Made by a program: the position numbers and the translations under genes
Assembly: GCA_025355875.1 (NCBI GenBank)
Contig: JANXYV010000173.1
Location: forward strand, 1 to 64,000
Source of the DNA: Prolixibacteraceae bacterium
GTDB taxonomy: Bacteria > Bacteroidota > Bacteroidia > Bacteroidales > Prolixibacteraceae
Direction: 5' to 3'
Length of the DNA stretch: 64,000 bases
In this document: piece by piece, positions 1 through 64,000 of the stretch
Numbering within the stretch: position 1 is the stretch's first letter
Layout: every line of letters begins with the position of its first letter
Notes under the pieces: model-generated
The model's database searches: none
Seen by the model: only the letters and a program-made list of their open reading frames with translations
Told to the model about the DNA's origin: nothing

Positions 1-1
1 G

Positions 2-1504
2 AAAACCAAACTTCTAATCATCGCAGTAGTTGCAATACTTGTCAGTGCATGTACCACGGGAACGCATTTGGCCAGAACTTACGATGATGACATCTATTTT
101 TCTCCCGGTGATGTACCGCCCGTTACAATGGCTGCGGATCAGGGATCAGCCAAAGCTGACCATTCTTATGCCACAAACAAGAGAATGGTTATTAGCGAGA
201 AAGAAAAAAATGGGGATGGCTCGTCAACGTTAAATAATTACATCTATCAGCATGGAGACTCAGTCAAGAATTCTGACTACCAGTCCTACGACATGGATCA
301 TCAGAAACTGGCAGAATCGGATACCACTGTGTATTACAATGATGACAGTGAGAAATACGTGATCAACAATTATTACGACGACAACGACAACGATCTGGAT
401 TTTTCATACCGTATCAACAGGTTCCATCATCCGTATTTTTACGATCCCTTCTTTTATGACGATTGGAACTACGGAATGTATTCTCCATATTATTCCGGTT
501 ATTACGGAGGCTATGATCCCATGTTCTATGGAGGATGGGGCTATCCTTATGGCTATGGGTCCTATTCACCATTCGCTATCGGCTTAGGGTTTGGCGGATA
601 TTGGGGTGGCGGATATGGAGGCTATTACAACGGTTACTACGGCGGTTACGGCGGTTACGGCGGTGGCGGCGGATTTTACAACAACCATGAGGTTGCCCGC
701 AGGAGATCAACCGAAATGAATATGTCGGCTAGAAATACCCAAAACAGCCAGAATCAAACTGGTGGCACTGTTTCTAATTTAAGAAGAGACGGTAATTTTG
801 GAAATACCTCTGACAGCAAATTGCCAACAGACATCAATACAAGATCTCAAAATGGCTATTCGAGAAATAGCAGCACAATGGATCCTTCAGGAACCATTAA
901 AAATGGCACCATTGTTAATAATCGCAGAGGCGGTGGGACTTCCGCAGGTCAGGTTCAGGGTGGAAATAATCCCCGTTCTCTGTCAGTTCGTCCGGGTAGC
1001 AGTACTTCGGGAAATACCAGGAGATCTTATCAGCCTTCTACCACGGGAAGAACCTATGGTCAAAGCAGAGTAGTGCAAGGTCAAAATTACACGCCGAGTT
1101 ATAATAAGCCACGGATTGTAAGTCAACAAAATTTTAACAACAACAGTTATACACGTCCACGTACTTCAAGTGGAACTTATGAACGAGGAGCACTCAAAAG
1201 TGCAACTACTACAAATGGACAAGGATACAGCGCTCCCAGAAGTTCATCGAACATGAGGCAAACTTACCGTTCAAGCTCATCCTATTCAAATGGCTCGAGC
1301 AATTCATCAGGAAGAATGGGTTCCGGTGTCAGTAGCAGTCCTTCAAGGTCAGAATCCTATAGTTCACCTTCATCTTCTGGCAGCAGCAGTGGTTACAGCA
1401 GAAGTTCATCTTCCGGTGGTGGCGGTAGTTACAGCGGTGGATCATCAAGTGGATCATCAGGCGGCAGTTCCCGTGGAGGTGGTGGTTCAGGTTCCAGAAG
1501 ATAA
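2..1504 (+). CDS. Low-complexity Tyr/Gly/Ser-rich surface lipoprotein (5' end outside window)
   Basis: The reading frame is open from base 2 and begins mid signal peptide: a short basic stretch, a hydrophobic run (LLIIAVVAILV) and the lipobox V-S-A-C at about codon 17, so it should be lipidated at that Cys by Lgt and cleaved by LspA. The true ATG lies just left of the window. About 500 residues are visible. The mature protein has an acidic Asn/Asp/Tyr-rich N-terminal third, then a Tyr-Gly-rich block (many YGGY-type units, about 480-690 bp), then a long Ser/Arg/Gly/Gln-rich tail ending in Ser-Gly runs and RR. No catalytic domain is recognisable and I assign no function. Such proteins occur in Bacteroidota as hypothetical lipoproteins. 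The next gene, an outer-membrane beta-barrel, starts 62 bp downstream on the same strand, which suggests co-transcription and an envelope role. Confidence 0.8.
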   Translation, partial: KTKLLIIAVVAILVSACTTGTHLARTYDDDIYFSPGDVPPVTMAADQGSAKADHSYATNKRMVISEKEKNGDGSSTLNNYIYQHGDSVKNSDYQSYDMDHQKLAESDTTVYYNDDSEKYVINNYYDDNDNDLDFSYRINRFHHPYFYDPFFYDDWNYGMYSPYYSGYYGGYDPMFYGGWGYPYGYGSYSPFAIGLGFGGYWGGGYGGYYNGYYGGYGGYGGGGGFYNNHEVARRRSTEMNMSARNTQNSQNQTGGTVSNLRRDGNFGNTSDSKLPTDINTRSQNGYSRNSSTMDPSGTIKNGTIVNNRRGGGTSAGQVQGGNNPRSLSVRPGSSTSGNTRRSYQPSTTGRTYGQSRVVQGQNYTPSYNKPRIVSQQNFNNNSYTRPRTSSGTYERGALKSATTTNGQGYSAPRSSSNMRQTYRSSSSYSNGSSNSSGRMGSGVSSSPSRSESYSSPSSSGSSSGYSRSSSSGGGGSYSGGSSSGSSGGSSRGGGGSGSRR

Positions 1505-1566
1505 TATGAATAATTAAAACTGATGAAAAAAAAGTTGAATACAAACATCATTAAAATAGCAAGATC

Positions 1567-3051
1567 ATGAAAAAACTAGTCTATACAATCAGTATTGTAC
1601 TGATCGCCTGTAGTGCTTTTGCTCAGGATTTAACAGACGCTTTGAGATATTCAAACTATCATATTACCGGGACGGCCCGATCGGCTGCCATGGGAAATGC
1701 TTTTGGGGCTTTAGGCGGGGACTTTTCTTCCCTTAGTATCAATCCTGCCGGAGTAGGAGTCTATCGTTCAAGTGAATTTGTTTTCACACCCTCATTTTCA
1801 CAAAACAGTATTGATGGTACCTACCTTGGCAATAAAATTACCAATTCAGATTATCACCTCAGCCTTGATAATGTGGGTTATGTCGCTTCATACAAAACCG
1901 GTGAAACCAGCGAAACCGGGTTAGTAAGCGTCAACTTTGGTCTAGGGTTCAATAAACTGGGTAACTTTACGATGAATAGCCTGGCCGAAGGTTATAACTC
2001 GAATAACTCTATCTTGACCTCTTTCACCAATAATATTAATAATGGGAACAACAGTAATTATTACGAAGATTTGGCCGTGAGAACCAACCTTTTATTTCAG
2101 GATAAAATCAATGGTGTTTTCAGTGGTCCCTATAAAAATGACTTAACCAACAATGGATATGGCGAGTCACAACGCAAAACAATGGACAGAAAAGGTTCTA
2201 TCAACGAATACTTATTTTCCGTTGCTGCCAATTTCAATCATAAATTCTATTTGGGAGCTACCCTTGGAATTCACGATGTGTATTTCAAAGAAAACTCAAA
2301 TTTATATGAATGGGACAAAGCTGATAATATCCCGTTCTTCAACAATTTGAACTTTACTAATGATTTGAAAACCACTGGTAATGGTGTAAACTTTAAAATA
2401 GGCGCCATTTTCAAACCCATTGAACAGTTAAGATTGGGAGTTGCATTTCATAGCCCTACGTTCTATAAATTCCATGATTTGTATGATAGCGGTATGACAT
2501 CGTCAATTACCTACAGCGATGGCACTGATAATTTAACAGCCAAACCTGCTAAAGAAGGTACCTATGATTATGAAATTGAAACGCCCATGAAAGCAATTTT
2601 TAGTGGCGCTTTGGTCGTTGGAAAAGCAGGATTGATCAGTGTGGATTATGAAATGGTTGACTATTCTACCGCTAAGATTAAAAATGGAAGCGACGGTTAT
2701 AACTATTTTGATGAAAACACCAATATCAGTCAGGCCTACAAAACAGTTGGCAACCTGCATCTGGGAGGTGAATTTCGTGTGAGTAAGAGTTTTAGCCTGA
2801 GAGCCGGCTATGAAAATTTCCCAAGTGTTTATAAGGATAATTACCAGGGATCGCATAGTCCAAATAGTGATTTATCGTATTCAACCATGTCGGGAGGTTT
2901 TGGATTCAGACAGGGCAATGTCTTTTTTGATGCCGCCTACAAACGTATTCTGAATAATGAATACAATAAACTTTATTCGGGCTCCACAAATTTGGCCAAA
3001 TATGAATCAACACAAAATAATGTAATCTTTACTTTGGGCTTCAAGTTCTAG
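1567..3051 (+). CDS. Outer-membrane beta-barrel protein, OmpP1/FadL-like (hemin-receptor annotated type)
   Basis: The 494-residue product has a clear signal peptide (MKKLVYTISIVLIACSAFAQ, cleavage after AFAQ) and the family-typical N-terminal block with TARSAAMGNAFGALGGD followed by SLSINPAGVGVYR, as in FadL/OmpP1 transporters and Bacteroidota proteins often labelled hemin receptor. The rest alternates aromatic/hydrophobic strands and ends in Phe (FTLGFKF), the usual C-terminal beta-signal for BAM insertion. The ligand cannot be told from sequence; fatty acids or other hydrophobic compounds are known for characterised FadL members. It follows the lipoprotein gene by 62 bp and is closed by a strong hairpin terminator, so the two probably form a two-gene unit. 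Confidence 0.75.
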   Translation: MKKLVYTISIVLIACSAFAQDLTDALRYSNYHITGTARSAAMGNAFGALGGDFSSLSINPAGVGVYRSSEFVFTPSFSQNSIDGTYLGNKITNSDYHLSLDNVGYVASYKTGETSETGLVSVNFGLGFNKLGNFTMNSLAEGYNSNNSILTSFTNNINNGNNSNYYEDLAVRTNLLFQDKINGVFSGPYKNDLTNNGYGESQRKTMDRKGSINEYLFSVAANFNHKFYLGATLGIHDVYFKENSNLYEWDKADNIPFFNNLNFTNDLKTTGNGVNFKIGAIFKPIEQLRLGVAFHSPTFYKFHDLYDSGMTSSITYSDGTDNLTAKPAKEGTYDYEIETPMKAIFSGALVVGKAGLISVDYEMVDYSTAKIKNGSDGYNYFDENTNISQAYKTVGNLHLGGEFRVSKSFSLRAGYENFPSVYKDNYQGSHSPNSDLSYSTMSGGFGFRQGNVFFDAAYKRILNNEYNKLYSGSTNLAKYESTQNNVIFTLGFKF

Positions 3052-3069
3052 CTGATATCCAATAAGTAA

Positions 3070-3110
3070 TAAAAGCCGGTTAATGTATTTTAGCCGGCTT
3101 TTATTTTGTT
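3070..3110 (+). terminator. Rho-independent terminator after the FadL-like gene
   Basis: Inverted repeat TAAAAGCCGG (3070-3079) and CCGGCTTTTA (3094-3103) with a 14-nt loop, followed by a T-rich stretch. It sits 19 bp after the stop codon and separates the envelope pair from the next operon. Confidence 0.85.
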
Positions 3111-3206
3111 AAAAATCCCAATGCAAAATATTTTCAATCCTTTCGGTGGAAAGTTTCTTTTTCTGCTTACTTTGTTATAACTTAGCTACAACTAATTAAT
3201 TTGATC

Positions 3207-3479
3207 ATGCGCCAGTTTGTTGAAATCAACTTTGATGTTGCTTTGGTGGCATTTAATGATGCAGAGAGTAACGGTTACCGATGGAGGGTAGGAGACTTTA
3301 CTACTGCCCAATGGCTTCAGAGAAATACCATTCATTTGGATGATATTGTTTCTTATTCTAAAAATATGCCGGATGTGAAAATTGTGATTATTGGAGAAGG
3401 GCCTTCGGAAGGATTTTATATTTATTCCCCAAAATTAAAAACTTGTCTTAAATTTGAGCATTCATTGGCTGAAATTTAA
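3207..3479 (+). CDS. Small hypothetical protein, 90 aa
   Basis: I chose ATG 3207 (MRQFVEINFDV) rather than the in-frame TTG 3201. No signal peptide, membrane segment or known motif is visible. It reads as a soluble alpha/beta protein, with strand-like segments (VKIVIIGEGP) and a TTAQWLQRN helix. It is the first gene of a compact operon: the methyltransferase starts 16 bp later, then the DUF4954 protein and nagB. Function unknown. The composition resembles its neighbours, so I take it as real, not a spurious frame. Confidence 0.6.
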   Translation: MRQFVEINFDVALVAFNDAESNGYRWRVGDFTTAQWLQRNTIHLDDIVSYSKNMPDVKIVIIGEGPSEGFYIYSPKLKTCLKFEHSLAEI

Positions 3480-3495
3480 TTCAAGGAGCTTCTCT

Positions 3496-4212
3496 ATGAC
3501 TGCACTATTTGATGACCCTATTGGAAGGGCTGTTTATGACTTTCATTTTAATTCAATCAATCATCCTATAATTGTGCATTCCGATGACTTTGATGATGAT
3601 ACCATCGAACCAAGTTATCTCTTTCGGAGTTACAGGTTAATGCCTGCACTTGAAAAAAAGGCCATGACCCTGTGCAAAGGTTCTATACTTGATGTCGGAG
3701 CTTGCGCAGGCGCCCACTCCATGCACCTTCAGTCGAAAGGATTTGAAGTTACCGCCCTTGAAACATCCGCACTTTGTTGCGAGGTACTTAAAAGTAGGAA
3801 CATTAAGAAGGTCATTCAGCAAGATATTTTTAAATTTACCAATCAGAAATTTGATACCATTCTATTGTTGATGAATGGTACCGGAATTGCAGGTGTCCTT
3901 GCCGGATTGGAGGTTTTACTTCATCATCTGAGCACACTGCTTAATACAGGAGGTCAAATTTTGATCGACTCATCAGACTTGATTTATTTATATGAACAGG
4001 AAGATGGATCGGCAGTTTTAGACCTCAGCGCTGAAAATTATTACGGTGAACTGGTGTTTCAGACCGAATATAAAGGTTGGGTCAGTCCAGCTTTTCCATG
4101 GCTGTATGTGGATTTGAACAACCTGGAAAATGCGATCGAAAAGAATCAACTTAAATTGAATAAAGTATTTAAAGGGCAGCATTACGATTATCTTGCCCAG
4201 ATAACTTTCTAA
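3496..4212 (+). CDS. Class I SAM-dependent methyltransferase
   Basis: The product of about 238 residues carries the class I methyltransferase motif I ILDVGACAGAHSMHL (consensus hhDhGxGxG; here Ala and Ala replace two of the glycines), followed by an acidic loop at VTALETS and a motif IV-like FDTILLLMNGTGIAG. The C-terminal half fits the Rossmann-fold cap. I chose ATG 3496 because AAGGAG lies 8 bp upstream, rare in this genome; a frame extension to 3454 would overlap the preceding gene. Substrate unknown. The gene lies between a small unknown protein and a DUF4954 gene (12 bp away), so the acceptor may belong to sugar or nucleotide-sugar metabolism, which is inference only. Confidence 0.75.
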   Translation: MTALFDDPIGRAVYDFHFNSINHPIIVHSDDFDDDTIEPSYLFRSYRLMPALEKKAMTLCKGSILDVGACAGAHSMHLQSKGFEVTALETSALCCEVLKSRNIKKVIQQDIFKFTNQKFDTILLLMNGTGIAGVLAGLEVLLHHLSTLLNTGGQILIDSSDLIYLYEQEDGSAVLDLSAENYYGELVFQTEYKGWVSPAFPWLYVDLNNLENAIEKNQLKLNKVFKGQHYDYLAQITF

Positions 4213-4224
4213 AAAATAAATAGA

Positions 4225-6234
4225 TTGAAAAATAATCAGCCATACAGGACACTTTCTCCGGTAGAAATAGAAATTTTAACACAACAAGGTTGTACTTCCG
4301 ACAATTGGGATCAAATTCGTGTAGCCCCTGGTTTTCTGACTGGGAACGTCCGTAATGTGCAATTTTCAGGAACGGTCACTATGGGCGATAACTCAGGAAC
4401 GGTGGCCTTTAGTGGGGGAATTGTCCGTAATTGCGGGATTTACCATGCAAGCATTCACAATTGCAGCATTGGTAACCATGTTTATATTCATCATATTTCA
4501 AACTACATAGCCAATTATGACATTGAAGATCATGTCATTATGGAAAACATCGAACTGTGTTTTATTGATGGGGTAACCAGTTTTGGAAATGGGATCAAGG
4601 TGTCTACCTTGGATGAAACAGGAGGCAGGGGAGTCATGATTTACGATAAATTGTCTGCTCATCTGGCTTATTTCCAGGCATGGTACAAACACCGGCATTG
4701 CCTGATCAAAGAGATAGAATCCAAAATCACCGAATATGCCGAATCAGTCGTCTCAAGCAGGGGAATTATTGGAGCCTATTCTTTTATTCGTAATTGCAGA
4801 CAAATTAAGAATGTTAAATTTGGGCCTCACAGCCAGGTTTTGGGACCTACCCGTCTTCAGAACGGATCTGTAAACAGCAACGAATTTGCTCCTGTAAAGC
4901 TGGGTGCCGGCATTTTGGCCGAGAACTTTATCGTTTCTTCAGGTGCCGAAATATCGGATGGAGTGATTATTTCTAACTGTTTTATCGGTCAGGGTTGTAT
5001 TTTAGGCAAACAATACTCAGCTGAAAATTCCTTGTTCTTTGCCAATTGCCAGGGATTTCTTGGTGAGGCGTGTTCTGTTTTTGGAGGCCCCTATACCGTT
5101 TCCCACCATAAATCGACTTTACTCATTGCCGGAATGTTCTCTTTCTGTAATGCCGGCAGCGGGTCGAACCAAAGCAACCATATGTACAAGTTGGGTCCGA
5201 TACATCATGGAATTGTGGAAAGGGGATCAAAAACAACCTCCGATTCCTATATCCTATGGCCTGCAAAGATTGGCGCCTTTACTTTGGTGATGGGACGACA
5301 TTATAAAAATACAGATACCTCTGACCTTCCTTTTTCCTATTTAATTGAAAAAAAGGATGAAAGTTGGATTGCTCCGGGAATAAACCTTCGAAGTGTAGGT
5401 ACCATTCGTGACGTATTGAAATGGCCAAAACGTGACCGGCGAAGCGATCCTGAAATGTTGGATTGTATCAACTTCAACCTGCTCAGTCCGTTTACCATAA
5501 GAAAAATGCAAAAAGGACTTGAGATTCTAAAAAGTCTGAAAGAAATTTCAGGAGAAACTACCGAAGTATTTGTGTTCCGGAATACAATGATCAGCAAAAG
5601 TGCACTTGAAAAAGGGATGGAATTTTACGACATGGCCATCTATAAATTTCTTGGCAATTCGCTGATTTCCAGAATCGAAAAATGCAATATCCAAACCCGT
5701 GAAGACCTGATCGAATGTCTGAAACCAACTCACAATATCGGAGAAGGCGAATGGAGCGATTTAGCCGGGATGATTGCCCCAAAAACAGAGATTTCGAGAT
5801 TGATAAAACGTATTGAAAGAAAGGAATTATCAGGATTAAAAGATATTGAACAGGAATTTAAAAACATGCATGCCAATTACTACGAGTACGAATGGATCTG
5901 GGCAGCCGAACTTCTCGTTGAAAAGTTGGGCAAAAAGATTGACAACCTCACCATTGTTGATATCATCAGCATCATTCAAAAATGGCAGGCAAGTGTAATT
6001 GGGTTAGACCGAATGTTATACGAAGACGCAAAAAAGGAATTCAGGCTGGATTCGATGACCGGATTCGGGATGGACGGAAACAAGACTACACAAAAACTTG
6101 ATTTTGAGAAAGTAAGAGGGAATTTTGAAAGCAACGATTTTGTAAACGAAATCATCAGCCACATTCACCGGAAAACCCGGCTAGGTGAAAAGATCCTTAA
6201 CCAATTGGAACAAATTGAAAATCAAACATTATGA
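4225..6234 (+). CDS. DUF4954 family protein with predicted left-handed beta-helix
   Basis: The 669-residue protein begins with the family-typical [19 protein letters not shown]. Residues of roughly 35-330 show short hydrophobic hexapeptide-like turns ([40 protein letters not shown]) as in left-handed beta-helix acyltransferases and sugar nucleotidyltransferases; the C-terminal third is helical. The biochemical role of DUF4954 is, to my knowledge, not established. Start is TTG 4225: the frame is closed by a stop at 4210 and there is no closer ATG. The stop codon overlaps the nagB start (ATGA), so the two are translationally coupled. This suggests, but does not prove, a role in amino-sugar metabolism. 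Cys residues recur in the helix region, which is unusual for a cytoplasmic hexapeptide protein. Confidence 0.75.
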
Positions 6235-7058
6235 GACTTATTATTCAGGACAATCACGACCAAACTTCGAAATGGGTGGCCAATTACATCGCCCGAAAAA
6301 TCAATCTTGCTGCTCCAACCAGCAAAAAACCATTTGTACTCGGGTTGCCAACCGGTTCGTCGCCGTTGGGCACCTATCAGGAACTCATCAAACTGGTGCA
6401 TGACGGAGTGGTTTCTTTTCGGAATGTAGTAACCTTCAACATGGACGAATATGTGGGGATTCCAAAGGAACATCCTCAAAGTTATCACACTTTTATGTGG
6501 GCTAATCTGTTCAAACATATAGATATACGTCCGGAAAATGTAAATATCCTGAATGGAAATGCTCCGGACATAAAAGCCGAATGCCAGGCGTATGAAGACA
6601 AAATGAAGGCTGTTGGCGGAATTGATCTTTTCCTCGGCGGAATTGGCCCCGACGGACATCTGGCTTTCAACGAACCCGGTTCTTCGCTTGCATCACGTAC
6701 CCGGGATAAAGAACTGAACTATGACACCAAAATCGCCAATTCGCGCTTCTTTGATAATGACGTTAGCAAAGTTCCGGAATCATCGCTGACGGTAGGAATT
6801 GCTACCGTTATGGATGCCAAAGAAGTTTTAATTATCGTCAATGGATACAACAAAGCCCGGGCTTTGCAACATGCTGTCGAAGAAGGTGTAAACCACATGT
6901 GGACCATCAGCGCCCTGCAGCTTCATCCTCGCGGAATGATCGTTTGCGACGAACCGGCTACCTACGAACTGAGAGTGGGAACCTACAAACATTTTAAAGA
7001 TATAGAAAGAAACAACCTGGATCCTGACAGTATGCTGAATTCAGATCTGGTGTGGTGA
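6231..7058 (+). CDS. nagB: Glucosamine-6-phosphate deaminase (E. coli type)
   Basis: Converts glucosamine-6-phosphate to fructose-6-phosphate and ammonia in the cytoplasm. The 275-residue protein has all catalytic residues at the same numbers as E. coli NagB: Asp72 (NMDEYVGIP), Asp141 and His143 ([14 protein letters not shown]) and Glu148, plus the substrate loop [11 protein letters not shown] near residues 39-49 and SSLASRTR after the active site. Length is close to the E. coli enzyme (266). The start codon overlaps the stop of the DUF4954 gene by 4 bp, and the gene ends the operon, converging on glycerate kinase with an 18-bp gap. A second, structurally different NagB is encoded at 13489-14217. 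Confidence 0.95.
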
Positions 7059-7076
7059 GCAAACTTCGGAGATGGC

Positions 7077-8225
7077 TTATTCTTTTTCCGGAATTCTCCA
7101 GGCCAACAAACTACGAACTATATTTTCGGTAGCCATTTCGATCAGATAAGCCGCGTTTCCCATCGCTTCCTCAAGTGTCATGGGTTTGCTGACAATAGAA
7201 AAAATCCCATCGAAGCCTTTTTGATACAAGGATTCGTAATCTTTGCCAAGACTTCCGGCAATCGCAATCACCGGGATATTTTGTTCTTTGGCGACCTGGG
7301 CCACACCAAAAGGCGTTTTGCCAAAAGCGGTCTGAAAATCAATCATTCCCTCGCCGGTTATCACCAGATCCGATCCTTTTATTTTTTCTTCGAGATCGGT
7401 GAATTCAATCACCAAATCGATTCCTTTTTTCAATTCGCCATTCAGGAAGGCGACCACTCCCCCACCCAATCCACCGGCAGCGCCTGCACCAGACAAATCT
7501 TTGATGTCCTTTCCTAACTGACTTTTGATAACCTCTGAAAACCAATCAAGGTTTTTATCTAGAATGGCTATGGCTTCAAAATCAGCACCTTTTTGTGGCC
7601 CGAAAACCACGGAGGCGCCATTTTCACCACAAAGTGGGTTGGTGACATCGCATGCACCAAAAATCCGGGAGTCATAAATCCGGGAGTCAAATCCAGATAA
7701 GTCGATTCGCTGTAGTTTTTTCAACGCACCTCCGCCGAAACCAATGTCATTTCCTTCAGAATCCAGCATTCGCGCTCCCAGTGCCTGAACCATTCCACAT
7801 CCGGCATCGTTGGTTGCACTTCCACCAAGGCCGATAATCAAGGTCCGGCATCCTCTGTCGAGCGCATCTTTGATGAGTTGGCCAGTTCCATAAGTGGTTG
7901 TAAACAGGGGATTTCTCTCGTTTTCAGATAAAAGTGGCAAACCGGATGCCTGAGCCAATTCAATGATGGCCGTATTTCCGTCATTCAGGATGCCATAAAA
8001 TGCACTGATTTCCCTCATCAACGGATCGTTCACGACACATTCAACGATTTTTCCCCCAACCGCATCCACAAGCGATTGTACTGTTCCTTCACCGCCATCC
8101 GCCATTGGAATTAAAACGGTTTCTATTTCAGGGTCTGCTTTTTTGATGCCACGTTCCATGGCCTCAGCAACCTGACGGGCAGTAAGGCTACCTTTATACG
8201 AATCGGGTGCAATGGCAATCCTCAT
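7077..8225 (-). CDS. Glycerate kinase (GlxK/GarK type)
   Basis: ATP-dependent phosphorylation of D-glycerate to 2-phosphoglycerate (or 3-phospho product, depending on subfamily), feeding lower glycolysis. The 382-residue length and the N-terminal IAPDSYKGSLTARQVAEAME, the Gly-rich GEGTVQSLVDAVGG, LIIGLGGSATNDAGCGM and VITGEGMIDFQTAFGKTP blocks are hallmarks of class I glycerate kinases. The gene starts 12 bp after the GH127-like gene and appears to be the last cistron of the GH31-SGNH-GH127 operon, an unexpected partner for glycoside hydrolases. The call on the family is firm; which carbon of glycerate is phosphorylated is not visible from sequence. Confidence 0.92.
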   Translation of the reverse strand: MRIAIAPDSYKGSLTARQVAEAMERGIKKADPEIETVLIPMADGGEGTVQSLVDAVGGKIVECVVNDPLMREISAFYGILNDGNTAIIELAQASGLPLLSENERNPLFTTTYGTGQLIKDALDRGCRTLIIGLGGSATNDAGCGMVQALGARMLDSEGNDIGFGGGALKKLQRIDLSGFDSRIYDSRIFGACDVTNPLCGENGASVVFGPQKGADFEAIAILDKNLDWFSEVIKSQLGKDIKDLSGAGAAGGLGGGVVAFLNGELKKGIDLVIEFTDLEEKIKGSDLVITGEGMIDFQTAFGKTPFGVAQVAKEQNIPVIAIAGSLGKDYESLYQKGFDGIFSIVSKPMTLEEAMGNAAYLIEMATENIVRSLLAWRIPEKE

Positions 8226-8237
8226 TTGAATTCCGGC

Positions 8238-10073
8238 TTATTTTGAATTGATCCAGGTAATGATTTCACTTTCTTTTTGACCAGCCTCGCTGAATGGAAC
8301 TACGATGACATTGGTGGTCTTTTTTCCGAAATTCATCGGCACAGAATAGGCCTGTTTCCAGCTCCAGTCTTTTGGCAACGAATGACTTGCATCAGTCAGT
8401 TTGATTGAATTTGTTGGAAATGACAGGTTTTTGAGCGAATCAATTGCTGCATTTAAAAACTGATCGACCACCAAAACCTGAGGACCTCTTTTCAGCGCAA
8501 TTTTTCCAGGGTACGAAATCCCTCCGGGAAGCGCTTCAACCGGCATTTCGAACGAAATATTCACCACATCGCCGGCTTTCCAGTTTCGCTCTATTTTCAG
8601 GAGTTTTTCTGAACTTCCCTGATAACTTTTCTTTCCAACTATAGCTGTATAATTTTTAGCCCAGGCTGGAACTCTGAAATTCAAAGCAAAAGTTTTTTCA
8701 ACTGATGGCGTGATGGTATAACTGACTTTTCCATCAAGCGGAAAACTGGTTTTAGCTTCAAGCTTGATCCCAATTTTCGACTGGTCGCTGGCGACAATCG
8801 TTTCCTGAACAACTCCTGGTTCGATCATCAGTACTGAAAAAACGCCGTTAATTTCCCCCCAAACTTCGCTGGGAATCAGCGATATTCCACGCGGAACGCT
8901 CGACAAACAACAGGAATAACCCTGATCGCATTTGTAAGGTTTGGTTCCCTGAAGTGCCGTGTAGTAGCTCACGCAACCAGTCTGAGGATTTTCAGCAGCA
9001 AAAAGATGGTTGTAGACCGACCGTTCAATTTCTTCGGAATATTTTAGGTCTCCTGTGATCTGAAGCAATTGCAGGTTAAATTGAATCCAGGTAGTGGTTA
9101 CACAACCTTCGCCCATGTGGGTATCATTTTCTGCCGGCAAGACTCCATCGGCTCCAAAATGCTCGCCCTGACTGGCCGTTCCGGTAATGTACAAGCGATT
9201 TTTACAAATGTCAGCCCAGGCAATTTCGAGATCTTTCAGTAATCGGGCATCACCGGTAACTTTGTAATATTTCAGGATTCCAACGAAGCAGGAAAGCATT
9301 TCGTAGGCCTTTGCATTACCAACCTTCGTAACCTGGCCATATTTTTCAAGTCCGCTGATGATTTTCGGACCATTCGGTTGTTCAAATGCCCGAAAAATAT
9401 ACTCGCAAAATTTCAGGTATTTCTGATCGTTGGTATATCGGTATAAATCAACCATCGGCTCCAAAATGCTTCCAGGTGCCAGACCAACGTGCCCGCCGGC
9501 AACCATCAAATCGCGTTTGCCGGGTTCATCGCCAAAGGTGCGGCACATCAAATCGCCGACCCGCTTTGCAGTCTCCAGTGCAGGCTGATAGCCTGTAACC
9601 GAATAATAACTCAGTAAACCGATGATCGCATATTTGTGTGCCCAGACATCCCACTCAGTCCAGTAATCTTTCGGAAGATAGGTTCCCAGGTAGCCATCGG
9701 GCAACTGGCAGGCAATGTACTGTCTTACAATGGCATCTGTCAGCTTTTTAAGGCGCTCATCGCCGGTATATTTGTACGTGTTTGAGGCTGAAAACAAGAA
9801 TTTTCCGACATGCTCCCCCAGCCAGGTTTGCGAACCCGGCCTATGCCTGAACCCAGACAAAATGGTGGTTGAATCGATCCGGAGCAACCGCTTCTCGAGG
9901 TTCACATCTACCCGATAGCCTAAAAAACCATCCAACTTCTGAATATTTGCCGAAACAAACTGATCGGGAACTTTATTGGGAACAACAGGATTGTAAAGTT
10001 TGATTTCATTCAGATTACCGGCCTGAACGGAGATGGCAATCACAACGATGAAAAGCGAGCATAGTTTCTTCAT
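8238..10073 (-). CDS. Secreted GH127-like (DUF1680) glycosidase, divergent active-site spacing
   Basis: The 611-residue protein has a signal peptide (MKKLCSLFIVVIAISVQAG) and a six-hairpin alpha-barrel of the DUF1680/GH127 type. In Bifidobacterium HypBA1 (a beta-L-arabinofuranosidase), zinc is held by Glu338, Cys340, Cys417 and nucleophile Cys418, with Glu322 as acid/base. Here Glu322-Gly-Cys324 and the Cys388-Cys389 pair are kept, so the Zn-thiolate site is probably intact. The usual ETCASIG reads EGCVTTTW, and the candidate acid/base Glu304 sits 18 rather than 16 residues before the zinc Glu. The enzyme may therefore act on a different beta-linked sugar. It lies 9 bp after the SGNH esterase gene in a four-gene operon. 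Compare the canonical GH127 at 48390-50339. Confidence 0.8.
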   Translation of the reverse strand: MKKLCSLFIVVIAISVQAGNLNEIKLYNPVVPNKVPDQFVSANIQKLDGFLGYRVDVNLEKRLLRIDSTTILSGFRHRPGSQTWLGEHVGKFLFSASNTYKYTGDERLKKLTDAIVRQYIACQLPDGYLGTYLPKDYWTEWDVWAHKYAIIGLLSYYSVTGYQPALETAKRVGDLMCRTFGDEPGKRDLMVAGGHVGLAPGSILEPMVDLYRYTNDQKYLKFCEYIFRAFEQPNGPKIISGLEKYGQVTKVGNAKAYEMLSCFVGILKYYKVTGDARLLKDLEIAWADICKNRLYITGTASQGEHFGADGVLPAENDTHMGEGCVTTTWIQFNLQLLQITGDLKYSEEIERSVYNHLFAAENPQTGCVSYYTALQGTKPYKCDQGYSCCLSSVPRGISLIPSEVWGEINGVFSVLMIEPGVVQETIVASDQSKIGIKLEAKTSFPLDGKVSYTITPSVEKTFALNFRVPAWAKNYTAIVGKKSYQGSSEKLLKIERNWKAGDVVNISFEMPVEALPGGISYPGKIALKRGPQVLVVDQFLNAAIDSLKNLSFPTNSIKLTDASHSLPKDWSWKQAYSVPMNFGKKTTNVIVVPFSEAGQKESEIITWINSK

Positions 10074-10082
10074 GATTTCAAT

Positions 10083-10874
10083 TTATTTTATGATTTTGTA
10101 AATCGCCTCAGCCCAGAATTCAGCCAGTTTAGCGGCTCCTTTTTTGTTTGGATGCAGATAAAAAGTTCCCTGTTTGCCTTTTTCAGGAACCAAATCGCTC
10201 AGGTGATTTTTTTCAAAATATCCGAAAGCCTTGGTATCGCCCACAAAAACCTGATTTTTATATCTGGCAGAAGAATCGGCCACCAGTGATTTGATTTCAG
10301 GAAAATACGATTGAAGCCTGGCCAATCCTTCGGCCAGATAAGTTGCGCCATTTTGGGTATTCGGACTGTACCAGATGGGACGCTGAATCACAATTTTGGC
10401 TTCCGGAAATTTAGCCAAAAGCGCGTCAATAATGGCTTTCATGTTTTTCCTGTAATTCTCTTTCGAAACCGGAGCTCCTGTCGTGCCTTTCGAAGCACTG
10501 TCGTTGGTTCCAAGTTTGATTGAAAAAACCAGCAAATGAGCAGGATTGGCATGCAGCGCCGTAGCTGCTTCGATTACCTGAGGAAAAACTCCGTTGTAAG
10601 GCAAATAATCGACGGTTGTTAAACCGCTTCGCCCCTGGTTACTGAACGAAACCGAGTTGATCCCCTTCTTTTTCCTGAGAATTTCAGCAGCAATTGCCGG
10701 AGGCGCATCCTGTTTCGGATTGTCGAGCTGAGCGCCGTAGGTGATGCTGTTCCCAATGAAAACCACATCAAGGTCCATTTTTTTTGCCTGATTTTTGCCT
10801 GATACCGAAAAGCCAAACAGCAATGAAACTGATAAACTGATGGCAAAGAATATTTTTGATAAGCTGAATTTCAT
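10083..10874 (-). CDS. Secreted SGNH/GDSL hydrolase, probable carbohydrate esterase
   Basis: The 263-residue protein has an N-terminal signal peptide and SGNH blocks: block I DVVFIGNSITYG with nucleophile Ser43, block II Gly in NQGRSGLTTVDYLPY, block III Asn in IKLGTNDS, and block V His241 in FYLHPNKKG. The Asp usually found three residues before the catalytic His is Phe238 here, so the third triad member is missing or supplied elsewhere. It sits between GH31 and the GH127-like gene in one operon (gaps of 11 and 9 bp), which suggests removal of acyl (acetyl) groups from the same glycan. The exact CE family is uncertain. Confidence 0.8.
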   Translation of the reverse strand: MKFSLSKIFFAISLSVSLLFGFSVSGKNQAKKMDLDVVFIGNSITYGAQLDNPKQDAPPAIAAEILRKKKGINSVSFSNQGRSGLTTVDYLPYNGVFPQVIEAATALHANPAHLLVFSIKLGTNDSASKGTTGAPVSKENYRKNMKAIIDALLAKFPEAKIVIQRPIWYSPNTQNGATYLAEGLARLQSYFPEIKSLVADSSARYKNQVFVGDTKAFGYFEKNHLSDLVPEKGKQGTFYLHPNKKGAAKLAEFWAEAIYKIIK

Positions 10875-10885
10875 AGTTCAGAGTA

Positions 10886-13303
10886 TTAAAGTATAGTAAT
10901 GATTTGTTTGTTGATTACGTTTTGTTTGGGCAATTGGATGATCAGTTTTCCTAAAGGTTCAAACTTCCAGTTACCGGTTTTTTGACCGTTGATCAGGACT
11001 GATCTGGGTTCTTTAGAGGTATAAAGTTGAATCTGGTAGGTCCGTGAAATGATCATTTCTTCGTATTTTCCTTCGGTTGGCTGAATGGTCAACTCGGTTT
11101 TATCGTTTCCGGCATTGCATTCAAACAAGGTTGAAGCGATCATTCCTTTCTCGTAATCGAACGATTTTCCATCGTCTTCGAGCAAAGTATAAGAGCTTTG
11201 TTTTTCAGGATAAACCTTTAAAACCAAAGTGTCTGTAGGATGTTCGCCAATGTAAAGCATCGGTTTCTGCATCGGAATAATGGCTCCGGATTTCACAAAA
11301 AGCAGTCCGCCGCGGTTTGCAGGCACCTTGTAATGAACGGTTTTCCCGCCTTCAATTTTTTCGCCGGTCCAGTAATTGATCCAATTGCCTTTCGGTAAAT
11401 AAATCGAATCGCTGAAAACTCCTACCAGCAGGTTTTCGCCGAACATATACTGGTAAATCAGGTTATCAGCTTTTCGGTCGTCAGGAAAAACCAGCGGCAT
11501 GGCGCGCAAAATGGGCATTCCGCTCTGGTTTCCCTGAAGAGCTGCCGAATAAATATAAAGAGAAAGACTGTTTCGAAGTTGGGCATAATAAGTAAAAGCT
11601 TCTTTTTCGATGGGTGGCATAAACCACGGATGGTGCAGGCTATACCAACTATTGATCTGAACCCAGGGAAGGAAGAATCCGAGATGCATTCCTGCAATGT
11701 TATCTTCGACGCCTTCGAGTACATCGGCTGAAGTGTTGACAAATCCGCTCATTCCAAGATTCAACTGATCAAACAAGGCATCTTTTCCACCGCCATTATC
11801 GCCACTGGTTGAAGCGCCCCAGTGCTGAGTTCCGGCATATCCTCCGCAATAATGCTGGAAAGCCCGGATGCCTTTGTGTCCGCGGAAAGTTTCCTGCATC
11901 TGCTTCGGAAGCAAAACCTGGTTGAGGTTGTGCATTTCGGCATCGGTGGAGCCGTTGTAATATTTCCGGTCGGGATGTTCATCCAGTGTGCGGCCCGGAT
12001 CGAGTTTGAAACCATCCACTCCCTGATCCATAAAATTGGTAAGGTGATTGAACCAATGCTCCTGACCCGATTGTGGTTTGCCTGAAACCGCCGCAACCTG
12101 ATCTTCGGCAGCAATACTCATATCATGTTCAATGCACAACCACAAAGCCAGCTTGTAGCCCAACTGATGCAGTTTATGCACAAACAAAGTATGATTTTCG
12201 TATTTCGGCATTTTATTGACTTCCCAGAAAGGTTCGCCCGGGAATTTATCCTGATTCCAGGTTTTCGAGGTCGAAAAATCATAGTTTTTGGCCATCCATT
12301 GCGGTTCGATCCAGAAAACTTCGCAGGGAATTTTTTCCTCACGAAAACGGACCGCATCGTTCATCAGATCAAACTGATTTTCGATGGTGTTTCCGCCAAA
12401 AGCCAGACCGTATGCCCATTTTGGCAAAACATACGGTATTCCGGTGATGGTAATATATTGCTTAATTACTTCACTCATCGAATTGCCGGCCATCAGGTAA
12501 AAATCGAGGTCGCCGCTGGTATTGTAGGCATAAAGTTTATCCTTTTGAAAACGGCCAATGTCGAAGAAGTTCAGGAAGGTGGTATTGTTGAAAATTCCCC
12601 AGCCATTTGAACTGAGCAAAAACGGCATCGGAATTTCGGTTTTCTGGTAAGTTGCCCAGATGCGAAGCGCTTCGCCACGATGCTGAATATTGGCCCGACT
12701 GGTACTTCCGCCGCCATAAAAACGCTCGTCAGGTGATAAAGTGAACTGAATCAATGATGGTACCGATCCTGAAATTTGATCGGTTTTTGATTTTTCGCCA
12801 GTATAGTTGGCATCGCCAATGATGCCGCCGCCATGCTTTTCCTTACCGAAAAGATTTTCGAGCGATTGCGCCAGCTCTTTGGCTACTGGCACACTGGCTT
12901 TGTGCACCAGTTCCAGTTTTTGCACTAGCACTTTCCCTTCGGAATTTTTCAGCGAAAGCTCTCCTGAATCTTCATTCACCATCAGTTGAAAGCCTGATGT
13001 CTGAATCACTTTGTTCCCTTTTTCCTTTTTTGAGGTAACAGTCACGTCTTTCCAATCGGTTTTCAGGATACCGTATTTTTCCATCAGGGTTGGTGCAAAT
13101 TCAGCCTTATCGGATACCCGAATGCGCACAATCTGATCAGAACAAACTTGAATATTCAGGAATTTTTCGTTTTTCAGCTTAAAACTAAAGGCGTTTTTGG
13201 CATCTTGTGGATGGCCAGATTGAAATGCAAAGGCAAAGGCCAGAAGAAAAATAAGGAATCGCTTTAACTGATGAAAATTACACTTTAAACAACTGATTTT
13301 CAT
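10886..13303 (-). CDS. Secreted GH31 alpha-glycosidase (alpha-glucosidase/alpha-xylosidase type)
   Basis: The 805-residue enzyme retains alpha-linked glucose- or xylose-type residues as likely substrates. Order of parts: N-terminal signal/anchor (hydrophobic residues 16-28), N-terminal beta-sandwich, (beta/alpha)8 barrel at about 285-610, then two C-terminal beta domains. The nucleophile is Asp435 in GVDGFKLDPGRTLDE and the acid/base Asp502 in WGASTSGDNGG, both classic GH31 positions. The nucleophile motif differs from WxDMNE of alpha-glucosidases, so subfamily substrate is not certain. It is the first gene of the operon with SGNH esterase, GH127-like enzyme and glycerate kinase. A TATCTTTG -7 box lies about 77 bp upstream. 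Confidence 0.9.
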   Translation of the reverse strand: MKISCLKCNFHQLKRFLIFLLAFAFAFQSGHPQDAKNAFSFKLKNEKFLNIQVCSDQIVRIRVSDKAEFAPTLMEKYGILKTDWKDVTVTSKKEKGNKVIQTSGFQLMVNEDSGELSLKNSEGKVLVQKLELVHKASVPVAKELAQSLENLFGKEKHGGGIIGDANYTGEKSKTDQISGSVPSLIQFTLSPDERFYGGGSTSRANIQHRGEALRIWATYQKTEIPMPFLLSSNGWGIFNNTTFLNFFDIGRFQKDKLYAYNTSGDLDFYLMAGNSMSEVIKQYITITGIPYVLPKWAYGLAFGGNTIENQFDLMNDAVRFREEKIPCEVFWIEPQWMAKNYDFSTSKTWNQDKFPGEPFWEVNKMPKYENHTLFVHKLHQLGYKLALWLCIEHDMSIAAEDQVAAVSGKPQSGQEHWFNHLTNFMDQGVDGFKLDPGRTLDEHPDRKYYNGSTDAEMHNLNQVLLPKQMQETFRGHKGIRAFQHYCGGYAGTQHWGASTSGDNGGGKDALFDQLNLGMSGFVNTSADVLEGVEDNIAGMHLGFFLPWVQINSWYSLHHPWFMPPIEKEAFTYYAQLRNSLSLYIYSAALQGNQSGMPILRAMPLVFPDDRKADNLIYQYMFGENLLVGVFSDSIYLPKGNWINYWTGEKIEGGKTVHYKVPANRGGLLFVKSGAIIPMQKPMLYIGEHPTDTLVLKVYPEKQSSYTLLEDDGKSFDYEKGMIASTLFECNAGNDKTELTIQPTEGKYEEMIISRTYQIQLYTSKEPRSVLINGQKTGNWKFEPLGKLIIQLPKQNVINKQIITIL

Positions 13304-13379
13304 TCCTATTAGGTTGATTTGGTTAATATTTTATCAAGATCAATAAGGTAATCATCTACTTTCTCAACTCTTCATTTTT

Positions 13380-13387
13380 CAAAGATA
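13380..13387 (-). promoter_or_regulatory. Probable -7 promoter box of the GH31 operon
   Basis: On the minus strand the bases read TATCTTTG, an exact match to the Bacteroidota -7 consensus TAnnTTTG, 77 bp upstream of the GH31 start codon. No clear TTTG -33 element lies at the expected 19-21 bp, so a factor-dependent or weaker promoter is possible. Confidence 0.5.
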
Positions 13388-13488
13388 TAGCTATTCCCAT
13401 CCAATTTGAATTAATGAAGATTCGAATATTGACTTTGAGTATGCATTCTGAAAGTTCTGAAAGAAATATTTCAGTAATAGGTGAATTT

Positions 13489-14217
13489 TCAAATTCTCAA
13501 ACTTTGTGAAGACTCAAAATCCAGGTAAAGAGCTGCATTTGGATGGTTTCGAATCAGGCTGGCCGGAATTTGATTGGAGATTTTCCCTTCCACAACTAAC
13601 CTGACGATGTCGGACTTTCGCTTTCCGTTTGCCATCAGAATCACACGGTTCGATTCCATGATATGTCTAATTCCCAGGCTGATTCCTTTGCTCAGCAGAG
13701 TTTCTGCCGGGAAATATTTCTGTCCGACCACCTTCGTCACTTTATCCAACTCCATAACATGCGAATAGTTATCGGGACTGATTCCAGGTTCGTTCAAGCC
13801 CAAATGGCCGTTCATCCCAATCCCTAACACCATCAGGTCAATTCCACCTTTTTCGAAGATTACCTGGTCGATACGGTTACATTCCTTCGGCAGATCGGCC
13901 GCTTTGGCATCGAAGAAATAGGTTTGTTCAGGCGAAAGACCCAGCGGAATAAACAATTCACTGTAAATGAAATACTTGCAGCTTCCTTCGTCGGATTCGT
14001 CCATCCCGAGCCATTCGTCGAGGCCAATGAACGCACAGCCGGAAAAATCGACTTTTCCTTCTCTTTTCGCATTAACCAGGACTTTAAACAAACCCATCGG
14101 AGTATCTCCGGAAGGGAAGCACAACACAGCATTCGTTTTCCGGTGAACAAGTTCGATCACCTCTTTCGCAACGTTGGCTGATAAAGCTTCGTAACTTTCT
14201 GAAATAGTAATATCCAT
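13489..14217 (-). CDS. NagB/RpiA-like isomerase, short Bacillus-type glucosamine-6-phosphate deaminase
   Basis: This 242-residue paralogue of NagB has the short length of Bacillus NagB, not the 266-275 of the E. coli type. It retains Asp67 (FIGLDEWLG), His138 and Glu143 (GIGMNGHLGLNEPG), while the position of E. coli Asp141 is Asn136, a change also seen in short NagB enzymes. It lacks the C-terminal segment linked to hexameric allostery. It stands alone between the GH31 operon and an MscS channel, 157 bp after the MscS stop with a strong terminator between. Likely reaction is deamination of an amino-sugar phosphate; the possibility of another sugar phosphate, such as galactosamine-6-phosphate, is open. 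Confidence 0.82.
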   Translation of the reverse strand: MDITISESYEALSANVAKEVIELVHRKTNAVLCFPSGDTPMGLFKVLVNAKREGKVDFSGCAFIGLDEWLGMDESDEGSCKYFIYSELFIPLGLSPEQTYFFDAKAADLPKECNRIDQVIFEKGGIDLMVLGIGMNGHLGLNEPGISPDNYSHVMELDKVTKVVGQKYFPAETLLSKGISLGIRHIMESNRVILMANGKRKSDIVRLVVEGKISNQIPASLIRNHPNAALYLDFESSQSLRI

Positions 14218-14318
14218 ATCGGTGTATCTAACTTGTGTAAATCTAACATTTCAATCCGGATGGTGAACCAACTCAAGGCAAAATAATTGTCAGAAGCCAC
14301 GATAGAAAAGGCAATATT

Positions 14319-14352
14319 AAAAAAGAGAACCTTGTGCGAAGTTCTCTTTTTT
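14319..14352 (-). terminator. Terminator after mscS
   Basis: Perfect 12-bp inverted repeat AAAAAAGAGAAC (14319-14330) and GTTCTCTTTTTT (14341-14352) with a 10-nt loop. It lies 24 bp past the MscS stop codon on the minus strand, with a T tract at the right side for minus-strand termination; symmetrical enough to act in both directions. Confidence 0.85.
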
Positions 14353-14375
14353 AGATACTGTACGACTTCTTTGAA

Positions 14376-15194
14376 TCAGTTCACAGGTTCAACAATGGTA
14401 TGTACGTAGGAATGAGGAATTGGCGCAGCAAAATTGTTTTTTTCGAGTTCATATTTAACGGTTTCGATCATTTTTCCGGTAACCGGCACCAGGTTTTGTG
14501 GTGCGGTAAAGGCACGAAAAGCTACCGAAACAGTTCCTGGCTTTAAGGCCAGAATACCGATACTTGGCTGGGGATCAACTAGAATCCGATCATCTGCCGA
14601 AATCGCCGGTAAAAGGATTTTCCGGAGGTCTTCCAGATTGGTTTTTCCAGCCAGATCGACTGGAATTTCAATAAGTGCACGGCCCAAATGTGTAAAGTTG
14701 GTAATTGTTCCGTTTGAAACAGCACCATTGGGCAGAATAATGGTTTCGCCTTTTGGAGTATTCAACACCGTATTGAAAATCTGGATTTCTTTTACTACAC
14801 CGGTTTTACCCAGAGCCTCAATGACATCACCAATCTTGTATGGTTTGAACATCAAAATCAGCACTCCTCCGGCAAAGTTGCCCAGGGTGCCCTGCAGTGC
14901 CAATCCAATAGCTAACCCTGCAGCTCCAACGATGGCAATAAAAGAAGTGGTTTGAATGCCTACCATTCCGGCGACACTAATCAGAAGAAGAACTTTGAGG
15001 ATAATGGTGATCATGCTTTGCAGAAACGACCGAAGGGATTCGTCCATTTTGCTCATACCAAGCGAAGCCACTTTTCCAATCCGTCCAATGATCAACCAGC
15101 CAACGATCAGAACGACGATGGCCATAACCAATAAAGGGAGATAATTCAGAACCAAAGTTTTAATACTTTCGAAATAAACGTCAATCTGATCCAT
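14376..15194 (-). CDS. Small-conductance mechanosensitive channel (MscS family)
   Basis: The 272-residue integral membrane protein opens under membrane tension on osmotic downshock. ATG 15194 (MDQIDVYFESIK) is preferred to an in-frame extension to 15230. Visible are an N-terminal periplasmic helix, TM1 (LPLLVMAIVVLIVGWLII), TM2 (MITIILKVLLLISVAGMVG) and the pore helix TM3, rich in Ala/Gly (IVGAAGLAIGLALQGTLGN), followed by the cytoplasmic beta domain with FKPYKIGDVIEALGKTGVV and PNGAVSNGTITNF. Length is near E. coli MscS (286). It is a single-gene unit with its own terminator. Confidence 0.95.
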   Translation of the reverse strand: MDQIDVYFESIKTLVLNYLPLLVMAIVVLIVGWLIIGRIGKVASLGMSKMDESLRSFLQSMITIILKVLLLISVAGMVGIQTTSFIAIVGAAGLAIGLALQGTLGNFAGGVLILMFKPYKIGDVIEALGKTGVVKEIQIFNTVLNTPKGETIILPNGAVSNGTITNFTHLGRALIEIPVDLAGKTNLEDLRKILLPAISADDRILVDPQPSIGILALKPGTVSVAFRAFTAPQNLVPVTGKMIETVKYELEKNNFAAPIPHSYVHTIVEPVN

Positions 15195-15307
15195 GATGTT
15201 TGGGTTTAAGAGATTATTCAAAATTAGCAAAGAATCTTAATATTTTCGGATTGCTTATTCTATTGAATTTCAAATTTTTCAGGTTTATTGACCAGAAATT
15301 TCCGGTT

Positions 15308-16582
15308 TTAGAAGTCAAACTTTGCCAGCATCGAAATTCGCGTTGCACTGCCTTTTTGATTATTGAGGTTTTTACGTGTGCCATAGGTTGCTTCCAGCCC
15401 CAGACTGATTGTTTGAATTGGATTATAAAAAATATTGGCGCCATAGTATTGACTGGCCTTAAATGTGTCTCCTGATTCAAAAGCTTCACCTTTGATCTGG
15501 GAAACTCCGGTTATCAATGAAGCAACAATGGACGAATTGTATCGGTAGGAATAGTTAATGAAGCCGCCATAAATGCTTTTCAAGACCATTTGGTTGGTTG
15601 CAGGGTTATAAACTGCATCCAATTGCCTCCCGGTGAAACCAACGTAATAATAAGCAATTCCGTTTCCCATCGAATACTGCGAATTTATCAGATGCTTTTC
15701 GCCGATATGAATCGTAGTGCTTAACAATACGCCCCATCCGTATTTTACCTCCATTTTGCCCTGGCGCAAAACATCTATTTGCCTGAAAATACCTGCTACC
15801 TGCACGTGTCCCCATTTGTTGAAGTATTTATAACGACCTGCTACATCAAAGTTTCTTTGCTTCGAAGAGTTTGCAATCAAGCTATCGTTCGGATTCAAAT
15901 AGTCGGCCCGTGGGCTTTCGATGGATATTCCCACGATGCTCTGATTCTGAAGCTTTCGCTCGTAGCGAACGATGCCGTGTCTTTTACTCAGGGAACTGTT
16001 TGGCCCTTCAAATTCTACCGTTTGTGGCAGTGAGGCATTATCCATAAAGGTACTCCAGGTGTATCCCAGTTTCAGAAAATTCCATTCGGCATATGCATGG
16101 CGAAGTCGCCAAAACGATTCGGTGCTGCTGGCAAAATCGACTTCCATATAAGTTCTGATTTTACCGGCTTTCGTATTGGCGGTACCTTCAATTCCAAAGC
16201 GTGATTGCCGGGCGCCGATATACTTGCTCGACAAGCCCGGAATTTCTTCCGCTCCGACCGGAATATCATAAGGCATAAAACCTTCCGAGCTTTTCATCCC
16301 TGCAAAGTCGTAAAACCCATTAACTCTCACGCTTCCCATAAAATTAACTTTGTATTTCGATTTTTCCAGGTCCTGAGTATTGTTGTCTTTCACAATTTTG
16401 CTGGTGTCGGTTTTTAAAGAATGCAAAGCAATAGTATCCACCCGGCTCGAGAAATAGTAAACTGTGTCTCTTTTGATGCTCTTGTCAATTTTGGTGATGG
16501 TAAGTCTCAGTGTATCCCGTTGTTGCGCAAACGAAGAAAAACTAAGGATTGTGAATATCAGTAGAGTTAGTTTTCTGGTCAT
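15308..16582 (-). CDS. DcaP-like outer-membrane porin
   Basis: The 424-residue protein has a signal peptide (MTRKLTLLIFTILSFSSFAQ), a periplasmic helical linker of about 60 residues rich in Lys/Asp/Thr, then a beta-barrel starting at VNFMGSVRVNGFYDFAG, with SRFGIEGTANTKAGKIRTYM and RHAYAEWNFLKLGYTWSTF strands and a C-terminal Phe (MLAKFDF). This pattern matches DcaP-type trimeric porins, whose N-terminal helix can form a coiled coil. It probably allows diffusion of small anionic solutes. Function in this strain is not tested by context: neighbours are MscS and an SH3 protein. Confidence 0.75.
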   Translation of the reverse strand: MTRKLTLLIFTILSFSSFAQQRDTLRLTITKIDKSIKRDTVYYFSSRVDTIALHSLKTDTSKIVKDNNTQDLEKSKYKVNFMGSVRVNGFYDFAGMKSSEGFMPYDIPVGAEEIPGLSSKYIGARQSRFGIEGTANTKAGKIRTYMEVDFASSTESFWRLRHAYAEWNFLKLGYTWSTFMDNASLPQTVEFEGPNSSLSKRHGIVRYERKLQNQSIVGISIESPRADYLNPNDSLIANSSKQRNFDVAGRYKYFNKWGHVQVAGIFRQIDVLRQGKMEVKYGWGVLLSTTIHIGEKHLINSQYSMGNGIAYYYVGFTGRQLDAVYNPATNQMVLKSIYGGFINYSYRYNSSIVASLITGVSQIKGEAFESGDTFKASQYYGANIFYNPIQTISLGLEATYGTRKNLNNQKGSATRISMLAKFDF

Positions 16583-16639
16583 TTCAAAATTTTAAAAATC
16601 TTTAGAAAAACAGTTATTTTTTTTATCCGAACGACAGAA

Positions 16640-17176
16640 TCAAAGCGAAAAATTCCATCGGTAGGAACTACCCTTTTTCAGGATTTCTTTCCCGAAAACC
16701 GGAAAAAGACCCGGAGCCGATGAGAAAAATGTAATCTCCTCCGTATTCAAGTCCAAAACCTTTTTCTCGAAGGGAAGCAGATTGTAGGTATTCTTGTTTA
16801 TCCAGACAAAAAGGGTTTTTGAGGTCTGGTTGACGAGGTCAATTTCGATATCACCGGTTTCGTTAGGGCCTGAACGTTCAAAAAAATGTTGTTTCTGAAA
16901 ATGGAGCGTATCGATAACCGAAATCAGGTTTTCTGACACAAAACCATTTGAACTACTCTCGATATCAAATACTTCGATAAAATTATTCCTTGATTCGCGT
17001 GGAAGAATAACCAACAGGTTGGATTTGTCAATGGTAGAAACCACTTTAAAATTGATACCAGGTCCTTCCCTGAAATTTATCTCAGATTTCGCGCTTCCCA
17101 GCTTCAATTGTCCTGAAACCTGGAAAGAGGCGATAACCATTGACAGAAACAGAAATACGAGTTTTATTTTCATCAT
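16640..17176 (-). CDS. Exported bacterial SH3-domain protein
   Basis: The 178-residue protein has a signal peptide (about residues 1-22, ending VSGQ) and an SH3b core around residues 28-85: INFREGPGINFKVVSTIDKS is the typical NLRxGPSxxxxVIxxL signature, followed by NGFVSENLI in place of the usual GWV block. The C-terminal half contains beta strands with no recognised domain. SH3b proteins often bind peptidoglycan or other wall polymers; here the ligand is unknown. Two candidate starts (MM) are 3 bp apart. The gene is flanked by about 200 bp without genes before the MBL hydrolase, in which I see no other feature. Confidence 0.7.
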   Translation of the reverse strand: MMKIKLVFLFLSMVIASFQVSGQLKLGSAKSEINFREGPGINFKVVSTIDKSNLLVILPRESRNNFIEVFDIESSSNGFVSENLISVIDTLHFQKQHFFERSGPNETGDIEIDLVNQTSKTLFVWINKNTYNLLPFEKKVLDLNTEEITFFSSAPGLFPVFGKEILKKGSSYRWNFSL

Positions 17177-17377
17177 CCATTCATCTTTTCGTGTTAAAGT
17201 TAAACAATATTTGGATAAGAAAATGGGTTGAAAGCTCCTGGATATATTCCTATGTTCTTTTCCTAATCCGCTATCAGAGATATTTATACAGGGGAAGCTG
17301 TACAGAATTTATCTCATTCCGAATTTTTTCATTAAGATGAAAATTAAGATGATGCCTGGTTATAGATCGATTGGCTT

Positions 17378-18139
17378 TCAGCGCAACCTGCAAAACCCGC
17401 TGAAGGTACTTCGTGAAGTCAAACTGATATTGAAACGGTCGCTTAGACTTTCAAACCGGGCCGCAGCCAGTTCCGGACGATTATTCTCTCCGGATAAATG
17501 GCTCAGGAAAACATGCACCAACTCCGGACCGGCATGATCCCGAATCAGCTCAAATGCCTGATCGTTCGACAAATGACCATGCGCCGATGCCACCCGTGCT
17601 TTCAGGTGGTATGGATACGAACCGTCCCAAAGCATTTTTTCGTCGTAATTGGTTTCGAGGAACATGGCATGGCATTTTCGCAGGTGATTTTTTAGTCTTG
17701 CACAAGGTTCGCCAATGTCAGTAAAAACGCCCACATGCCAGTCGTCGTGCTCAATCCGGAAGGAACAGGGTTCGGCCGCATCATGATTTTTCAGGAAAGG
17801 GTGAATGGTCATCGATCCAATTTTTATAACTTTATCAGGAATGAAAATCTGAACCAATTCCGGGGCTTCTCCATGTTTCAATGAATCCAGGGTTCCCTGT
17901 GTGAACCAGGCCGGAACCCCCAACTTTTTACTCAATATGCGAACTCCATGGACGTGATCGCTATGTTCATGAGAAATGATAATGCCGCGAACCTTCGATG
18001 GCTGCAAACCCGCTTCATCCATACGATGCAATATTTTTCGGGTCGAAATACCGGCATCGACCAAAACAGCGTCCTTTTCGTTACCGATGTAGTAACAGTT
18101 TCCGTTACTTCCTGAAGCTAATGCACAAAGCTCAACCAT
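17378..18139 (-). CDS. MBL-fold metallohydrolase, YycJ/WalJ type
   Basis: The 253-residue protein has the metallo-beta-lactamase signature HEHSDH (His57-x-His59-x-Asp61-His62) and begins with CALASGSNGNCYYIG, the marker of the YycJ/WalJ family. Later metal ligands are suggested by VFTDIGEP and HVFLSHLSGENN. YycJ-type enzymes are linked to DNA repair or cell-wall signalling in Firmicutes and act as 5'-exonucleases in vitro. The start codon lies 3 bp after the aroK stop, so both are co-transcribed. Substrate in this organism unknown; family assignment is firm. Confidence 0.85.
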   Translation of the reverse strand: MVELCALASGSNGNCYYIGNEKDAVLVDAGISTRKILHRMDEAGLQPSKVRGIIISHEHSDHVHGVRILSKKLGVPAWFTQGTLDSLKHGEAPELVQIFIPDKVIKIGSMTIHPFLKNHDAAEPCSFRIEHDDWHVGVFTDIGEPCARLKNHLRKCHAMFLETNYDEKMLWDGSYPYHLKARVASAHGHLSNDQAFELIRDHAGPELVHVFLSHLSGENNRPELAAARFESLSDRFNISLTSRSTFSGFCRLR

Positions 18140-18142
18140 TGC

Positions 18143-18646
18143 TTATCCTTTCGTTACTAATTCGATCACCTGCTCCGGCGAAATTTCTTCACCTTTCAAA
18201 ATGTACCGGGCCTTTTCATAAAATGGCCGTCGCCTGACCATCGTCGCATCAATAAACTGCTGCAATTCTTCCGGAGTTTTACCTTTTATGAGAGGTCGCT
18301 CTGTTTTGGCATGAATGAGACGGCTGACCAGCGATTTGGGCGCAACATCCAGAAAAATACAAAATCCGGTATTGTTCATCAGCTCCATGTTGTCGAAAAA
18401 ACAGGGAGCTCCGCCACCTGTCGCCACAATCACATCATCGAAGGCAGAAACTTCTTCGAGAACTTTTCGTTCCTTTCGTCGGAAAGCATCTTCGCCTTCT
18501 TCAGCAAAAATCTGCGGAATAGTCCTGAAATACTTTTCTTCCAGGAAGGTATCCAAATCAATAAACGTCAGTTTTAACGCCACCGAAAGCTTTCGTCCGA
18601 GGGTCGATTTTCCGGAGCCCATAAAACCAATCAGGAATATTTTCAT
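18143..18646 (-). CDS. aroK: Shikimate kinase
   Basis: Phosphorylates shikimate at the 3-OH with ATP, in the pathway to chorismate and aromatic amino acids. The 167-residue length is typical. Walker A is GFMGSGKSTLG (residues 8-18), the shikimate-binding Asp lies in FIDLDTFLEEK, Arg in FRRKERKVLEE, and Gly-rich VATGGGAPCF matches the GGG shikimate site. The lid Arg is in TERPLIKGKTPEE. It lies downstream of parC with an 81-bp gap and directly upstream of the MBL hydrolase. Confidence 0.96.
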   Translation of the reverse strand: MKIFLIGFMGSGKSTLGRKLSVALKLTFIDLDTFLEEKYFRTIPQIFAEEGEDAFRRKERKVLEEVSAFDDVIVATGGGAPCFFDNMELMNNTGFCIFLDVAPKSLVSRLIHAKTERPLIKGKTPEELQQFIDATMVRRRPFYEKARYILKGEEISPEQVIELVTKG

Positions 18647-18674
18647 AAAATCAGGAAAAAGTCATTGAATAAGA

Positions 18675-18714
18675 GGAAATAGAAAAGAGAAAACATTGCC
18701 TTTTTTCTAATTCC
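18675..18714 (-). terminator. Imperfect hairpin after parC
   Basis: Arms 18675-18690 (GGAAATAGAAAAGAGA) and 18699-18714 (CCTTTTTTCTAATTCC) can pair with about 13 matches. It follows the parC stop codon by 14 bp. It lacks a clean T tract on the minus strand after the stem, so termination is only possible. Confidence 0.4.
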
Positions 18715-18727
18715 TTTTTCCTTGATA

Positions 18728-21370
18728 TTAAAATTCAAGGGTCATTTGATTCGGCGGATCGTCGCCTTCTTTGGGCGGGTCGATTCCGAAAAGCAGTTCT
18801 TCAATATCAGGAATGATAATATCACTCTTCTGTTCCGGTTCAGGTTGTTCCTCCGGTTCCTCTTCAACCACTGTTGGTTCCAATTCATTGACTGACGCGA
18901 TCTCATAAATTGACAACCGTTTCCCCTTTGCCTTGTATGATTTTACGCCGATAAACTCGTCCACGTCGATCACTTCCGGTTCGCGGCCTTCATTTTTGCC
19001 ACCAAATTCAATTCCGAACCTTGGATGGGCAATCCAGCTATAACGAATCAGCCGGTTTTCAGGAAACTCTCCGATGAATCCAACTTTGCGGTTTTGAATG
19101 TCATCCAGCTCGAACCGTTTCACGTAATAGAAACCTTGTTCAGCATCAAAATAAACGGCAGTCAGCACTTTTTTCGGATTGAATTTTTCAATCAGCAGAA
19201 TTCCGGCATCGAAATGATTCGACAAATCGAAATTGCACAACAGGAATTCTCCGGATTTATAGAGCACCAGGATCATGTCGTCGCCACCAAATTCGCCAAT
19301 GTATTTGCCACGGCTGTCAGAATTCAAACGTAAAACATCTTCGTCGAACCAGATTTTACGGCCTCCAAGTGTGGAGCCACCTTTTTGCTTCAGCGCGATT
19401 TTGTGGATCTCACACTTGGTCAGTATATTTCCCATTGAAGCGCGGCCCTTGATGGCCAATTCGCTGAAATCCACTTCGAAAATGAGTTTCTTGATGCGTG
19501 GTTTGGGTTTCAGAGTTACCCGCAAAACTTCGGCTTCGCCATTGGGGTTTTCGCTGAAATACAGGATTCGTGAACCCGGAGTACCCTGGGTCAGATCGTA
19601 TTCTTTGTCGCGGGTCGCCCCGGTTACGGCAATACGTTTCATATAAATGAACCCGGCTTTCCCGTCGCGATAAACCACGTTATAAATGGTGCGATTATCA
19701 TTTTTCTTGAAAATCGCGATGTGCAACAGGTTCTTGCCAATGAATGCTTTTTCCGAAACTTTGGAAACGAGATAAGTTCCATCCTTCCTGAAAACGATCA
19801 CATCATCCATGTCGGAACAATCGCAGATATATTCAGCTTTTTTCAGGCTGGTTCCCATGAAGCCTTCCACCCGGTCGACATATAATTTTTCGTTGGCAAT
19901 CACCACTTTCGAGGCCACAATGTTCTCGAAATTCCGGATTTCGGTTTTGCGTTCACGTCCTTTTCCGTATTTGACTTTCAGACGTTCGAACCATTCGATG
20001 GTGAAGGGAATGATGTTTTCAATCTTGAGATTAATTTCTTCAATTTCAGCTTCAATGGCCAGTAAATGATCGTTTGCCTTGTCGGTATTGAATTTCAGGA
20101 TACGTGCCATTCGGATTTCCATGAGTTTCAGGATATCCTCCCGGGTCACTTCACGTTTCAGCTTTGGTTTCCACGGAGTCAGGCGCAAATCAATATGATC
20201 GATCGCCTCATCCATATTGGCCGAATCTTCAAACTCTTTGTCTTTATAGATGCGTTCTTCGATGAATATTTTTTCGAGCGACGAGAAATGCCAGGCTTCT
20301 TCCAGCTCGCCGCGCCTGATTTCAAGTTCCAGTTTTAACAAGGCAACCGTCTGGTTGGTATTGATTTTCAGGATTTCGCTGACGCCGATAAACTTCGGTT
20401 TGTCGTCTTCGATGATGCAACTGTTGGGCGAAATGGATACTTCGCAATCGGTAAAGGCGAACAGGGCATCAATTGTTTTATCCGACGACATTCCGGGAAC
20501 CAAATGGATCATGATTTCAACTTTGTCCGAAGTATTGTCGTCAATTTTGCGAATCTTTATTTTGCCTTTGTCATTGGCTTTGATGATTGATTCGATTAAT
20601 GTAGCAGTAGTTTTTCCAAATGGAACTTCGGTAACCACCAGTGTTTTGCTGTCCTTTTTCTCAATTTTTGCCCTCACTTTGATCGACGCTCCTCGAATTC
20701 CATCGTTATACCGCGAAAAATCACCTGAACCACCAGTCGGAAAGTCGGGATACAACATAAAATCTTCGCCACGTAAATAGGCTATTGCAGCGTCAACCAG
20801 TTCGATGAAATTGTGAGGAAGTATTTTACAAGCCAAACCAACGGCAATTCCTTCGACGCCCTGAGCCAACAAAAGCGGAAATTTCACCGGAAGAGCCAAT
20901 GGTTCCCGGTTTCTGCCGTCGTACGATAATTTCCAGTTGGTCGTTTTCGGATTGAAAACCACATCAAGTGCAAATTTTGAAAGACGAGCCTCAATGTAAC
21001 GGGGAGCAGCTGCTCCATCGCCGGTCAGAATGTTTCCCCAGTTTCCCTGACAATCAATCAGCAGATCCTTTTGGCCGAGCTGAACCAAAGCATCACCAAT
21101 GGAAGCATCGCCATGCGGGTGGTATTGCATCGTTTGCCCGATGATGTTGGCCACCTTGTTGAAACGTCCATCGTCCATCACATTCATGGCATGGAGAATG
21201 CGCCTCTGAACCGGTTTCAGGCCATCTTCGACATACGGAACCGCGCGCTCCAAAATTACATACGAAGCATAATCCATGAACCATTGCTGGTACATTCCCG
21301 ACAGGTAGGTGATGCCGTCTTTTTTCTCTTCAGACTGGATTTCGTCTTTGTTGATATTTTCTTCCGTCAT
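18728..21370 (-). CDS. parC: DNA topoisomerase IV subunit A
   Basis: Breakage-rejoining subunit of topoisomerase IV, which decatenates daughter chromosomes. The 880-residue protein has the active-site Tyr125 in GDGAAAPRYIEARLSKFA, the winged-helix GLKPVQRRILHAM block and the YHPHGDASIGDALV segment. The C-terminal part has beta-pinwheel strands and a long acidic tail (EEEPEEQPEPEQ) typical for Bacteroidota ParC/GyrA-like proteins. The partner parE is at 23417-25249, but a restriction-modification pair lies between them. The parC ATG begins only 5 bp after the stop of the restriction gene, so its translation is probably coupled to it. I saw no TAnnTTTG box in the 100 bp upstream. Confidence 0.95.
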   Translation of the reverse strand: MTEENINKDEIQSEEKKDGITYLSGMYQQWFMDYASYVILERAVPYVEDGLKPVQRRILHAMNVMDDGRFNKVANIIGQTMQYHPHGDASIGDALVQLGQKDLLIDCQGNWGNILTGDGAAAPRYIEARLSKFALDVVFNPKTTNWKLSYDGRNREPLALPVKFPLLLAQGVEGIAVGLACKILPHNFIELVDAAIAYLRGEDFMLYPDFPTGGSGDFSRYNDGIRGASIKVRAKIEKKDSKTLVVTEVPFGKTTATLIESIIKANDKGKIKIRKIDDNTSDKVEIMIHLVPGMSSDKTIDALFAFTDCEVSISPNSCIIEDDKPKFIGVSEILKINTNQTVALLKLELEIRRGELEEAWHFSSLEKIFIEERIYKDKEFEDSANMDEAIDHIDLRLTPWKPKLKREVTREDILKLMEIRMARILKFNTDKANDHLLAIEAEIEEINLKIENIIPFTIEWFERLKVKYGKGRERKTEIRNFENIVASKVVIANEKLYVDRVEGFMGTSLKKAEYICDCSDMDDVIVFRKDGTYLVSKVSEKAFIGKNLLHIAIFKKNDNRTIYNVVYRDGKAGFIYMKRIAVTGATRDKEYDLTQGTPGSRILYFSENPNGEAEVLRVTLKPKPRIKKLIFEVDFSELAIKGRASMGNILTKCEIHKIALKQKGGSTLGGRKIWFDEDVLRLNSDSRGKYIGEFGGDDMILVLYKSGEFLLCNFDLSNHFDAGILLIEKFNPKKVLTAVYFDAEQGFYYVKRFELDDIQNRKVGFIGEFPENRLIRYSWIAHPRFGIEFGGKNEGREPEVIDVDEFIGVKSYKAKGKRLSIYEIASVNELEPTVVEEEPEEQPEPEQKSDIIIPDIEELLFGIDPPKEGDDPPNQMTLEF

Positions 21371-21375
21371 TTCTG

Positions 21376-22476
21376 CTACTGGTAATTAAACTCAACTTTG
21401 CTTTGGATAACAATTTCATTCAGGATATGATTCAGATAGCCTAGATGTATGGCTTCTTTGAACCGGTCAGTTAATATTGGAATGTTTATCACTTCTTCAA
21501 TGCAAGCCATATACTTTTCAACTATTGCTTTGATCGGATAAAGTTTATTCGCATTTTCCTGAAGTCGGTTTTTTAGTATGTCAACACTATCTCCTGATTT
21601 AATGACGAAGGTGATTGGAAACTTTTGGATTTTGTCAATATCCAGAAAGTATTTTTTGAAATCAACCGTTTCCGTAACTTGAAAGAAACGACCTAAGGGT
21701 TTCATTACAAAATCAATACCTCCATCGTTGGCATTTGTCCTACCAGTCTTGTAAAGTTTGAGATTTTCTTTGGTAAGGCACTCCAAATCAAATCCCCAGA
21801 ATATTTTCTGATCATGATAATAATATTTGAGTATTGAATAGCTAACAATTTGAAATAGCCTTGCATCAACATGAATCGCAAGCAGACTGCATATAAAATC
21901 CTCCACCTTCTCCTGTGACTCTTTTCCAATTTTCTGAAGTTCGTTGCAGGTTTCAATAAAAAGATCAAAAGCCCCTTGTTTTGACTTTGCATATTTATCA
22001 ACAACTTGAATAACAGCTTCTGAAATATTGAAATTTGTATTTCCAATATTTATTATAAGAAGGTTTTCATTGAACCAATATCTATTCGTTTCAAGGTTAC
22101 GAATGATAGGAATATAATCAGCATTTGGGAAATATTTTTGAAATTCAGCATTCAACCGATTGTTTAACGCGTGGTTTTGCAATTTTCCACCAAATGGCAA
22201 TTCCCTTTGTCTATTGAACAGCCTACTAAATTCTGCTCCTGCATATTCTGAATAATCACGTCTTTTATCAAAACCTTTGACTAAATAATCTTCAATAATA
22301 ACATAAATCGCATACAGATTTGCAAAACTGGAACGGGCTTTCGATCCTCTGTTCGCCGATCTCGTCTTTTCATTAATATACTGGAATAGTAGGCTTTTCT
22401 CAAAAATTTCCTCTGCATGATCACCAAAATGCTCTTCCAGAACCGATTTAATCGTTGCCGTGAAGGTATGTTCCAT
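21376..22476 (-). CDS. Putative type II restriction endonuclease
   Basis: The 366-residue protein has no family I can name with certainty. It sits directly downstream of a DNA methyltransferase and overlaps it by 29 bp, the usual setting of a cognate nuclease. A candidate PD-(D/E)xK-type site is GRTNANDGGIDFVMKPLG followed by RFFQVTET: Asp255, then Gln266-Val-Thr268 where Mrr-like enzymes have Gln-x-Lys, so the catalytic Lys may be missing here or supplied elsewhere (Lys274/275 follow). The start ATG 22476 lies inside the methyltransferase. Base composition appears AT-richer than parC and parE, a sign of horizontal gain. Function is inferred mainly from the neighbour; not tested by sequence search. 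Confidence 0.65.
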   Translation of the reverse strand: MEHTFTATIKSVLEEHFGDHAEEIFEKSLLFQYINEKTRSANRGSKARSSFANLYAIYVIIEDYLVKGFDKRRDYSEYAGAEFSRLFNRQRELPFGGKLQNHALNNRLNAEFQKYFPNADYIPIIRNLETNRYWFNENLLIINIGNTNFNISEAVIQVVDKYAKSKQGAFDLFIETCNELQKIGKESQEKVEDFICSLLAIHVDARLFQIVSYSILKYYYHDQKIFWGFDLECLTKENLKLYKTGRTNANDGGIDFVMKPLGRFFQVTETVDFKKYFLDIDKIQKFPITFVIKSGDSVDILKNRLQENANKLYPIKAIVEKYMACIEEVINIPILTDRFKEAIHLGYLNHILNEIVIQSKVEFNYQ

Positions 22477-23347
22477 TGGGTTCTTCGAATAAAGTTAAAT
22501 TGTATGAATTCGATATTTTTTCAGTCTCAAAAGTTCTAATCTCCTTCTTTAGTTTTTCACCTTTGAATTCGCTGGCCAGTTGCATCCTTCGTAATCCAAT
22601 TTTCACATACTCATCCTGCAACTCAATTCCTAATGAATTTCTTCCCAGTTCTTTGGCGACATAGCAAGTCGTAAATGTTCCGGAAAATGGATCCATTACC
22701 AAATCCCCAAGATTTGAACTTGCTTTGATGATCCGTTCAAGCAATGCAATTGGCTTTTGTGTTGGATGGTTCTCGTACTCGTCCATGCGATACCTGACCC
22801 GGGGAAATTCCCAAACGTTGCCTGGCACTTTTTCAGAACTGTAAACTGTTGGAACAGTCTTTCGGTAATCAATCAGCTTCCGTTTGGCCCCGGTTTTGGC
22901 TTCTACCAAAATATCATGCGTGTTAAATGTGTAATTGTTCCGATCTTTTACGCAAAAAAGAATTGGCTCGTACATTGAACCATAGTATTTTTTTGCCTGA
23001 ACTCCTGAACTGTCATAAGACCAAATAATCCTGGAAAGTATATCGAGTTTTTTTCGAAGGTAAATGTCAAAAAATGGCATAAACTGAGTAGCCGTCATCA
23101 CATAAAAACTACCGGTAGGCTTTAATTTACGCAAACATAAATCAAGCCATAAGCAACACCATTCCAGATATTTATCTTCGGTATCCCACTTTTCTTTATG
23201 GCCATTAAAATTCTTGCCAATATTGTACGGAGGATCGGCGAAAATCAAATCAACCGAATTGTCCGGAATATTTGTGAGTGCTTCAACCGCATCTCCTAAT
23301 ATGATTTGATGTGCCTTATTTCCAAATACTTCCATAACTAAATTCAT
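22448..23347 (-). CDS. Beta-class DNA adenine methyltransferase, YhdJ-like
   Basis: The 299-residue enzyme transfers a methyl group from SAM to a DNA base. Motif IV DPPYNIGKNF (near residue 40) precedes motif I, DPFSGTFTTCYVAKELG, the order of beta-class N6-adenine/N4-cytosine methyltransferases. From memory of E. coli YhdJ, many blocks match closely: WSYDSSGVQAKKYYGSMYEP, VEAKTGAKRKLIDYRK, KVPGNVWEFPRVRYRMDEYE, ENHPTQKP. YhdJ methylates ATGCAT, so that site is my prediction. Start is ATG 23347; MEVFGNK at 23335 is an alternative. It follows parE by 69 bp, which hold a long palindrome, and overlaps the nuclease gene by 29 bp. Confidence 0.9.
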   Translation of the reverse strand: MNLVMEVFGNKAHQIILGDAVEALTNIPDNSVDLIFADPPYNIGKNFNGHKEKWDTEDKYLEWCCLWLDLCLRKLKPTGSFYVMTATQFMPFFDIYLRKKLDILSRIIWSYDSSGVQAKKYYGSMYEPILFCVKDRNNYTFNTHDILVEAKTGAKRKLIDYRKTVPTVYSSEKVPGNVWEFPRVRYRMDEYENHPTQKPIALLERIIKASSNLGDLVMDPFSGTFTTCYVAKELGRNSLGIELQDEYVKIGLRRMQLASEFKGEKLKKEIRTFETEKISNSYNLTLFEEPNGTYLHGND

Positions 23348-23371
23348 TTTTAAGCTGTTTCCCGCTTCTAC

Positions 23372-23408
23372 TTAATCACGGGGTGACTTCGAGTCACCCC
23401 GTGATTAA
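23372..23408. repeat. Perfect 17-bp palindrome between parE and the methyltransferase
   Basis: Arms TTAATCACGGGGTGACT (23372-23388) and AGTCACCCCGTGATTAA (23392-23408) are perfect inverted copies around a 3-nt TCG loop. It begins 9 bp past the parE stop on the minus strand. There is no T tract after the stem, so it is not a classical intrinsic terminator. It may stabilise the parE mRNA 3' end, mark the insertion of the restriction genes, or bind a regulator. Confidence 0.9.
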
Positions 23409-23416
23409 AAGTCTCA

Positions 23417-25249
23417 TTAAAAATCATCCTTTTCGACATACAGATTATCGATAATAAAGTCTTGCCGCTCAGGCGTATTTTTGCCCATATAAAATTCGAG
23501 CATCTTTGCGACCGATTCGTGTTTTTTCATCTGGACCGGATCGAGACGAATATCCGCGCCGATAAAGTTTTTAAACTCATCCGGAGAAATCTCGCCCAAA
23601 CCTTTAAACCGGGTTATTTCGGCCGTTTTTCCAAGTTTCTGTATGGCCGAAACCCGTTCCTCTTCCGAATAGCAATAGTAAGTTATCTTCTTGTTTCGAA
23701 CCCTGAAAAGCGGGGTCTGGAATATAAATAAATGCCCCATACGGACAATTTCAGGAAAAAACTGCAGAAAAAAAGTGATAAGCAGCAAGCGGATGTGCAT
23801 CCCGTCAACATCGGCATCGGTAGCGATGATCACTTTGTTGTAGCGCAGGTCGTCCATGCTGTCTTCAATATTCAGTGCAGCTTGCAGCAGGTTGAACTCT
23901 TCGTTTTCGTAAACCACTTTCTTTGTTAATCCATAGGTATTCAGCGGTTTTCCCTTCAGGCTAAAAACCGCTTGGGTGTTCACATCACGCGATTTGGTGA
24001 TCGATCCGCTGGCCGAATCGCCTTCTGTTATAAAAATCGAAGAATTTTCGCGGTTTTCGCTGGTGCTATTCAGGTGGACCCTGCAATCGCGAAGTTTTTT
24101 ATTATGCAGGTTCGCCTTTTTGGCGCGTTGTTTAGCCAGTTTTTTAATTCCTGAAATGGCTTTCCGTTCGCGTTCCGATTCCTGAATCCGGCGAAGCAAT
24201 ACTTCCGAAACATCCGGATTTTTATGCAGATAATTGTCCAATTCCTTCTGTACAAAATTCCAGACAAAATTCCGGACGGTGGGTCCTTCCGGACCAATAT
24301 CTTTGGACCCCAGCTTGGTTTTGGTCTGAGATTCAAATACCGGCTCTTCCACTTTGATGCTGATGGCCGCCACAATGGAAGCTCTAATATCCGACGGATC
24401 GAAATCTTTCTTGTAGAAATCGCGGATCGTTTTTACGATGGCTTCGCGGAAAACAACCAGGTGGGTTCCGCCCTGTGTGGTATGCTGACCGTTTACAAAC
24501 GAATAGTAGTCTTCGCCATACTGGTTTCCATGGGTAAGCGCCACTTCAATATCGTTGCCTTTCAGGTGAATTACCGGATAAAGAGATTCCGCCTCCATGT
24601 TGTCTTCGAGCAAATCGCGCAAACCATTCTTCGAATAGAATTTCTCTCCGTTAAATTCAAGCGTAAGTCCGGCATTCAGGAAAGAATAGTTTTTCATCAT
24701 ATTAACCACGTAATCGTCAATATAATGGTAGGCCTTGAACACCGAAATATCGGGGGTAAATGCGACAAAAGTGCCATTGGTCTGATCGGTTGGAAGCACC
24801 TCCTTTTCATCAACCAGAATTCCTCCGCTAAAATTAATTTCTTTCACCTCGCCTTCGCGAAAGGATTTTATCAGGAAATGGCTCGATAAAGCATTTACGG
24901 CCTTGATTCCAACGCCATTCAAACCCACCGATTTCTTAAAGACTTCGGAATCGTATTTGGCCCCGGTGTTCATTTTCGAGGCCACATCGAGCAGTTTTCC
25001 AAGCGGGATGCCCCGGCCAAAATCGCGGACCGTAACCAGTTCGTTGCTGACACGAACCTCAATTCTCTTGCCATTACCCATCATAAACTCGTCGATGGAA
25101 TTGTCCATCACTTCTTTCAGCAAAACGTAAATCCCGTCATCGCTTGCCGAGCCGTCGCCCAATTTACCAATATACATGCCCGGACGCTTCCGGATATGTT
25201 CCTGCCAATCAAGCGTTTTTATTGAACCTTCATCATAATTCGGCATCAT
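23417..25249 (-). CDS. parE: DNA topoisomerase IV subunit B
   Basis: ATPase subunit of topoisomerase IV. I chose ATG 25249 (MMPNYDEG) instead of a TTG at 25261. Of about 610 residues, the N-terminal GHKL ATPase shows [10 protein letters not shown] (Mg/ATP Asn) and GRGIPLG plus [14 protein letters not shown], and the Toprim domain shows [25 protein letters not shown] and a C-terminal [16 protein letters not shown]. This length suits the short Bacteroidota ParE, which lacks the 170-residue insert of E. coli GyrB. A TATATTTG box lies about 20 bp upstream. parC is in the same orientation about 2 kb downstream, separated by the restriction-modification pair. Confidence 0.95.
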
Positions 25250-25268
25250 AACCCTTTCCAATTTGCAA

Positions 25269-25276
25269 CAAATATA
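25269..25276 (-). promoter_or_regulatory. Probable -7 box of parE
   Basis: Minus-strand TATATTTG, matching TAnnTTTG, ends 20 bp before the chosen parE ATG; the expected start site gives a leader of about 12-15 nt. No good -33 TTTG at 19-21 bp. Confidence 0.45.
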
Positions 25277-25446
25277 AAGAAAACAAAAGTTGAATCATGT
25301 TCCTGACTCCCGACATTAACTAACAAATCATGGTTGAAAACTTATTCAGAAAATACACGGAACAGGGCAGAATAAACCGACAAATTCCTCATTTATCCGT
25401 TTGGTTTACAGGTAGGTTTTTTGAATTTCAGGTTTATCATCTGAAT

Positions 25447-25478
25447 ATTGATGAGGGAATTCTATTTAATTATCTTTG
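25447..25478 (+). promoter_or_regulatory. Bacteroidota sigma-ABfr type promoter
   Basis: ATTG (25447-25450) and TATCTTTG (25471-25478) are spaced by 20 bp, matching the TTTG-N19-21-TAnnTTTG consensus with one mismatch in the upstream box. The start codon of the following gene is only 8 bp after the -7 box, so the transcript should be leaderless or almost so. Confidence 0.75.
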
Positions 25479-25485
25479 CGGCGAC

Positions 25486-27477
25486 ATGTTTAAAAAGTAC
25501 ATCTACATAGCAATTACAGCGCTTCTGATGGCCTTTCAGGCCAATGCCCAATTTGCACCCGGAGGGACCGGCACCCCCCGGATGGGGACGGGCACCAATC
25601 AGGATGACGAAGAGAATGGTCCTGCAAAAAAAAAGAAGGACGAAAAAAAGAACAAACCCAAAATCCCTTCCATCATCAAAACATGGTCGGTTGCTGATGA
25701 AGGCTCTTTCTTAAAACCCAGTTTACTTGATACCACCCTGACATTTTACCAAAACTACATACCGTTTAACAAAAGGAGCATCAGCAGTACATTTACCGGG
25801 AACAACGGCGGAGCGTACATTTCGAACGATTTCTTTGAAAGGGAACCCAATTCCGATTTTTTTTTCATACACTCGTTTGATGCCTACTGGCTGACCCCAT
25901 CCCAGATTCAATACATAAACACCACCACGCCATATTCAACACTCGATTACTCTCAAAGTGAAAACAGAGTCGAGCATAACGAAACACGGTTTAATGTCCT
26001 TTTTTCCCAAAATGTGAATAGAAAGTTGAACTTCCAATTCATTTTTAACTCTACCAAGTCGACCGGACAATATTTGTTTCAGGAAAATAAATTTCACAAC
26101 ATCGCACTGGTTTCATCTTACACAGGCAGCAAATTTGTTTCGCATTCAAACATTATTTTCAATCGGCTGACAGGTCAGGAGAACGGAGGTCTTGATTCAC
26201 TATCTAACGGACAAATGCCTCCCCTGATGGGAACCCTGACTAATAACTTCCCGGTGCATATGGATGATGCAACCAACCAAATCAGGAACAATAACTTTTT
26301 TACGGTCAATGAATACCGGGTTGGAAAAACGATTGAATCTAAACCGGACACTGCAGGAAGAGTAAAGGATATTTTTATACCAAGGGTCGGTTTTATTTAT
26401 CAACTGGAATATTCGTACAACGTGCGCAAATTTAACAAGGCCAATGCCAACACTTTTTTTGAGAACAACTATTCGAATAGCAGCAGTACCCACGACAGTC
26501 TGAGCTATGGCCGTCTGACCAATATTCTTCAAATCAAATTTTATGAAGCTCCTGACCGGAAATTCACTTTTGGAAAACGAGTTTATATTGGCAACGACCA
26601 GCTGGCTTACAATATGTCGACATCGGTGGGCTACTATCCGAAAAACACCTTCAACTCCTTTGCCGGTGGCGCAATTTTCAGGAATGAAGGCAAATTCTGG
26701 CAATGGGAAGCTGATGGGCGAATTTACTTTACCGGTTATCGTGCGGGTCAGACCGAATTAAACGGATTTATCAATAAGCCCTTGAGAATAGGCAGGGACA
26801 CGACCAGCCTTCGCATCGAAGGAAGTCTGAAATCGTTGGTCGCGGAATATTTCGATAACTATTTTTACTCCAATCATTTTCAATGGACAAACAGCTTCAG
26901 TAACATCAATATAATGAACATCCGTTCCAGTATAAATTCCCAGGAACTCAAAACCACTGTCGGAGTCAATTATTCACTGATTGGAAATTACATCTACAAC
27001 AACACAAAGGCATTGCCGCAGCAGGCAGGAACCGAATTGATCGTGCTTTCGGCCTACCTCAATAAAGATTTTAGCCGGAAACACTGGCTGGTTCGCACCC
27101 AGCTTTTAGCCCAGAAAGCAAGTAAAGAAGATTACATCCATTTGCCGATTTTTGCCGGATATGTGAGTATGAATTACCTGCTGCTTATTTCAAAAGTTTT
27201 GCATACCCAGATTGGTATCGACACCCGGTACAATTCAGCATTTTATGCCGATGCTTATGAACCTGCAACCGCAAGGTTTTACCTGCAGGATAAGCGACTC
27301 ATTGGAAATTATCCATACATCGACGTCCACGCAAACCTGAAACTGAAGCGCACCCGTTTCTTTTTCATATTCATGAACACCACCTCGGCATTCCTTGACA
27401 ATTATTACGTGGCACCCGATTATCCCTATTACCTGCATACGTTCCGGTTTGGGCTTTCGTGGTCATTCTACGACTAG
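25486..27477 (+). CDS. Putative outer-membrane porin (Porin_10-like)
   Basis: The frame is open upstream but the best start is ATG 25486, giving a signal peptide MFKKYIYIAITALLMAFQ followed by ANAQ; the extension to 25330 would contain the promoter. The mature part of about 640 residues starts with a basic, low-complexity linker (Gly/Thr, then Lys runs), then a long series of beta strands with many Asn/Phe/Tyr and a C-terminal aromatic (LSWSFYD). It resembles the Bacteroidota putative porin family (Porin_10). Substrate unknown. It converges on the Nudix gene. Confidence 0.75.
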   Translation: MFKKYIYIAITALLMAFQANAQFAPGGTGTPRMGTGTNQDDEENGPAKKKKDEKKNKPKIPSIIKTWSVADEGSFLKPSLLDTTLTFYQNYIPFNKRSISSTFTGNNGGAYISNDFFEREPNSDFFFIHSFDAYWLTPSQIQYINTTTPYSTLDYSQSENRVEHNETRFNVLFSQNVNRKLNFQFIFNSTKSTGQYLFQENKFHNIALVSSYTGSKFVSHSNIIFNRLTGQENGGLDSLSNGQMPPLMGTLTNNFPVHMDDATNQIRNNNFFTVNEYRVGKTIESKPDTAGRVKDIFIPRVGFIYQLEYSYNVRKFNKANANTFFENNYSNSSSTHDSLSYGRLTNILQIKFYEAPDRKFTFGKRVYIGNDQLAYNMSTSVGYYPKNTFNSFAGGAIFRNEGKFWQWEADGRIYFTGYRAGQTELNGFINKPLRIGRDTTSLRIEGSLKSLVAEYFDNYFYSNHFQWTNSFSNINIMNIRSSINSQELKTTVGVNYSLIGNYIYNNTKALPQQAGTELIVLSAYLNKDFSRKHWLVRTQLLAQKASKEDYIHLPIFAGYVSMNYLLLISKVLHTQIGIDTRYNSAFYADAYEPATARFYLQDKRLIGNYPYIDVHANLKLKRTRFFFIFMNTTSAFLDNYYVAPDYPYYLHTFRFGLSWSFYD

Positions 27478-27527
27478 AAACTGAGAGATTGAATTACTAA
27501 ATACTGAAATGGTCGATCATATCGGCG

Positions 27528-28160
27528 TTAAAAGGTTGTTAATCCACCCAGAATTTCAATCAGTTCAGCCAGGATCATGGCTGTTGCTCCCCAGATAATT
27601 CCGTTGTCGGAAGGAAAGTATTTTACAGTTAAAGGTCCGGTAAAGGTTTGAAGTTCAATTTCAGGAAGTGTTGCATTTTGAATCCAGTCATTGAGGGGGA
27701 ATAAAATCAACTCGTCGACTTCATTATAATCGACCGTGAACTCTGGTTTTTGGTCGGCCCATGCCAAAAACGGCTGAATGGAAAATTGGCTGACTTCGAC
27801 ATACAAATCAGATAATTTTCCCAGAATTTCAATGGCCGAAGTATCAATTCCAACTTCTTCATGCGCCTCGCGCAGCGCGGTCATTTCAGCTGAAAGATCT
27901 TCTTTTTCAACTTTGCCTCCCGGAAAACTGATCTGCCCGGGATGGTTTTTCATGGTAGAAGGACGCCTTGTTAAACATACAAATAAGCGATCGCCTTCCG
28001 GAAAAATTAAAACCAACACGCTGCTCATTTTTACTGAAGAAGATTCGTCTTCCACAGTTTTTAAACGTCGCCCTGGCGGGAGCATTTTACTGTGCGCATT
28101 GCTGCCAGGCAGTTCTGACAACAAGGAACTCTTCAGGTAATATTTGAGTGTTTCGTACAT
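27528..28160 (-). CDS. Nudix hydrolase, CoA pyrophosphatase type
   Basis: About 210 residues. The Nudix box GGKVEKEDLSAEMTALREAHEEVGI (GX5EX7REUXEEXGU, about residues 86-108) is intact and is preceded by LTRRPSTMKNHPGQISFPGG, the NuCoA motif of enzymes that split coenzyme A to 3',5'-ADP and phosphopantetheine. Length agrees with E. coli NudL-type (about 190-210). I prefer ATG 28160 (MYETLKYY); an in-frame GTG at 28175 would add five residues. The upstream gap of 150 bp holds a repeat element. Confidence 0.88.
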   Translation of the reverse strand: MYETLKYYLKSSLLSELPGSNAHSKMLPPGRRLKTVEDESSSVKMSSVLVLIFPEGDRLFVCLTRRPSTMKNHPGQISFPGGKVEKEDLSAEMTALREAHEEVGIDTSAIEILGKLSDLYVEVSQFSIQPFLAWADQKPEFTVDYNEVDELILFPLNDWIQNATLPEIELQTFTGPLTVKYFPSDNGIIWGATAMILAELIEILGGLTTF

Positions 28161-28197
28161 TTCGTGTTCAGTCACAGTGTTCAGTAGTCAGAAAACA

Positions 28198-28271
28198 GTC
28201 ATTGGTGGTCATTTACTTCGCGTCAAAATGCAATGAATGACCATAAATGACTTAATGACAACTAATGACAT
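28198..28271. repeat. Dispersed GTCATT-rich intergenic repeat, copy 1
   Basis: The unit at 28198-28225 (GTCATT-GG-TGGTCATT-TA-CTTCGCGTCA) matches the unit at 31640-31667 at 23 of 28 positions. Its right part, 28233-28251 (ATGAATGACCATAAATGAC), is an imperfect inverted copy of the left part, so the element can fold. It lies between the Nudix and permease genes. Confidence 0.6.
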
Positions 28272-28309
28272 TTTTCTAATTCAATCCATCAGTCCTTCAA
28301 TCCATCAAT

Positions 28310-29563
28310 CTATTCGAAGCGGATTGTTTTTTCAGGAGAAACTTTGGTTATAAAATATGAAGGCACAAGCAACATCATGATCGTGATCACAATGGTCCCG
28401 ACATTGAGTAAAACAATATGCCACACATCCAGCTTAATCGGCACGAAATCCAAAAAATAGGAAGACGGATCCAGCTTCATGATATGCGAATATTGCTGAA
28501 GCAGACAAATTCCAATTCCCAGGATGTTTCCCCACACCAAAGCTTTCAGGATAAGCAGAACCGAAAAATACAGAAATATATTACGGATACTCCAGTTACG
28601 GGCTCCCATCGCTTTCAGGATTCCGATCATTTGTGTGCGTTCAAGTATAATAACCAGCAGGCTCGAAACCATATTGAACCCGGCAACCATCACCATCAGG
28701 ATGAGGATGACCCATACATTCATGTCAAGAAGGCTTAACCAATCGAAGATATGCCTGTATTTTTGCTTGATGCTGACGACCTGCAATACCGGGCTATCCG
28801 CATTCGTATTTCGAAGCAGTAAGTCGCGAACCGCCTTTTCCTCTTTGGGAAGTTCATTAAAATCGTTGACAAGGATTTCAAAACCACTCACCTCATCGTT
28901 TCTCCAGTTGTTCAGTTTCCGGATGTGGTTGATGTCGACCAGCACAAACATGCGATCGAATTCCTCGAGACTGGTTTTGTAAATTCCGGCCAGCTGAAAC
29001 TTGCGTTGACGCGGAATGGCCTCCGATTCGTGAATAAAAAACATGGTCAAATCGTCGCCCAACTTGAGTTTTAACAAGTCGGCCATTTGTTTTGAAACCC
29101 ACACCTGGTTGCTACGAATGGTATCCTGAACCAAAAAAGGCTCTCCGGATACCTTGTTCTCCTGAAAAAACGACCAGTCAAAGTCGGGCCCGATCCCTTT
29201 CAGCACCACTCCCTGAATTTCGTCGTTGGTGCGGATAATTCCCGGTTTGGTAGCAAAAATTTGTATATGCCGGATTCCCGGAATCGCTTTCAATTCCTGA
29301 ATAAAAGGCTGGTTTTGACTGATCGGACTGGTTTCGTAGGATTGGTTGGAATCGAGATTATCAATCTGCAAATGAGAACCAAACCCAATGACTTTACGGG
29401 CAACTTCGGATTTGTACCCGGTAACAATGGCAACCGACAAAATCAGCACCACCAAACCCAGAACAATGCCGAAAAGGGCAATATTCACGATCCGGTGCGA
29501 AAGACTGTTCCGGTTTTCCCTGGCAGAAAAAATCCGTCGGGCGATATAAAGGTTTATGTTCAA
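28310..29563 (-). CDS. ABC transporter permease, LolC/LolE-like
   Basis: The 417-residue protein has an N-terminal TM helix (IALFGIVLGLVVLILSVAIV), a large periplasmic domain (about residues 60-270) and three C-terminal TM helices (VWVILILMVMVAGFNMVSSL, FLYFSVLLILKALVWGNILG, VLLNVGTIVITIMMLLVP), the MacB/FtsX topology. LolC/E proteins extract lipoproteins from the inner membrane toward LolA. The N-terminal IARRIFSARENRNSLSHRI matches LolE-type proteins of Bacteroidota. No ATP-binding subunit is encoded next to it. Start is TTG 29563; no ATG is close. Confidence 0.82.
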   Translation of the reverse strand: MNINLYIARRIFSARENRNSLSHRIVNIALFGIVLGLVVLILSVAIVTGYKSEVARKVIGFGSHLQIDNLDSNQSYETSPISQNQPFIQELKAIPGIRHIQIFATKPGIIRTNDEIQGVVLKGIGPDFDWSFFQENKVSGEPFLVQDTIRSNQVWVSKQMADLLKLKLGDDLTMFFIHESEAIPRQRKFQLAGIYKTSLEEFDRMFVLVDINHIRKLNNWRNDEVSGFEILVNDFNELPKEEKAVRDLLLRNTNADSPVLQVVSIKQKYRHIFDWLSLLDMNVWVILILMVMVAGFNMVSSLLVIILERTQMIGILKAMGARNWSIRNIFLYFSVLLILKALVWGNILGIGICLLQQYSHIMKLDPSSYFLDFVPIKLDVWHIVLLNVGTIVITIMMLLVPSYFITKVSPEKTIRFE

Positions 29564-29591
29564 AATACTAATATATCAGTTTAAATACTGA

Positions 29592-29636
29592 AAAAAGGAA
29601 AAAGGAAATCCGGAAAGTCTTTCCTTTTTCCTTTTT
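29592..29636 (-). terminator. Terminator after the flippase-like gene
   Basis: Perfect 17-bp inverted repeat AAAAAGGAAAAAGGAAA (29592-29608) and TTTCCTTTTTCCTTTTT (29620-29636), loop of 11 nt. On the minus strand the stem ends in T5. It follows the stop codon of the next gene to the right (29646) by 9 bp. Confidence 0.85.
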
Positions 29637-29645
29637 CCTATTTTA

Positions 29646-30638
29646 TTATTTCTGTTCTGTCCGTTCATTCACAAAAGGCAATACAAGCATCGAAATCAAA
29701 CCTCCAACAATAAGTAAGATTGTCGAGCTTCCGTGCGCAACCAGGGCGAAAACGGTTGCATCGTCGTTGGCCACTCCGTAGAGTGCAAGGCCCTGAATGA
29801 CCATAAAATGCCAGGCTCCAATTCCTCCCTGAACCGGGGCGACCATTCCAAAACTTCCCAGTACGAAAATCGTCAAACCTGCCAAAGCCGTCAGATGGGA
29901 TGTGAACCCAAAAGCAAAGAAGACGCAAAACAGCGTGGCATAATATAAAAACCAAATAGCCAGGGTGTGAAAAATAAACGCACCGACCCTTTTCATCTTT
30001 CCAATGCTCCTCAGACCTTCGACAAACTGAAGCGCATATCCCATCACTTTTTTCATGAGGACACTCTGCCTGATTTTATGACGGGCCAGCCAAAGAACCA
30101 GAAGAAAAAGCACTCCCGCTCCTATCAAAATTGGAGAATAGATTACCTTATCCAGCTTTTCTTTTACCTCAGGATTATTATCCAGAAATTTCAAGAGCTG
30201 CCCAAACTGCGTGAAAACGGTCAGCAGAAGCAAAAGCAATAACATAAGCACATCAATCAACCGCTCCACTACCACAGTTCCGATCAGTTTCGAAAAGGGA
30301 ATTCTTTCGTAGCGCGAAAGGACGCCGCATTTTGAGATTTCACCCATCCGCGGCAAGGCAAGGTTCATCAGGTAACCCACCATCACCGCAAGAAAAGTGT
30401 TCAGAATACGGGGTTTATAGCCGAGAGGTTCTATCATCATATTCCAGCGTACGGTCCGACTCAGGTGGCTGAGCAAACTAAGAAAAATCGAAAAACCTAT
30501 CCAGTAATAATTGACGTCGTTCTCCAGAATACTTTTAATACGTTTAAAATCCTGGTCTTTGTAGACCATCCAAAATATGAGGATTCCAAGTAAAAAGAAG
30601 GAGATGAATTTGAGGGCTTTTATGATATTTTGTTTCAA
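29646..30638 (-). CDS. Flippase-like / LPG synthase transmembrane-domain protein
   Basis: The 330-residue integral membrane protein has about eight hydrophobic helices (FISFFLLGILIFWMVY, YYWIGFSIFLSLLSHLS, FLAVMVGYLMNLALPRMGE, LMLLLLLLLTVF and others). The NLALPRMGEISKCGVLSRYE block and the APVQGGIGAWHFM block near the C-terminus are signatures of the AglD/LPG-synthase TM family (UPF0104), found as MprF N-domain and as lipid-linked sugar flippases. The lysyl-transferase domain of MprF is absent. Exact substrate unknown. Start is TTG 30638; a bidirectional gap with rsmA holds its promoter on the other strand. Confidence 0.78.
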   Translation of the reverse strand: MKQNIIKALKFISFFLLGILIFWMVYKDQDFKRIKSILENDVNYYWIGFSIFLSLLSHLSRTVRWNMMIEPLGYKPRILNTFLAVMVGYLMNLALPRMGEISKCGVLSRYERIPFSKLIGTVVVERLIDVLMLLLLLLLTVFTQFGQLLKFLDNNPEVKEKLDKVIYSPILIGAGVLFLLVLWLARHKIRQSVLMKKVMGYALQFVEGLRSIGKMKRVGAFIFHTLAIWFLYYATLFCVFFAFGFTSHLTALAGLTIFVLGSFGMVAPVQGGIGAWHFMVIQGLALYGVANDDATVFALVAHGSSTILLIVGGLISMLVLPFVNERTEQK

Positions 30639-30667
30639 GTTCTTTTATTTTAATGGATAAGAATGCC

Positions 30668-30700
30668 TTTGCATTTCCGGATGAATTTAACGTACTTTTG
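30668..30700 (+). promoter_or_regulatory. Promoter of rsmA
   Basis: TTTG (30668-30671) and TACTTTTG (30693-30700) are spaced by 21 bp, a full match to TTTG-N19-21-TAnnTTTG. The leader would be about 125 nt, and the region contains no convincing gene. Confidence 0.7.
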
Positions 30701-30830
30701 CTGCGGAAAGCAGAAAGCCTTTATTATGGAACCCACTGTATCCGGGTAGCTGGGCAAAAATACCAATTTGTTTTAATTCAGGCTGCCTTTCATCAACATT
30801 TTAAGAATCCGGAAAATACCTTCACGAAAC

Positions 30831-31628
30831 ATGATGATTGTACGAGCAAAGAAAAATCTGGGGCAACATTTTCTGAAAGATAATGAAATTGCCCTCCAAA
30901 TAGTGGAAAGCCTTCAGAATAAAAACCGGAACAAAGTTCTGGAAATTGGCCCCGGAATGGGAGTTCTCACGCAGTTCCTGCTTCAAAACGAATCTTTTGA
31001 AACCTCAGTGGTCGAGATCGATCGCGAATCGGTGGAATACCTGAACCAGCATTTCCCGGAACTGAAAGACCGCATTATTTCGGACGACTTCCTGCGCCTG
31101 AACCTAAACAAGTATTTCGATGAACCCTTTGTTATCATTGGAAATTTTCCGTACAACATTTCGTCGCAAATCTTTTTTAAGGTTCTGGAATACAAAGATC
31201 AAATTCCGGAAGTAGTCGGAATGCTCCAGAAAGAAGTAGCAGAAAGGTTGGCAGCCGGACCAGGTTCAAAAGCTTACGGTATCCTGAGCGTTTTCCTCCA
31301 GGCGTATTATGATATTGAATACCTTTTTTCCGTTGATGAAGATCAGTTTACACCGCCACCCAAGGTAAAAGGAGGTGTCATTCGTGTCACCCGCAATAAA
31401 ACCGAACACCTTAACTGCGACGAAAAGCTCTTTAAAAGCGTGGTGAAAATGGCCTTTAACCAGCGGCGTAAAACGATGCGAAACTCCCTGAAAACCATGA
31501 TTCAAAACGATGAGTTGAAAGCCAATCCCATTTTTGACAAACGTCCGGAACAAATGAGTGTGGCCGAATTCGAGATGATTGTGCGAATGATTGGGGAGCA
31601 GGAAGCTGGCGGTTATCAGGCGCAATAG
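30831..31628 (+). CDS. rsmA: 16S rRNA dimethyladenosine transferase
   Basis: Dimethylates two adjacent adenines in helix 45 of 16S rRNA (KsgA) during 30S assembly. The 265-residue protein has KKNLGQHFLKD at the N-terminus, motif I LEIGPGMGVLTQFLL, and the RsmA catalytic NFPYNISSQI (N-x-P-Y variant). The C-terminal domain has PPPKVKGGVIRVTR and FNQRRKTMRNSLKT. Normal length. ATG 30831 and 30834 are adjacent. Transcription from the promoter at 30668 runs away from the flippase-like gene. Confidence 0.97.
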   Translation: MMIVRAKKNLGQHFLKDNEIALQIVESLQNKNRNKVLEIGPGMGVLTQFLLQNESFETSVVEIDRESVEYLNQHFPELKDRIISDDFLRLNLNKYFDEPFVIIGNFPYNISSQIFFKVLEYKDQIPEVVGMLQKEVAERLAAGPGSKAYGILSVFLQAYYDIEYLFSVDEDQFTPPPKVKGGVIRVTRNKTEHLNCDEKLFKSVVKMAFNQRRKTMRNSLKTMIQNDELKANPIFDKRPEQMSVAEFEMIVRMIGEQEAGGYQAQ

Positions 31629-31639
31629 GATTATCCGAA

Positions 31640-31723
31640 GTCATTCCTGGTCATTCGCTTCACGTCATTGATTGTCAGGTTTTTTCCATTTCGAAGGAAT
31701 GATTACTAATGACCATGAATGAC
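31640..31723. repeat. Dispersed GTCATT-rich intergenic repeat, copy 2
   Basis: The left unit 31640-31667 matches copy 1 at 28198-28225 (23 of 28). The right part, 31698-31723 (AATGATTACTAATGACCATGAATGAC), is inverted relative to it. It fills the gap between rsmA and the convergent MacB-type permease and may serve as a shared 3' end for both. Confidence 0.6.
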
Positions 31724-31754
31724 TACAGCAAAAAGTCTGGAACCCGGAACGCAT

Positions 31755-33008
31755 CTATACACTGTTCATAGCCTCCACCGGATCGAGCCGCGAAGCCGAC
31801 CACGCAGGAATAAAACCAGCCAATACACCAATTACTCCCGAAATGGTCAGTCCCAGAATAATGTTTGAAAGAGTGAGCGAGATGCTCATGCTCGAAATGT
31901 AGTTAAATATGAGTGTTCCGATAAAAATCAGGATCAGTCCAATAATGCCGCCAATCATCGAAAGCACGATGGCTTCGAAAATAAACTGAAGCAAAATGAA
32001 GTATTTTTTCGCGCCGATGGCTTTTTGAATCCCGATGATTTTGGTCCGTTCCTTCACCGAAACAAACATGATATTGGCAATCCCGAACCCGCCAACCAGA
32101 ATACTGAACCCTCCGATGATCCATCCAGCCATATTGAAAACCTTAAAAAAGGAATCGAAGCGGGTTGAAATCAGGCTGACTTCGTTAATCGCAAAGTTGT
32201 TTTCTTCCATAGGTTTTAACCGGTGAATCGAACGCATAATCCCTTGAAGTTCAGCAACAAATTCATCGTGGTCGGCATTCGGCTTTGCTTTCACATTAAT
32301 AGCCTGCCCCTGGTCGCGATCGCGCACGTCTATCATAGTCATGGCATAAACTGCCGGAATATGAACCCGTTTGTCCATACTGGTATCAAACATATCAGTT
32401 CCCTTTTTTGTATAAACGCCAATAATCTGAAACCGGTGTCCTTGAATTTTGATCATTTTTCCAATCGGGTCTATCCGATCAAAAAGTTTCGTGGCAAGCT
32501 CGTTCCCAATTATGGCAAGGCTGGCTCCAGAATTAAACTCTGATTCCGTAAAGTATCTACCACGCTCTATTTCAAGATTATAAGTATTAATTATTCCTTG
32601 AGTAGAAGCAATTATTTGTGTGTTTTCGGCTTTACTATTTTCGAATTGGACAGTGCGATTAAAATTAAAGAAGAAAACGGATTCTTCAATATTTGTTGAA
32701 CGGCGCATCAATTCATCGGCTTCTTCCATGGTGGGAACCGGGCGGTTGAGGTATTTCCACCAGGGATATTCCGATTCGCCTTCGGGCGGCGCCCATGGCC
32801 ATTTTTGGATATAAACCATGTTGCTTCCCAGCGAGTTCAGGCTGTTGCGGATATAATTCTCCAGTGAATCAATGACTGTAAAAACGGATATGATAGCAAA
32901 AATTCCAATGGTGATTCCCAGCAACGAAAGAAAGGTCCGCAGTTTGTTTCCCTGAAGGGAGTTCGATGCGAACGAGAAACTTTCCAATATTAATCGGGTT
33001 AATAGCAT
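31755..33008 (-). CDS. ABC transporter permease, MacB-type
   Basis: The 417-residue permease has an N-terminal TM helix (FLSLLGITIGIFAIISVFTV), a periplasmic MacB_PCD domain (about 40-270) and three C-terminal TMs (WIIGGFSILVGGFGIANIMF, LSMIGGIIGLILIFIGTLIF, LGLTISGVIGVLAGFIP). It ends with PAWSASRLDPVEAM, the usual FtsX-family tail. I chose ATG 33008 (MLLTRLILE), dropping ten residues of an open extension. No ABC ATPase is adjacent. Substrate could be a peptide, lipid or drug; unknown. Confidence 0.85.
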   Translation of the reverse strand: MLLTRLILESFSFASNSLQGNKLRTFLSLLGITIGIFAIISVFTVIDSLENYIRNSLNSLGSNMVYIQKWPWAPPEGESEYPWWKYLNRPVPTMEEADELMRRSTNIEESVFFFNFNRTVQFENSKAENTQIIASTQGIINTYNLEIERGRYFTESEFNSGASLAIIGNELATKLFDRIDPIGKMIKIQGHRFQIIGVYTKKGTDMFDTSMDKRVHIPAVYAMTMIDVRDRDQGQAINVKAKPNADHDEFVAELQGIMRSIHRLKPMEENNFAINEVSLISTRFDSFFKVFNMAGWIIGGFSILVGGFGIANIMFVSVKERTKIIGIQKAIGAKKYFILLQFIFEAIVLSMIGGIIGLILIFIGTLIFNYISSMSISLTLSNIILGLTISGVIGVLAGFIPAWSASRLDPVEAMNSV

Positions 33009-33176
33009 GTATTTCGTTTTGAAAAGTAAAGATAACAATCCTGAACCTGAAAATTAGTTCCGAATTTCTGAAATGATTACAGATTTCAACAGAAAATGAA
33101 AAAAATATTCAAAATCGGTATGTTACAATTCCCTTAATAAACCGGATTTACTGGAGAAAAAATCAAGGTGTTTTAT

Positions 33177-33184
33177 TATCTTTG
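33177..33184 (+). promoter_or_regulatory. Probable -7 box of purH
   Basis: TATCTTTG matches TAnnTTTG exactly, 25 bp before the purH ATG. No clear -33 box was found at the ideal distance. Confidence 0.5.
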
Positions 33185-33209
33185 AGCCCAAATTACAAAC
33201 GGATTATAG

Positions 33210-34799
33210 ATGAAGGACTTAAAAAAGATTAAATCGGCCTTAATTTCAGTCTATCACAAAGATAAGCTGGAAGAAATCGTCAGAAAACTAAACGAACATC
33301 ATGTTACACTATATTCAACCGGAGGAACTCAAAGCTTCATCGAAGAATTGGGCATCGCGGTTACCCCGGTCGAGGAACTGACCAGCTACCCTTCGATTCT
33401 CGGAGGACGCGTCAAAACCCTGCACCCAAAAGTTTTCGGAGGAATCCTGAACCGCAGGGACAATTCGGGCGACCAGCAACAAATAACCCAATACGAAATT
33501 CCTGAAATTGACCTGGTGATCGTTGATTTGTATCCGTTCGAAGAAACCGTTGCTTCCGGCGCTTCGGAAGAAGACATCATCGAGAAAATTGATATCGGCG
33601 GAATTTCGCTGATCCGTGCTGCAGCGAAGAACTTTAACGATGTAGTTATTGTTTCGTCGCGTAACCAGTATCAGAAACTGCATGATCTGCTCGTTGAAAA
33701 TGAAGGTTCGACAAGCCTCGACGACCGCAAAGAGTTTGCACGGCTGGCATTTGCCACTTCATCTCATTACGACAGCGCCATTTTCAATTATTTCAACGGA
33801 GAAAAATCGGAAGAAGCCCGAATCAGTGTCAACAACGGACAGGTTTTGCGATACGGAGAAAACCCGCACCAATCGGCCAGTTTCTTCAAATTCGACAACA
33901 GCAATTCAGAAATCACCCTCTCAAATGCAAAGGTTTTACAAGGCAAGGCGCTTTCGTATAACAACATGCTCGATGCCGATGCAGCCTGGAAATCGGCCAG
34001 CGATGCATTCCATTCGGTTATACACATCCAACATAAAGTGGCAGTTTCGGTAGTCAAACACCTCAATCCATGCGGATTGGCTGTGACCGACAACATCATG
34101 AAATCGCTCGAACTGGCCTGGGCCGGGGATCCGGTGAGTGCCTATGGCGGAATTATCTGTTTTACCGGAGAAGTTGACCAGGCCATTGCCGAATGGTTCG
34201 ACAAACGATTTGTTGAAATCATTATTGCTACCTGTTATACTTCTGAAGCGCTGGAGGTTCTGGGCAAAAAGAAAAACCTTCGGGTTTTGGAAACACCGGT
34301 TAAACCTGAGATCACCCGAGAAAAGCTATACCGTTCAATCAGTGGCGGTTTGCTCATTCAGGATGAAGATGAAGGTTTGGAAACCGAATTCAAGAATGTG
34401 ACAAAAATACAGTTCGACAGCAATAAAATGAATTTGTCGAAGTTTGGTATTACTGCATGCAAGCATTTGAAAAGTAATGCCATTGCGTTGGTAACCCAAA
34501 ATCAGGACGGTTCGTTCTGGCTGACCGGTGCCGGAATGGGGCAACCCAACCGTCTCGACAGTTTACGCCAGTTGACTATCCCGCGATTTAACCTGAAAGA
34601 AGGAATCCATATCGAAGATTCTGTCCTTATTTCAGACGCTTTCTTCCCATTCCGCGACAGTGTTGAAGCTGCCAACGAATTTGGCATCAAATACATTGTT
34701 GAACCCGGAGGCAGTATCCGCGATGAAGAAGTGATCGCTGCCTGCGACGAATTCGGGATCGCCATGATATTTACCGGAGTACGTCATTTCAAGCATTAA
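33210..34799 (+). CDS. purH: Bifunctional AICAR formyltransferase / IMP cyclohydrolase
   Basis: Catalyses the last two steps of IMP synthesis. Residues of the N-terminal MGS-like domain include LYSTGGTQSFIEELG and the GGRVKTLHPKVFGGIL motif; the formyltransferase domain contains SVVKHLNPCGLAV, where Lys-His is the catalytic pair, and the GGLLIQDEDEG and GAGMGQPNRLDS blocks. The C-terminus ends in IAMIFTGVRHFKH. The length of 529 is normal. It lies 106 bp upstream of mreB, the same order seen in many Bacteroidota; a hairpin separates them. Confidence 0.97.
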   Translation: MKDLKKIKSALISVYHKDKLEEIVRKLNEHHVTLYSTGGTQSFIEELGIAVTPVEELTSYPSILGGRVKTLHPKVFGGILNRRDNSGDQQQITQYEIPEIDLVIVDLYPFEETVASGASEEDIIEKIDIGGISLIRAAAKNFNDVVIVSSRNQYQKLHDLLVENEGSTSLDDRKEFARLAFATSSHYDSAIFNYFNGEKSEEARISVNNGQVLRYGENPHQSASFFKFDNSNSEITLSNAKVLQGKALSYNNMLDADAAWKSASDAFHSVIHIQHKVAVSVVKHLNPCGLAVTDNIMKSLELAWAGDPVSAYGGIICFTGEVDQAIAEWFDKRFVEIIIATCYTSEALEVLGKKKNLRVLETPVKPEITREKLYRSISGGLLIQDEDEGLETEFKNVTKIQFDSNKMNLSKFGITACKHLKSNAIALVTQNQDGSFWLTGAGMGQPNRLDSLRQLTIPRFNLKEGIHIEDSVLISDAFFPFRDSVEAANEFGIKYIVEPGGSIRDEEVIAACDEFGIAMIFTGVRHFKH

Positions 34800-34816
34800 G
34801 ATCAGGAAAGAGTCAG

Positions 34817-34859
34817 TAGTCATTAGGAATAAATCTAATGACCTTTTTCCTAATGACTA
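34817..34859. terminator. Hairpin between purH and mreB
   Basis: Inverted repeat with 13-bp perfect arms, 34817-34829 (TAGTCATTAGGAA) and 34847-34859 (TTCCTAATGACTA), loop of 17 nt. It lies 17 bp after the purH stop. The T tract is in the loop rather than after the stem, so it is either a weak terminator or an mRNA-stabilising end. It shares the GTCATT core with the repeats at 28198 and 31640. Confidence 0.55.
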
Positions 34860-34905
34860 AAGATTGACATTTTATAGTTTTACACTAAGAAAAAAAGATA
34901 TACCA

Positions 34906-35928
34906 ATGGGATTATTTTCATTTCTAACCCAGGAAATAGCCATCGACCTCGGAACCGCCAATACGATCATTATCCACAACGATAAGATCGTAGTTGATGA
35001 ACCATCCATCGTTACCATCGACCTGAAAACCGAGAAACTGGTTGCGATTGGCGAAAAAGCCCGTCAGATGCAGGGAAAAACGCATTCAAACCTGAAAACC
35101 ATCCGCCCCCTTCGGGATGGTGTAATTGCCGACTTTAACGCTGCTGAGCAGATGATCCGGGGGATGATCAAGATGATGAATCCCAAGTCACGATTTTTTG
35201 CACCTTCGCTCCGGATGGTAGTTTGCATTCCATCAGGATCGACCGAAGTTGAAATCCGTGCGGTACGCGACTCGGCTGAACATGCCGGAGGACGCGATGT
35301 GTACATGATTTACGAACCTATGGCCGCAGCTATTGGTATTGGTTTGGACGTGGAAGCTCCCGAAGGAAACATGGTTGTGGATATCGGTGGCGGAACCACA
35401 GAAATTGCGGTGATTTCGCTCGGAGGATTGGTTACCAACAAATCGATCCGCATTGCCGGCGACGACCTGACCGCCGACATCATGGAATATATGCGCCACC
35501 AGCACAACATCAAAATAGGTGAACGTACTGCTGAAGAAATTAAAATCAACGTAGGTTCGGCTTTGTCGCAACTCGAAAATCCACCGGCGGACTACGTCAT
35601 TCAGGGACCAAACCAAATGACTGCCCTTCCGATTGAAGTTCCGGTTTCATATCAGGAAATATCGCATTGTCTGGAGAAATCAATCACCAAAATTGAAACA
35701 GCCATCCTCAGTGCCCTGGAACAAACACCACCTGAATTGTATTCGGATATCGTTGCCCGCGGAATCTGGCTAGCAGGTGGCGGGGCTTTGCTGCGGGGGT
35801 TGGCCAAGCGTTTTACTGATAAAATCAATATTCAGTTCCATGTTGCCGAAGATCCTTTACGTGCCGTTGCCCGCGGAACCGGAATCGCGCTTAAGAATGT
35901 GAATAAATTCTCTTTCCTGATCAGATAA
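34906..35928 (+). CDS. mreB: Rod-shape determining actin homologue MreB
   Basis: Forms filaments under the inner membrane and positions lateral wall synthesis. ATG 34906 (MGLFSFLTQEIAIDLGTANT) is chosen over an open extension to 34864. The 340-residue protein has phosphate-1 motif IDLGTANT, phosphate-2 VVDIGGGTTEIAVISLGG, and the adenosine motif WLAGGGALLRGLAKR. The N-terminal amphipathic segment GLFSFL is typical of membrane-binding MreB. It opens the cluster mreB-mreC-mreD-mrdA-rodA. Confidence 0.98.
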   Translation: MGLFSFLTQEIAIDLGTANTIIIHNDKIVVDEPSIVTIDLKTEKLVAIGEKARQMQGKTHSNLKTIRPLRDGVIADFNAAEQMIRGMIKMMNPKSRFFAPSLRMVVCIPSGSTEVEIRAVRDSAEHAGGRDVYMIYEPMAAAIGIGLDVEAPEGNMVVDIGGGTTEIAVISLGGLVTNKSIRIAGDDLTADIMEYMRHQHNIKIGERTAEEIKINVGSALSQLENPPADYVIQGPNQMTALPIEVPVSYQEISHCLEKSITKIETAILSALEQTPPELYSDIVARGIWLAGGGALLRGLAKRFTDKINIQFHVAEDPLRAVARGTGIALKNVNKFSFLIR

Positions 35929-35961
35929 AACTGAAAAAGAAGGAGTATAACCTTCCGGCTA

Positions 35962-36792
35962 ATGAGAAGTTTATTTCGTTTCTTAATCCGAAATTATTTT
36001 TTGATGCTATTCCTGGCACTCGAAGCCTTTTCCTTGGTTTTGATTGTCAGTTTTAACAACTACCAACGGGTCACTTTTTTCAATTCAAGCAATGATCTGG
36101 TAGGTACGGTTTACGAAAAGTTCAGTCACTTCGACGATTATTTCAGCCTAGGGCAGACCAATGCCCATCTTGCCGCCGAGAATGCTTTCTTACATAAGCA
36201 AGTCCAGATGCTTCTCCGGAATCAGGAAAAAATCACGATAAACCGGCCCGATACTGTTGAGGCTCCTGCCTATGTTTTCACGGCAGCCAAGATCATCAAC
36301 AACTCAACAAACAAACAATTTAATTATATTACCTTGAACAAAGGTTCGAGGAACGGGATCAGGCCCGATATGGGGATCATCAACGATCAGGGAGTTGTTG
36401 GAGTAATCACTAATGTATCGGCCAACTATTCTACGGGACTGTCTCTCCTGAATAAACGTCTCAGTATTCCGGCCAAAATCACCCGGAGTAATTACTTCGG
36501 AGCTTTGGTCTGGGATGGCGAGCATTCCAATTCGGCCGACCTGAAAGAAATACCATTCCACATCACTGTAAACGTGGGTGATACCGTCGTTACCAGTGGT
36601 TATTCAAACATTTTTCCGGAAGGCATCACGATCGGCACGATCAAAACCTTTGATGTTGAAAGCGGAACTAACTTTTATAATATCAAAGTTGAACTGTCGA
36701 CCAATTTCAGGACCCTGAAATACGTTGAAGTGGTTCAGAATACCAAAAGATCCGAAATCATCAAACTGGAATCAAACAACACGGGCGAATGA
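35962..36792 (+). CDS. mreC: Rod-shape determining protein MreC
   Basis: The 276-residue bitopic protein has one N-terminal TM helix (NYFLMLFLALEAFSLVLIV), a coiled-coil segment (about residues 60-90, with AENAFLHKQVQMLL) and the periplasmic double beta-barrel with VFTAAKIINNSTNKQFNYIT, NDQGVVGVITNVS and VGDTVVTSGYSNIFPEGI. It links MreB to PBP2. It begins 33 bp after mreB and its stop overlaps the mreD start (ATGA). Confidence 0.95.
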   Translation: MRSLFRFLIRNYFLMLFLALEAFSLVLIVSFNNYQRVTFFNSSNDLVGTVYEKFSHFDDYFSLGQTNAHLAAENAFLHKQVQMLLRNQEKITINRPDTVEAPAYVFTAAKIINNSTNKQFNYITLNKGSRNGIRPDMGIINDQGVVGVITNVSANYSTGLSLLNKRLSIPAKITRSNYFGALVWDGEHSNSADLKEIPFHITVNVGDTVVTSGYSNIFPEGITIGTIKTFDVESGTNFYNIKVELSTNFRTLKYVEVVQNTKRSEIIKLESNNTGE

Positions 36793-37295
36793 TAAAAGAT
36801 CTGGGAAAATATGCGATCATGTTTGTAGCGCTCGTTTTGGTTCAGGTTCTCATCCTGAATAACATCCAGGTGAGCGGGCTGATCAATCCCTACGTTTATA
36901 TTTTGTTCATCCTTCTCTTGCCATTTAACATTCAGGGATACCTGCTTTTAGGGTTTTCATTTCTGATTGGAATCACGGTGGACGTATTTAATGGCACACC
37001 CGGGGTGCATGCCGGAGCAACCGTGCTGCTGGGTTTTCTTCGTCCATCCATCGCCCGGTTAGTTTCCTCGCGCGAGATTATTGAAAAGGGCAGTATGCCC
37101 AACCTGACCGTATTAGGTTTTGCCAATTTTTTGAAATATACAGTCATTGCCGTTTTGATCCATCACCTGTTTCTCTTTTATGCAGAGGCATTTTCCTTTG
37201 GCGATTTCTTCGAAACCTTCCTGCGTTACATCATCAGCAGTGTTTTTTCAATTTTGATTATCTTGGGCAGCCAATTCATCGTTTTTAAAAATTAA
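36789..37295 (+). CDS. mreD: Rod-shape determining protein MreD
   Basis: A 168-residue integral membrane protein with about five to six hydrophobic helices (YAIMFVALVLVQVLILN, LINPYVYILFILLLPFN, YLLLGFSFLIGITVDVFNG and others). The F-N-G-T-P-G-V-H segment in loop two is typical of Bacteroidota MreD. The 4-bp overlap with mreC gives translational coupling. MreD binds MreC and is needed for elongasome function. Confidence 0.9.
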   Translation: MIKDLGKYAIMFVALVLVQVLILNNIQVSGLINPYVYILFILLLPFNIQGYLLLGFSFLIGITVDVFNGTPGVHAGATVLLGFLRPSIARLVSSREIIEKGSMPNLTVLGFANFLKYTVIAVLIHHLFLFYAEAFSFGDFFETFLRYIISSVFSILIILGSQFIVFKN

Positions 37296-37300
37296 CACAG

Positions 37301-39136
37301 GTGGATACTTTTTCGAAACGTAAGTTTATTGTTGCCGGTATCATGCTTGCGATTGGAGCGATCTTCATTCTCAGGCTTTTCAGCATTCAGATCACCAACA
37401 AAACCTACAAGCAGTTTGCCACCCGGAATGTTCTCCGGAGAATAACCGTTTTTCCTGCCAGAGGTTATATCCTGGACCGCAACGAGAAACTGATGGTTTA
37501 CAACAAAGCCGCCTATGACTTGATGATTATTCCTCGGGAAACAAAGGCATTCGATACGCTGGAATTATGCCGGATCGTGCAACTGGAAAGACAAGATTTG
37601 CGGGATGCCATCCGGAAGGCCAAACAATACTCAAAATACAAACCATCGATCATTGCTGGCCAGATTTCTCCGGATGTTTATGCCCCGCTTCAGGAAAAAT
37701 TATACAAATACCCCGGATTCTTTGTCCAGACGCGTACTTTGCGCGAATACCCCAGTAAAAGTGCGGCTCAGGCGCTGGGTTTTGTGGGTGAGGTAAACCA
37801 GAAAATCGTCGATACTGACCATTACTACCAGTCGGGCGATTACATCGGTGTGAGCGGACTTGAAAAGGCTTATGAAAAGGAGCTTCGCGGAATAAAAGGC
37901 GTCCGAAATTCCATGGTCGATGTTCACAACCGCGTGAAAGGCAAGTACAACGAAGGCGCTGAGGATACCACGGCCGTTCTGGGTCAAAACCTGATTACCG
38001 GATTTGATAAAGATCTGCAGGCCTACGCCGAATTGCTGATGACAAACAAGCGGGGCGCCATTGTAGCCATTGAACCCTCCACCGGAGAAATTATGCTCAT
38101 GGTCAGCGCCCCATCGTACGACCCCAACCTCCTGGTTGGCCGCCAGCGCAGCACCAACTACAGCATTCTCGACCGCGATTCAATAAACAAACCCATGTGG
38201 AACCGGGCTATTATTGGCCGGTATCCGCCTGGTTCAACATTTAAGCTCGCCAATGCGCTGATTGCTCTGGAAGAACACGCCATTTCTCCATCTGACCGAT
38301 TTTCGTGCGCAGGAAAAGTCAATTCTCCCATTAAATGTACGCACAGTCACGTCAGCCCGCTGGCTATACGCGAAGGTATTCGTGAATCATGTAATTCATT
38401 CTTCTGGAATACCTTCCGGCAGATCATGAGCCACAAATCAAATTCGGCTGAAAGTTATCAGACCTGGCGCGATTACATTACCAGTTTTGGATTTGGCACA
38501 AAGCTCAACCCGGAATTATCTTCGGAAGTGAAAGGGAATATCCCTGAAGTTGCCCTTTACGACAAGTGGTATACTCCCGGGCACTGGAACTCGATGACCA
38601 TCCGCTCACTGGCCATCGGTCAGGGCGAAATCGAGGCAACACCTTTGCAAATGGTAAACCTGGTGGCAATGATAGCTAACCGGGGTTTTTATATTGAACC
38701 TCATATTGTCAGGGCAATTCAGGATGTTAACCGGGAAGTACGCCTTCTCCAATATGAAAAAAGAGAGGTCAATATTCGTCCTGAAAACTTCAGTATTGTC
38801 ATTGGCGGGATGCAGGCCGTCATTGAAGAAACAAAGCTGCAATACACTGTGAAGAATGAAAAATTTATCATCTGCGGTAAAACCGGGACTGTTCAAAATC
38901 CGCATGGCGCCGATCATTCAGCCTTTGTAGGTTTTGCCCCAAGGGATAATCCCAAAATCGCCATCGCAGTTTTCATTGAAAATGCGGGTTTTGGAGCAAC
39001 CTATGCTGCCCCGATCGCCGGTCTGCTCATGGAAAAATTTCTGAACGATTCGATCGCTCCCAAACGAAAAGAGTTGGAGCAAAAGTTGATAGAAACCGAT
39101 TTGTTGAATGTTGTTGAAGTAAAGAAGAAACTTTAA
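37301..39136 (+). CDS. mrdA: Penicillin-binding protein 2 (elongasome transpeptidase)
   Basis: The 611-residue class B PBP cross-links peptidoglycan during elongation. One N-terminal TM (FIVAGIMLAIGAIFILRLFSI), a pedestal domain, and the transpeptidase with SxxK at Ser312-Thr-Phe-Lys315 (PPGSTFKLANAL), SxN in RESCNSFFW, and KTG in ICGKTGTVQNP. Start is GTG 37301, 5 bp after mreD. Its stop codon lies at the left edge of an unusual inverted-repeat element (39131-39284) before rodA. Confidence 0.96.
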   Translation: MDTFSKRKFIVAGIMLAIGAIFILRLFSIQITNKTYKQFATRNVLRRITVFPARGYILDRNEKLMVYNKAAYDLMIIPRETKAFDTLELCRIVQLERQDLRDAIRKAKQYSKYKPSIIAGQISPDVYAPLQEKLYKYPGFFVQTRTLREYPSKSAAQALGFVGEVNQKIVDTDHYYQSGDYIGVSGLEKAYEKELRGIKGVRNSMVDVHNRVKGKYNEGAEDTTAVLGQNLITGFDKDLQAYAELLMTNKRGAIVAIEPSTGEIMLMVSAPSYDPNLLVGRQRSTNYSILDRDSINKPMWNRAIIGRYPPGSTFKLANALIALEEHAISPSDRFSCAGKVNSPIKCTHSHVSPLAIREGIRESCNSFFWNTFRQIMSHKSNSAESYQTWRDYITSFGFGTKLNPELSSEVKGNIPEVALYDKWYTPGHWNSMTIRSLAIGQGEIEATPLQMVNLVAMIANRGFYIEPHIVRAIQDVNREVRLLQYEKREVNIRPENFSIVIGGMQAVIEETKLQYTVKNEKFIICGKTGTVQNPHGADHSAFVGFAPRDNPKIAIAVFIENAGFGATYAAPIAGLLMEKFLNDSIAPKRKELEQKLIETDLLNVVEVKKKL

Positions 39137-39284
39137 TTCTACTTTAACAGATTCAATTCGGAGAATGATTTTTCAGCTTTTTCACCCCGTCCATAAAAGG
39201 AGAAAGCTAAAAAATCAACCTTTCCCTTCAGGGATTCAGGGTAAAAAAGGTTGATTTTTCAAATACGTTAAAGTAGAATTTAAG
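39131..39284 (+). promoter_or_regulatory. Nested inverted-repeat element between mrdA and rodA (attenuator-like or MITE-like)
   Basis: Outer arms 39131-39148 and 39267-39284 match at 17 of 18 positions; the left arm overlaps the mrdA stop and the right arm reaches the first base of the rodA GTG. Inside are three segments: A 39167-39181 (TGATTTTTCAGCTTT), B 39203-39223 and C 39246-39259 (AAAGGTTGATTTTT). B can pair with A (14 of 15) through 39203-39217 or with C (perfect 14 bp) through 39210-39223, and the two options exclude each other. The B-C hairpin ends in T5 like a terminator. This suggests conditional rodA expression, or a small mobile repeat. Confidence 0.7.
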
Positions 39285-40711
39285 TGGAAAAGAAAAACAA
39301 CGTTTGGGAAAATGTCGACTGGATTACCATAGGCATCTATCTGGCCATGATGTTCATCGGCTGGATCAATATTTATGCTGCGGTATACAACGAGGAGCAC
39401 AAAAGCATTTTCGACATGACCCAGGTTTACGGGAAACAGCTCATGTGGATTGGTGCTGCAGTCTTTATAGCGGTGCTGATGATTAATACCGACTCCAAGT
39501 TTTTTGTCACCTTTGCTTTTCCAATCTACATAGCCATCACGTTTCTCCTGATACTGGTGCCATTCATCGGGACGACGATCAATGGAGCCAAATCGTGGAT
39601 TCAGATTGGAAGTTTTTCGCTTCAGCCCTCCGAATTTATGAAAATGGCCACCTCGCTGGCATTGGCGCGATACATCAGTTCATACAACTTTAAAATGCAC
39701 AGCTGGAAATCGATGGCAACTCTGGCGGGCATACTTTTTATACCGGTGGGCCTGATATTTTTACAGAATGATACCGGATCAGCAATTGTTTTCGGCGTAT
39801 TTCTTCTAGTATTATACCGGGAAGGACTGAATGGAATCGTCTTGTTTTTCAGCTTTCTGATTGTCCTGGTGTTCATTCTCACCATGATACTCGATCCGTT
39901 TATTACGATCCTGATCCTGACCGTAGCTGCATTCATCATCAATTACCTGATGAAAAAGAAGTGGCAGCGAACCGTAATTGCAATTAGTGTCTTTGTGGGT
40001 GTCTTCACATTTTTCTACCTCCTCAACTATTTTCTGCAGGGAACGGTTGATCCTTTGTATTTCCTGATGTTTGCCGCTTTGGTCACTTGTACCGTGTTTT
40101 TTATATGGGCAATGGTGCTTAAAAAAAGGAGCCTGGCAATTTTAATCGGGATTTATTTTGGAAGTGTTCTTTTCTCAGTATCCGTCGACTATGTATTCCA
40201 CAACATCATGGAAGAGCACCAGCGAAACCGAATCAATGAGCTACTTGGAATACAATCGGATATACATGGTACCGGGTACCACGTAAACCAATCAAAAATT
40301 GCCATCGGATCGGGAGGTCTTTTTGGGAAAGGATTTCTCCAGGGAACCCAAACCAAATTCGATTTTGTGCCTGAACAAAGTACCGACTTCATATTTTGCA
40401 CCGTTGGAGAAGAGTGGGGATTTCTGGGAACCACCACCGTAGTATGTCTGTTTTTAGGCTTGCTGATGCGGATTATTTTCCTTGCAGAGCGAAATCGCTC
40501 CAGATTCAGCCGGGTTTACGGGTATTGTGTGGCCGTCATCTTGTTTTTTCACTTTGCGGTCAATATTGGTATGACTATTGGTTTGGCACCGGTTATCGGG
40601 ATACCTCTGCCCTTTTTTAGCTATGGAGGCTCCTCATTGTGGTCGTTTACCGTGCTTCTTTTTGTGTTCATCCGACTCGATGCCAGCCGTTTCGAACAAC
40701 TTAGTTTCTAG
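39284..40711 (+). CDS. rodA: Rod-shape glycosyltransferase RodA (SEDS family)
   Basis: Polymerises lipid II together with PBP2. The 475-residue protein is about 100 residues longer than E. coli RodA (370), with extra TM/loop sequence near residues 190-290 (ILTVAAFIINYLMKKKWQRT and following), common for Bacteroidota. SEDS motifs: INGAKSWIQIGSFSLQPSEFMK (spans the WI.LG..LQPSE block), and a conserved loop with the catalytic Asp near FVPEQSTDFIFCTVGEEWGF and C-terminal PFFSYGGSSLW. Start is GTG 39284; the upstream inverted repeat reaches its first base. Confidence 0.95.
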   Translation: MEKKNNVWENVDWITIGIYLAMMFIGWINIYAAVYNEEHKSIFDMTQVYGKQLMWIGAAVFIAVLMINTDSKFFVTFAFPIYIAITFLLILVPFIGTTINGAKSWIQIGSFSLQPSEFMKMATSLALARYISSYNFKMHSWKSMATLAGILFIPVGLIFLQNDTGSAIVFGVFLLVLYREGLNGIVLFFSFLIVLVFILTMILDPFITILILTVAAFIINYLMKKKWQRTVIAISVFVGVFTFFYLLNYFLQGTVDPLYFLMFAALVTCTVFFIWAMVLKKRSLAILIGIYFGSVLFSVSVDYVFHNIMEEHQRNRINELLGIQSDIHGTGYHVNQSKIAIGSGGLFGKGFLQGTQTKFDFVPEQSTDFIFCTVGEEWGFLGTTTVVCLFLGLLMRIIFLAERNRSRFSRVYGYCVAVILFFHFAVNIGMTIGLAPVIGIPLPFFSYGGSSLWSFTVLLFVFIRLDASRFEQLSF

Positions 40712-40745
40712 AAACCAAAATCCAGAATCCAAATTAGCTCACCAA

Positions 40746-40781
40746 AAAAGGGAAATCTGAAAACAATCAGAATTCCCTTTT
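40746..40781 (+). terminator. Terminator after rodA
   Basis: Arms 40746-40760 (AAAAGGGAAATCTGA) and 40767-40781 (TCAGAATTCCCTTTT) pair at 14 of 15 positions around a 6-nt loop and end in T4. It closes the purH-mre-mrd-rodA cluster. Confidence 0.75.
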
Positions 40782-40879
40782 CCAGCGAAAAGCTACTCCA
40801 TGATTTTTAGCTGCCCTAATTTATGAAAAGACAAACCAGAGTCTGACAAACCCAGTTTATACTCTGGAATCACATGATC

Positions 40880-41755
40880 TTATTCCATTATTTCACCGCC
40901 TTTTGCTAATGCAACCAAGCCACCCATTGCGCCAAGGTTCATAGAATCCAAAGCCGAGCTTGGAACAATGACCATAGATCCTTTTTCTTTCAAACCCTCA
41001 AACAACATGTTCATACCGCGCAAATGAAGTGCTACAGGATTATTTATGTATTGAAGGCTGGCTTCAGCAAATTTTCCAGCTATTTCAGTTTCAGCTGTAC
41101 CCAATATGACACGAGCCTGACGTTCGCGCTGAGCCTGGGCCTGTTTACTCATTGAGTCAGCAAGATCTTTTGGAATTATAATATCCCTGATTCCCACATT
41201 TTGGCAGGTAATTCCCCAGGGATTGGTATGAGCGTCGAGTATAACCTGAAGTTCAGTTGATATCTTCTCGCGATCTGAAAGCAAATCAGACAATTCGTAC
41301 TTTCCAATCGTATCTCTTAAACCGGTTTGTGCAACGTAGGTAATTGCCTTTTCATATTCCTGAACTTCTAGGGCAGCTTTTTCCACATCCCAAACGGTCC
41401 AATAAACCACCGCATCCACATTTACGGGTACTGTATCTTTGGTCAGGGTTTCCTCCGCTTTAATGCTGGTGACCCGAACTCTTTGATCCACATATTTGGC
41501 GATACGATCAATAATTGGAATAATCAGAAAAAATCCAGGTCCTTTTAAACCGGTAAATTTTCCCATTCTCAACACGACCGCTTTTTCCCACTGATCGGCA
41601 ATGTGGATCGTTGAAGAAAGCAAAATAGAGACTAATATTCCGCCTGAGAGAATCGGAATATTAATGATTTGAAGATAAAATAATGCGCTGCAAACAGCAC
41701 CTAAAACAAGAAATAAGGTAACAGAAATTGGATTAAAATAGTTGTTAGTTTCCAT
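40880..41755 (-). CDS. Slipin / SPFH-band 7 membrane protein
   Basis: About 291 residues. Two N-terminal hydrophobic helices (VTLFLVLGAVCSALFYLQII and IPILSGGILVSILLSS) are followed by the SPFH domain: ADQWEKAVVLRMGKFTGLKG, PGFFLIIPIIDRIAKYVDQR and TKDTVPVNVDAVVYW, as in stomatin/slipin. The C-terminal helix is rich in Ala/Gln/Glu. ATG 41755 (METNNYF) is chosen; it overlaps the stop of the regulator gene by about 10 bp, so the pair is co-transcribed. Role is likely in membrane microdomains or proteolysis control; no NfeD partner is adjacent. Confidence 0.9.
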   Translation of the reverse strand: METNNYFNPISVTLFLVLGAVCSALFYLQIINIPILSGGILVSILLSSTIHIADQWEKAVVLRMGKFTGLKGPGFFLIIPIIDRIAKYVDQRVRVTSIKAEETLTKDTVPVNVDAVVYWTVWDVEKAALEVQEYEKAITYVAQTGLRDTIGKYELSDLLSDREKISTELQVILDAHTNPWGITCQNVGIRDIIIPKDLADSMSKQAQAQRERQARVILGTAETEIAGKFAEASLQYINNPVALHLRGMNMLFEGLKEKGSMVIVPSSALDSMNLGAMGGLVALAKGGEIME

Positions 41756-42122
41756 TTTTTTGGTTTTTAAGTTCATCAATCAATTCATCAATTGTAAAGC
41801 CGTAGCTTAAAGTAATTGTCGTAAATTCCTGAATTATACTTTGAAGTTTATGTCGACGTTCTGATTCAAACACCTTATTTTCGACCGCACTTATAAACGT
41901 GCCGGTTCCCTGCTGAGTTTCCAATATATCCTGAATTTCAAGTTCCTTATAAGCTTTTGCAACTGTATTCAGATTAACTTTCAGTTCAACGGCTAAAGAT
42001 CGTACCGTTGGCAGTTGCTCTCCTGCTGAAAGATTTCCTGATGCAATCCCAAATCGTATCTGGTCAATAATTTGCCTGTAGAATGGGATTCCTGTTTTTA
42101 GATTCAGAACAAACTTAATCAT
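41745..42122 (-). CDS. GntR-family transcriptional regulator, YtrA type
   Basis: The 125-residue protein has the winged-helix GntR DNA-binding domain: IPFYRQIIDQIRFGIASGNL, LPTVRSLAVELKVNLNTVAK and GTGTFI. It has only a short C-terminal helical tail of about 50 residues, the YtrA subgroup layout (no large ligand domain). I chose ATG 42122 (MIKFVLN) and not an open extension to 42161, which would overlap the operator. A 20-bp palindrome just upstream is its probable own operator. It is upstream of and overlaps the slipin gene. Confidence 0.92.
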   Translation of the reverse strand: MIKFVLNLKTGIPFYRQIIDQIRFGIASGNLSAGEQLPTVRSLAVELKVNLNTVAKAYKELEIQDILETQQGTGTFISAVENKVFESERRHKLQSIIQEFTTITLSYGFTIDELIDELKNQKNGN

Positions 42123-42140
42123 ATTGTACCGTTTTACTGT

Positions 42141-42160
42141 TGTACTATCTCTATAGTACA
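42141..42160 (-). promoter_or_regulatory. Probable operator of the YtrA-type regulator
   Basis: Perfect inverted repeat: arms TGTACTAT (42141-42148) and ATAGTACA (42153-42160) with a 4-bp spacer. It lies 19 bp before the start codon and overlaps the -7 box at 42159-42166, where a repressor dimer would block transcription. Confidence 0.7.
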
Positions 42161-42166
42161 AATATA
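42159..42166 (-). promoter_or_regulatory. Probable -7 box of the gntR-slipin operon
   Basis: Minus-strand TATATTTG matches TAnnTTTG and overlaps the palindrome to its left by 2 bp. A -33 element at the canonical distance is not evident. Confidence 0.5.
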
Positions 42167-42364
42167 CAACAAAAATTGACAGAGTGGTTCTGTTTCTGCA
42201 TTTTTTTTCAAAAAAAAATCAAAAGCAAAAACAAACAAAAACAGGGACCGAAGTCCCTGCTCTATACTTATTAAAATGTTCTGACGATAGTGAGTTCAAT
42301 ACTACTGTAATCTGTCCGAAGTTAATTCTCCAACCCGATATTTTCCTCTTGTCCTCTTTCCTTT

Positions 42365-44572
42365 TTACTTCACCTGAACCGCTCCCATGTATTTGACATC
42401 GCCAGCGGAGGTGCCCAGGTTGAGGATAAATTCTCCGGAATCGACTTTCCAGTTATTGGTTTTTTCATCCCAATACGCCATGTCCTGAACTTTGATTGGA
42501 ATCGTAACCGTTTTCGTTTCTCCGGCTTTCAGGAATACTTTTTTAAATCCTTTCAATTCTTTGACTGGCCTCATAACCGGGCATTTTGACTGTGTTACGT
42601 AGATTTGTGCAACTTCGGCGCCTGCCACATTCCCGGTGTTTTTAACCGTGAAGCTCATTTTTACAGTCTCGGCCCTGGAATACACTGGCTTGTCGGTGGT
42701 TGGTTTCGAAATCTCGAACGTAGTATAGCTGAGTCCGTAACCAAAAGGAAATTGGACAGGAATGGTTTTGGTGTCGTACCAACGGTAACCAACCAAAATA
42801 TCTTCCTTGTAAATTTCGTGGACACTGTCGCCCGGAAAGCACAATTTGTCAAACGAATGAGCCCCGCAGTCACTCAACTGTTTTGGAAAGGTAAACGGAA
42901 GTTTTCCGGAGGGATTTACTTCACCCGAAAGGACGGAAGTCAGTGCATTTCCGGCCTCTGAACCCAGGTACCAGGCCTGAACAATGGCCGGAACTTTATC
43001 GACCCAGGGCATCGCTACGGCATTTCCGGAAACCAGGACCACCACTACATTCTTATTCACTTTCTGAATTTCGCTGATCAGCTTATCCTGTCCAAAAGGC
43101 AGGTTGTACGATTGACGGTCGCCGCCTTCACAATCCTGGCGATGATTTTTATTCAGCCCGCCAATGAAAAGCACGACATCGGCAGCACCTGCAATTTTGA
43201 CCGCTGCACTCCTCAATGAATCGGCATTCAATTTGGACGGAATCACTCTTCCATAGGCTGGCGGACCGGAAGCGTAACCCATCGAATACGAAATTTTACT
43301 GCCATATTTGGCACACAAAGCCTGAAGCGGAGAAACTTCATTCCTGGCCTTCAGGTTCGAGCTTCCACCGCCGACGGTGAGTTTCCGGGTAGCATTTTCT
43401 CCGATTACCGCGATATTCTTCAGTTTCGAAGCATCGAAAGGTAAAAGATTTCCGTCATTTTTTAACAGGACAATTCCATCTTCAGCAATTTTACGGGCAA
43501 CCTGTGCATGTTCGGGAGTTGCCAAACTTCCATACGGACGCTTGGAATTCATAACAGTACGGAAAATCAGACGCAAAACACGGCTGGCTTTTTCGTCAAC
43601 CACACTCACCGGAATAGTTCCTTTTTTAAGCTCATCAAGGAAAGGCAAAGCCAGGTAATAATTATCGTAGGCATTGGTCAGCGACCGGGTCATGCCGTCG
43701 GTCCCGGTTCCCATTTCAATATCGAGTCCATTCAGAGCGGCTTGTTTGGTGTCGTGAGCGCCGCCCCAGTCAGTGATTACCGTTCCGTCGAATTTCCATT
43801 CGCCTTTCAGGATTTTATTCAGGAGCAAATCGTTGTGACAGCAATGTTCGCCGCGAAACTGATTGTACGAACCCATTATGGACCAAACTTTTGCTTCGGT
43901 AACCGCCGCCTTAAAAGCCGGAAGATAGATTTCGCGCAGGGCGCGGTCGCTAACCTGCACATCGATATGCCCACGCCAGTTTTCCTGGTTATTCAGGGCA
44001 AAATGTTTCACACAAGCGGCTACCCCGTTTTTCTGAACTTCCTGAATGTAGGGAACCACCATGCGCGAGGCCAAATACGGATCTTCGCCCATGTATTCGA
44101 AATTGCGTCCGTTCATAGGCGTGCGGTAAATATTTACGCCCGGTCCAAGCAGAACAGCTTTATTGCGATACCGGGCTTCTTCGCCAACAGCCTTTCCATA
44201 AATGGCCGACATATCGGGATTCCAGGTGGCAGCCAGACAAGTCAGCGCCGGAAAAGCGGTACACGAATCGTTGGTCCATTTGGCTTCGCCCCAGTTATCC
44301 CAAAGGATCTCTTCCCGAACACCATGCGGACCGTCGCTCATCCAAACTTCAGGAATTCCCAGCCGTGCAACTCCCCTGCTGCTGAATTTGGACTGTGCAT
44401 GGCACAGAGCCACTTTTTCCTCGAGCGTCATCAACGAAAGGGCATTTTTTACCCGTTCTTCAATCGGACGGGTTTCGTCAAGGTAAATTGGTTTGACGGG
44501 TTGGGCAATTGTGTTTCCGGCAAGGAAGATCACCAAACTGAACAGAAGAATGCGGCTGACACGATTTTGCAT
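42365..44572 (-). CDS. Secreted GH3 glycosidase (beta-glucosidase / beta-xylosidase type)
   Basis: The 735-residue enzyme has a signal peptide (residues 1-23, ending TIAQ). The N-terminal TIM barrel holds the nucleophile Asp268 in GTVITDWGGAHDT and substrate-binding KHFALNNQENWR and MGEDPYLASR. The alpha/beta sandwich (about 370-600) contains VVVLVSGNAVAMPWV, and a fibronectin III-like C-terminal domain (about 650-730) follows. Substrate is likely a terminal beta-glucose, beta-xylose or alpha-arabinofuranose. It stands alone; the neighbours are a regulator-slipin pair and serA. Confidence 0.93.
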   Translation of the reverse strand: MQNRVSRILLFSLVIFLAGNTIAQPVKPIYLDETRPIEERVKNALSLMTLEEKVALCHAQSKFSSRGVARLGIPEVWMSDGPHGVREEILWDNWGEAKWTNDSCTAFPALTCLAATWNPDMSAIYGKAVGEEARYRNKAVLLGPGVNIYRTPMNGRNFEYMGEDPYLASRMVVPYIQEVQKNGVAACVKHFALNNQENWRGHIDVQVSDRALREIYLPAFKAAVTEAKVWSIMGSYNQFRGEHCCHNDLLLNKILKGEWKFDGTVITDWGGAHDTKQAALNGLDIEMGTGTDGMTRSLTNAYDNYYLALPFLDELKKGTIPVSVVDEKASRVLRLIFRTVMNSKRPYGSLATPEHAQVARKIAEDGIVLLKNDGNLLPFDASKLKNIAVIGENATRKLTVGGGSSNLKARNEVSPLQALCAKYGSKISYSMGYASGPPAYGRVIPSKLNADSLRSAAVKIAGAADVVLFIGGLNKNHRQDCEGGDRQSYNLPFGQDKLISEIQKVNKNVVVVLVSGNAVAMPWVDKVPAIVQAWYLGSEAGNALTSVLSGEVNPSGKLPFTFPKQLSDCGAHSFDKLCFPGDSVHEIYKEDILVGYRWYDTKTIPVQFPFGYGLSYTTFEISKPTTDKPVYSRAETVKMSFTVKNTGNVAGAEVAQIYVTQSKCPVMRPVKELKGFKKVFLKAGETKTVTIPIKVQDMAYWDEKTNNWKVDSGEFILNLGTSAGDVKYMGAVQVK

Positions 44573-44620
44573 GGATGAAACTATTTAAAGTTAGATTTTA
44601 TTTTTGAAAGTTTTGAAGGC

Positions 44621-44628
44621 CAAAAATA
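44621..44628 (-). promoter_or_regulatory. Possible -7 box of the GH3 gene
   Basis: Minus-strand TATTTTTG, a TAnnTTTG match, lies 49 bp upstream of the GH3 ATG. A CAAA complement (TTTG) at 44645-44648 is 16 bp away, shorter than the usual 19-21, so this promoter is uncertain. Confidence 0.35.
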
Positions 44629-44851
44629 TCACTTTTTCGGATACCAAATTCGGATAATCGGCAGATTGAAAAAGGATTTCAGGAAATGAAATTTAACTCA
44701 CAGAGGTTCATTCACAAAGGTCGCATTTCAATGATTTTTTTTTGGATTATTCCCGTATTTTTTTTCAATCCCAGGCTTAGTTTCTGGAATAAAATCTTGA
44801 TCTTTGTCATAGTTTGACACACAAAATTCAAAACCCCTAAAATCATAAGTC

Positions 44852-46024
44852 ATGTTTAAAATCCAGACCTTAAACAAAATCGATCCGGAAGGATTGAAGA
44901 TTTTCCCGCTTGATCAGTATGAAATTGCCAGTGAATTTGCTTCTCCCGATGCCATTATTGTCCGCAGTCAGGCTATGCATGATATGGAATTGCCTACAAG
45001 TTTGCTGTCGATTGCCCGGGCAGGTGCCGGAGTGAACAACATTCCAATTGAAAAATGCACCGAAAAAGGGATCGTGGTGTACAACACCCCCGGAGCCAAC
45101 GCCCATGGGGTCAAAGAAATTGTTATTGCCGGAATGCTGCTTGCCTCGCGTGATATCGCCGGTTCGATTGAATGGGCCAAGACCTTAAAAGGAAAAGGCG
45201 CTGAAGTTCCGGCCCTGGTTGAAAAAGGGAAAACCAATTTTGGCGGAACTGAAATCCGTGGAAAAACGCTGGCCGTGATTGGTCTGGGAGCAATCGGGGT
45301 TTTGGTTGCCAATGCGGCTCAGGCACTGGGAATGAATGTGCTGGGTTATGATCCCTACATTTCAGTAAATTTTGCATGGAAACTGAGCCGAAACGTAAAA
45401 AAAGCGGAAGGAATAGAATCTTTGCTTGCGAACGCCGACTTTGTAACTATCCATATTCCTCAAATGCCTGAAACCAAAGGCTTCATCAACAAAGATAAAT
45501 TGAAGATGATGAAGAAAGGGGTGAAAATCCTAAATTTCGCCCGTGGTGGTCTGGTCAAAAATCAGGATCTGATTGAAGCCATCGAATCCGGAAAAGTCGG
45601 GAAATATGTCACTGACTTCCCTGAAGATGAACTGATCGGCGTAAATAACATCATCGCAATCCCTCACCTTGGCGCTTCCACCGAAGAATCCGAAACCAAC
45701 TGTGCCATCATGGCCGTGAACCAAACGATTGATTACCTTGAAAACGGCAACATTGTGAACTCGGTGAATTTCCCCGACACCCAAATGGAACGAAATGGGG
45801 GAACCCGCATCGTTGTTGCAAATAAAAATGTTCCCAAAATGGTCAGCCAGATTTCGGCTCTCCTGGCACAGGAAGGTCTAAACATTGCCAACATGCTCAA
45901 CAAAAACAAGGATGAAATTGCCTATAACATCATTGATATAGATGGAATGGTTCCTGCTGCCATAAAAGATATGATTTCTGCTATTGAAGGCGTGGTAATG
46001 GTCAGGATACTTCCACCGAAATAA
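44852..46024 (+). CDS. serA: D-3-phosphoglycerate dehydrogenase
   Basis: Oxidises 3-phosphoglycerate with NAD to 3-phosphohydroxypyruvate, first step of serine synthesis. The 390-residue protein has AGAGVNNIPIEKCTEKGI, the NAD-binding GXGXXG in AVIGLGAIGVLVANAAQ, catalytic Arg in NFARGGLV, Glu in EDELIGVNNIIAIPH and His in IPHLGASTEES, followed by a C-terminal ACT domain (about 305-390) that senses serine. Length fits the Bacteroidota form. No serC is adjacent in the window. The following gap holds a hairpin terminator. Confidence 0.95.
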   Translation: MFKIQTLNKIDPEGLKIFPLDQYEIASEFASPDAIIVRSQAMHDMELPTSLLSIARAGAGVNNIPIEKCTEKGIVVYNTPGANAHGVKEIVIAGMLLASRDIAGSIEWAKTLKGKGAEVPALVEKGKTNFGGTEIRGKTLAVIGLGAIGVLVANAAQALGMNVLGYDPYISVNFAWKLSRNVKKAEGIESLLANADFVTIHIPQMPETKGFINKDKLKMMKKGVKILNFARGGLVKNQDLIEAIESGKVGKYVTDFPEDELIGVNNIIAIPHLGASTEESETNCAIMAVNQTIDYLENGNIVNSVNFPDTQMERNGGTRIVVANKNVPKMVSQISALLAQEGLNIANMLNKNKDEIAYNIIDIDGMVPAAIKDMISAIEGVVMVRILPPK

Positions 46025-46037
46025 ACAGCCCCAGCGC

Positions 46038-46057
46038 CCTGCCTACCGGCAGGCAGG
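46038..46057. repeat. Short GC-rich palindromic repeat
   Basis: CCTGCCTACCGGCAGGCAGG can fold with either 6- or 7-bp arms. It lies 13 bp past serA and is unusual in its GC content among AT-rich gaps. It resembles short interspersed repeats found in many genomes; no mobile gene is attached. Confidence 0.5.
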
Positions 46058-46101
46058 CGTCCCTTCTCCACCAGGAAAGGGAGTTTGAATCCCGTGATTC
46101 A

Positions 46102-46150
46102 AGATCGTACATTTAGTTTAAAATTGCAGGATCGAATGTTTAGTTAAAAT
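46102..46150. repeat. Short imperfect direct repeat, two copies
   Basis: AGATCGTACATTTAGTTTAAAAT (46102-46124) is nearly repeated at 46129-46150. It lies in the serA-tkt gap between the GC palindrome and the terminator; function unknown. Confidence 0.45.
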
Positions 46151-46176
46151 GAAAAGTTACCTGCTAACGAAGATTT

Positions 46177-46223
46177 ACCCGGTAAAATAAAGCGCAATTG
46201 CTAACTTTGCCGGGTATTTTTTT
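46177..46223 (+). terminator. Rho-independent terminator between serA and tkt
   Basis: Arms ACCCGGTAAA (46177-46186) and TTTGCCGGGT (46206-46215) form ten pairs (one G-U) and are followed by ATTTTTTT. A TAACTTTG motif (46202-46209), which fits TAnnTTTG, lies inside the right arm, so the same bases may serve as tkt promoter and serA terminator. Confidence 0.8.
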
Positions 46224-46292
46224 GAAGCATATAGACCTAGAATCCTACGTCTTCGAAAAATCAAATTCTAATTTATTTCAAACCACATAAAA

Positions 46293-48320
46293 ATGGAAAA
46301 AAATCTCGTAACAAAAGCTGCCGATAATGTAAGAATACTCTCGGCTTCAATGGTTGAAAAAGCCAAATCTGGCCATCCGGGCGGTGCGATGGGCGGCGCC
46401 GACTTTATTACTGTTCTGTATTCCGAATTCCTGAATTACGATCCGAGTGATATGACCTGGATCAATCGCGACCGGTTCTTCCTCGATCCGGGACACATGT
46501 CACCGATGTTGTATTCCATCCTGTCGATGACCGGAAATTACACCATGGAAGAACTTTCAAACTTCCGTCAATGGGGAAGCCCAACACCTGGTCACCCTGA
46601 AGTTGAACCTGCACGCGGTGTGGAAAACACCTCCGGACCACTTGGACAGGGCCATGTAATGGCCATTGGGGCTGCCATTGCTGAACGTTTCATGGTTCAG
46701 AGATTTGGCGAATGGATGGCTCACAAAACCTATACGTTCATTTCAGACGGTGGCGTACAGGAAGAAATCTCTCAGGGTGGCGGACGTATTGCCGGTTTCC
46801 TCGGACTGAATAACCTGATCATGTTCTATGATTCAAATGACATCCAGCTTTCGACTGAAACAAAAGATGTTACCAACGAAGATACTGCAAAAAAATACGA
46901 AGCCTGGGGCTGGAAAGTAGTTACCATCGAAGGCAATAATGCTGATGCGATCCGTGCTGCATTGAAAGAAGCTCAGGCAGAAAAAGAAAAACCAACCCTG
47001 ATTATTGGTAAAACCATCATGGGTAAAGGCGCTTTGAAAGAAGACGGTTCAAGTTTCGAACGTCAATGTGCAACCCACGGAATGCCATTGGGCGAAGCCG
47101 GCGCTTCTTACGAAAAATCAATCAAGAACCTGGTTGGTGATCCGGAGAACCCATTCCTTATTTTCAGTGATGTTCAGGCACTTTTTGATGCCCGCAAAGC
47201 AGAACTGATTGCAGCAGCGACTCAGAAAAAAGCAGCTCAGCAAGCCTGGGAAAAAGCAAATCCTGAACTGGCTGCAAAACTGGCTAAATTCTTCAGCAAA
47301 TCAGCTCCGGAATTTGACTTTAGCAAAATTGTTCAGAAAACCGGTTCGGCTACACGTGCTGCATCGAGCACCGTTTTGGCTGCATTTGCCGGTGAAGTTG
47401 AAAACATGGTTGTCTCTTCAGCCGACCTTTCCAACTCCGATAAAACCGACGGCTTCCTGAAAAAAACCAAAGCTTTCACCAAAGGCGATTTCTCCGGATC
47501 ATTCTTTCAGGCTGGCGTTTGCGAACTAACCATGGCTTGTATCATGAACGGGATGGCACTTCACGGTGGTATTATTCCGGTTTGCGGGACTTTCTTTGTG
47601 TTCTCCGATTATATGAAACCAGCAGTTCGTATGGCGGCCCTCATGCAGTTGCCTGTTAAATACGTTTGGACACACGATGCTTTCCGCGTTGGCGAAGACG
47701 GACCAACTCATCAACCCGTTGAACAGGAAGCTCAAATACGTCTGATGGAAAAACTGAAAAACCACCACGGCAAAAACTCCACTTTGGTGCTTCGCCCGGC
47801 TGATGCCGAAGAAGCAACAGTGGCCTGGAAACTGGCTCTTGAAAATATTGATACTCCAACCGCTTTGATCCTTTCACGTCAGAACATCAAAAACCTTCCT
47901 TCAAAAGGCGACCGTTATAATGAAGCTCAGCAGGCAGCAAAAGGCGCTTATATTGTTACCGACTCGGAAGGTACACCTGATGTAATTCTGCTGGCCAGTG
48001 GTTCTGAAGTGGCCACTTTGGTTGAAGGACAGGTATTGCTTGAAAAAGAAGGCATCCAGTGCCGAATTGTTTCGGTTCCTTCCGAAGGTTTATTCCGCAG
48101 CCAGAGCAAAGAATATCAGCAAAGTGTTTTGCCAGCCGGAGTGAAGAAATTCGGTCTGACTGCCGGATTACCTGTTAATCTGGAAGGATTGGTTGCTAGT
48201 GAAGGAAAAGTATTCGGTCTGGAATCATTCGGATTTTCAGCGCCATACACCGTTCTGGACGAAAAACTTGGCTTTACCGCCCAAAACGTTTACAACCAGG
48301 TAAAGGAAATACTTGGATAA
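46293..48320 (+). CDS. tkt: Transketolase
   Basis: Thiamine-diphosphate enzyme of the pentose phosphate pathway that moves two-carbon units between sugar phosphates. The single-chain 675-residue protein has the N-terminal KSGHPGGAMGGADF, GPLGQGHVMAIGAAIAERF, TPGHPEVEP, ThDP-binding ISDGGVQEEISQG and NDIQLSTETKDV blocks, then the pyrimidine domain with THDAFRVGEDGPTHQPVEQE. The active-site His residues match the family. It is a single gene with terminators on both sides. Confidence 0.96.
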   Translation: MEKNLVTKAADNVRILSASMVEKAKSGHPGGAMGGADFITVLYSEFLNYDPSDMTWINRDRFFLDPGHMSPMLYSILSMTGNYTMEELSNFRQWGSPTPGHPEVEPARGVENTSGPLGQGHVMAIGAAIAERFMVQRFGEWMAHKTYTFISDGGVQEEISQGGGRIAGFLGLNNLIMFYDSNDIQLSTETKDVTNEDTAKKYEAWGWKVVTIEGNNADAIRAALKEAQAEKEKPTLIIGKTIMGKGALKEDGSSFERQCATHGMPLGEAGASYEKSIKNLVGDPENPFLIFSDVQALFDARKAELIAAATQKKAAQQAWEKANPELAAKLAKFFSKSAPEFDFSKIVQKTGSATRAASSTVLAAFAGEVENMVVSSADLSNSDKTDGFLKKTKAFTKGDFSGSFFQAGVCELTMACIMNGMALHGGIIPVCGTFFVFSDYMKPAVRMAALMQLPVKYVWTHDAFRVGEDGPTHQPVEQEAQIRLMEKLKNHHGKNSTLVLRPADAEEATVAWKLALENIDTPTALILSRQNIKNLPSKGDRYNEAQQAAKGAYIVTDSEGTPDVILLASGSEVATLVEGQVLLEKEGIQCRIVSVPSEGLFRSQSKEYQQSVLPAGVKKFGLTAGLPVNLEGLVASEGKVFGLESFGFSAPYTVLDEKLGFTAQNVYNQVKEILG

Positions 48321-48346
48321 TAAATCAAATTACTGATAACTAAAAT

Positions 48347-48373
48347 GGCAGCTCGACTGGAGCTGTCTTTTTA
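48347..48373 (+). terminator. Terminator after tkt
   Basis: Stem CAGCTC (48349-48354) and GAGCTG (48360-48365), extended by G-U and G-C pairs at the base, then TCTTTTT. It lies 27 bp after the tkt stop. Confidence 0.8.
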
Positions 48374-48389
48374 GTTTGTTGAAATCCAT

Positions 48390-50339
48390 TTATTTGCTCT
48401 TCAGCCACACTTGCATTTCTCCAGGGCCGCGGTTTGCCCACGAATAATAGGGAATTGCTGCCAGTTCAAGCTTTTCGTTCCGGCCTGAAATGCCCGGTTT
48501 TTCTGCTTCACCCTTTAAAATCACTATCCCACCCAGCATTTCCGGGTGAAATTCAGATTTCAAAGGAGCAGATTTGTTCAGCACCAGGTTCAGTACCTGA
48601 TGGTCTTTAAAATCGGGCCATTCGGTACAATACACGATCGGGCCTCGCATGAGTGCAACCCTGTTGTTATCTGCGGTCAGCTTTTCATTGGCTTCCACCC
48701 TACGAACTTCCATGGGTAAAGAAAGTGTCAAAACATCTCCCTTTTTCCACGAGTTGCTGATGATTGCATATCCATTTTCCATTTTGTAACTGGCAGTCTT
48801 TGAATTTACTTTCAGTACAAATTTCCTTTCGGGAGAGTGCGCAAAAGAATACAGATCTCCGGGAAGCGGTTTTTCGGATAACCAACCAGGAATACGCACG
48901 GCCAATTCGAACGATTTTGTCCCTTCAGGATTGAGGCTGAACTTCACTTCGCCGTCCCATGGATAGCGTGTCGTTTGCTCAATTTCGAGTTTCCCGTTCC
49001 CCATCAAAACATTGGCTTTACTTTGAATGAACAGGTTCACATAGAGGCGGGAATCTGTCTGTCCATACATGTAGCCCGGAACAGAAGGAATGAAACGGCA
49101 CACATTGCTGGGACAACAGGCACAGCCAAACCACTCACTCCGCGAATATTTTCCGGTGGATTCCAGGGGATTGGGATAGAAAAAATGGTCGCCGCTCAAC
49201 GAAATACCTGAAATCATTCCGTTGTAGAGCGTTTGTTCCAAGACATCAAAGTATTTCGAATCGCCGTGCAGAAGGAAAAGCCTATAATTCCAGTAAATAT
49301 CTCCGATGGAAGCGCAAGTTTCATTATAAGCTGACAAGTTCGGAAGATCGTATTTCGGACCGAAACCTTCATGACCTGCCTGAGCTCCGATTCCTCCAGT
49401 CAGGTAAATTTTATAGGTCACCAAATCGTTCCAAATCCGGTCGAGAGCCTGAACATACAGTTTATCACCGGTCATTGCAGCCACATCAGCCATTCCGGAA
49501 TAAAGATAAGTGGCACGAACTGCATGGCCGACCGCTTCAGTCTGATCGGTCACCGGAATATGATCCTGCGAATAATCTCCCCGCGAATAAGGCGAATGGT
49601 GACCTCGGCTGTCGATAAAAAATTTGGCCAGATCGAGATATTCCCTTTTCCCGGTTACCCGGTACATTTTTACCAGACCCATTTCGACCACCTCGTGACC
49701 GGGCGAACGCATCAATTTTCCGGGGCCGAAAGTTCTGACCAGCAAATCAGCATTTTTGATGGCAATATCGAGGAACGATCGTTTGCCTGTTGCCTGAAAA
49801 TGGGCCACAGCCGCCTCAAACATGTGTCCGCTGTTATACAATTCATGACTGGAATCTGACTCTCTTTCCCATCGCTCTTTACCCGACCACTCATGCGGAT
49901 GTGCCGGATCGATCGTTCGGGTGGTGTATAAATATCCGTCGGGTTCCTGTGCTTTCCCGATAAAATAAATCAGTGAGTCAATCCGGGCATCCAGAACAGG
50001 ATCGGGTATGGTTTGCAAAGAATAGCTCGCTCCTTCAATAATTTTGAAGATATCGCTGTCGTCGAAAGGAAATTCTGTACAGAATTTTCCCTCTTTCAAA
50101 TGACCGGCCACCTTGAAATTGTCGACCCTTCCGGTCTTGTAACATTGATTCAGTGCGATCGGAATGGTTACCTTATGATTCAGTTTGATGCGTGGAGCCC
50201 AGAAATCATCAGTCACTTTTACCGATGTGAACGGCACCGGACGGATAGGATAATCGTTGTTGGTTTGACTTCTGGCTGAAAACAGGATTGTTCCGGAGAA
50301 AAAAAGCACAATCAAAAATCTGGATTGGAAACGGTTCAT
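48390..50339 (-). CDS. GH127 beta-L-arabinofuranosidase (canonical)
   Basis: The 649-residue secreted protein (signal peptide to about residue 24, SARSQ) has all Bifidobacterium HypBA1 active-site residues at the right spacing: Glu324 (GHEGFGPKYDLP, acid/base), Glu340-Thr-Cys342 (NETCASIGD, zinc), and Cys408-Cys409 (CACCPSNVCRF, zinc and nucleophile). It removes terminal beta-L-arabinofuranose from plant glycoproteins or side chains of pectin/RG-II type glycans. The alpha/alpha barrel (about residues 80-450) is followed by beta-sandwich domains. It is a single gene, transcribed toward tkt. Confidence 0.93.
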   Translation of the reverse strand: MNRFQSRFLIVLFFSGTILFSARSQTNNDYPIRPVPFTSVKVTDDFWAPRIKLNHKVTIPIALNQCYKTGRVDNFKVAGHLKEGKFCTEFPFDDSDIFKIIEGASYSLQTIPDPVLDARIDSLIYFIGKAQEPDGYLYTTRTIDPAHPHEWSGKERWERESDSSHELYNSGHMFEAAVAHFQATGKRSFLDIAIKNADLLVRTFGPGKLMRSPGHEVVEMGLVKMYRVTGKREYLDLAKFFIDSRGHHSPYSRGDYSQDHIPVTDQTEAVGHAVRATYLYSGMADVAAMTGDKLYVQALDRIWNDLVTYKIYLTGGIGAQAGHEGFGPKYDLPNLSAYNETCASIGDIYWNYRLFLLHGDSKYFDVLEQTLYNGMISGISLSGDHFFYPNPLESTGKYSRSEWFGCACCPSNVCRFIPSVPGYMYGQTDSRLYVNLFIQSKANVLMGNGKLEIEQTTRYPWDGEVKFSLNPEGTKSFELAVRIPGWLSEKPLPGDLYSFAHSPERKFVLKVNSKTASYKMENGYAIISNSWKKGDVLTLSLPMEVRRVEANEKLTADNNRVALMRGPIVYCTEWPDFKDHQVLNLVLNKSAPLKSEFHPEMLGGIVILKGEAEKPGISGRNEKLELAAIPYYSWANRGPGEMQVWLKSK

Positions 50340-50494
50340 TGTTCTTAATTTATGGTTTGAGGTAAGCTTAAAATTGATGACGATAAAAATAATAAAAATG
50401 GCATTCGTCTGAGATTAAAATTCTGAATTGATCAATTCAGTAGAACGATCTTATCAACCTAAAGTCGCATAAGAAATATCAGTAAAAAGCGGTA

Positions 50495-50524
50495 TTGAAA
50501 TCTGATGGCGGAGCTTTACCTTTA
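50495..50524 (+). promoter_or_regulatory. Possible promoter of the MFS gene
   Basis: TTG (50495-50497) and TACCTTTA (50517-50524) are spaced by 19 bp, one mismatch in the -7 box (A instead of G). It lies 27 bp upstream of the start codon. Confidence 0.5.
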
Positions 50525-50550
50525 GCATCAAATCTGATGAGACAATCGAC

Positions 50551-51876
50551 ATGATTAAACGCAAAGAGGTACAGACCATCATCAAAGGCGACAAGCGAAT
50601 TGTGAATGGATGGGTGATGTACGATTGGGCAAATTCGGTTTACCAGCTTACCATCGCCTCGGCCATATTCCCGATTTACTACAACACCGTTACGCGGAGT
50701 GGTAACAATTTCATGGTTTCGTTTTTCGGTCACCAAGTGATCAATACAGTGCTTTATTCGTGGGCAATTGCGGTCGCGTATTTGCTGGTGGCCATTGGTT
50801 CGCCGCTTTTTTCATCGATGGCCGACTATTCAGGCCGCCGAAAAGGGTTTATGAGAGCGTTCACCCTAATTGGAGCCATTGCCTGCGGGGCGCTTTTCTT
50901 TTTCGACCGGAATCACATCGAACTTGGTGTGGTGGCTTTTTGTCTGGGAACACTGGGTTACGGCGGAAGTATCGTTTTTTACAATTCCTTTCTGCCGGTC
51001 ATCGCTGAACCCGAAGATCAGGACCGGATCAGCGCCCGCGGTTATTCGATGGGCTATCTGGGCGGTGTTATCCTGCTTCTCTTCAACCTCCTGATGATCA
51101 TGAAACCGACATTGTTTGGTATCGAACCCGAAAGCTCGCTTCCAGCGCGTATTTCCTTTTTATCAGTCTGCATCTGGTGGATCGGTTTTTCGCAGATCAC
51201 CTTCAGCCGCTTGCCTAAATATACCTTCAGGAAAAGGATTAAACGCGAATCGGTGCTTACCAACGGGTATAAAGAATTGAGACTCGTGTTTAATTACATC
51301 CGAAAATCATTTAAAATGAGTATGTTCCTGACCGGGTTTTTCTTCCTGATGATGGGTTTGCTCACCACCATGTTCATGGCTGCCACCTACGGAGAAAAAG
51401 AAATCGGGTTGAAAGAAGACGTGCTCATACCCACCATCCTTGGCATCCAACTGGTAGCTATGGGCGGCGCATGGGGCTTTGCGCGGATTTCTGAAAAACT
51501 GGGGAACCTGACTGCACTCATGATTTCGATCGTGACATGGACTTTTGTCTGCATTGGCGCTTATTACATTACCGATGCGCTGGGATTTATCATTGCAGCG
51601 CTGGTGATCGGTATTGTCATGGGCGGATCACAGTCGCTTGCACGAAGCACCTATTCAAAAATGCTGCCTTCCGAATCAACCGACCACACTTCGTTTTTCA
51701 GCTTCTACGATGTCATGGAGAAATTGGCCACCGTTGCCGGAACCTTTAGTTTTGGCGCTATCGAAGCCATTACCGGAAGCATGAGGAATTCGGTTCTGGC
51801 CATCTGCATTTTCTTTATTCTCAGCCTGATTTGCATGCTGATTTTATTCAGCCGCATGAAAATGGAAGCCAAATAA
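50551..51876 (+). CDS. MFS transporter, UMF1/Atg22-like family
   Basis: The 441-residue membrane protein has about 12 hydrophobic segments and the family start VNGWVMYDWANSVYQLTIAS, typical of UMF1 (Atg22-like) transporters that move amino acids in yeast vacuoles. Also seen: FSSMADYSGRRKGFM and GIVMGGSQSLARSTYSKMLP, the latter close to the family signature. In bacteria the substrate is unknown. It sits alone between two minus-strand secreted enzymes, so context gives no clue. Confidence 0.88.
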   Translation: MIKRKEVQTIIKGDKRIVNGWVMYDWANSVYQLTIASAIFPIYYNTVTRSGNNFMVSFFGHQVINTVLYSWAIAVAYLLVAIGSPLFSSMADYSGRRKGFMRAFTLIGAIACGALFFFDRNHIELGVVAFCLGTLGYGGSIVFYNSFLPVIAEPEDQDRISARGYSMGYLGGVILLLFNLLMIMKPTLFGIEPESSLPARISFLSVCIWWIGFSQITFSRLPKYTFRKRIKRESVLTNGYKELRLVFNYIRKSFKMSMFLTGFFFLMMGLLTTMFMAATYGEKEIGLKEDVLIPTILGIQLVAMGGAWGFARISEKLGNLTALMISIVTWTFVCIGAYYITDALGFIIAALVIGIVMGGSQSLARSTYSKMLPSESTDHTSFFSFYDVMEKLATVAGTFSFGAIEAITGSMRNSVLAICIFFILSLICMLILFSRMKMEAK

Positions 51877-51939
51877 TCAGCTGAACATTCCATTTCCGGT
51901 GTCTCATCCGCAGCCTCCTGAAAGTCATTAAAATGAATC

Positions 51940-53181
51940 CTAATCCTTGAGGCGATAAACCATCAACGCATTATTGTGCCTGACGAACAGCTTGCCATCG
52001 GCTATGACCGGATGTGCCCAATGCTGGTCCTTTCCCAGCGGAACTTTGAACTTACTGATGATTCGGAATTGTTCGGGAGTTCCTACAGCCAGGGCTATTT
52101 CACCATCTTTTTCCGCATAACAGTAAAAAAGTCCGTCGGCATAAATCACAACACCGCCACCCAATTCGGTGCTCATGTGTTTCGTCAAGCCTGTTTGAGC
52201 GTCAATACAAAACCATTTGGGCTGAATACGAGCCGAGCCATAAATATAACCGTCTTTCAGGATGAATCCGCCGCTGAGGTTGATGAATTCCTTGTTCCTC
52301 CAGGCGATTTCGGCCTTTTTCCCGTCTGGTGACAGTTGAAGCATCACCAACCCGGAACTGTCTTTTCGTGATGCACTCGAAACGAACAGCTTGCCATCGG
52401 AATAAACCGGTGTATTGGCATGGATTTTATTATCCTGAAACTGGTGAACCCGCCAGTACATTTCTCCGGTATTGGCATCGAGGCCAATGATGGAACTGGC
52501 GGTCAGGTTCACTACCAGACGGTGTCCGTTATGATTGATCAGAATCGGAGAGCAATAAGTTGCCTGTTCCCGGTATGCTGATGACGACCAGATTTTCTTG
52601 CCGGTAAACCGGTTCAGTGCAACCAGGTTATTCTCCTTTCCGCCAGGTGTGCAGAATAGTTTGTCGCCATCAATCAGGAGCGATTCTGAGAATCCAAACT
52701 GCACCGAATCACATTTGAAATCCTGAAAAAAATCGACATTCCAAACCTCATCCCCGTTTTCCGATTTCAGGCAATAGACTTTGCCATTTCCGCTTTCGAT
52801 ATAAATTAAATCATCGACCAGCGTGGGCGTTGAGCGTGCGCCTGGAAAAATGGAGGTCCAGTCTTTCCCGTAGTTCTTCTTCCACAGGAGCTTTCCTTTC
52901 AGGTCGAAAGCAAACAGGAATCCTTCAGAAGTTATGGTGTCCGGAATTCCGGTTGCGAAAAGCTTATCCTTCGCAACCACCACACTCCCCTGCCCGATTC
53001 CCAGTCCTTCGAACGACCAAAGCAATTCCGGGCCTTCAGTTGGCCATTGTTTCAGCAAACTGGTCGCAGGATAAATCCCATCGCGATTCGGGCCCCGCCA
53101 CTGCGACTGGGCTGTTGCCAATATCGAAATACAAAAAGTGGCCAGACAGCCGGCAAAAAAGAAAATCTTATTCACAATCAA
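51940..53181 (-). CDS. Exported PQQ-like beta-propeller protein
   Basis: The 413-residue protein has a signal peptide (about residues 1-24, ending TAQ) and seven WRGPNRDG/ELLW-type blades: SQWRGPNRDGIYPAT, LLWSFEGLG, LLWKKNYG, EVWNVDFF, KIWSSSAY, MYWRVHQF and a last blade with HWAHPVIADGKLFVRH. It belongs to the BamB/PQQ_2 repeat family, usually found beside sugar-degrading enzymes in Bacteroidota and Planctomycetes; no catalytic residues are known. Start is TTG 53181 or GTG 53175, with CAGGAGG upstream. Role: periplasmic binding or scaffold, not established. Confidence 0.82.
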   Translation of the reverse strand: MIVNKIFFFAGCLATFCISILATAQSQWRGPNRDGIYPATSLLKQWPTEGPELLWSFEGLGIGQGSVVVAKDKLFATGIPDTITSEGFLFAFDLKGKLLWKKNYGKDWTSIFPGARSTPTLVDDLIYIESGNGKVYCLKSENGDEVWNVDFFQDFKCDSVQFGFSESLLIDGDKLFCTPGGKENNLVALNRFTGKKIWSSSAYREQATYCSPILINHNGHRLVVNLTASSIIGLDANTGEMYWRVHQFQDNKIHANTPVYSDGKLFVSSASRKDSSGLVMLQLSPDGKKAEIAWRNKEFINLSGGFILKDGYIYGSARIQPKWFCIDAQTGLTKHMSTELGGGVVIYADGLFYCYAEKDGEIALAVGTPEQFRIISKFKVPLGKDQHWAHPVIADGKLFVRHNNALMVYRLKD

Positions 53182-53334
53182 ATCCTCCTGATATTAAGTT
53201 TTTTCATGTATCGGTAGGCGGAGACGCCAATTCATTACAAAGTCCCGATATTACCTGGCCATGTTTTTCATTATAATATCAGTTGAAGATCTGCATTGCC
53301 TGAATACCAGTTTTGTTTTCAAAATATACCTGTT

Positions 53335-55338
53335 TTAATGAGATAATACAGAATTGTCTATCGTTGACTTGTCTTTACCCAGCGGTTTCCATTCGAGTTT
53401 CAGACCTTCGCTGCCACTTTCCTGGAAAAACTGAACCGAAATTTTATGTAGTCCGGCCGACAAGGCCAAAGAGAAACTTTTTTCTTCCATGGCATGTTTG
53501 CCATCGTTATCCAGGGTTTTCTGGTCGTCAATGATCAGGCGGCTGCCATCGTCGGAGCTAAGGTAAAAAGTATAGACGCCGGTTTCAGGTACCTTGACAA
53601 AGCCATCGAACACAAATCCGTAGTTCTCGGGTTTACCTTTTTCAGCAAGCGTAAAACTTGCGGTTACTCCTGATTTGATCGCAGTAAGCTTTGAAAAATC
53701 AGGAAGTTTGCCCCAGTTTCCTTCGTAATAACGGTATTTCAGACCCGGTTTCGACTCGTAAACCGCAGCCATCGGTTCCTGTTGTTTGAACTCTGAAATC
53801 GCGATTCCACTGACCGGTTTGCCATTCACATAGGTCCGTGCTTTTACGACCAGGTCTCCTTTTCCGTTTAGCAGCAACTTGCCTTTTGCCAGCTGCGAGC
53901 TTACGGTAGGTTCCGAACCATCAACCGTGCAATAGACAAGTCCGTTCTTGGTATCTGAGGTAATTTCGAGGGAAACTTTATCAATAAAAGCCGAACTTTC
54001 GGATTTGATTGCCGGTTTGTTGTTAACCACCGGTTTTCCATTGATTTCCAAAACAATCACAGTCGCAATCGGAGTTTGTTTCACTGCGCTCAGATCGATC
54101 ATTTTATCAGCATCTTTTGCTTCGGTTTTGAGGATGCTTTTTGGGTTTGCCAGCGGATATGCCTTCACCACCTTGTTTTCGAGACCCGAAATAACCAATT
54201 TTCCGTCGGTTGGCCAATCAAAGATATTCAGATACAATTTGGTGTTTTTTCCGGCTTTTTTCTGGGTCACCCGACCCCAGGTAATGTCGCTGAACGGACT
54301 GGCCGATGTTCCGTAAATGGCTTCTCCATTGACTTTCATCCAGGCACCGACTTCTTTCAGACGTTCGATTGAAGCATCAGGTATCAGACCCATTTGAGTC
54401 GGGCCTACATTTAGCAGATAGTTTCCGCCTTTCGAAGCAATGTCTATCAGGTTACGGACAATCATTTCTGTGCTTTTCCAGTTGTGATCGTTCTTTTTGA
54501 AACCCCATGTGTCGTTCATGGTCATGCACGATTCCCAGTTTTTTCCCGGAATTCCGGTGGCCGGAATAAATTGTTCAGGTGTTTCAAGGTCACCATCTAC
54601 ACCTCCGCCCAGGCGGTTATTGGTAATCAGTTTCGGGTATTTGGCCAGAATCGGTGCAAACTTCGCTGCTCCTTCCTTCGTGATGGTGCAGGGAGTGTCC
54701 CACCAGATAATTTCAGGGTTGTAGGCTGTGAGTATTTCTTTGACCTGCGGAACAGCAATTCGATCGAGGTATTCGTCGAAATTTCCGTCCTGGACTTTGT
54801 CCCAGTGCGTACCACAAACTCCGCCGCCTTTTTGGTGCCAGTCCTGGTCCTGAGAATAATACAATCCGAAGTGGATGCCGTATTTTTTACAGGCTGCTGC
54901 CATTTCACCGATGATGTCGCGTTTGAATGGTGTGGCGTCCATGACGTCGTAATCGCTCACCTTGCTGTTGAACATGGCAAAACCATCGTGATGTTTCGAG
55001 GTAATCACCAGGTATTTCATGCCCGCTTCCGTGGCCAGTTTGACCCATTCTTCAGCATTAAAACTGGTCGGATTGAACTGTTTAGCATATCCAGCATATT
55101 CGTCAACAGGAATTTTGGCATTGTTCATGATCCATTCGCCAATTCCATCAATTTCTTTTTCATGATAAACACCGGCAGGAACCGAATAGATGCCCCAGTG
55201 AATAAACATCCCGAATTTGGCTTCTTTCCACCAGTTCATTTTCGGGTCATCAGCCTTGCTTTTTTGGGCAAAGGTGTTTCCGGCAGATTGCAATAAAAAC
55301 AAAAAGGCAACTGCAAGGAGGATAATTCTTCGTTTCAT
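53335..55338 (-). CDS. GH29 alpha-L-fucosidase with C-terminal PA14 domain
   Basis: The 667-residue secreted enzyme (signal peptide to residue 24) has the GH29 catalytic domain at about 30-350: nucleophile Asp214 in PEIIWWDTP, His-His in SKHHDGFAMF, a candidate acid/base Glu269 in NWESCMTMNDTWGF, and SKGGNYLLNVGP. It then has a beta-sandwich, a chitobiase-type segment (VDGSEPTVSSQ near residues 470-480) and a PA14-like domain (SSDDGSRLIIDDQ, about 545-660) probably for carbohydrate binding. It releases terminal alpha-L-fucose. Single gene; an upstream neighbour is the CE2 esterase, 152 bp away. Confidence 0.95.
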   Translation of the reverse strand: MKRRIILLAVAFLFLLQSAGNTFAQKSKADDPKMNWWKEAKFGMFIHWGIYSVPAGVYHEKEIDGIGEWIMNNAKIPVDEYAGYAKQFNPTSFNAEEWVKLATEAGMKYLVITSKHHDGFAMFNSKVSDYDVMDATPFKRDIIGEMAAACKKYGIHFGLYYSQDQDWHQKGGGVCGTHWDKVQDGNFDEYLDRIAVPQVKEILTAYNPEIIWWDTPCTITKEGAAKFAPILAKYPKLITNNRLGGGVDGDLETPEQFIPATGIPGKNWESCMTMNDTWGFKKNDHNWKSTEMIVRNLIDIASKGGNYLLNVGPTQMGLIPDASIERLKEVGAWMKVNGEAIYGTSASPFSDITWGRVTQKKAGKNTKLYLNIFDWPTDGKLVISGLENKVVKAYPLANPKSILKTEAKDADKMIDLSAVKQTPIATVIVLEINGKPVVNNKPAIKSESSAFIDKVSLEITSDTKNGLVYCTVDGSEPTVSSQLAKGKLLLNGKGDLVVKARTYVNGKPVSGIAISEFKQQEPMAAVYESKPGLKYRYYEGNWGKLPDFSKLTAIKSGVTASFTLAEKGKPENYGFVFDGFVKVPETGVYTFYLSSDDGSRLIIDDQKTLDNDGKHAMEEKSFSLALSAGLHKISVQFFQESGSEGLKLEWKPLGKDKSTIDNSVLSH

Positions 55339-55490
55339 AATGTCATTGATTAGGTTAGTTCAATTTCAAACTATTTCTGATTAAGTTTCAATGCTAAATA
55401 AAAGTAATTCTTTTTTCGATTTGTCCTGTACTGTCCTGTATTTTGAAATTCAAAACTCAGCATTTCTGAATTCATGCTGAACAAGATAAA

Positions 55491-56594
55491 TCATCTTTCA
55501 ATTTCATTTTGCTGGTAATCCCAACCCAGAACACTGGCAATTACAGGCAATACATGGGCAGCCATTTTTTTTGCGCCGGAATAATTCGGATGAGTATCTG
55601 ATCCGTTATCTTTTCCCGGATCTATCAGGTAGGTAGGAATCCCAACAAAATATATATTCCTTTTTTGCTGAAGGGACCGGAAATTTTCGACCATTTCTTT
55701 CACATACGAATAGCAAGGTTCATCGATCATGGGACCAACCACGCAAAAAACAGGCAAATCGCCGTATTGTCTGAGGACTTCCTGAATCAACTTTTCATAA
55801 GCAGACTGGAAAGCTTCACGGTCGGGAAACGGCTGGGTACTGAAATCATTCGTTCCCAGATTGATGACAACCAGATCAGGCTTCCACTGCCTAAAATCCC
55901 AGAGTGGAAGCTCTTTCTCGTCGAACAAACGATTGAATCGTCTGGGCATGGTTCCATTTGGAGAAATTTTTTCCTTATATCCGTAATTCCGGACGACTCC
56001 TTCTCCGGAATGAGCCACAATATGGTAATCGGCGCTGAAAGCCCTGGCCATGATGGGTGCGTAACTCATATAATTATTCTCGGTTGAAGGTTTCCATCGT
56101 TCATTTCCTGAAAGTCCTTCTGTGCCGTAGCCACATGTAATCGAATTACCTATAAATTCTATTTTTCGGTTTGGTATTTCTTTCCAGGGAAGCAACTCAC
56201 CATTTTCCGATATCCGGATTCCTTTAAACGTCCCAATGCCCTGATTTCCTTCGGTACGCTTATAAATCCGGATTTTATGTGCTAATGTTTCAAGTCCGCC
56301 GGCAATAATCAGGGTTGTATCGCTTTTCACTTCAAAGGTTTTTGAAGGCTCGCCGTCGACCATCACATTGTAATAATTGTGACCGGTATCGCTCATCCGC
56401 ACTGCACATTCCGAACTCTTCACAATGAACTGAATATAGACTCCCGACCAATCGAAGCGCACTTCATCCGGATTTGAAAAATCGAACCGCCCTACATACC
56501 GGAAAGCCTTATCGCTGGCCGGAATGAATTTGAACTGGGAAAATCCGGAGAAACAAAGAGGAAACAGAAAAAAGGTAAGTACTAGTTTTTTCAT
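55491..56594 (-). CDS. Secreted SGNH esterase, CE2-type acetyl esterase
   Basis: The 367-residue protein has a signal peptide (to about residue 20), an N-terminal beta-jelly-roll domain (about 25-135, with FDWSGVYIQF and TLIIAGGLETLAH), and a C-terminal SGNH domain: Ser151 in EFIGNSITCGYGTEG, Asn in INLGTND, and Asp333/His335 in GSDTHPNYSGA. This jelly-roll plus SGNH order is that of CE2 acetylxylan esterases. The product probably deacetylates a hemicellulose. It lies upstream of the GH29 gene on the same strand, with a TACTTTTG box at 56619-56626. Confidence 0.87.
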   Translation of the reverse strand: MKKLVLTFFLFPLCFSGFSQFKFIPASDKAFRYVGRFDFSNPDEVRFDWSGVYIQFIVKSSECAVRMSDTGHNYYNVMVDGEPSKTFEVKSDTTLIIAGGLETLAHKIRIYKRTEGNQGIGTFKGIRISENGELLPWKEIPNRKIEFIGNSITCGYGTEGLSGNERWKPSTENNYMSYAPIMARAFSADYHIVAHSGEGVVRNYGYKEKISPNGTMPRRFNRLFDEKELPLWDFRQWKPDLVVINLGTNDFSTQPFPDREAFQSAYEKLIQEVLRQYGDLPVFCVVGPMIDEPCYSYVKEMVENFRSLQQKRNIYFVGIPTYLIDPGKDNGSDTHPNYSGAKKMAAHVLPVIASVLGWDYQQNEIER

Positions 56595-56618
56595 AACAGA
56601 TATAAATTTCAGGATTTA

Positions 56619-56626
56619 CAAAAGTA
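56619..56626 (-). promoter_or_regulatory. Probable -7 box of the CE2 gene
   Basis: Minus-strand TACTTTTG fits TAnnTTTG and lies 25 bp upstream of the start codon. No clear -33 box was seen in the expected position. Confidence 0.45.
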
Positions 56627-56824
56627 GAAAACCGATCTAATGAATGATCGCAGTGTGAGGTCAAATTTCAGAACATTTTTAAATACCCGGACCACAAATC
56701 CGGTTTTGTAGCCATTTTAAAACCTTTCATCGGGATTTGGAGCCGATCTTCATCAATTTCAGGCAAAAATATTGCCTTTTCGCTTCCTTTTATTTAGTTT
56801 AGACCGTCGAAAATCAACTAAAAA

Positions 56825-57694
56825 ATGATCGGATCTTCTGAACTCATTGTAAATGCCGATGGAAGCATCTTCCATTTACACCTGAAACCTGAACAACTGG
56901 CGGATCATGTGATACTGGTAGGCGATCCTGATCGGGTCAAACTCATTGGAAATTTGTTAACCGACATTGAGTTTCATATCCAAAACCGAGAATTTGTTTC
57001 TACCACCGGAATATTCAACCATCGGCGTCTGACGGTAGTTTCCACCGGAATTGGTACCGACAATATCGATATTGTCGTGAACGAACTCGATGCGCTGGCC
57101 AATATCAATCTCGAAACCCGCTTGGTAAATCCGGTTCACCGTAAGTTGAACCTGATAAGAATCGGAACTTCCGGAGGTCTTCAGGATTATTTGCCTTTGA
57201 ATTCGTTTGTTGTTTCAAAGAAAGCAATCGGGTTCGACGGTTTGCTAAACTTTTATGCCAACCGCGATTCGGTTTCCGATCTACCTTTCGAAAAAGCTTT
57301 CAGGCTGCATACTTCATGGGGAAAACAGTTGACTTCGCCTTATGTGGTTGATTGTTCCGAAGTTTTATACCGCAAATTGCATCGGGAAGACATGTTTTCC
57401 GGAGTTACCATTTCTGCGCCGGGTTTTTATGGTCCGCAGGGAAGAGTGCTGCGTCTGCCTCTGGCCGATCCGGAATTGAACGAAAAGATTGAATCGTTTT
57501 CGTTTGAGGGACAAAAGATCACCAATTTCGAAATGGAATGTTCGGCAATTTACGGTTTATCAAAACTTCTTGGACACGAAGCTCTGACGATCTGCCTCAT
57601 CATTGCCAACCGGGTCAAGAAAGAGGCCAATTCAAGTTACCATGAATCGATGGAAACCCTGGTCAGGATTGTACTTGAACATTTAAGCAGATAA
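56825..57694 (+). CDS. Nucleoside phosphorylase (uridine phosphorylase-like)
   Basis: The 289-residue protein belongs to the PNP/UDP family. The phosphate-binding GDPDR is in ILVGDPDRVKLI, the ribose/base region in RIGTSGGLQ, and TNFEMECSAIYGLSKLLGHE holds the Glu-Met-Glu ribose motif. It splits a nucleoside with phosphate to base and ribose-1-phosphate; uridine is most likely, but purines cannot be excluded. The following gene starts 12 bp later, so they are co-transcribed. Confidence 0.85.
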   Translation: MIGSSELIVNADGSIFHLHLKPEQLADHVILVGDPDRVKLIGNLLTDIEFHIQNREFVSTTGIFNHRRLTVVSTGIGTDNIDIVVNELDALANINLETRLVNPVHRKLNLIRIGTSGGLQDYLPLNSFVVSKKAIGFDGLLNFYANRDSVSDLPFEKAFRLHTSWGKQLTSPYVVDCSEVLYRKLHREDMFSGVTISAPGFYGPQGRVLRLPLADPELNEKIESFSFEGQKITNFEMECSAIYGLSKLLGHEALTICLIIANRVKKEANSSYHESMETLVRIVLEHLSR

Positions 57695-57706
57695 TTCAAC
57701 AGAATT

Positions 57707-58573
57707 ATGAATGAACAGAAGCTGGATTCCCTGATAAATTTACTCGACGACCCTGACGATTCGGTATTCAATCTGGTCCTGAACGAAATACTGAAGGAGG
57801 ATATATCCATTGTCGATCATCTGGAACACATCTGGGAAACCAGCCTTGACTCGTTGGTTCAAAAGCGAATCGAGTTCATCATCCAGAACATTCAGCTGAG
57901 TGATACAAAAGCTAAAATAAAAAACTGGGCCAACGAGCCAATGCTCGATTTATTCGAAGGCTTTTTTCTGATTTCGCGACATCATTACCCGGAGTTAAAA
58001 CTCAAAACGATTCAGGTTCAACTGGATAAAATTCGAAAGGATGTTTGGCTTGAGTACCGGAATTCGTTGACTTCGCTTGAGAAAATTACGATCCTGAATC
58101 ATATCTTTTTCGATCATTATAAATTTTCGGTTAATCATTCAAACCCCGATTCTCCCCAAAATTGTTACATCAATCGTATTTTGGACCTCCGGAAAGGGAA
58201 TCCGGTTTCGATCACTATCTTATATACGCTCATTGCCCGATCGCTTGATTTACCGGTCCACTACATCGACTTCCAAAAAGGGCCACTGGTCGGTCTTTTT
58301 GATAAAGATATCGCTAAAATCATTCATGGACATGATTCTGACCGATCGGTTCTCTTCTACATCAACCCGTCTAACAAAGGAGCAATTATTGGTCCCAAAG
58401 AAGTTGATTACATGCATAATGTCCACGAAATGCCAGATACAAACAAACCCACGGAACCGTGCCCGGACCGAATCGTTATTAAGCGTTTGATTGAACAACT
58501 CATCGTCGCCTATAAAGAACTAGGGGTCGATGATAAAGCCAGTTACCTGGACGAAATAGCGGCCATTCTATAA
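57707..58573 (+). CDS. SirB1 / transglutaminase-like family protein
   Basis: The 288-residue protein shows the family's LRKGNPVSITILYTLIARSL block and downstream HYIDFQKGPLV and FYINPSNKG. The N-terminal part of about 130 residues is helical with Glu/Asp/Leu. The transglutaminase-like core in this family often lacks the catalytic triad; here no Cys precedes the ISITILY-type helix, so it is probably not a protease. Function unknown. It forms a pair with the phosphorylase. Confidence 0.75.
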   Translation: MNEQKLDSLINLLDDPDDSVFNLVLNEILKEDISIVDHLEHIWETSLDSLVQKRIEFIIQNIQLSDTKAKIKNWANEPMLDLFEGFFLISRHHYPELKLKTIQVQLDKIRKDVWLEYRNSLTSLEKITILNHIFFDHYKFSVNHSNPDSPQNCYINRILDLRKGNPVSITILYTLIARSLDLPVHYIDFQKGPLVGLFDKDIAKIIHGHDSDRSVLFYINPSNKGAIIGPKEVDYMHNVHEMPDTNKPTEPCPDRIVIKRLIEQLIVAYKELGVDDKASYLDEIAAIL

Positions 58574-58641
58574 CCTTTCTTTCATTTCTTTTTCCTCATT
58601 TGAATTGATTTTCATCGCACAATACGTTTTGGTCTGAAAAC

Positions 58642-58680
58642 CGAAAGGCCCTCCAAATCAGGAAAGCCTTTCGATTATTT
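58642..58680. terminator. Bidirectional terminator between converging genes
   Basis: CGAAAGGC (58642-58649) and GCCTTTCG (58666-58673) with a 16-nt loop, then ATTATTTT. It serves the SirB1-type gene from the left and could also end the OmpA-like gene from the right. Confidence 0.65.
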
Positions 58681-58701
58681 TATGCCATGATCAACCGATC
58701 A

Positions 58702-60918
58702 TTAGAAGTAGTAGACGTTCTTGGCTCCACGTTTCACCTTGCGGATATTTGGATTCAGGATTTCGATCACTGTACGGCGGTTCGCCTGATGGTCAATTTC
58801 CGGACAATCGACGCCATCGGCACACTTGTTGATTAACTGAGTTTCGCCATATCCTTTAGGCACCAGACGGTTTGCTGCAATTCCTTTGCTGACCAGGTAA
58901 GCCAATACTGATTCGGAACGGTTTTGCGATAAGATCATGTTCGATTGAGCCGTTCCACGGCTATCGGTATGCGATCCGATCTCGATTCGTACTTCAGGAT
59001 TATCAACCAGTATCTTGACCAGTTTATCCAACACAAGGGCAGCATCAGGCCTGATATTGTATTTATTCAGGTCGTAAAATAAATCATCGAGAACAAACTG
59101 CTTGCCGGCTGCAATTTTTTCGAGTTCAATCGTGATTGAATATTCTCCGGGTTCTTTGTTTATGCTCGAGAAGGTGACCGTATTATCGAAATACTCCTCT
59201 GAAGTAGCATAAAATTTATAATTCATCCCCGGAAGCAGTTTCATCCGAAGCACTCCCTTATTGTCTTCCAGTTCATCCTGATTGTATTTTCCTTCCGAAA
59301 TATCTACGATTGCATTGGGAATAATCAATCCTGATTCCTTGTCGATGACTTCAATGGTCAGATAAGGTTCGCCACGTTTCAGGTATATATCTTCATGCTG
59401 GCGAAAATCGAACAGCGAGTTTTGAATTTTGATCGCTTTTGTCTCAGCCACATAGGTCGTATTTTCAGCCTTAATCTTATAGTTCATTCCAGGTTTGACC
59501 GAAAAATCAGCGGTTCCCTTTGCATCAGAGACTTTCGATTCGATCACTTTCCCATCTTCGCCCATAAGAGCGATCTTGGTTCCCGGCATGATTTCCTTGT
59601 TATGCAGGTCATAGCTAACCACATTCAAATCAATCTTATTTACTTTAAAACTATAATTGTCGTCATTTCCCTTCCCGCCGGGCCGGTTCGAAGTAAAAAA
59701 GCCTTTCAGTGAGTCGGTGTTCATCACAAAACCAAAATCATCGTGGTCTGAATTCAGCGGAGCACCCAGGTTTACAATCAGGTAATTTCCGTTTTCTTCC
59801 TGTTTCGCAGCAAAAATATCCAGCCCACCCATGCCGGGCTGCCCATTCGATGCAAAATACAGGATCCCGTTTTTATCCACAAACGGGAACATTTCTTTTC
59901 CTTTAGTATTGATGCTTTCGCCTAGATTCAGAGGTTTTCCCCATTTTGTGCCCGTCCATTCCGATTTATAAAGATCGGTTTCACCATAACCGCCAAGCAT
60001 ATCCGAAACGAAGTAAAGTGTCTTATTGTCAGGCGAAAGAGCCGGATGCCCCACCGAATAAAGATCGCTGTTAAACGGAAGCTCACGGACATTTTTCCAT
60101 TCTTTCCCCACAAAATCGGCAATAAAAATCTTCAGGTTGTTCACTCCTTCCGGAGTCCGGCTTATTTTTCCATTCAGAAAATTATTTCGGGTAAAGTAAA
60201 TGGTATTGTAATCGGTTGTAAAGCAAACAGGTCCTTCATGAAATCGTGAATTCAGCGCGGACGAAAACTTGGCATCATCTTTCCTGGCCTGGTCAGCACC
60301 ATTTCCCGAGATATAAAGATCAAGGAATGGCTGGTCGTTCCATTCAAATTTATTCCTGACCATGGAAAAGCTATCCTTGGAAGATGAATAGACTATGCAA
60401 TCTTTGTAAAAAGTCGGGCACATGTCGACAAATCGGGTATTTCCTTCAAAATTGTTCACCGTGATGTTTTGGATTTTCGATTTCAAAGAAATCAATTGGT
60501 TGATACTTTCCAATTGTTTCATGGCCCGCTGGTCGCCTGGCAATACCACAATATACTTTTCGAGCCAGGTTTTTGATTCTTCAATTCGGCCGTCAATCCG
60601 CAATAGTTGTGCGTAGTCGTAATAGTCCTGCGGCTGGTGTTCAGGCAATTGGACCAAAAGAGAGTAATAATTCAAAGCCCGTTTGTAATCAACCATTTTA
60701 TAATAGCAATAGGCAAGTTGCTGAATATATCTGGCATTTCCGGGATTGTCGCGATGCAATATTTCGTAGATCTCGGCAGCCTTACTGTAAGCAAAATCGG
60801 AATAGAATTCGTCAGCTTTTCGCTCTGTAATTGGCTGTGAAAAAGCAATTTCCGGCAAGATGAGTGTGGCCAGAATCAGCATCACCGGTAGGATTATCTT
60901 TATTCGAATGGATTTCAT
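58702..60918 (-). CDS. OmpA-family protein with TPR, PD40 and C-terminal peptidoglycan-binding domain
   Basis: The 738-residue protein has a signal peptide (to about residue 28), TPR repeats (about 33-140, SKAAEIYEILHRDNPGNARY), WD40-like PD40 repeats (about 150-420; SVGHPALSPDNKTLYFVSD, GETDLYKSEWTG), two beta-sandwich/carboxypeptidase-regulatory-like domains (about 435-600) and an OmpA domain (about 620-730; RIEIGSHTDSRGTAQSN). This is the PorE-type/T9SS-associated layout that anchors to peptidoglycan. It is the last gene in an operon with PorP/SprF and a giant adhesin (17-bp gap). Confidence 0.9.
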   Translation of the reverse strand: MKSIRIKIILPVMLILATLILPEIAFSQPITERKADEFYSDFAYSKAAEIYEILHRDNPGNARYIQQLAYCYYKMVDYKRALNYYSLLVQLPEHQPQDYYDYAQLLRIDGRIEESKTWLEKYIVVLPGDQRAMKQLESINQLISLKSKIQNITVNNFEGNTRFVDMCPTFYKDCIVYSSSKDSFSMVRNKFEWNDQPFLDLYISGNGADQARKDDAKFSSALNSRFHEGPVCFTTDYNTIYFTRNNFLNGKISRTPEGVNNLKIFIADFVGKEWKNVRELPFNSDLYSVGHPALSPDNKTLYFVSDMLGGYGETDLYKSEWTGTKWGKPLNLGESINTKGKEMFPFVDKNGILYFASNGQPGMGGLDIFAAKQEENGNYLIVNLGAPLNSDHDDFGFVMNTDSLKGFFTSNRPGGKGNDDNYSFKVNKIDLNVVSYDLHNKEIMPGTKIALMGEDGKVIESKVSDAKGTADFSVKPGMNYKIKAENTTYVAETKAIKIQNSLFDFRQHEDIYLKRGEPYLTIEVIDKESGLIIPNAIVDISEGKYNQDELEDNKGVLRMKLLPGMNYKFYATSEEYFDNTVTFSSINKEPGEYSITIELEKIAAGKQFVLDDLFYDLNKYNIRPDAALVLDKLVKILVDNPEVRIEIGSHTDSRGTAQSNMILSQNRSESVLAYLVSKGIAANRLVPKGYGETQLINKCADGVDCPEIDHQANRRTVIEILNPNIRKVKRGAKNVYYF

Positions 60919-60935
60919 AGTTGGTAACTTTATTA

Positions 60936-61883
60936 CTAAAAGTATCGAGGTGACAAAATCTTTTTATTTTTGAATGCAACGTCGTAACTGATGTACAGTT
61001 CGTGAGTGCCTTGCTGATATGGACGCAATTCGGAATTGGTCATGTCGTACGAATAACCGAGGCTAAGCTGATTCGTCACATCCCATTTTACCAAAGCTCC
61101 AAAAGAATCTCCAATACGGTACATCCCGCCGACCATTATTTTGTCCATAAAAATCAGGGAAGCAGTGAACTCAGCCGAAACCGGCGAACCACTTACCATA
61201 CGAATCGTTGTTGATGGCATAAATTTAATATTTTCAGCAAGATCCATGACCAAGCCTCCCATGATGAAGATATGCCGGTCCTCTTTATTCGCTTTCTGCA
61301 GAGTATTCTTGTTGTCTGACAAGCTATTCTGAAGAAGCTTGGGAATTGAAAATCCCACATAATAATGGTCAGAATACAGGTAAGTACCCACTCCAAAATT
61401 AGGAAGGTACATTTTCTGGGACCCATTCAGGAGAACATACTCATCGTTTTGAGCTCCAACAAGGTTCGCCAGATTTGCATCATACACGTTTACTCCGCCT
61501 TTCAGCCCAAATGAGATTTTGGTTTTATTGGTCACTTTTAAATGATAGGCATAATCCACGTAGATTCCGGTTTGTTTAACTGGTCCGACCTGATCATAAA
61601 TCAGGCTCAGACCAAGACCAACATTATAACTGAGAAATGGGCTGTTCACCGACAAGGTCAGAGTTTTTGGAGCGCCATCAAGGCCTACCCATTGTTGCCT
61701 GTTCAAAGCCACCATATTCAGTGTTCCGCGGCTACCTGCATAGGCCGGGTTTATCGAAACCGGATTGTGCATGTACTGGGTAAACATTGGATCCTGCTGA
61801 GCCGAAGCATTCCAGGCAGTGAATAAAAGCATCAGCAAAATTCCAATGCCCTTTTTCAGATCGTTTTTTCTATATCTAATCAT
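60936..61883 (-). CDS. PorP/SprF-family type IX secretion membrane protein
   Basis: The 315-residue outer-membrane beta-barrel has a signal peptide (to about residue 28, ASAQ) and the PorP/SprF signature QQDPMFTQYMHNPVSINPAYAGSRG, followed by RQQWVGLDGAPKTLTLS and a barrel ending in phenylalanine (LSPRYF). In Flavobacterium, SprF is needed for secretion of the adhesin SprB; here the gene follows an adhesin with type B sorting domain by 24 bp, so it is its likely partner. Then comes an OmpA/PD40 protein. The core T9SS machinery is not in the window. Confidence 0.92.
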   Translation of the reverse strand: MIRYRKNDLKKGIGILLMLLFTAWNASAQQDPMFTQYMHNPVSINPAYAGSRGTLNMVALNRQQWVGLDGAPKTLTLSVNSPFLSYNVGLGLSLIYDQVGPVKQTGIYVDYAYHLKVTNKTKISFGLKGGVNVYDANLANLVGAQNDEYVLLNGSQKMYLPNFGVGTYLYSDHYYVGFSIPKLLQNSLSDNKNTLQKANKEDRHIFIMGGLVMDLAENIKFMPSTTIRMVSGSPVSAEFTASLIFMDKIMVGGMYRIGDSFGALVKWDVTNQLSLGYSYDMTNSELRPYQQGTHELYISYDVAFKNKKILSPRYF

Positions 61884-61907
61884 GATTTGAATATTTTTTA
61901 GTCATTA

Positions 61908-63998
61908 CTACCTTGCCAGATATACATATCCAGACTTATGCTTGTCTGTGCCATAATCAAGCACATAAAAATATGTACCAACCGGTAAAGCAGTATTTCC
62001 AACTTTGCTCACATTGGAGAATCCATCCCAATCGTTCAGGTATCCGGTTTTCTGATAGACTACATTTCCCCAGCGGTTGAAAATAGTCAACCTGCTGCCC
62101 GGATAATATTCGATTCCTTCAATGTGGTAGGTATCGTTTTGGCCGTCTCCGTTCGGTGTGAAAATCTGATTGGGAACAATAACATCCTGAATGTCGATCG
62201 TTACTTTGGCCTGTGAACAGTCTCCATTTGCATCGCATAACTCATAGGTAAAACTGTCGTTTCCTACAAAATTCACATTCGGTGTGTAGCTAAAGGTTCC
62301 GTCAGTATTGAAAATAATGGAACCATTGGCCGGTCGGGTTACAATCGACCAGATATTGCCACCATCACCACTTGGAATATCATTTTCGGCCACCGTAGCT
62401 TCCAGTACACCTTCCAAATGATAAGTGAAGGCATCGTCGGTGGCAATCGGTACATTATTCACCGAAATAACCGTTATTGTAACTGTTGCCTGGCTGCAAT
62501 CACCATCTACATCGCAAAGTTTATAAACAAAATGATCGGTGCCATTGTAGAAAGGAGCCGGTGTATAAGTATAAGTCCCGTCAGGATTGAAAACTACTAC
62601 ACCATTAGCCGGTTGAGTTACAATAGTCCAGACATTTCCTCCATCCAAACTTGGATTATCATTGGTTGCCACATTTCCTCCTACCGGAACATCCTCGTTG
62701 GTCGTATTGGTATCATCCACCGCAACCGGAACATGATTTCCATGCAAAATGATGAGATAAACAGTTGCCTTATCGCAGGCAACCGGACTTCCATTGTCAC
62801 AAACTTCGTATACAAAACGATCTGTTCCGTCGTAATTTGTCGTTGGAGTATAGGTAAATGTTCCATTTGAATTCAGAACAACCGTTCCATGAGCTGGCGA
62901 AACCACCGGTGTAGAATTAACCGTTTGAACATCTCCCTGCGGATCATAATCATTATCAAGAACATTCCCGGTGATTGGATTGTCACCTTTGCCAACATAA
63001 CTGTCGTCGACGGCGAAGGTTGAATTACCTTCAGGATTGGCCTGTATCTGTATGGTTACCGTTGCCACATCACAAAGCGGCGGAGTGCCCAAATCGCAAA
63101 CCTGGTAATCGAAACTAACCTGCCCCATGAATCCGGCAACCGGAATATAGGTGAAAGTTCCGTCGGCATTCAGTGTCAGGCTGCCATTAGCCGGAGCCGA
63201 ACCCATCAGTTTCACACTGTTCGGGTTCAGGTTACCATCCGGATCAAGGTCATTGCTGATAACATTGCCATGAACAGGCAGATTTATCGAACCCTGATAG
63301 GCATCATTAACTGCAACCGGTGCATGGTTGATTGTGCCTGTCCAATCGATCACCTTGATGGTAACTTTCGCCTGAGAACACAAAGAAGGTATGCCATTGT
63401 CGCAAACTTCGTACACAAAACTGTCGGTTCCGACAAATCCTGAATTTGGAGTGTAGGTATAGCTGCCATCTGCATTTAACACCACTTTCCCATTGACCGG
63501 AAGAACTACCGGAGTTGTATTGACCGTCAGTATATCACCTTCCGGATCACTGTCATTGGTCAAAACATTTCCACTGACAGCTTTATCTTTAAAGGTAATT
63601 CCAATATCATCCATCGCAACCGGCGGATCATTTACCGGTGCAATGATCAAATAAACTGTGGCCTGATCGCAGGCTTTAGGATTGCCACTATCACAAACTT
63701 CATAGACAAACCGATCAACCCCGAAATAATTCGGAACCGGTTTATAGGTGAATGTTCCGTTGGCATTTAGTACCAGTGTGCCGTGTTTTGGAGGAACCAC
63801 CGGAATACTATTTACTGATTGGATATCTCCCTGAGGATCATAGTCGTTAGCAAGTATATTTCCGCTAAGTGAATTGTCTTCTTTCCCGAAGTAACTGTCA
63901 TCAACGGCAAAGGTTGTATTAACCCCATCAGGATTGGCAAGGATTTCGATGGACGCATTGGCTTCATCGCAAAGTGGCGGAGTACCTAAATCGCATAT
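61908..63998 (-). CDS. Giant cell-surface adhesin with Ig-like repeats and T9SS type B C-terminal domain (5' end outside window)
   Basis: The frame is open to the right edge, so the N-terminus with signal peptide is missing; about 697 residues are seen. They comprise tandem Ig/cadherin-like domains of about 97-100 residues, each with a variant of APVAxDD, a GNVLxND-type turn, HGTVVLNxNGTFTYTP and FVYEVCDxGxPxxCDxATV; two Cys per domain probably form a disulfide. The C-terminal 85 residues have the gliding-motility CTERM/CHU_C pattern: IFTPNGDGQNDTYHIEG, IFNRWGNVVYQ, DWDGFS, LPVGTYFYVLD, GYVYLAR. This is exported by T9SS and stays on the surface or is released. It begins an operon with PorP/SprF and the OmpA-like gene. 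Confidence 0.92.
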   Translation of the reverse strand: MCDLGTPPLCDEANASIEILANPDGVNTTFAVDDSYFGKEDNSLSGNILANDYDPQGDIQSVNSIPVVPPKHGTLVLNANGTFTYKPVPNYFGVDRFVYEVCDSGNPKACDQATVYLIIAPVNDPPVAMDDIGITFKDKAVSGNVLTNDSDPEGDILTVNTTPVVLPVNGKVVLNADGSYTYTPNSGFVGTDSFVYEVCDNGIPSLCSQAKVTIKVIDWTGTINHAPVAVNDAYQGSINLPVHGNVISNDLDPDGNLNPNSVKLMGSAPANGSLTLNADGTFTYIPVAGFMGQVSFDYQVCDLGTPPLCDVATVTIQIQANPEGNSTFAVDDSYVGKGDNPITGNVLDNDYDPQGDVQTVNSTPVVSPAHGTVVLNSNGTFTYTPTTNYDGTDRFVYEVCDNGSPVACDKATVYLIILHGNHVPVAVDDTNTTNEDVPVGGNVATNDNPSLDGGNVWTIVTQPANGVVVFNPDGTYTYTPAPFYNGTDHFVYKLCDVDGDCSQATVTITVISVNNVPIATDDAFTYHLEGVLEATVAENDIPSGDGGNIWSIVTRPANGSIIFNTDGTFSYTPNVNFVGNDSFTYELCDANGDCSQAKVTIDIQDVIVPNQIFTPNGDGQNDTYHIEGIEYYPGSRLTIFNRWGNVVYQKTGYLNDWDGFSNVSKVGNTALPVGTYFYVLDYGTDKHKSGYVYLAR
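62990..63916 (-). repeat. Higher-order repeat in the adhesin, period 894 bp
   Basis: The segment around 63895-63916 (FAVDDSYFGK) recurs at 63001-63022 (FAVDDSYVGK), an offset of 894 bp or 298 residues. Flanking text is alike in both copies (TPPLCD...NP-G...NGTFTY...EVCD-G-P-ACD-ATVYLII), so about three Ig-like domains form one repeat unit that continues beyond the window edge. Confidence 0.75.
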
Positions 63999-64000
63999 CC

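Follow-up and report, generated by a model that had tools for sequence, protein, structure and literature searches.

A predicted EcoT22I-type restriction-modification gene pair inserted between parE and parC in Prolixibacteraceae

Plasmid pEC22 is said to code for MR.EcoT22I, going by the title of an article that Elhai published in 1994, and on the strength of that title the pEC22 ORF that adjoins a yhdJ-type gene is presumably R.EcoT22I. Restriction-modification (R-M) systems are, moreover, reported to have been found inserted into host chromosomal loci, by Nobusato in 2000 and by Furuta, Abe, and Kobayashi in 2010. The survival of selfish defense genes is usually discussed in terms of post-segregational killing. 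Operons are listed among the kinds of unit that carry R-M genes (PMC3031569).

The methyltransferase gene (M) and the restriction endonuclease gene (R) described here resemble those of pEC22 in being adjacent and in their products: M is 60% identical to its pEC22 homologue over 260 aligned positions, and R is 38% identical over 349 aligned positions to the pEC22 ORF mentioned above. The layouts differ. In pEC22 a helix-turn-helix gene precedes R, and M is convergent, whereas here M precedes R in the same direction and no controller gene is found between parE and parC. As with the chromosomally inserted R-M systems, the R-M unit occupies a site that is vacant in relatives; the differences are that no target duplication is visible, that the operon which received it consists of two genes for an essential topoisomerase, and that R, in the window genome and in a second species, G072, abuts or overlaps an essential start codon. 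The kind of R-M pair is known, but its place is unusual and informative.

In the window, by which we mean the whole stretch of 64,000 nucleotides that was analyzed, the ORFs and junctions give the order parE-M-R-parC on the minus strand (Table 1). M and R overlap by 29 bp, 5 bp separate the stop codon of R from the ATG of parC, and the spacer between parE and the M ORF is 69 bp long. The true start of M is probably the second ATG, at 23335, since a stop codon interrupts the G072 homologue between the positions corresponding to 23347 and 23335. When the coordinates were rechecked, the gene order, strands, overlap, and gap all proved to be as the preliminary description had given them; its observation is confirmed, and its interpretation, taken overall, is half right and partly supported. 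The parE-M-R-parC order is also present in the independent assembly of another species (G072, locus L009), so the arrangement is not an artifact of one assembly.

Table 1. Features of the parE-parC region of the window, in the direction of transcription
Feature	Position	Strand	Basis
Candidate -7 box TATATTTG before parE	25276-25269	-	Bacteroidota-type box scan
parE, topoisomerase IV subunit B	23417..25249	-	ORF and profile match; open from 25261
Perfect stem-loop in the parE-M spacer	23368..23411	-	Fold; core GGGTGACTNNNAGTCACCC is a dispersed genus-wide hairpin
M, predicted YhdJ-type N6-adenine methyltransferase	22448..23335	-	Profile match; ORF open from 23347
R, predicted type II restriction endonuclease, EcoT22I family	21376..22476	-	PADLOC match, homology, invariant motifs
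parC, topoisomerase IV subunit A	18728..21370	-	Profile match NF009397

M scores 474 bits against the NF008572/YhdJ profile, the cut-off of which is 292, and has a DPPY motif in its N-terminal part and a DPFSGTF motif in its C-terminal part, an order which we take to be that of the beta class. R matches the PADLOC REase_II profile with an E value of 7e-153; in profile searches up to an E value of 1 it had no Pfam or NCBIfam match, and sequence searches against solved structures returned nothing useful for it. The motifs GGIDF and QVTE, the latter ten residues after the former, are invariant across 23 sequences of R and could be a variant of the PD-(D/E)XK catalytic motif, and R can be counted among the proteins with a restriction-endonuclease fold. 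Its homology to EcoT22I, with the pEC22 ORF as reference, extends over most of its length, and the gene that adjoins it encodes a YhdJ-type m6A methyltransferase, as is the rule in the family (an M homologue is adjacent in 77 of 80 related loci). M and R would accordingly be classed, from their sequences, as an ordinary type II R-M pair of the EcoT22I/NsiI type, for which ATGCAT is the predicted site because R belongs to the EcoT22I family. YhdJ itself is stated to methylate ATGCAT (PMC4444293). Protein identity between the window genome and G072 is 79% for R and 88 to 90% for M despite a large synonymous distance, showing that both proteins are under constraint.

R is rare in the family and in the phylum. 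It was found in 5 of 140 family genomes (a sixth match, of 23 bits, was set aside) and in 12 of 395 phylum genomes, some of the 12 being fragments; both counts include the window genome. Only the window genome and G072, among the five family carriers, have R at parC, and the stretches read in the other three contain neither parE nor parC. The family is the one to which Sunxiuqinia belongs: the M and R of one family genome, G134, are identical to those of Sunxiuqinia elliptica (L063). R matched 11 of 72,556 plasmid records and none of 50,697 phage records.

That the pair was inserted is evident from the relatives. The genus sample comprises 23 genomes, including that of the window; 21 of the 22 relatives have parE, while G075, which is 66% complete, gave no parE match and only a gyrB-like one. 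parC adjoins parE in 19 of these 21, and the spacers of the R-M-free relatives range from 2 bp (G064, G069, and G073) to 107 bp (G062). In G072 both M and R lie between parE and parC; in G063, M is there together with a 3' scar of R. In 49 of 55 family genomes from outside the genus the two topoisomerase genes are adjacent, a count made up of 24 genomes, one with a gap of about 230 bp, and 25 others, eight of which were reckoned from coordinates because the parC start was unmatched. In G013 the 2.3 kb upstream of parC, which reach to the contig end, contain other genes but no parE; the adjacency call does not extend to G026, G038, G040, and G050, where contigs end, or to G054, which has no parC match. 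The statement that parE and parC are usually adjacent in Bacteroidota therefore agrees with what this comparison of spacings found in the genus and family, and the same R-M genes do not stand at this place in all relatives. Since parE and parC are adjacent in most relatives (the site is empty in 19 genus and 49 other family genomes), M and R are an insertion and not ancestral. R closely abuts parC in both species that keep it, with different junctions: in G072 the R frame ends in NYQERR and its stop codon falls within the parC start as an ATGA overlap, in place of the 5-bp gap of the window.

The best explanation as a whole, to which we assign a probability of about 0.64, is that an ordinary EcoT22I/NsiI-type pair with no controller gene beside it entered parE-parC once, in an ancestor of part of the genus, and would since have been inherited vertically, riding on read-through from the parE promoter and upheld, where present, by its own activity as a defense or selfish element and not by its position. 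A single insertion followed by vertical inheritance is the most likely history because the place is the same in all holders (the window genome, G072, and G063), the holders' proteins cluster, and the divergence of the genes is alike. Among 82 rows, the three M proteins cluster with an SH-aLRT support of 94 (not starred), as do, among 75 rows, the R proteins of the window genome and G072, with a support of 99; rows that covered less than 85% of the query were left out. The tree of parE, parC, and rpoB fits less simply. In it, G076 is the sister of the window genome (99/99) and G072 joins the two (88/98); G035 is the sister of G063 (100/100), and that pair is joined by G066 (100/100). The holders are interleaved with non-holders and are not one clade (p-AU = 3e-75). 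This would suit repeated acquisition, in which M-R with a hairpin-bearing leader was gained or exchanged here more than once, e.g., by homologous recombination in parE and parC, and so would the spacers of the non-holders, as if whole spacers had been swapped: those of G076 and G066 have neither R-M genes nor the hairpin, and that of G035 has a hairpin with other arms. A single insertion would require at least three whole losses (in G076, G035, and G066) plus the loss of R in G063. The fewest changes on the tree are three, whether as three gains or as one gain with three losses, and parsimony alone therefore does not choose. We nevertheless consider repeated acquisition rather unlikely. As far as the junction, G063 is close to its sister G035, the identity of parE and parC being 84 to 97% in 150-nt windows (one window at 84, one at 87, and the rest at 88 or above), and sliding windows, applied to G063, found no stretch near the junction that is closer to another holder. 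Furthermore, differences at four-fold sites between holders amount to 0.48 to 0.60 for M and 0.55 for R, much as for parE (0.46 to 0.54) and parC (0.56 to 0.59), which favors one old insertion with the genes traveling together.

A single transcript would likely start at parE and extend over parC, and translation of R would reach as far as the start of parC. The spacer before parC is missing in the window genome and in G072, and ribosomes that finish R would for this reason arrive directly at the start of parC; the spacing thus suggests translational coupling of R to parC, and it makes a dependence of parC on read-through from parE plausible. Promoter boxes of Bacteroidota have the motif TAnnTTTG. 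No such box is present in the parE-M spacer or in the 500 bp before parC, in keeping with the earlier remark that the last 100 bp before parC lack a promoter box, and a search that allowed one mismatch and demanded a TTG at 17 to 21 bp found nothing in the spacer or in 21370-21900. The scan is insensitive, however: the candidate parE box has no TTG at 17 to 21 bp, so the two-box scan also misses the presumed parE promoter, and the absence before parC carries little weight. M itself contains one exact TATGTTTG, at 23139. If parC had its own promoter in the 3' part of R, the pair would be a mere neighbor with no coupling. Sigma-70-like sites do occur on the minus strand within R, e.g., at 21848-21820 (such sites number 22 on both strands of 8 kb, against 15.8 expected), and ATATTTG stands 16 to 17 bp before parC in 5 of 19 R-M-free relatives, which makes a spacer promoter conceivable in the genus. 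But this ATATTTG is absent from the window and from G072, and the two-box search of the 3' part of R was empty, and we regard a separate parC promoter as unlikely. The preliminary description went further and proposed that the R-M genes could be retained because of where they stand: with parC expressed through M and R, deletion of the pair would be costly, and the essential gene, not post-segregational killing, would hold it. The tight or overlapping R-parC junctions, the lack of a visible separate parC promoter box, and the retention of intact M and R by two species across a large synonymous distance would all fit. G063 argues against it, since R is almost entirely gone there but M and parC remain. 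The M of G063 breaks off after about 276 residues and gives way to the last R codons, NEIVIQSKVEFNFQ, a scar from which it follows that R once stood there and was deleted; a 31-bp leader comes next, and its end, AACGCAAAAATG, is the same as that of R-M-free G035. In addition, G035, G076, and G066 are without both genes though nested among the holders; several gains would mean fewer whole losses, but the deletion of R in G063 stands. Nor are R genes of this family linked to the following gene more tightly than background, a same-strand gene starting within 20 bp after R at 12 of 54 loci, compared with 65 of 254 neighboring pairs at the same loci. Retention by position is therefore quite improbable. 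The evidence speaks against position as a strong keeper, and position does not seem to lock the pair in place; it is because G063 lost R, sister lineages lack the pair, and parC persisted that we ascribe upkeep, where the pair is present, to its own activity.

A single locus in related species thus presents a natural series of empty, filled, and half-decayed states, including states in which the gene for a restriction enzyme physically runs into the beginning of an essential one. The series allows one to ask whether a position in an essential operon changes the survival time of selfish defense genes, and the evidence leans toward no strong effect. The preliminary description also raised the possibility that topoisomerase levels are tied to the R-M genes. 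Local methylation would hardly serve as the tie: there is no ATGCAT between 16098 and 34003 in the window, and regulation of the topoisomerase genes by this route is unlikely because the nearest predicted sites are at 16093 and 34003. The window contains 7 ATGCAT sites, compared with 24 expected from shuffles and 15.6 from a higher-order model. Depletion of the site was considered as a mark of an active system and discarded as uninformative on the pair, as non-holder genomes are about as poor in it; the three holders have 164, 193, and 177 sites per Mb, and the density in six non-holders, reckoned from rounded genome sizes, is about 161 to 247 per Mb. The site is not clearly less frequent in holders, and there is thus no sign of long restriction pressure.

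Members of the same R-M family stand beside core genes elsewhere (the names gatA, glnS, sufC, sufD, sufS, and dnaG were assigned from Pfam matches or protein sequence). The closest parallel is an acidobacterial metagenome-assembled genome (L039), in which M-R lies between two core operon genes, sufD and sufS, the product of the latter matching the Pfam aminotransferase class V family; it differs from the present locus in a clear duplication, the first part of sufS being present before M as a near copy of 62 bp. An R-M pair is located 5 bp before a gatA-like amidase gene in L026, 9 bp before the glutaminyl/glutamyl-tRNA synthetase gene glnS in L076 (by the longest ORF; 30 bp by the first ATG), and 12 bp before GINS51 in the archaeal L046, with the same ORF lengths and spacing in four close copies. 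In G047 the pair comes just after dnaG, and in L016 it lies 93 bp before another parC, with no parE in the 13 kb. In form, these scattered cases and parE-parC fit a reading in which EcoT22I-type pairs without controller genes persist by embedding themselves in essential transcription units, borrowing a constitutive host promoter and coupling R translationally to the next start, so that clean loss becomes harder and addiction arises from the operon and not from post-segregational killing. We hold this to be very doubtful. A preference of the family for core genes, those of replication included, was suspected and is not claimed, some core neighbors being expected in about 80 loci, and the idea that tight operons are enriched for this R family was rejected on the linkage count given above. 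That count used 54 of 80 loci, after exclusion of 17 near-duplicates (by hand), of loci with less than 400 bp downstream, and of loci with no downstream gene, and the comparison is rough because ORF calls were crude and start-codon rules differed slightly between the two sides. An R-M pair between parE and parC was not found described in the literature searched, which does not establish its absence from print.

No target duplication above the level of shuffles flanks M-R in the window genome or in L009, and no long duplicated host flank is seen at parE-parC; an old target duplication may have decayed since. A 19-bp duplication candidate in G063 turned out to be a segment matching itself via an overlapping window and was discarded. 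The parE-M spacer, in turn, contains a perfect hairpin (23411-23368), to which the preliminary description did not refer; the fold of 23416-23350 has an energy of -33.4 kcal/mol (z = -7.7). By a simple pattern search, such a hairpin occurs in the parE-parC spacer of 10 of the 19 R-M-free genus relatives, and a role for it as part of the inserted unit is disfavored for this reason. Because such hairpins stand in the spacers of R-M-free relatives, it is probably older than the insertion of M-R and belongs to the old spacer. One type of hairpin arm goes with the three holders and with the R-M-free G070.

The hairpin in the spacer between parE and the methyltransferase gene is dispersed across the genus. 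With up to one mismatch allowed, a pattern search for its core, GGGTGACTNNNAGTCACCC, found matches in 22 of the 23 genus genomes, with 1 to 27 copies in each, and only genome G058 gave no copy; the reversed control pattern had no matches in the same search of the genus genomes. The bases of the outer arms vary among species, and most of the parE-parC spacers inspected still keep them paired.

Relatives of the methyltransferase-endonuclease (M-R) pair occur at other sites. In genome G047, a second, more distant family member lies directly 3′ of dnaG (gene name assigned by reading). In the acidobacterial locus L039, M is preceded by a fused 62-bp stretch that nearly repeats the 5′ end of sufS, and the pair looks like a fresh insertion with target duplication. 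Short repeats flank the M-R pairs of loci L025 and L030, lying at similar distances on the two sides (27 bp and 26 bp); they look like cassette ends, perhaps those of integrons.

Coordinates of the hairpin and of two further M-R loci
Feature	Location	Context
Palindromic hairpin, core GGGTGACTNNNAGTCACCC	23381-23399	parE-M spacer
More distant R-M family member	L244:835-4847	G047, same genus as the window's genome
M-R pair between sufD and sufS	L039:5089-7117	Acidobacterial MAG

The single assembly of G067, which contains two full-length, differing rpoB copies (on L175 and L194), is probably a mixed bin, and the combined tree of parE, parC, and rpoB omits rpoB from this genome.
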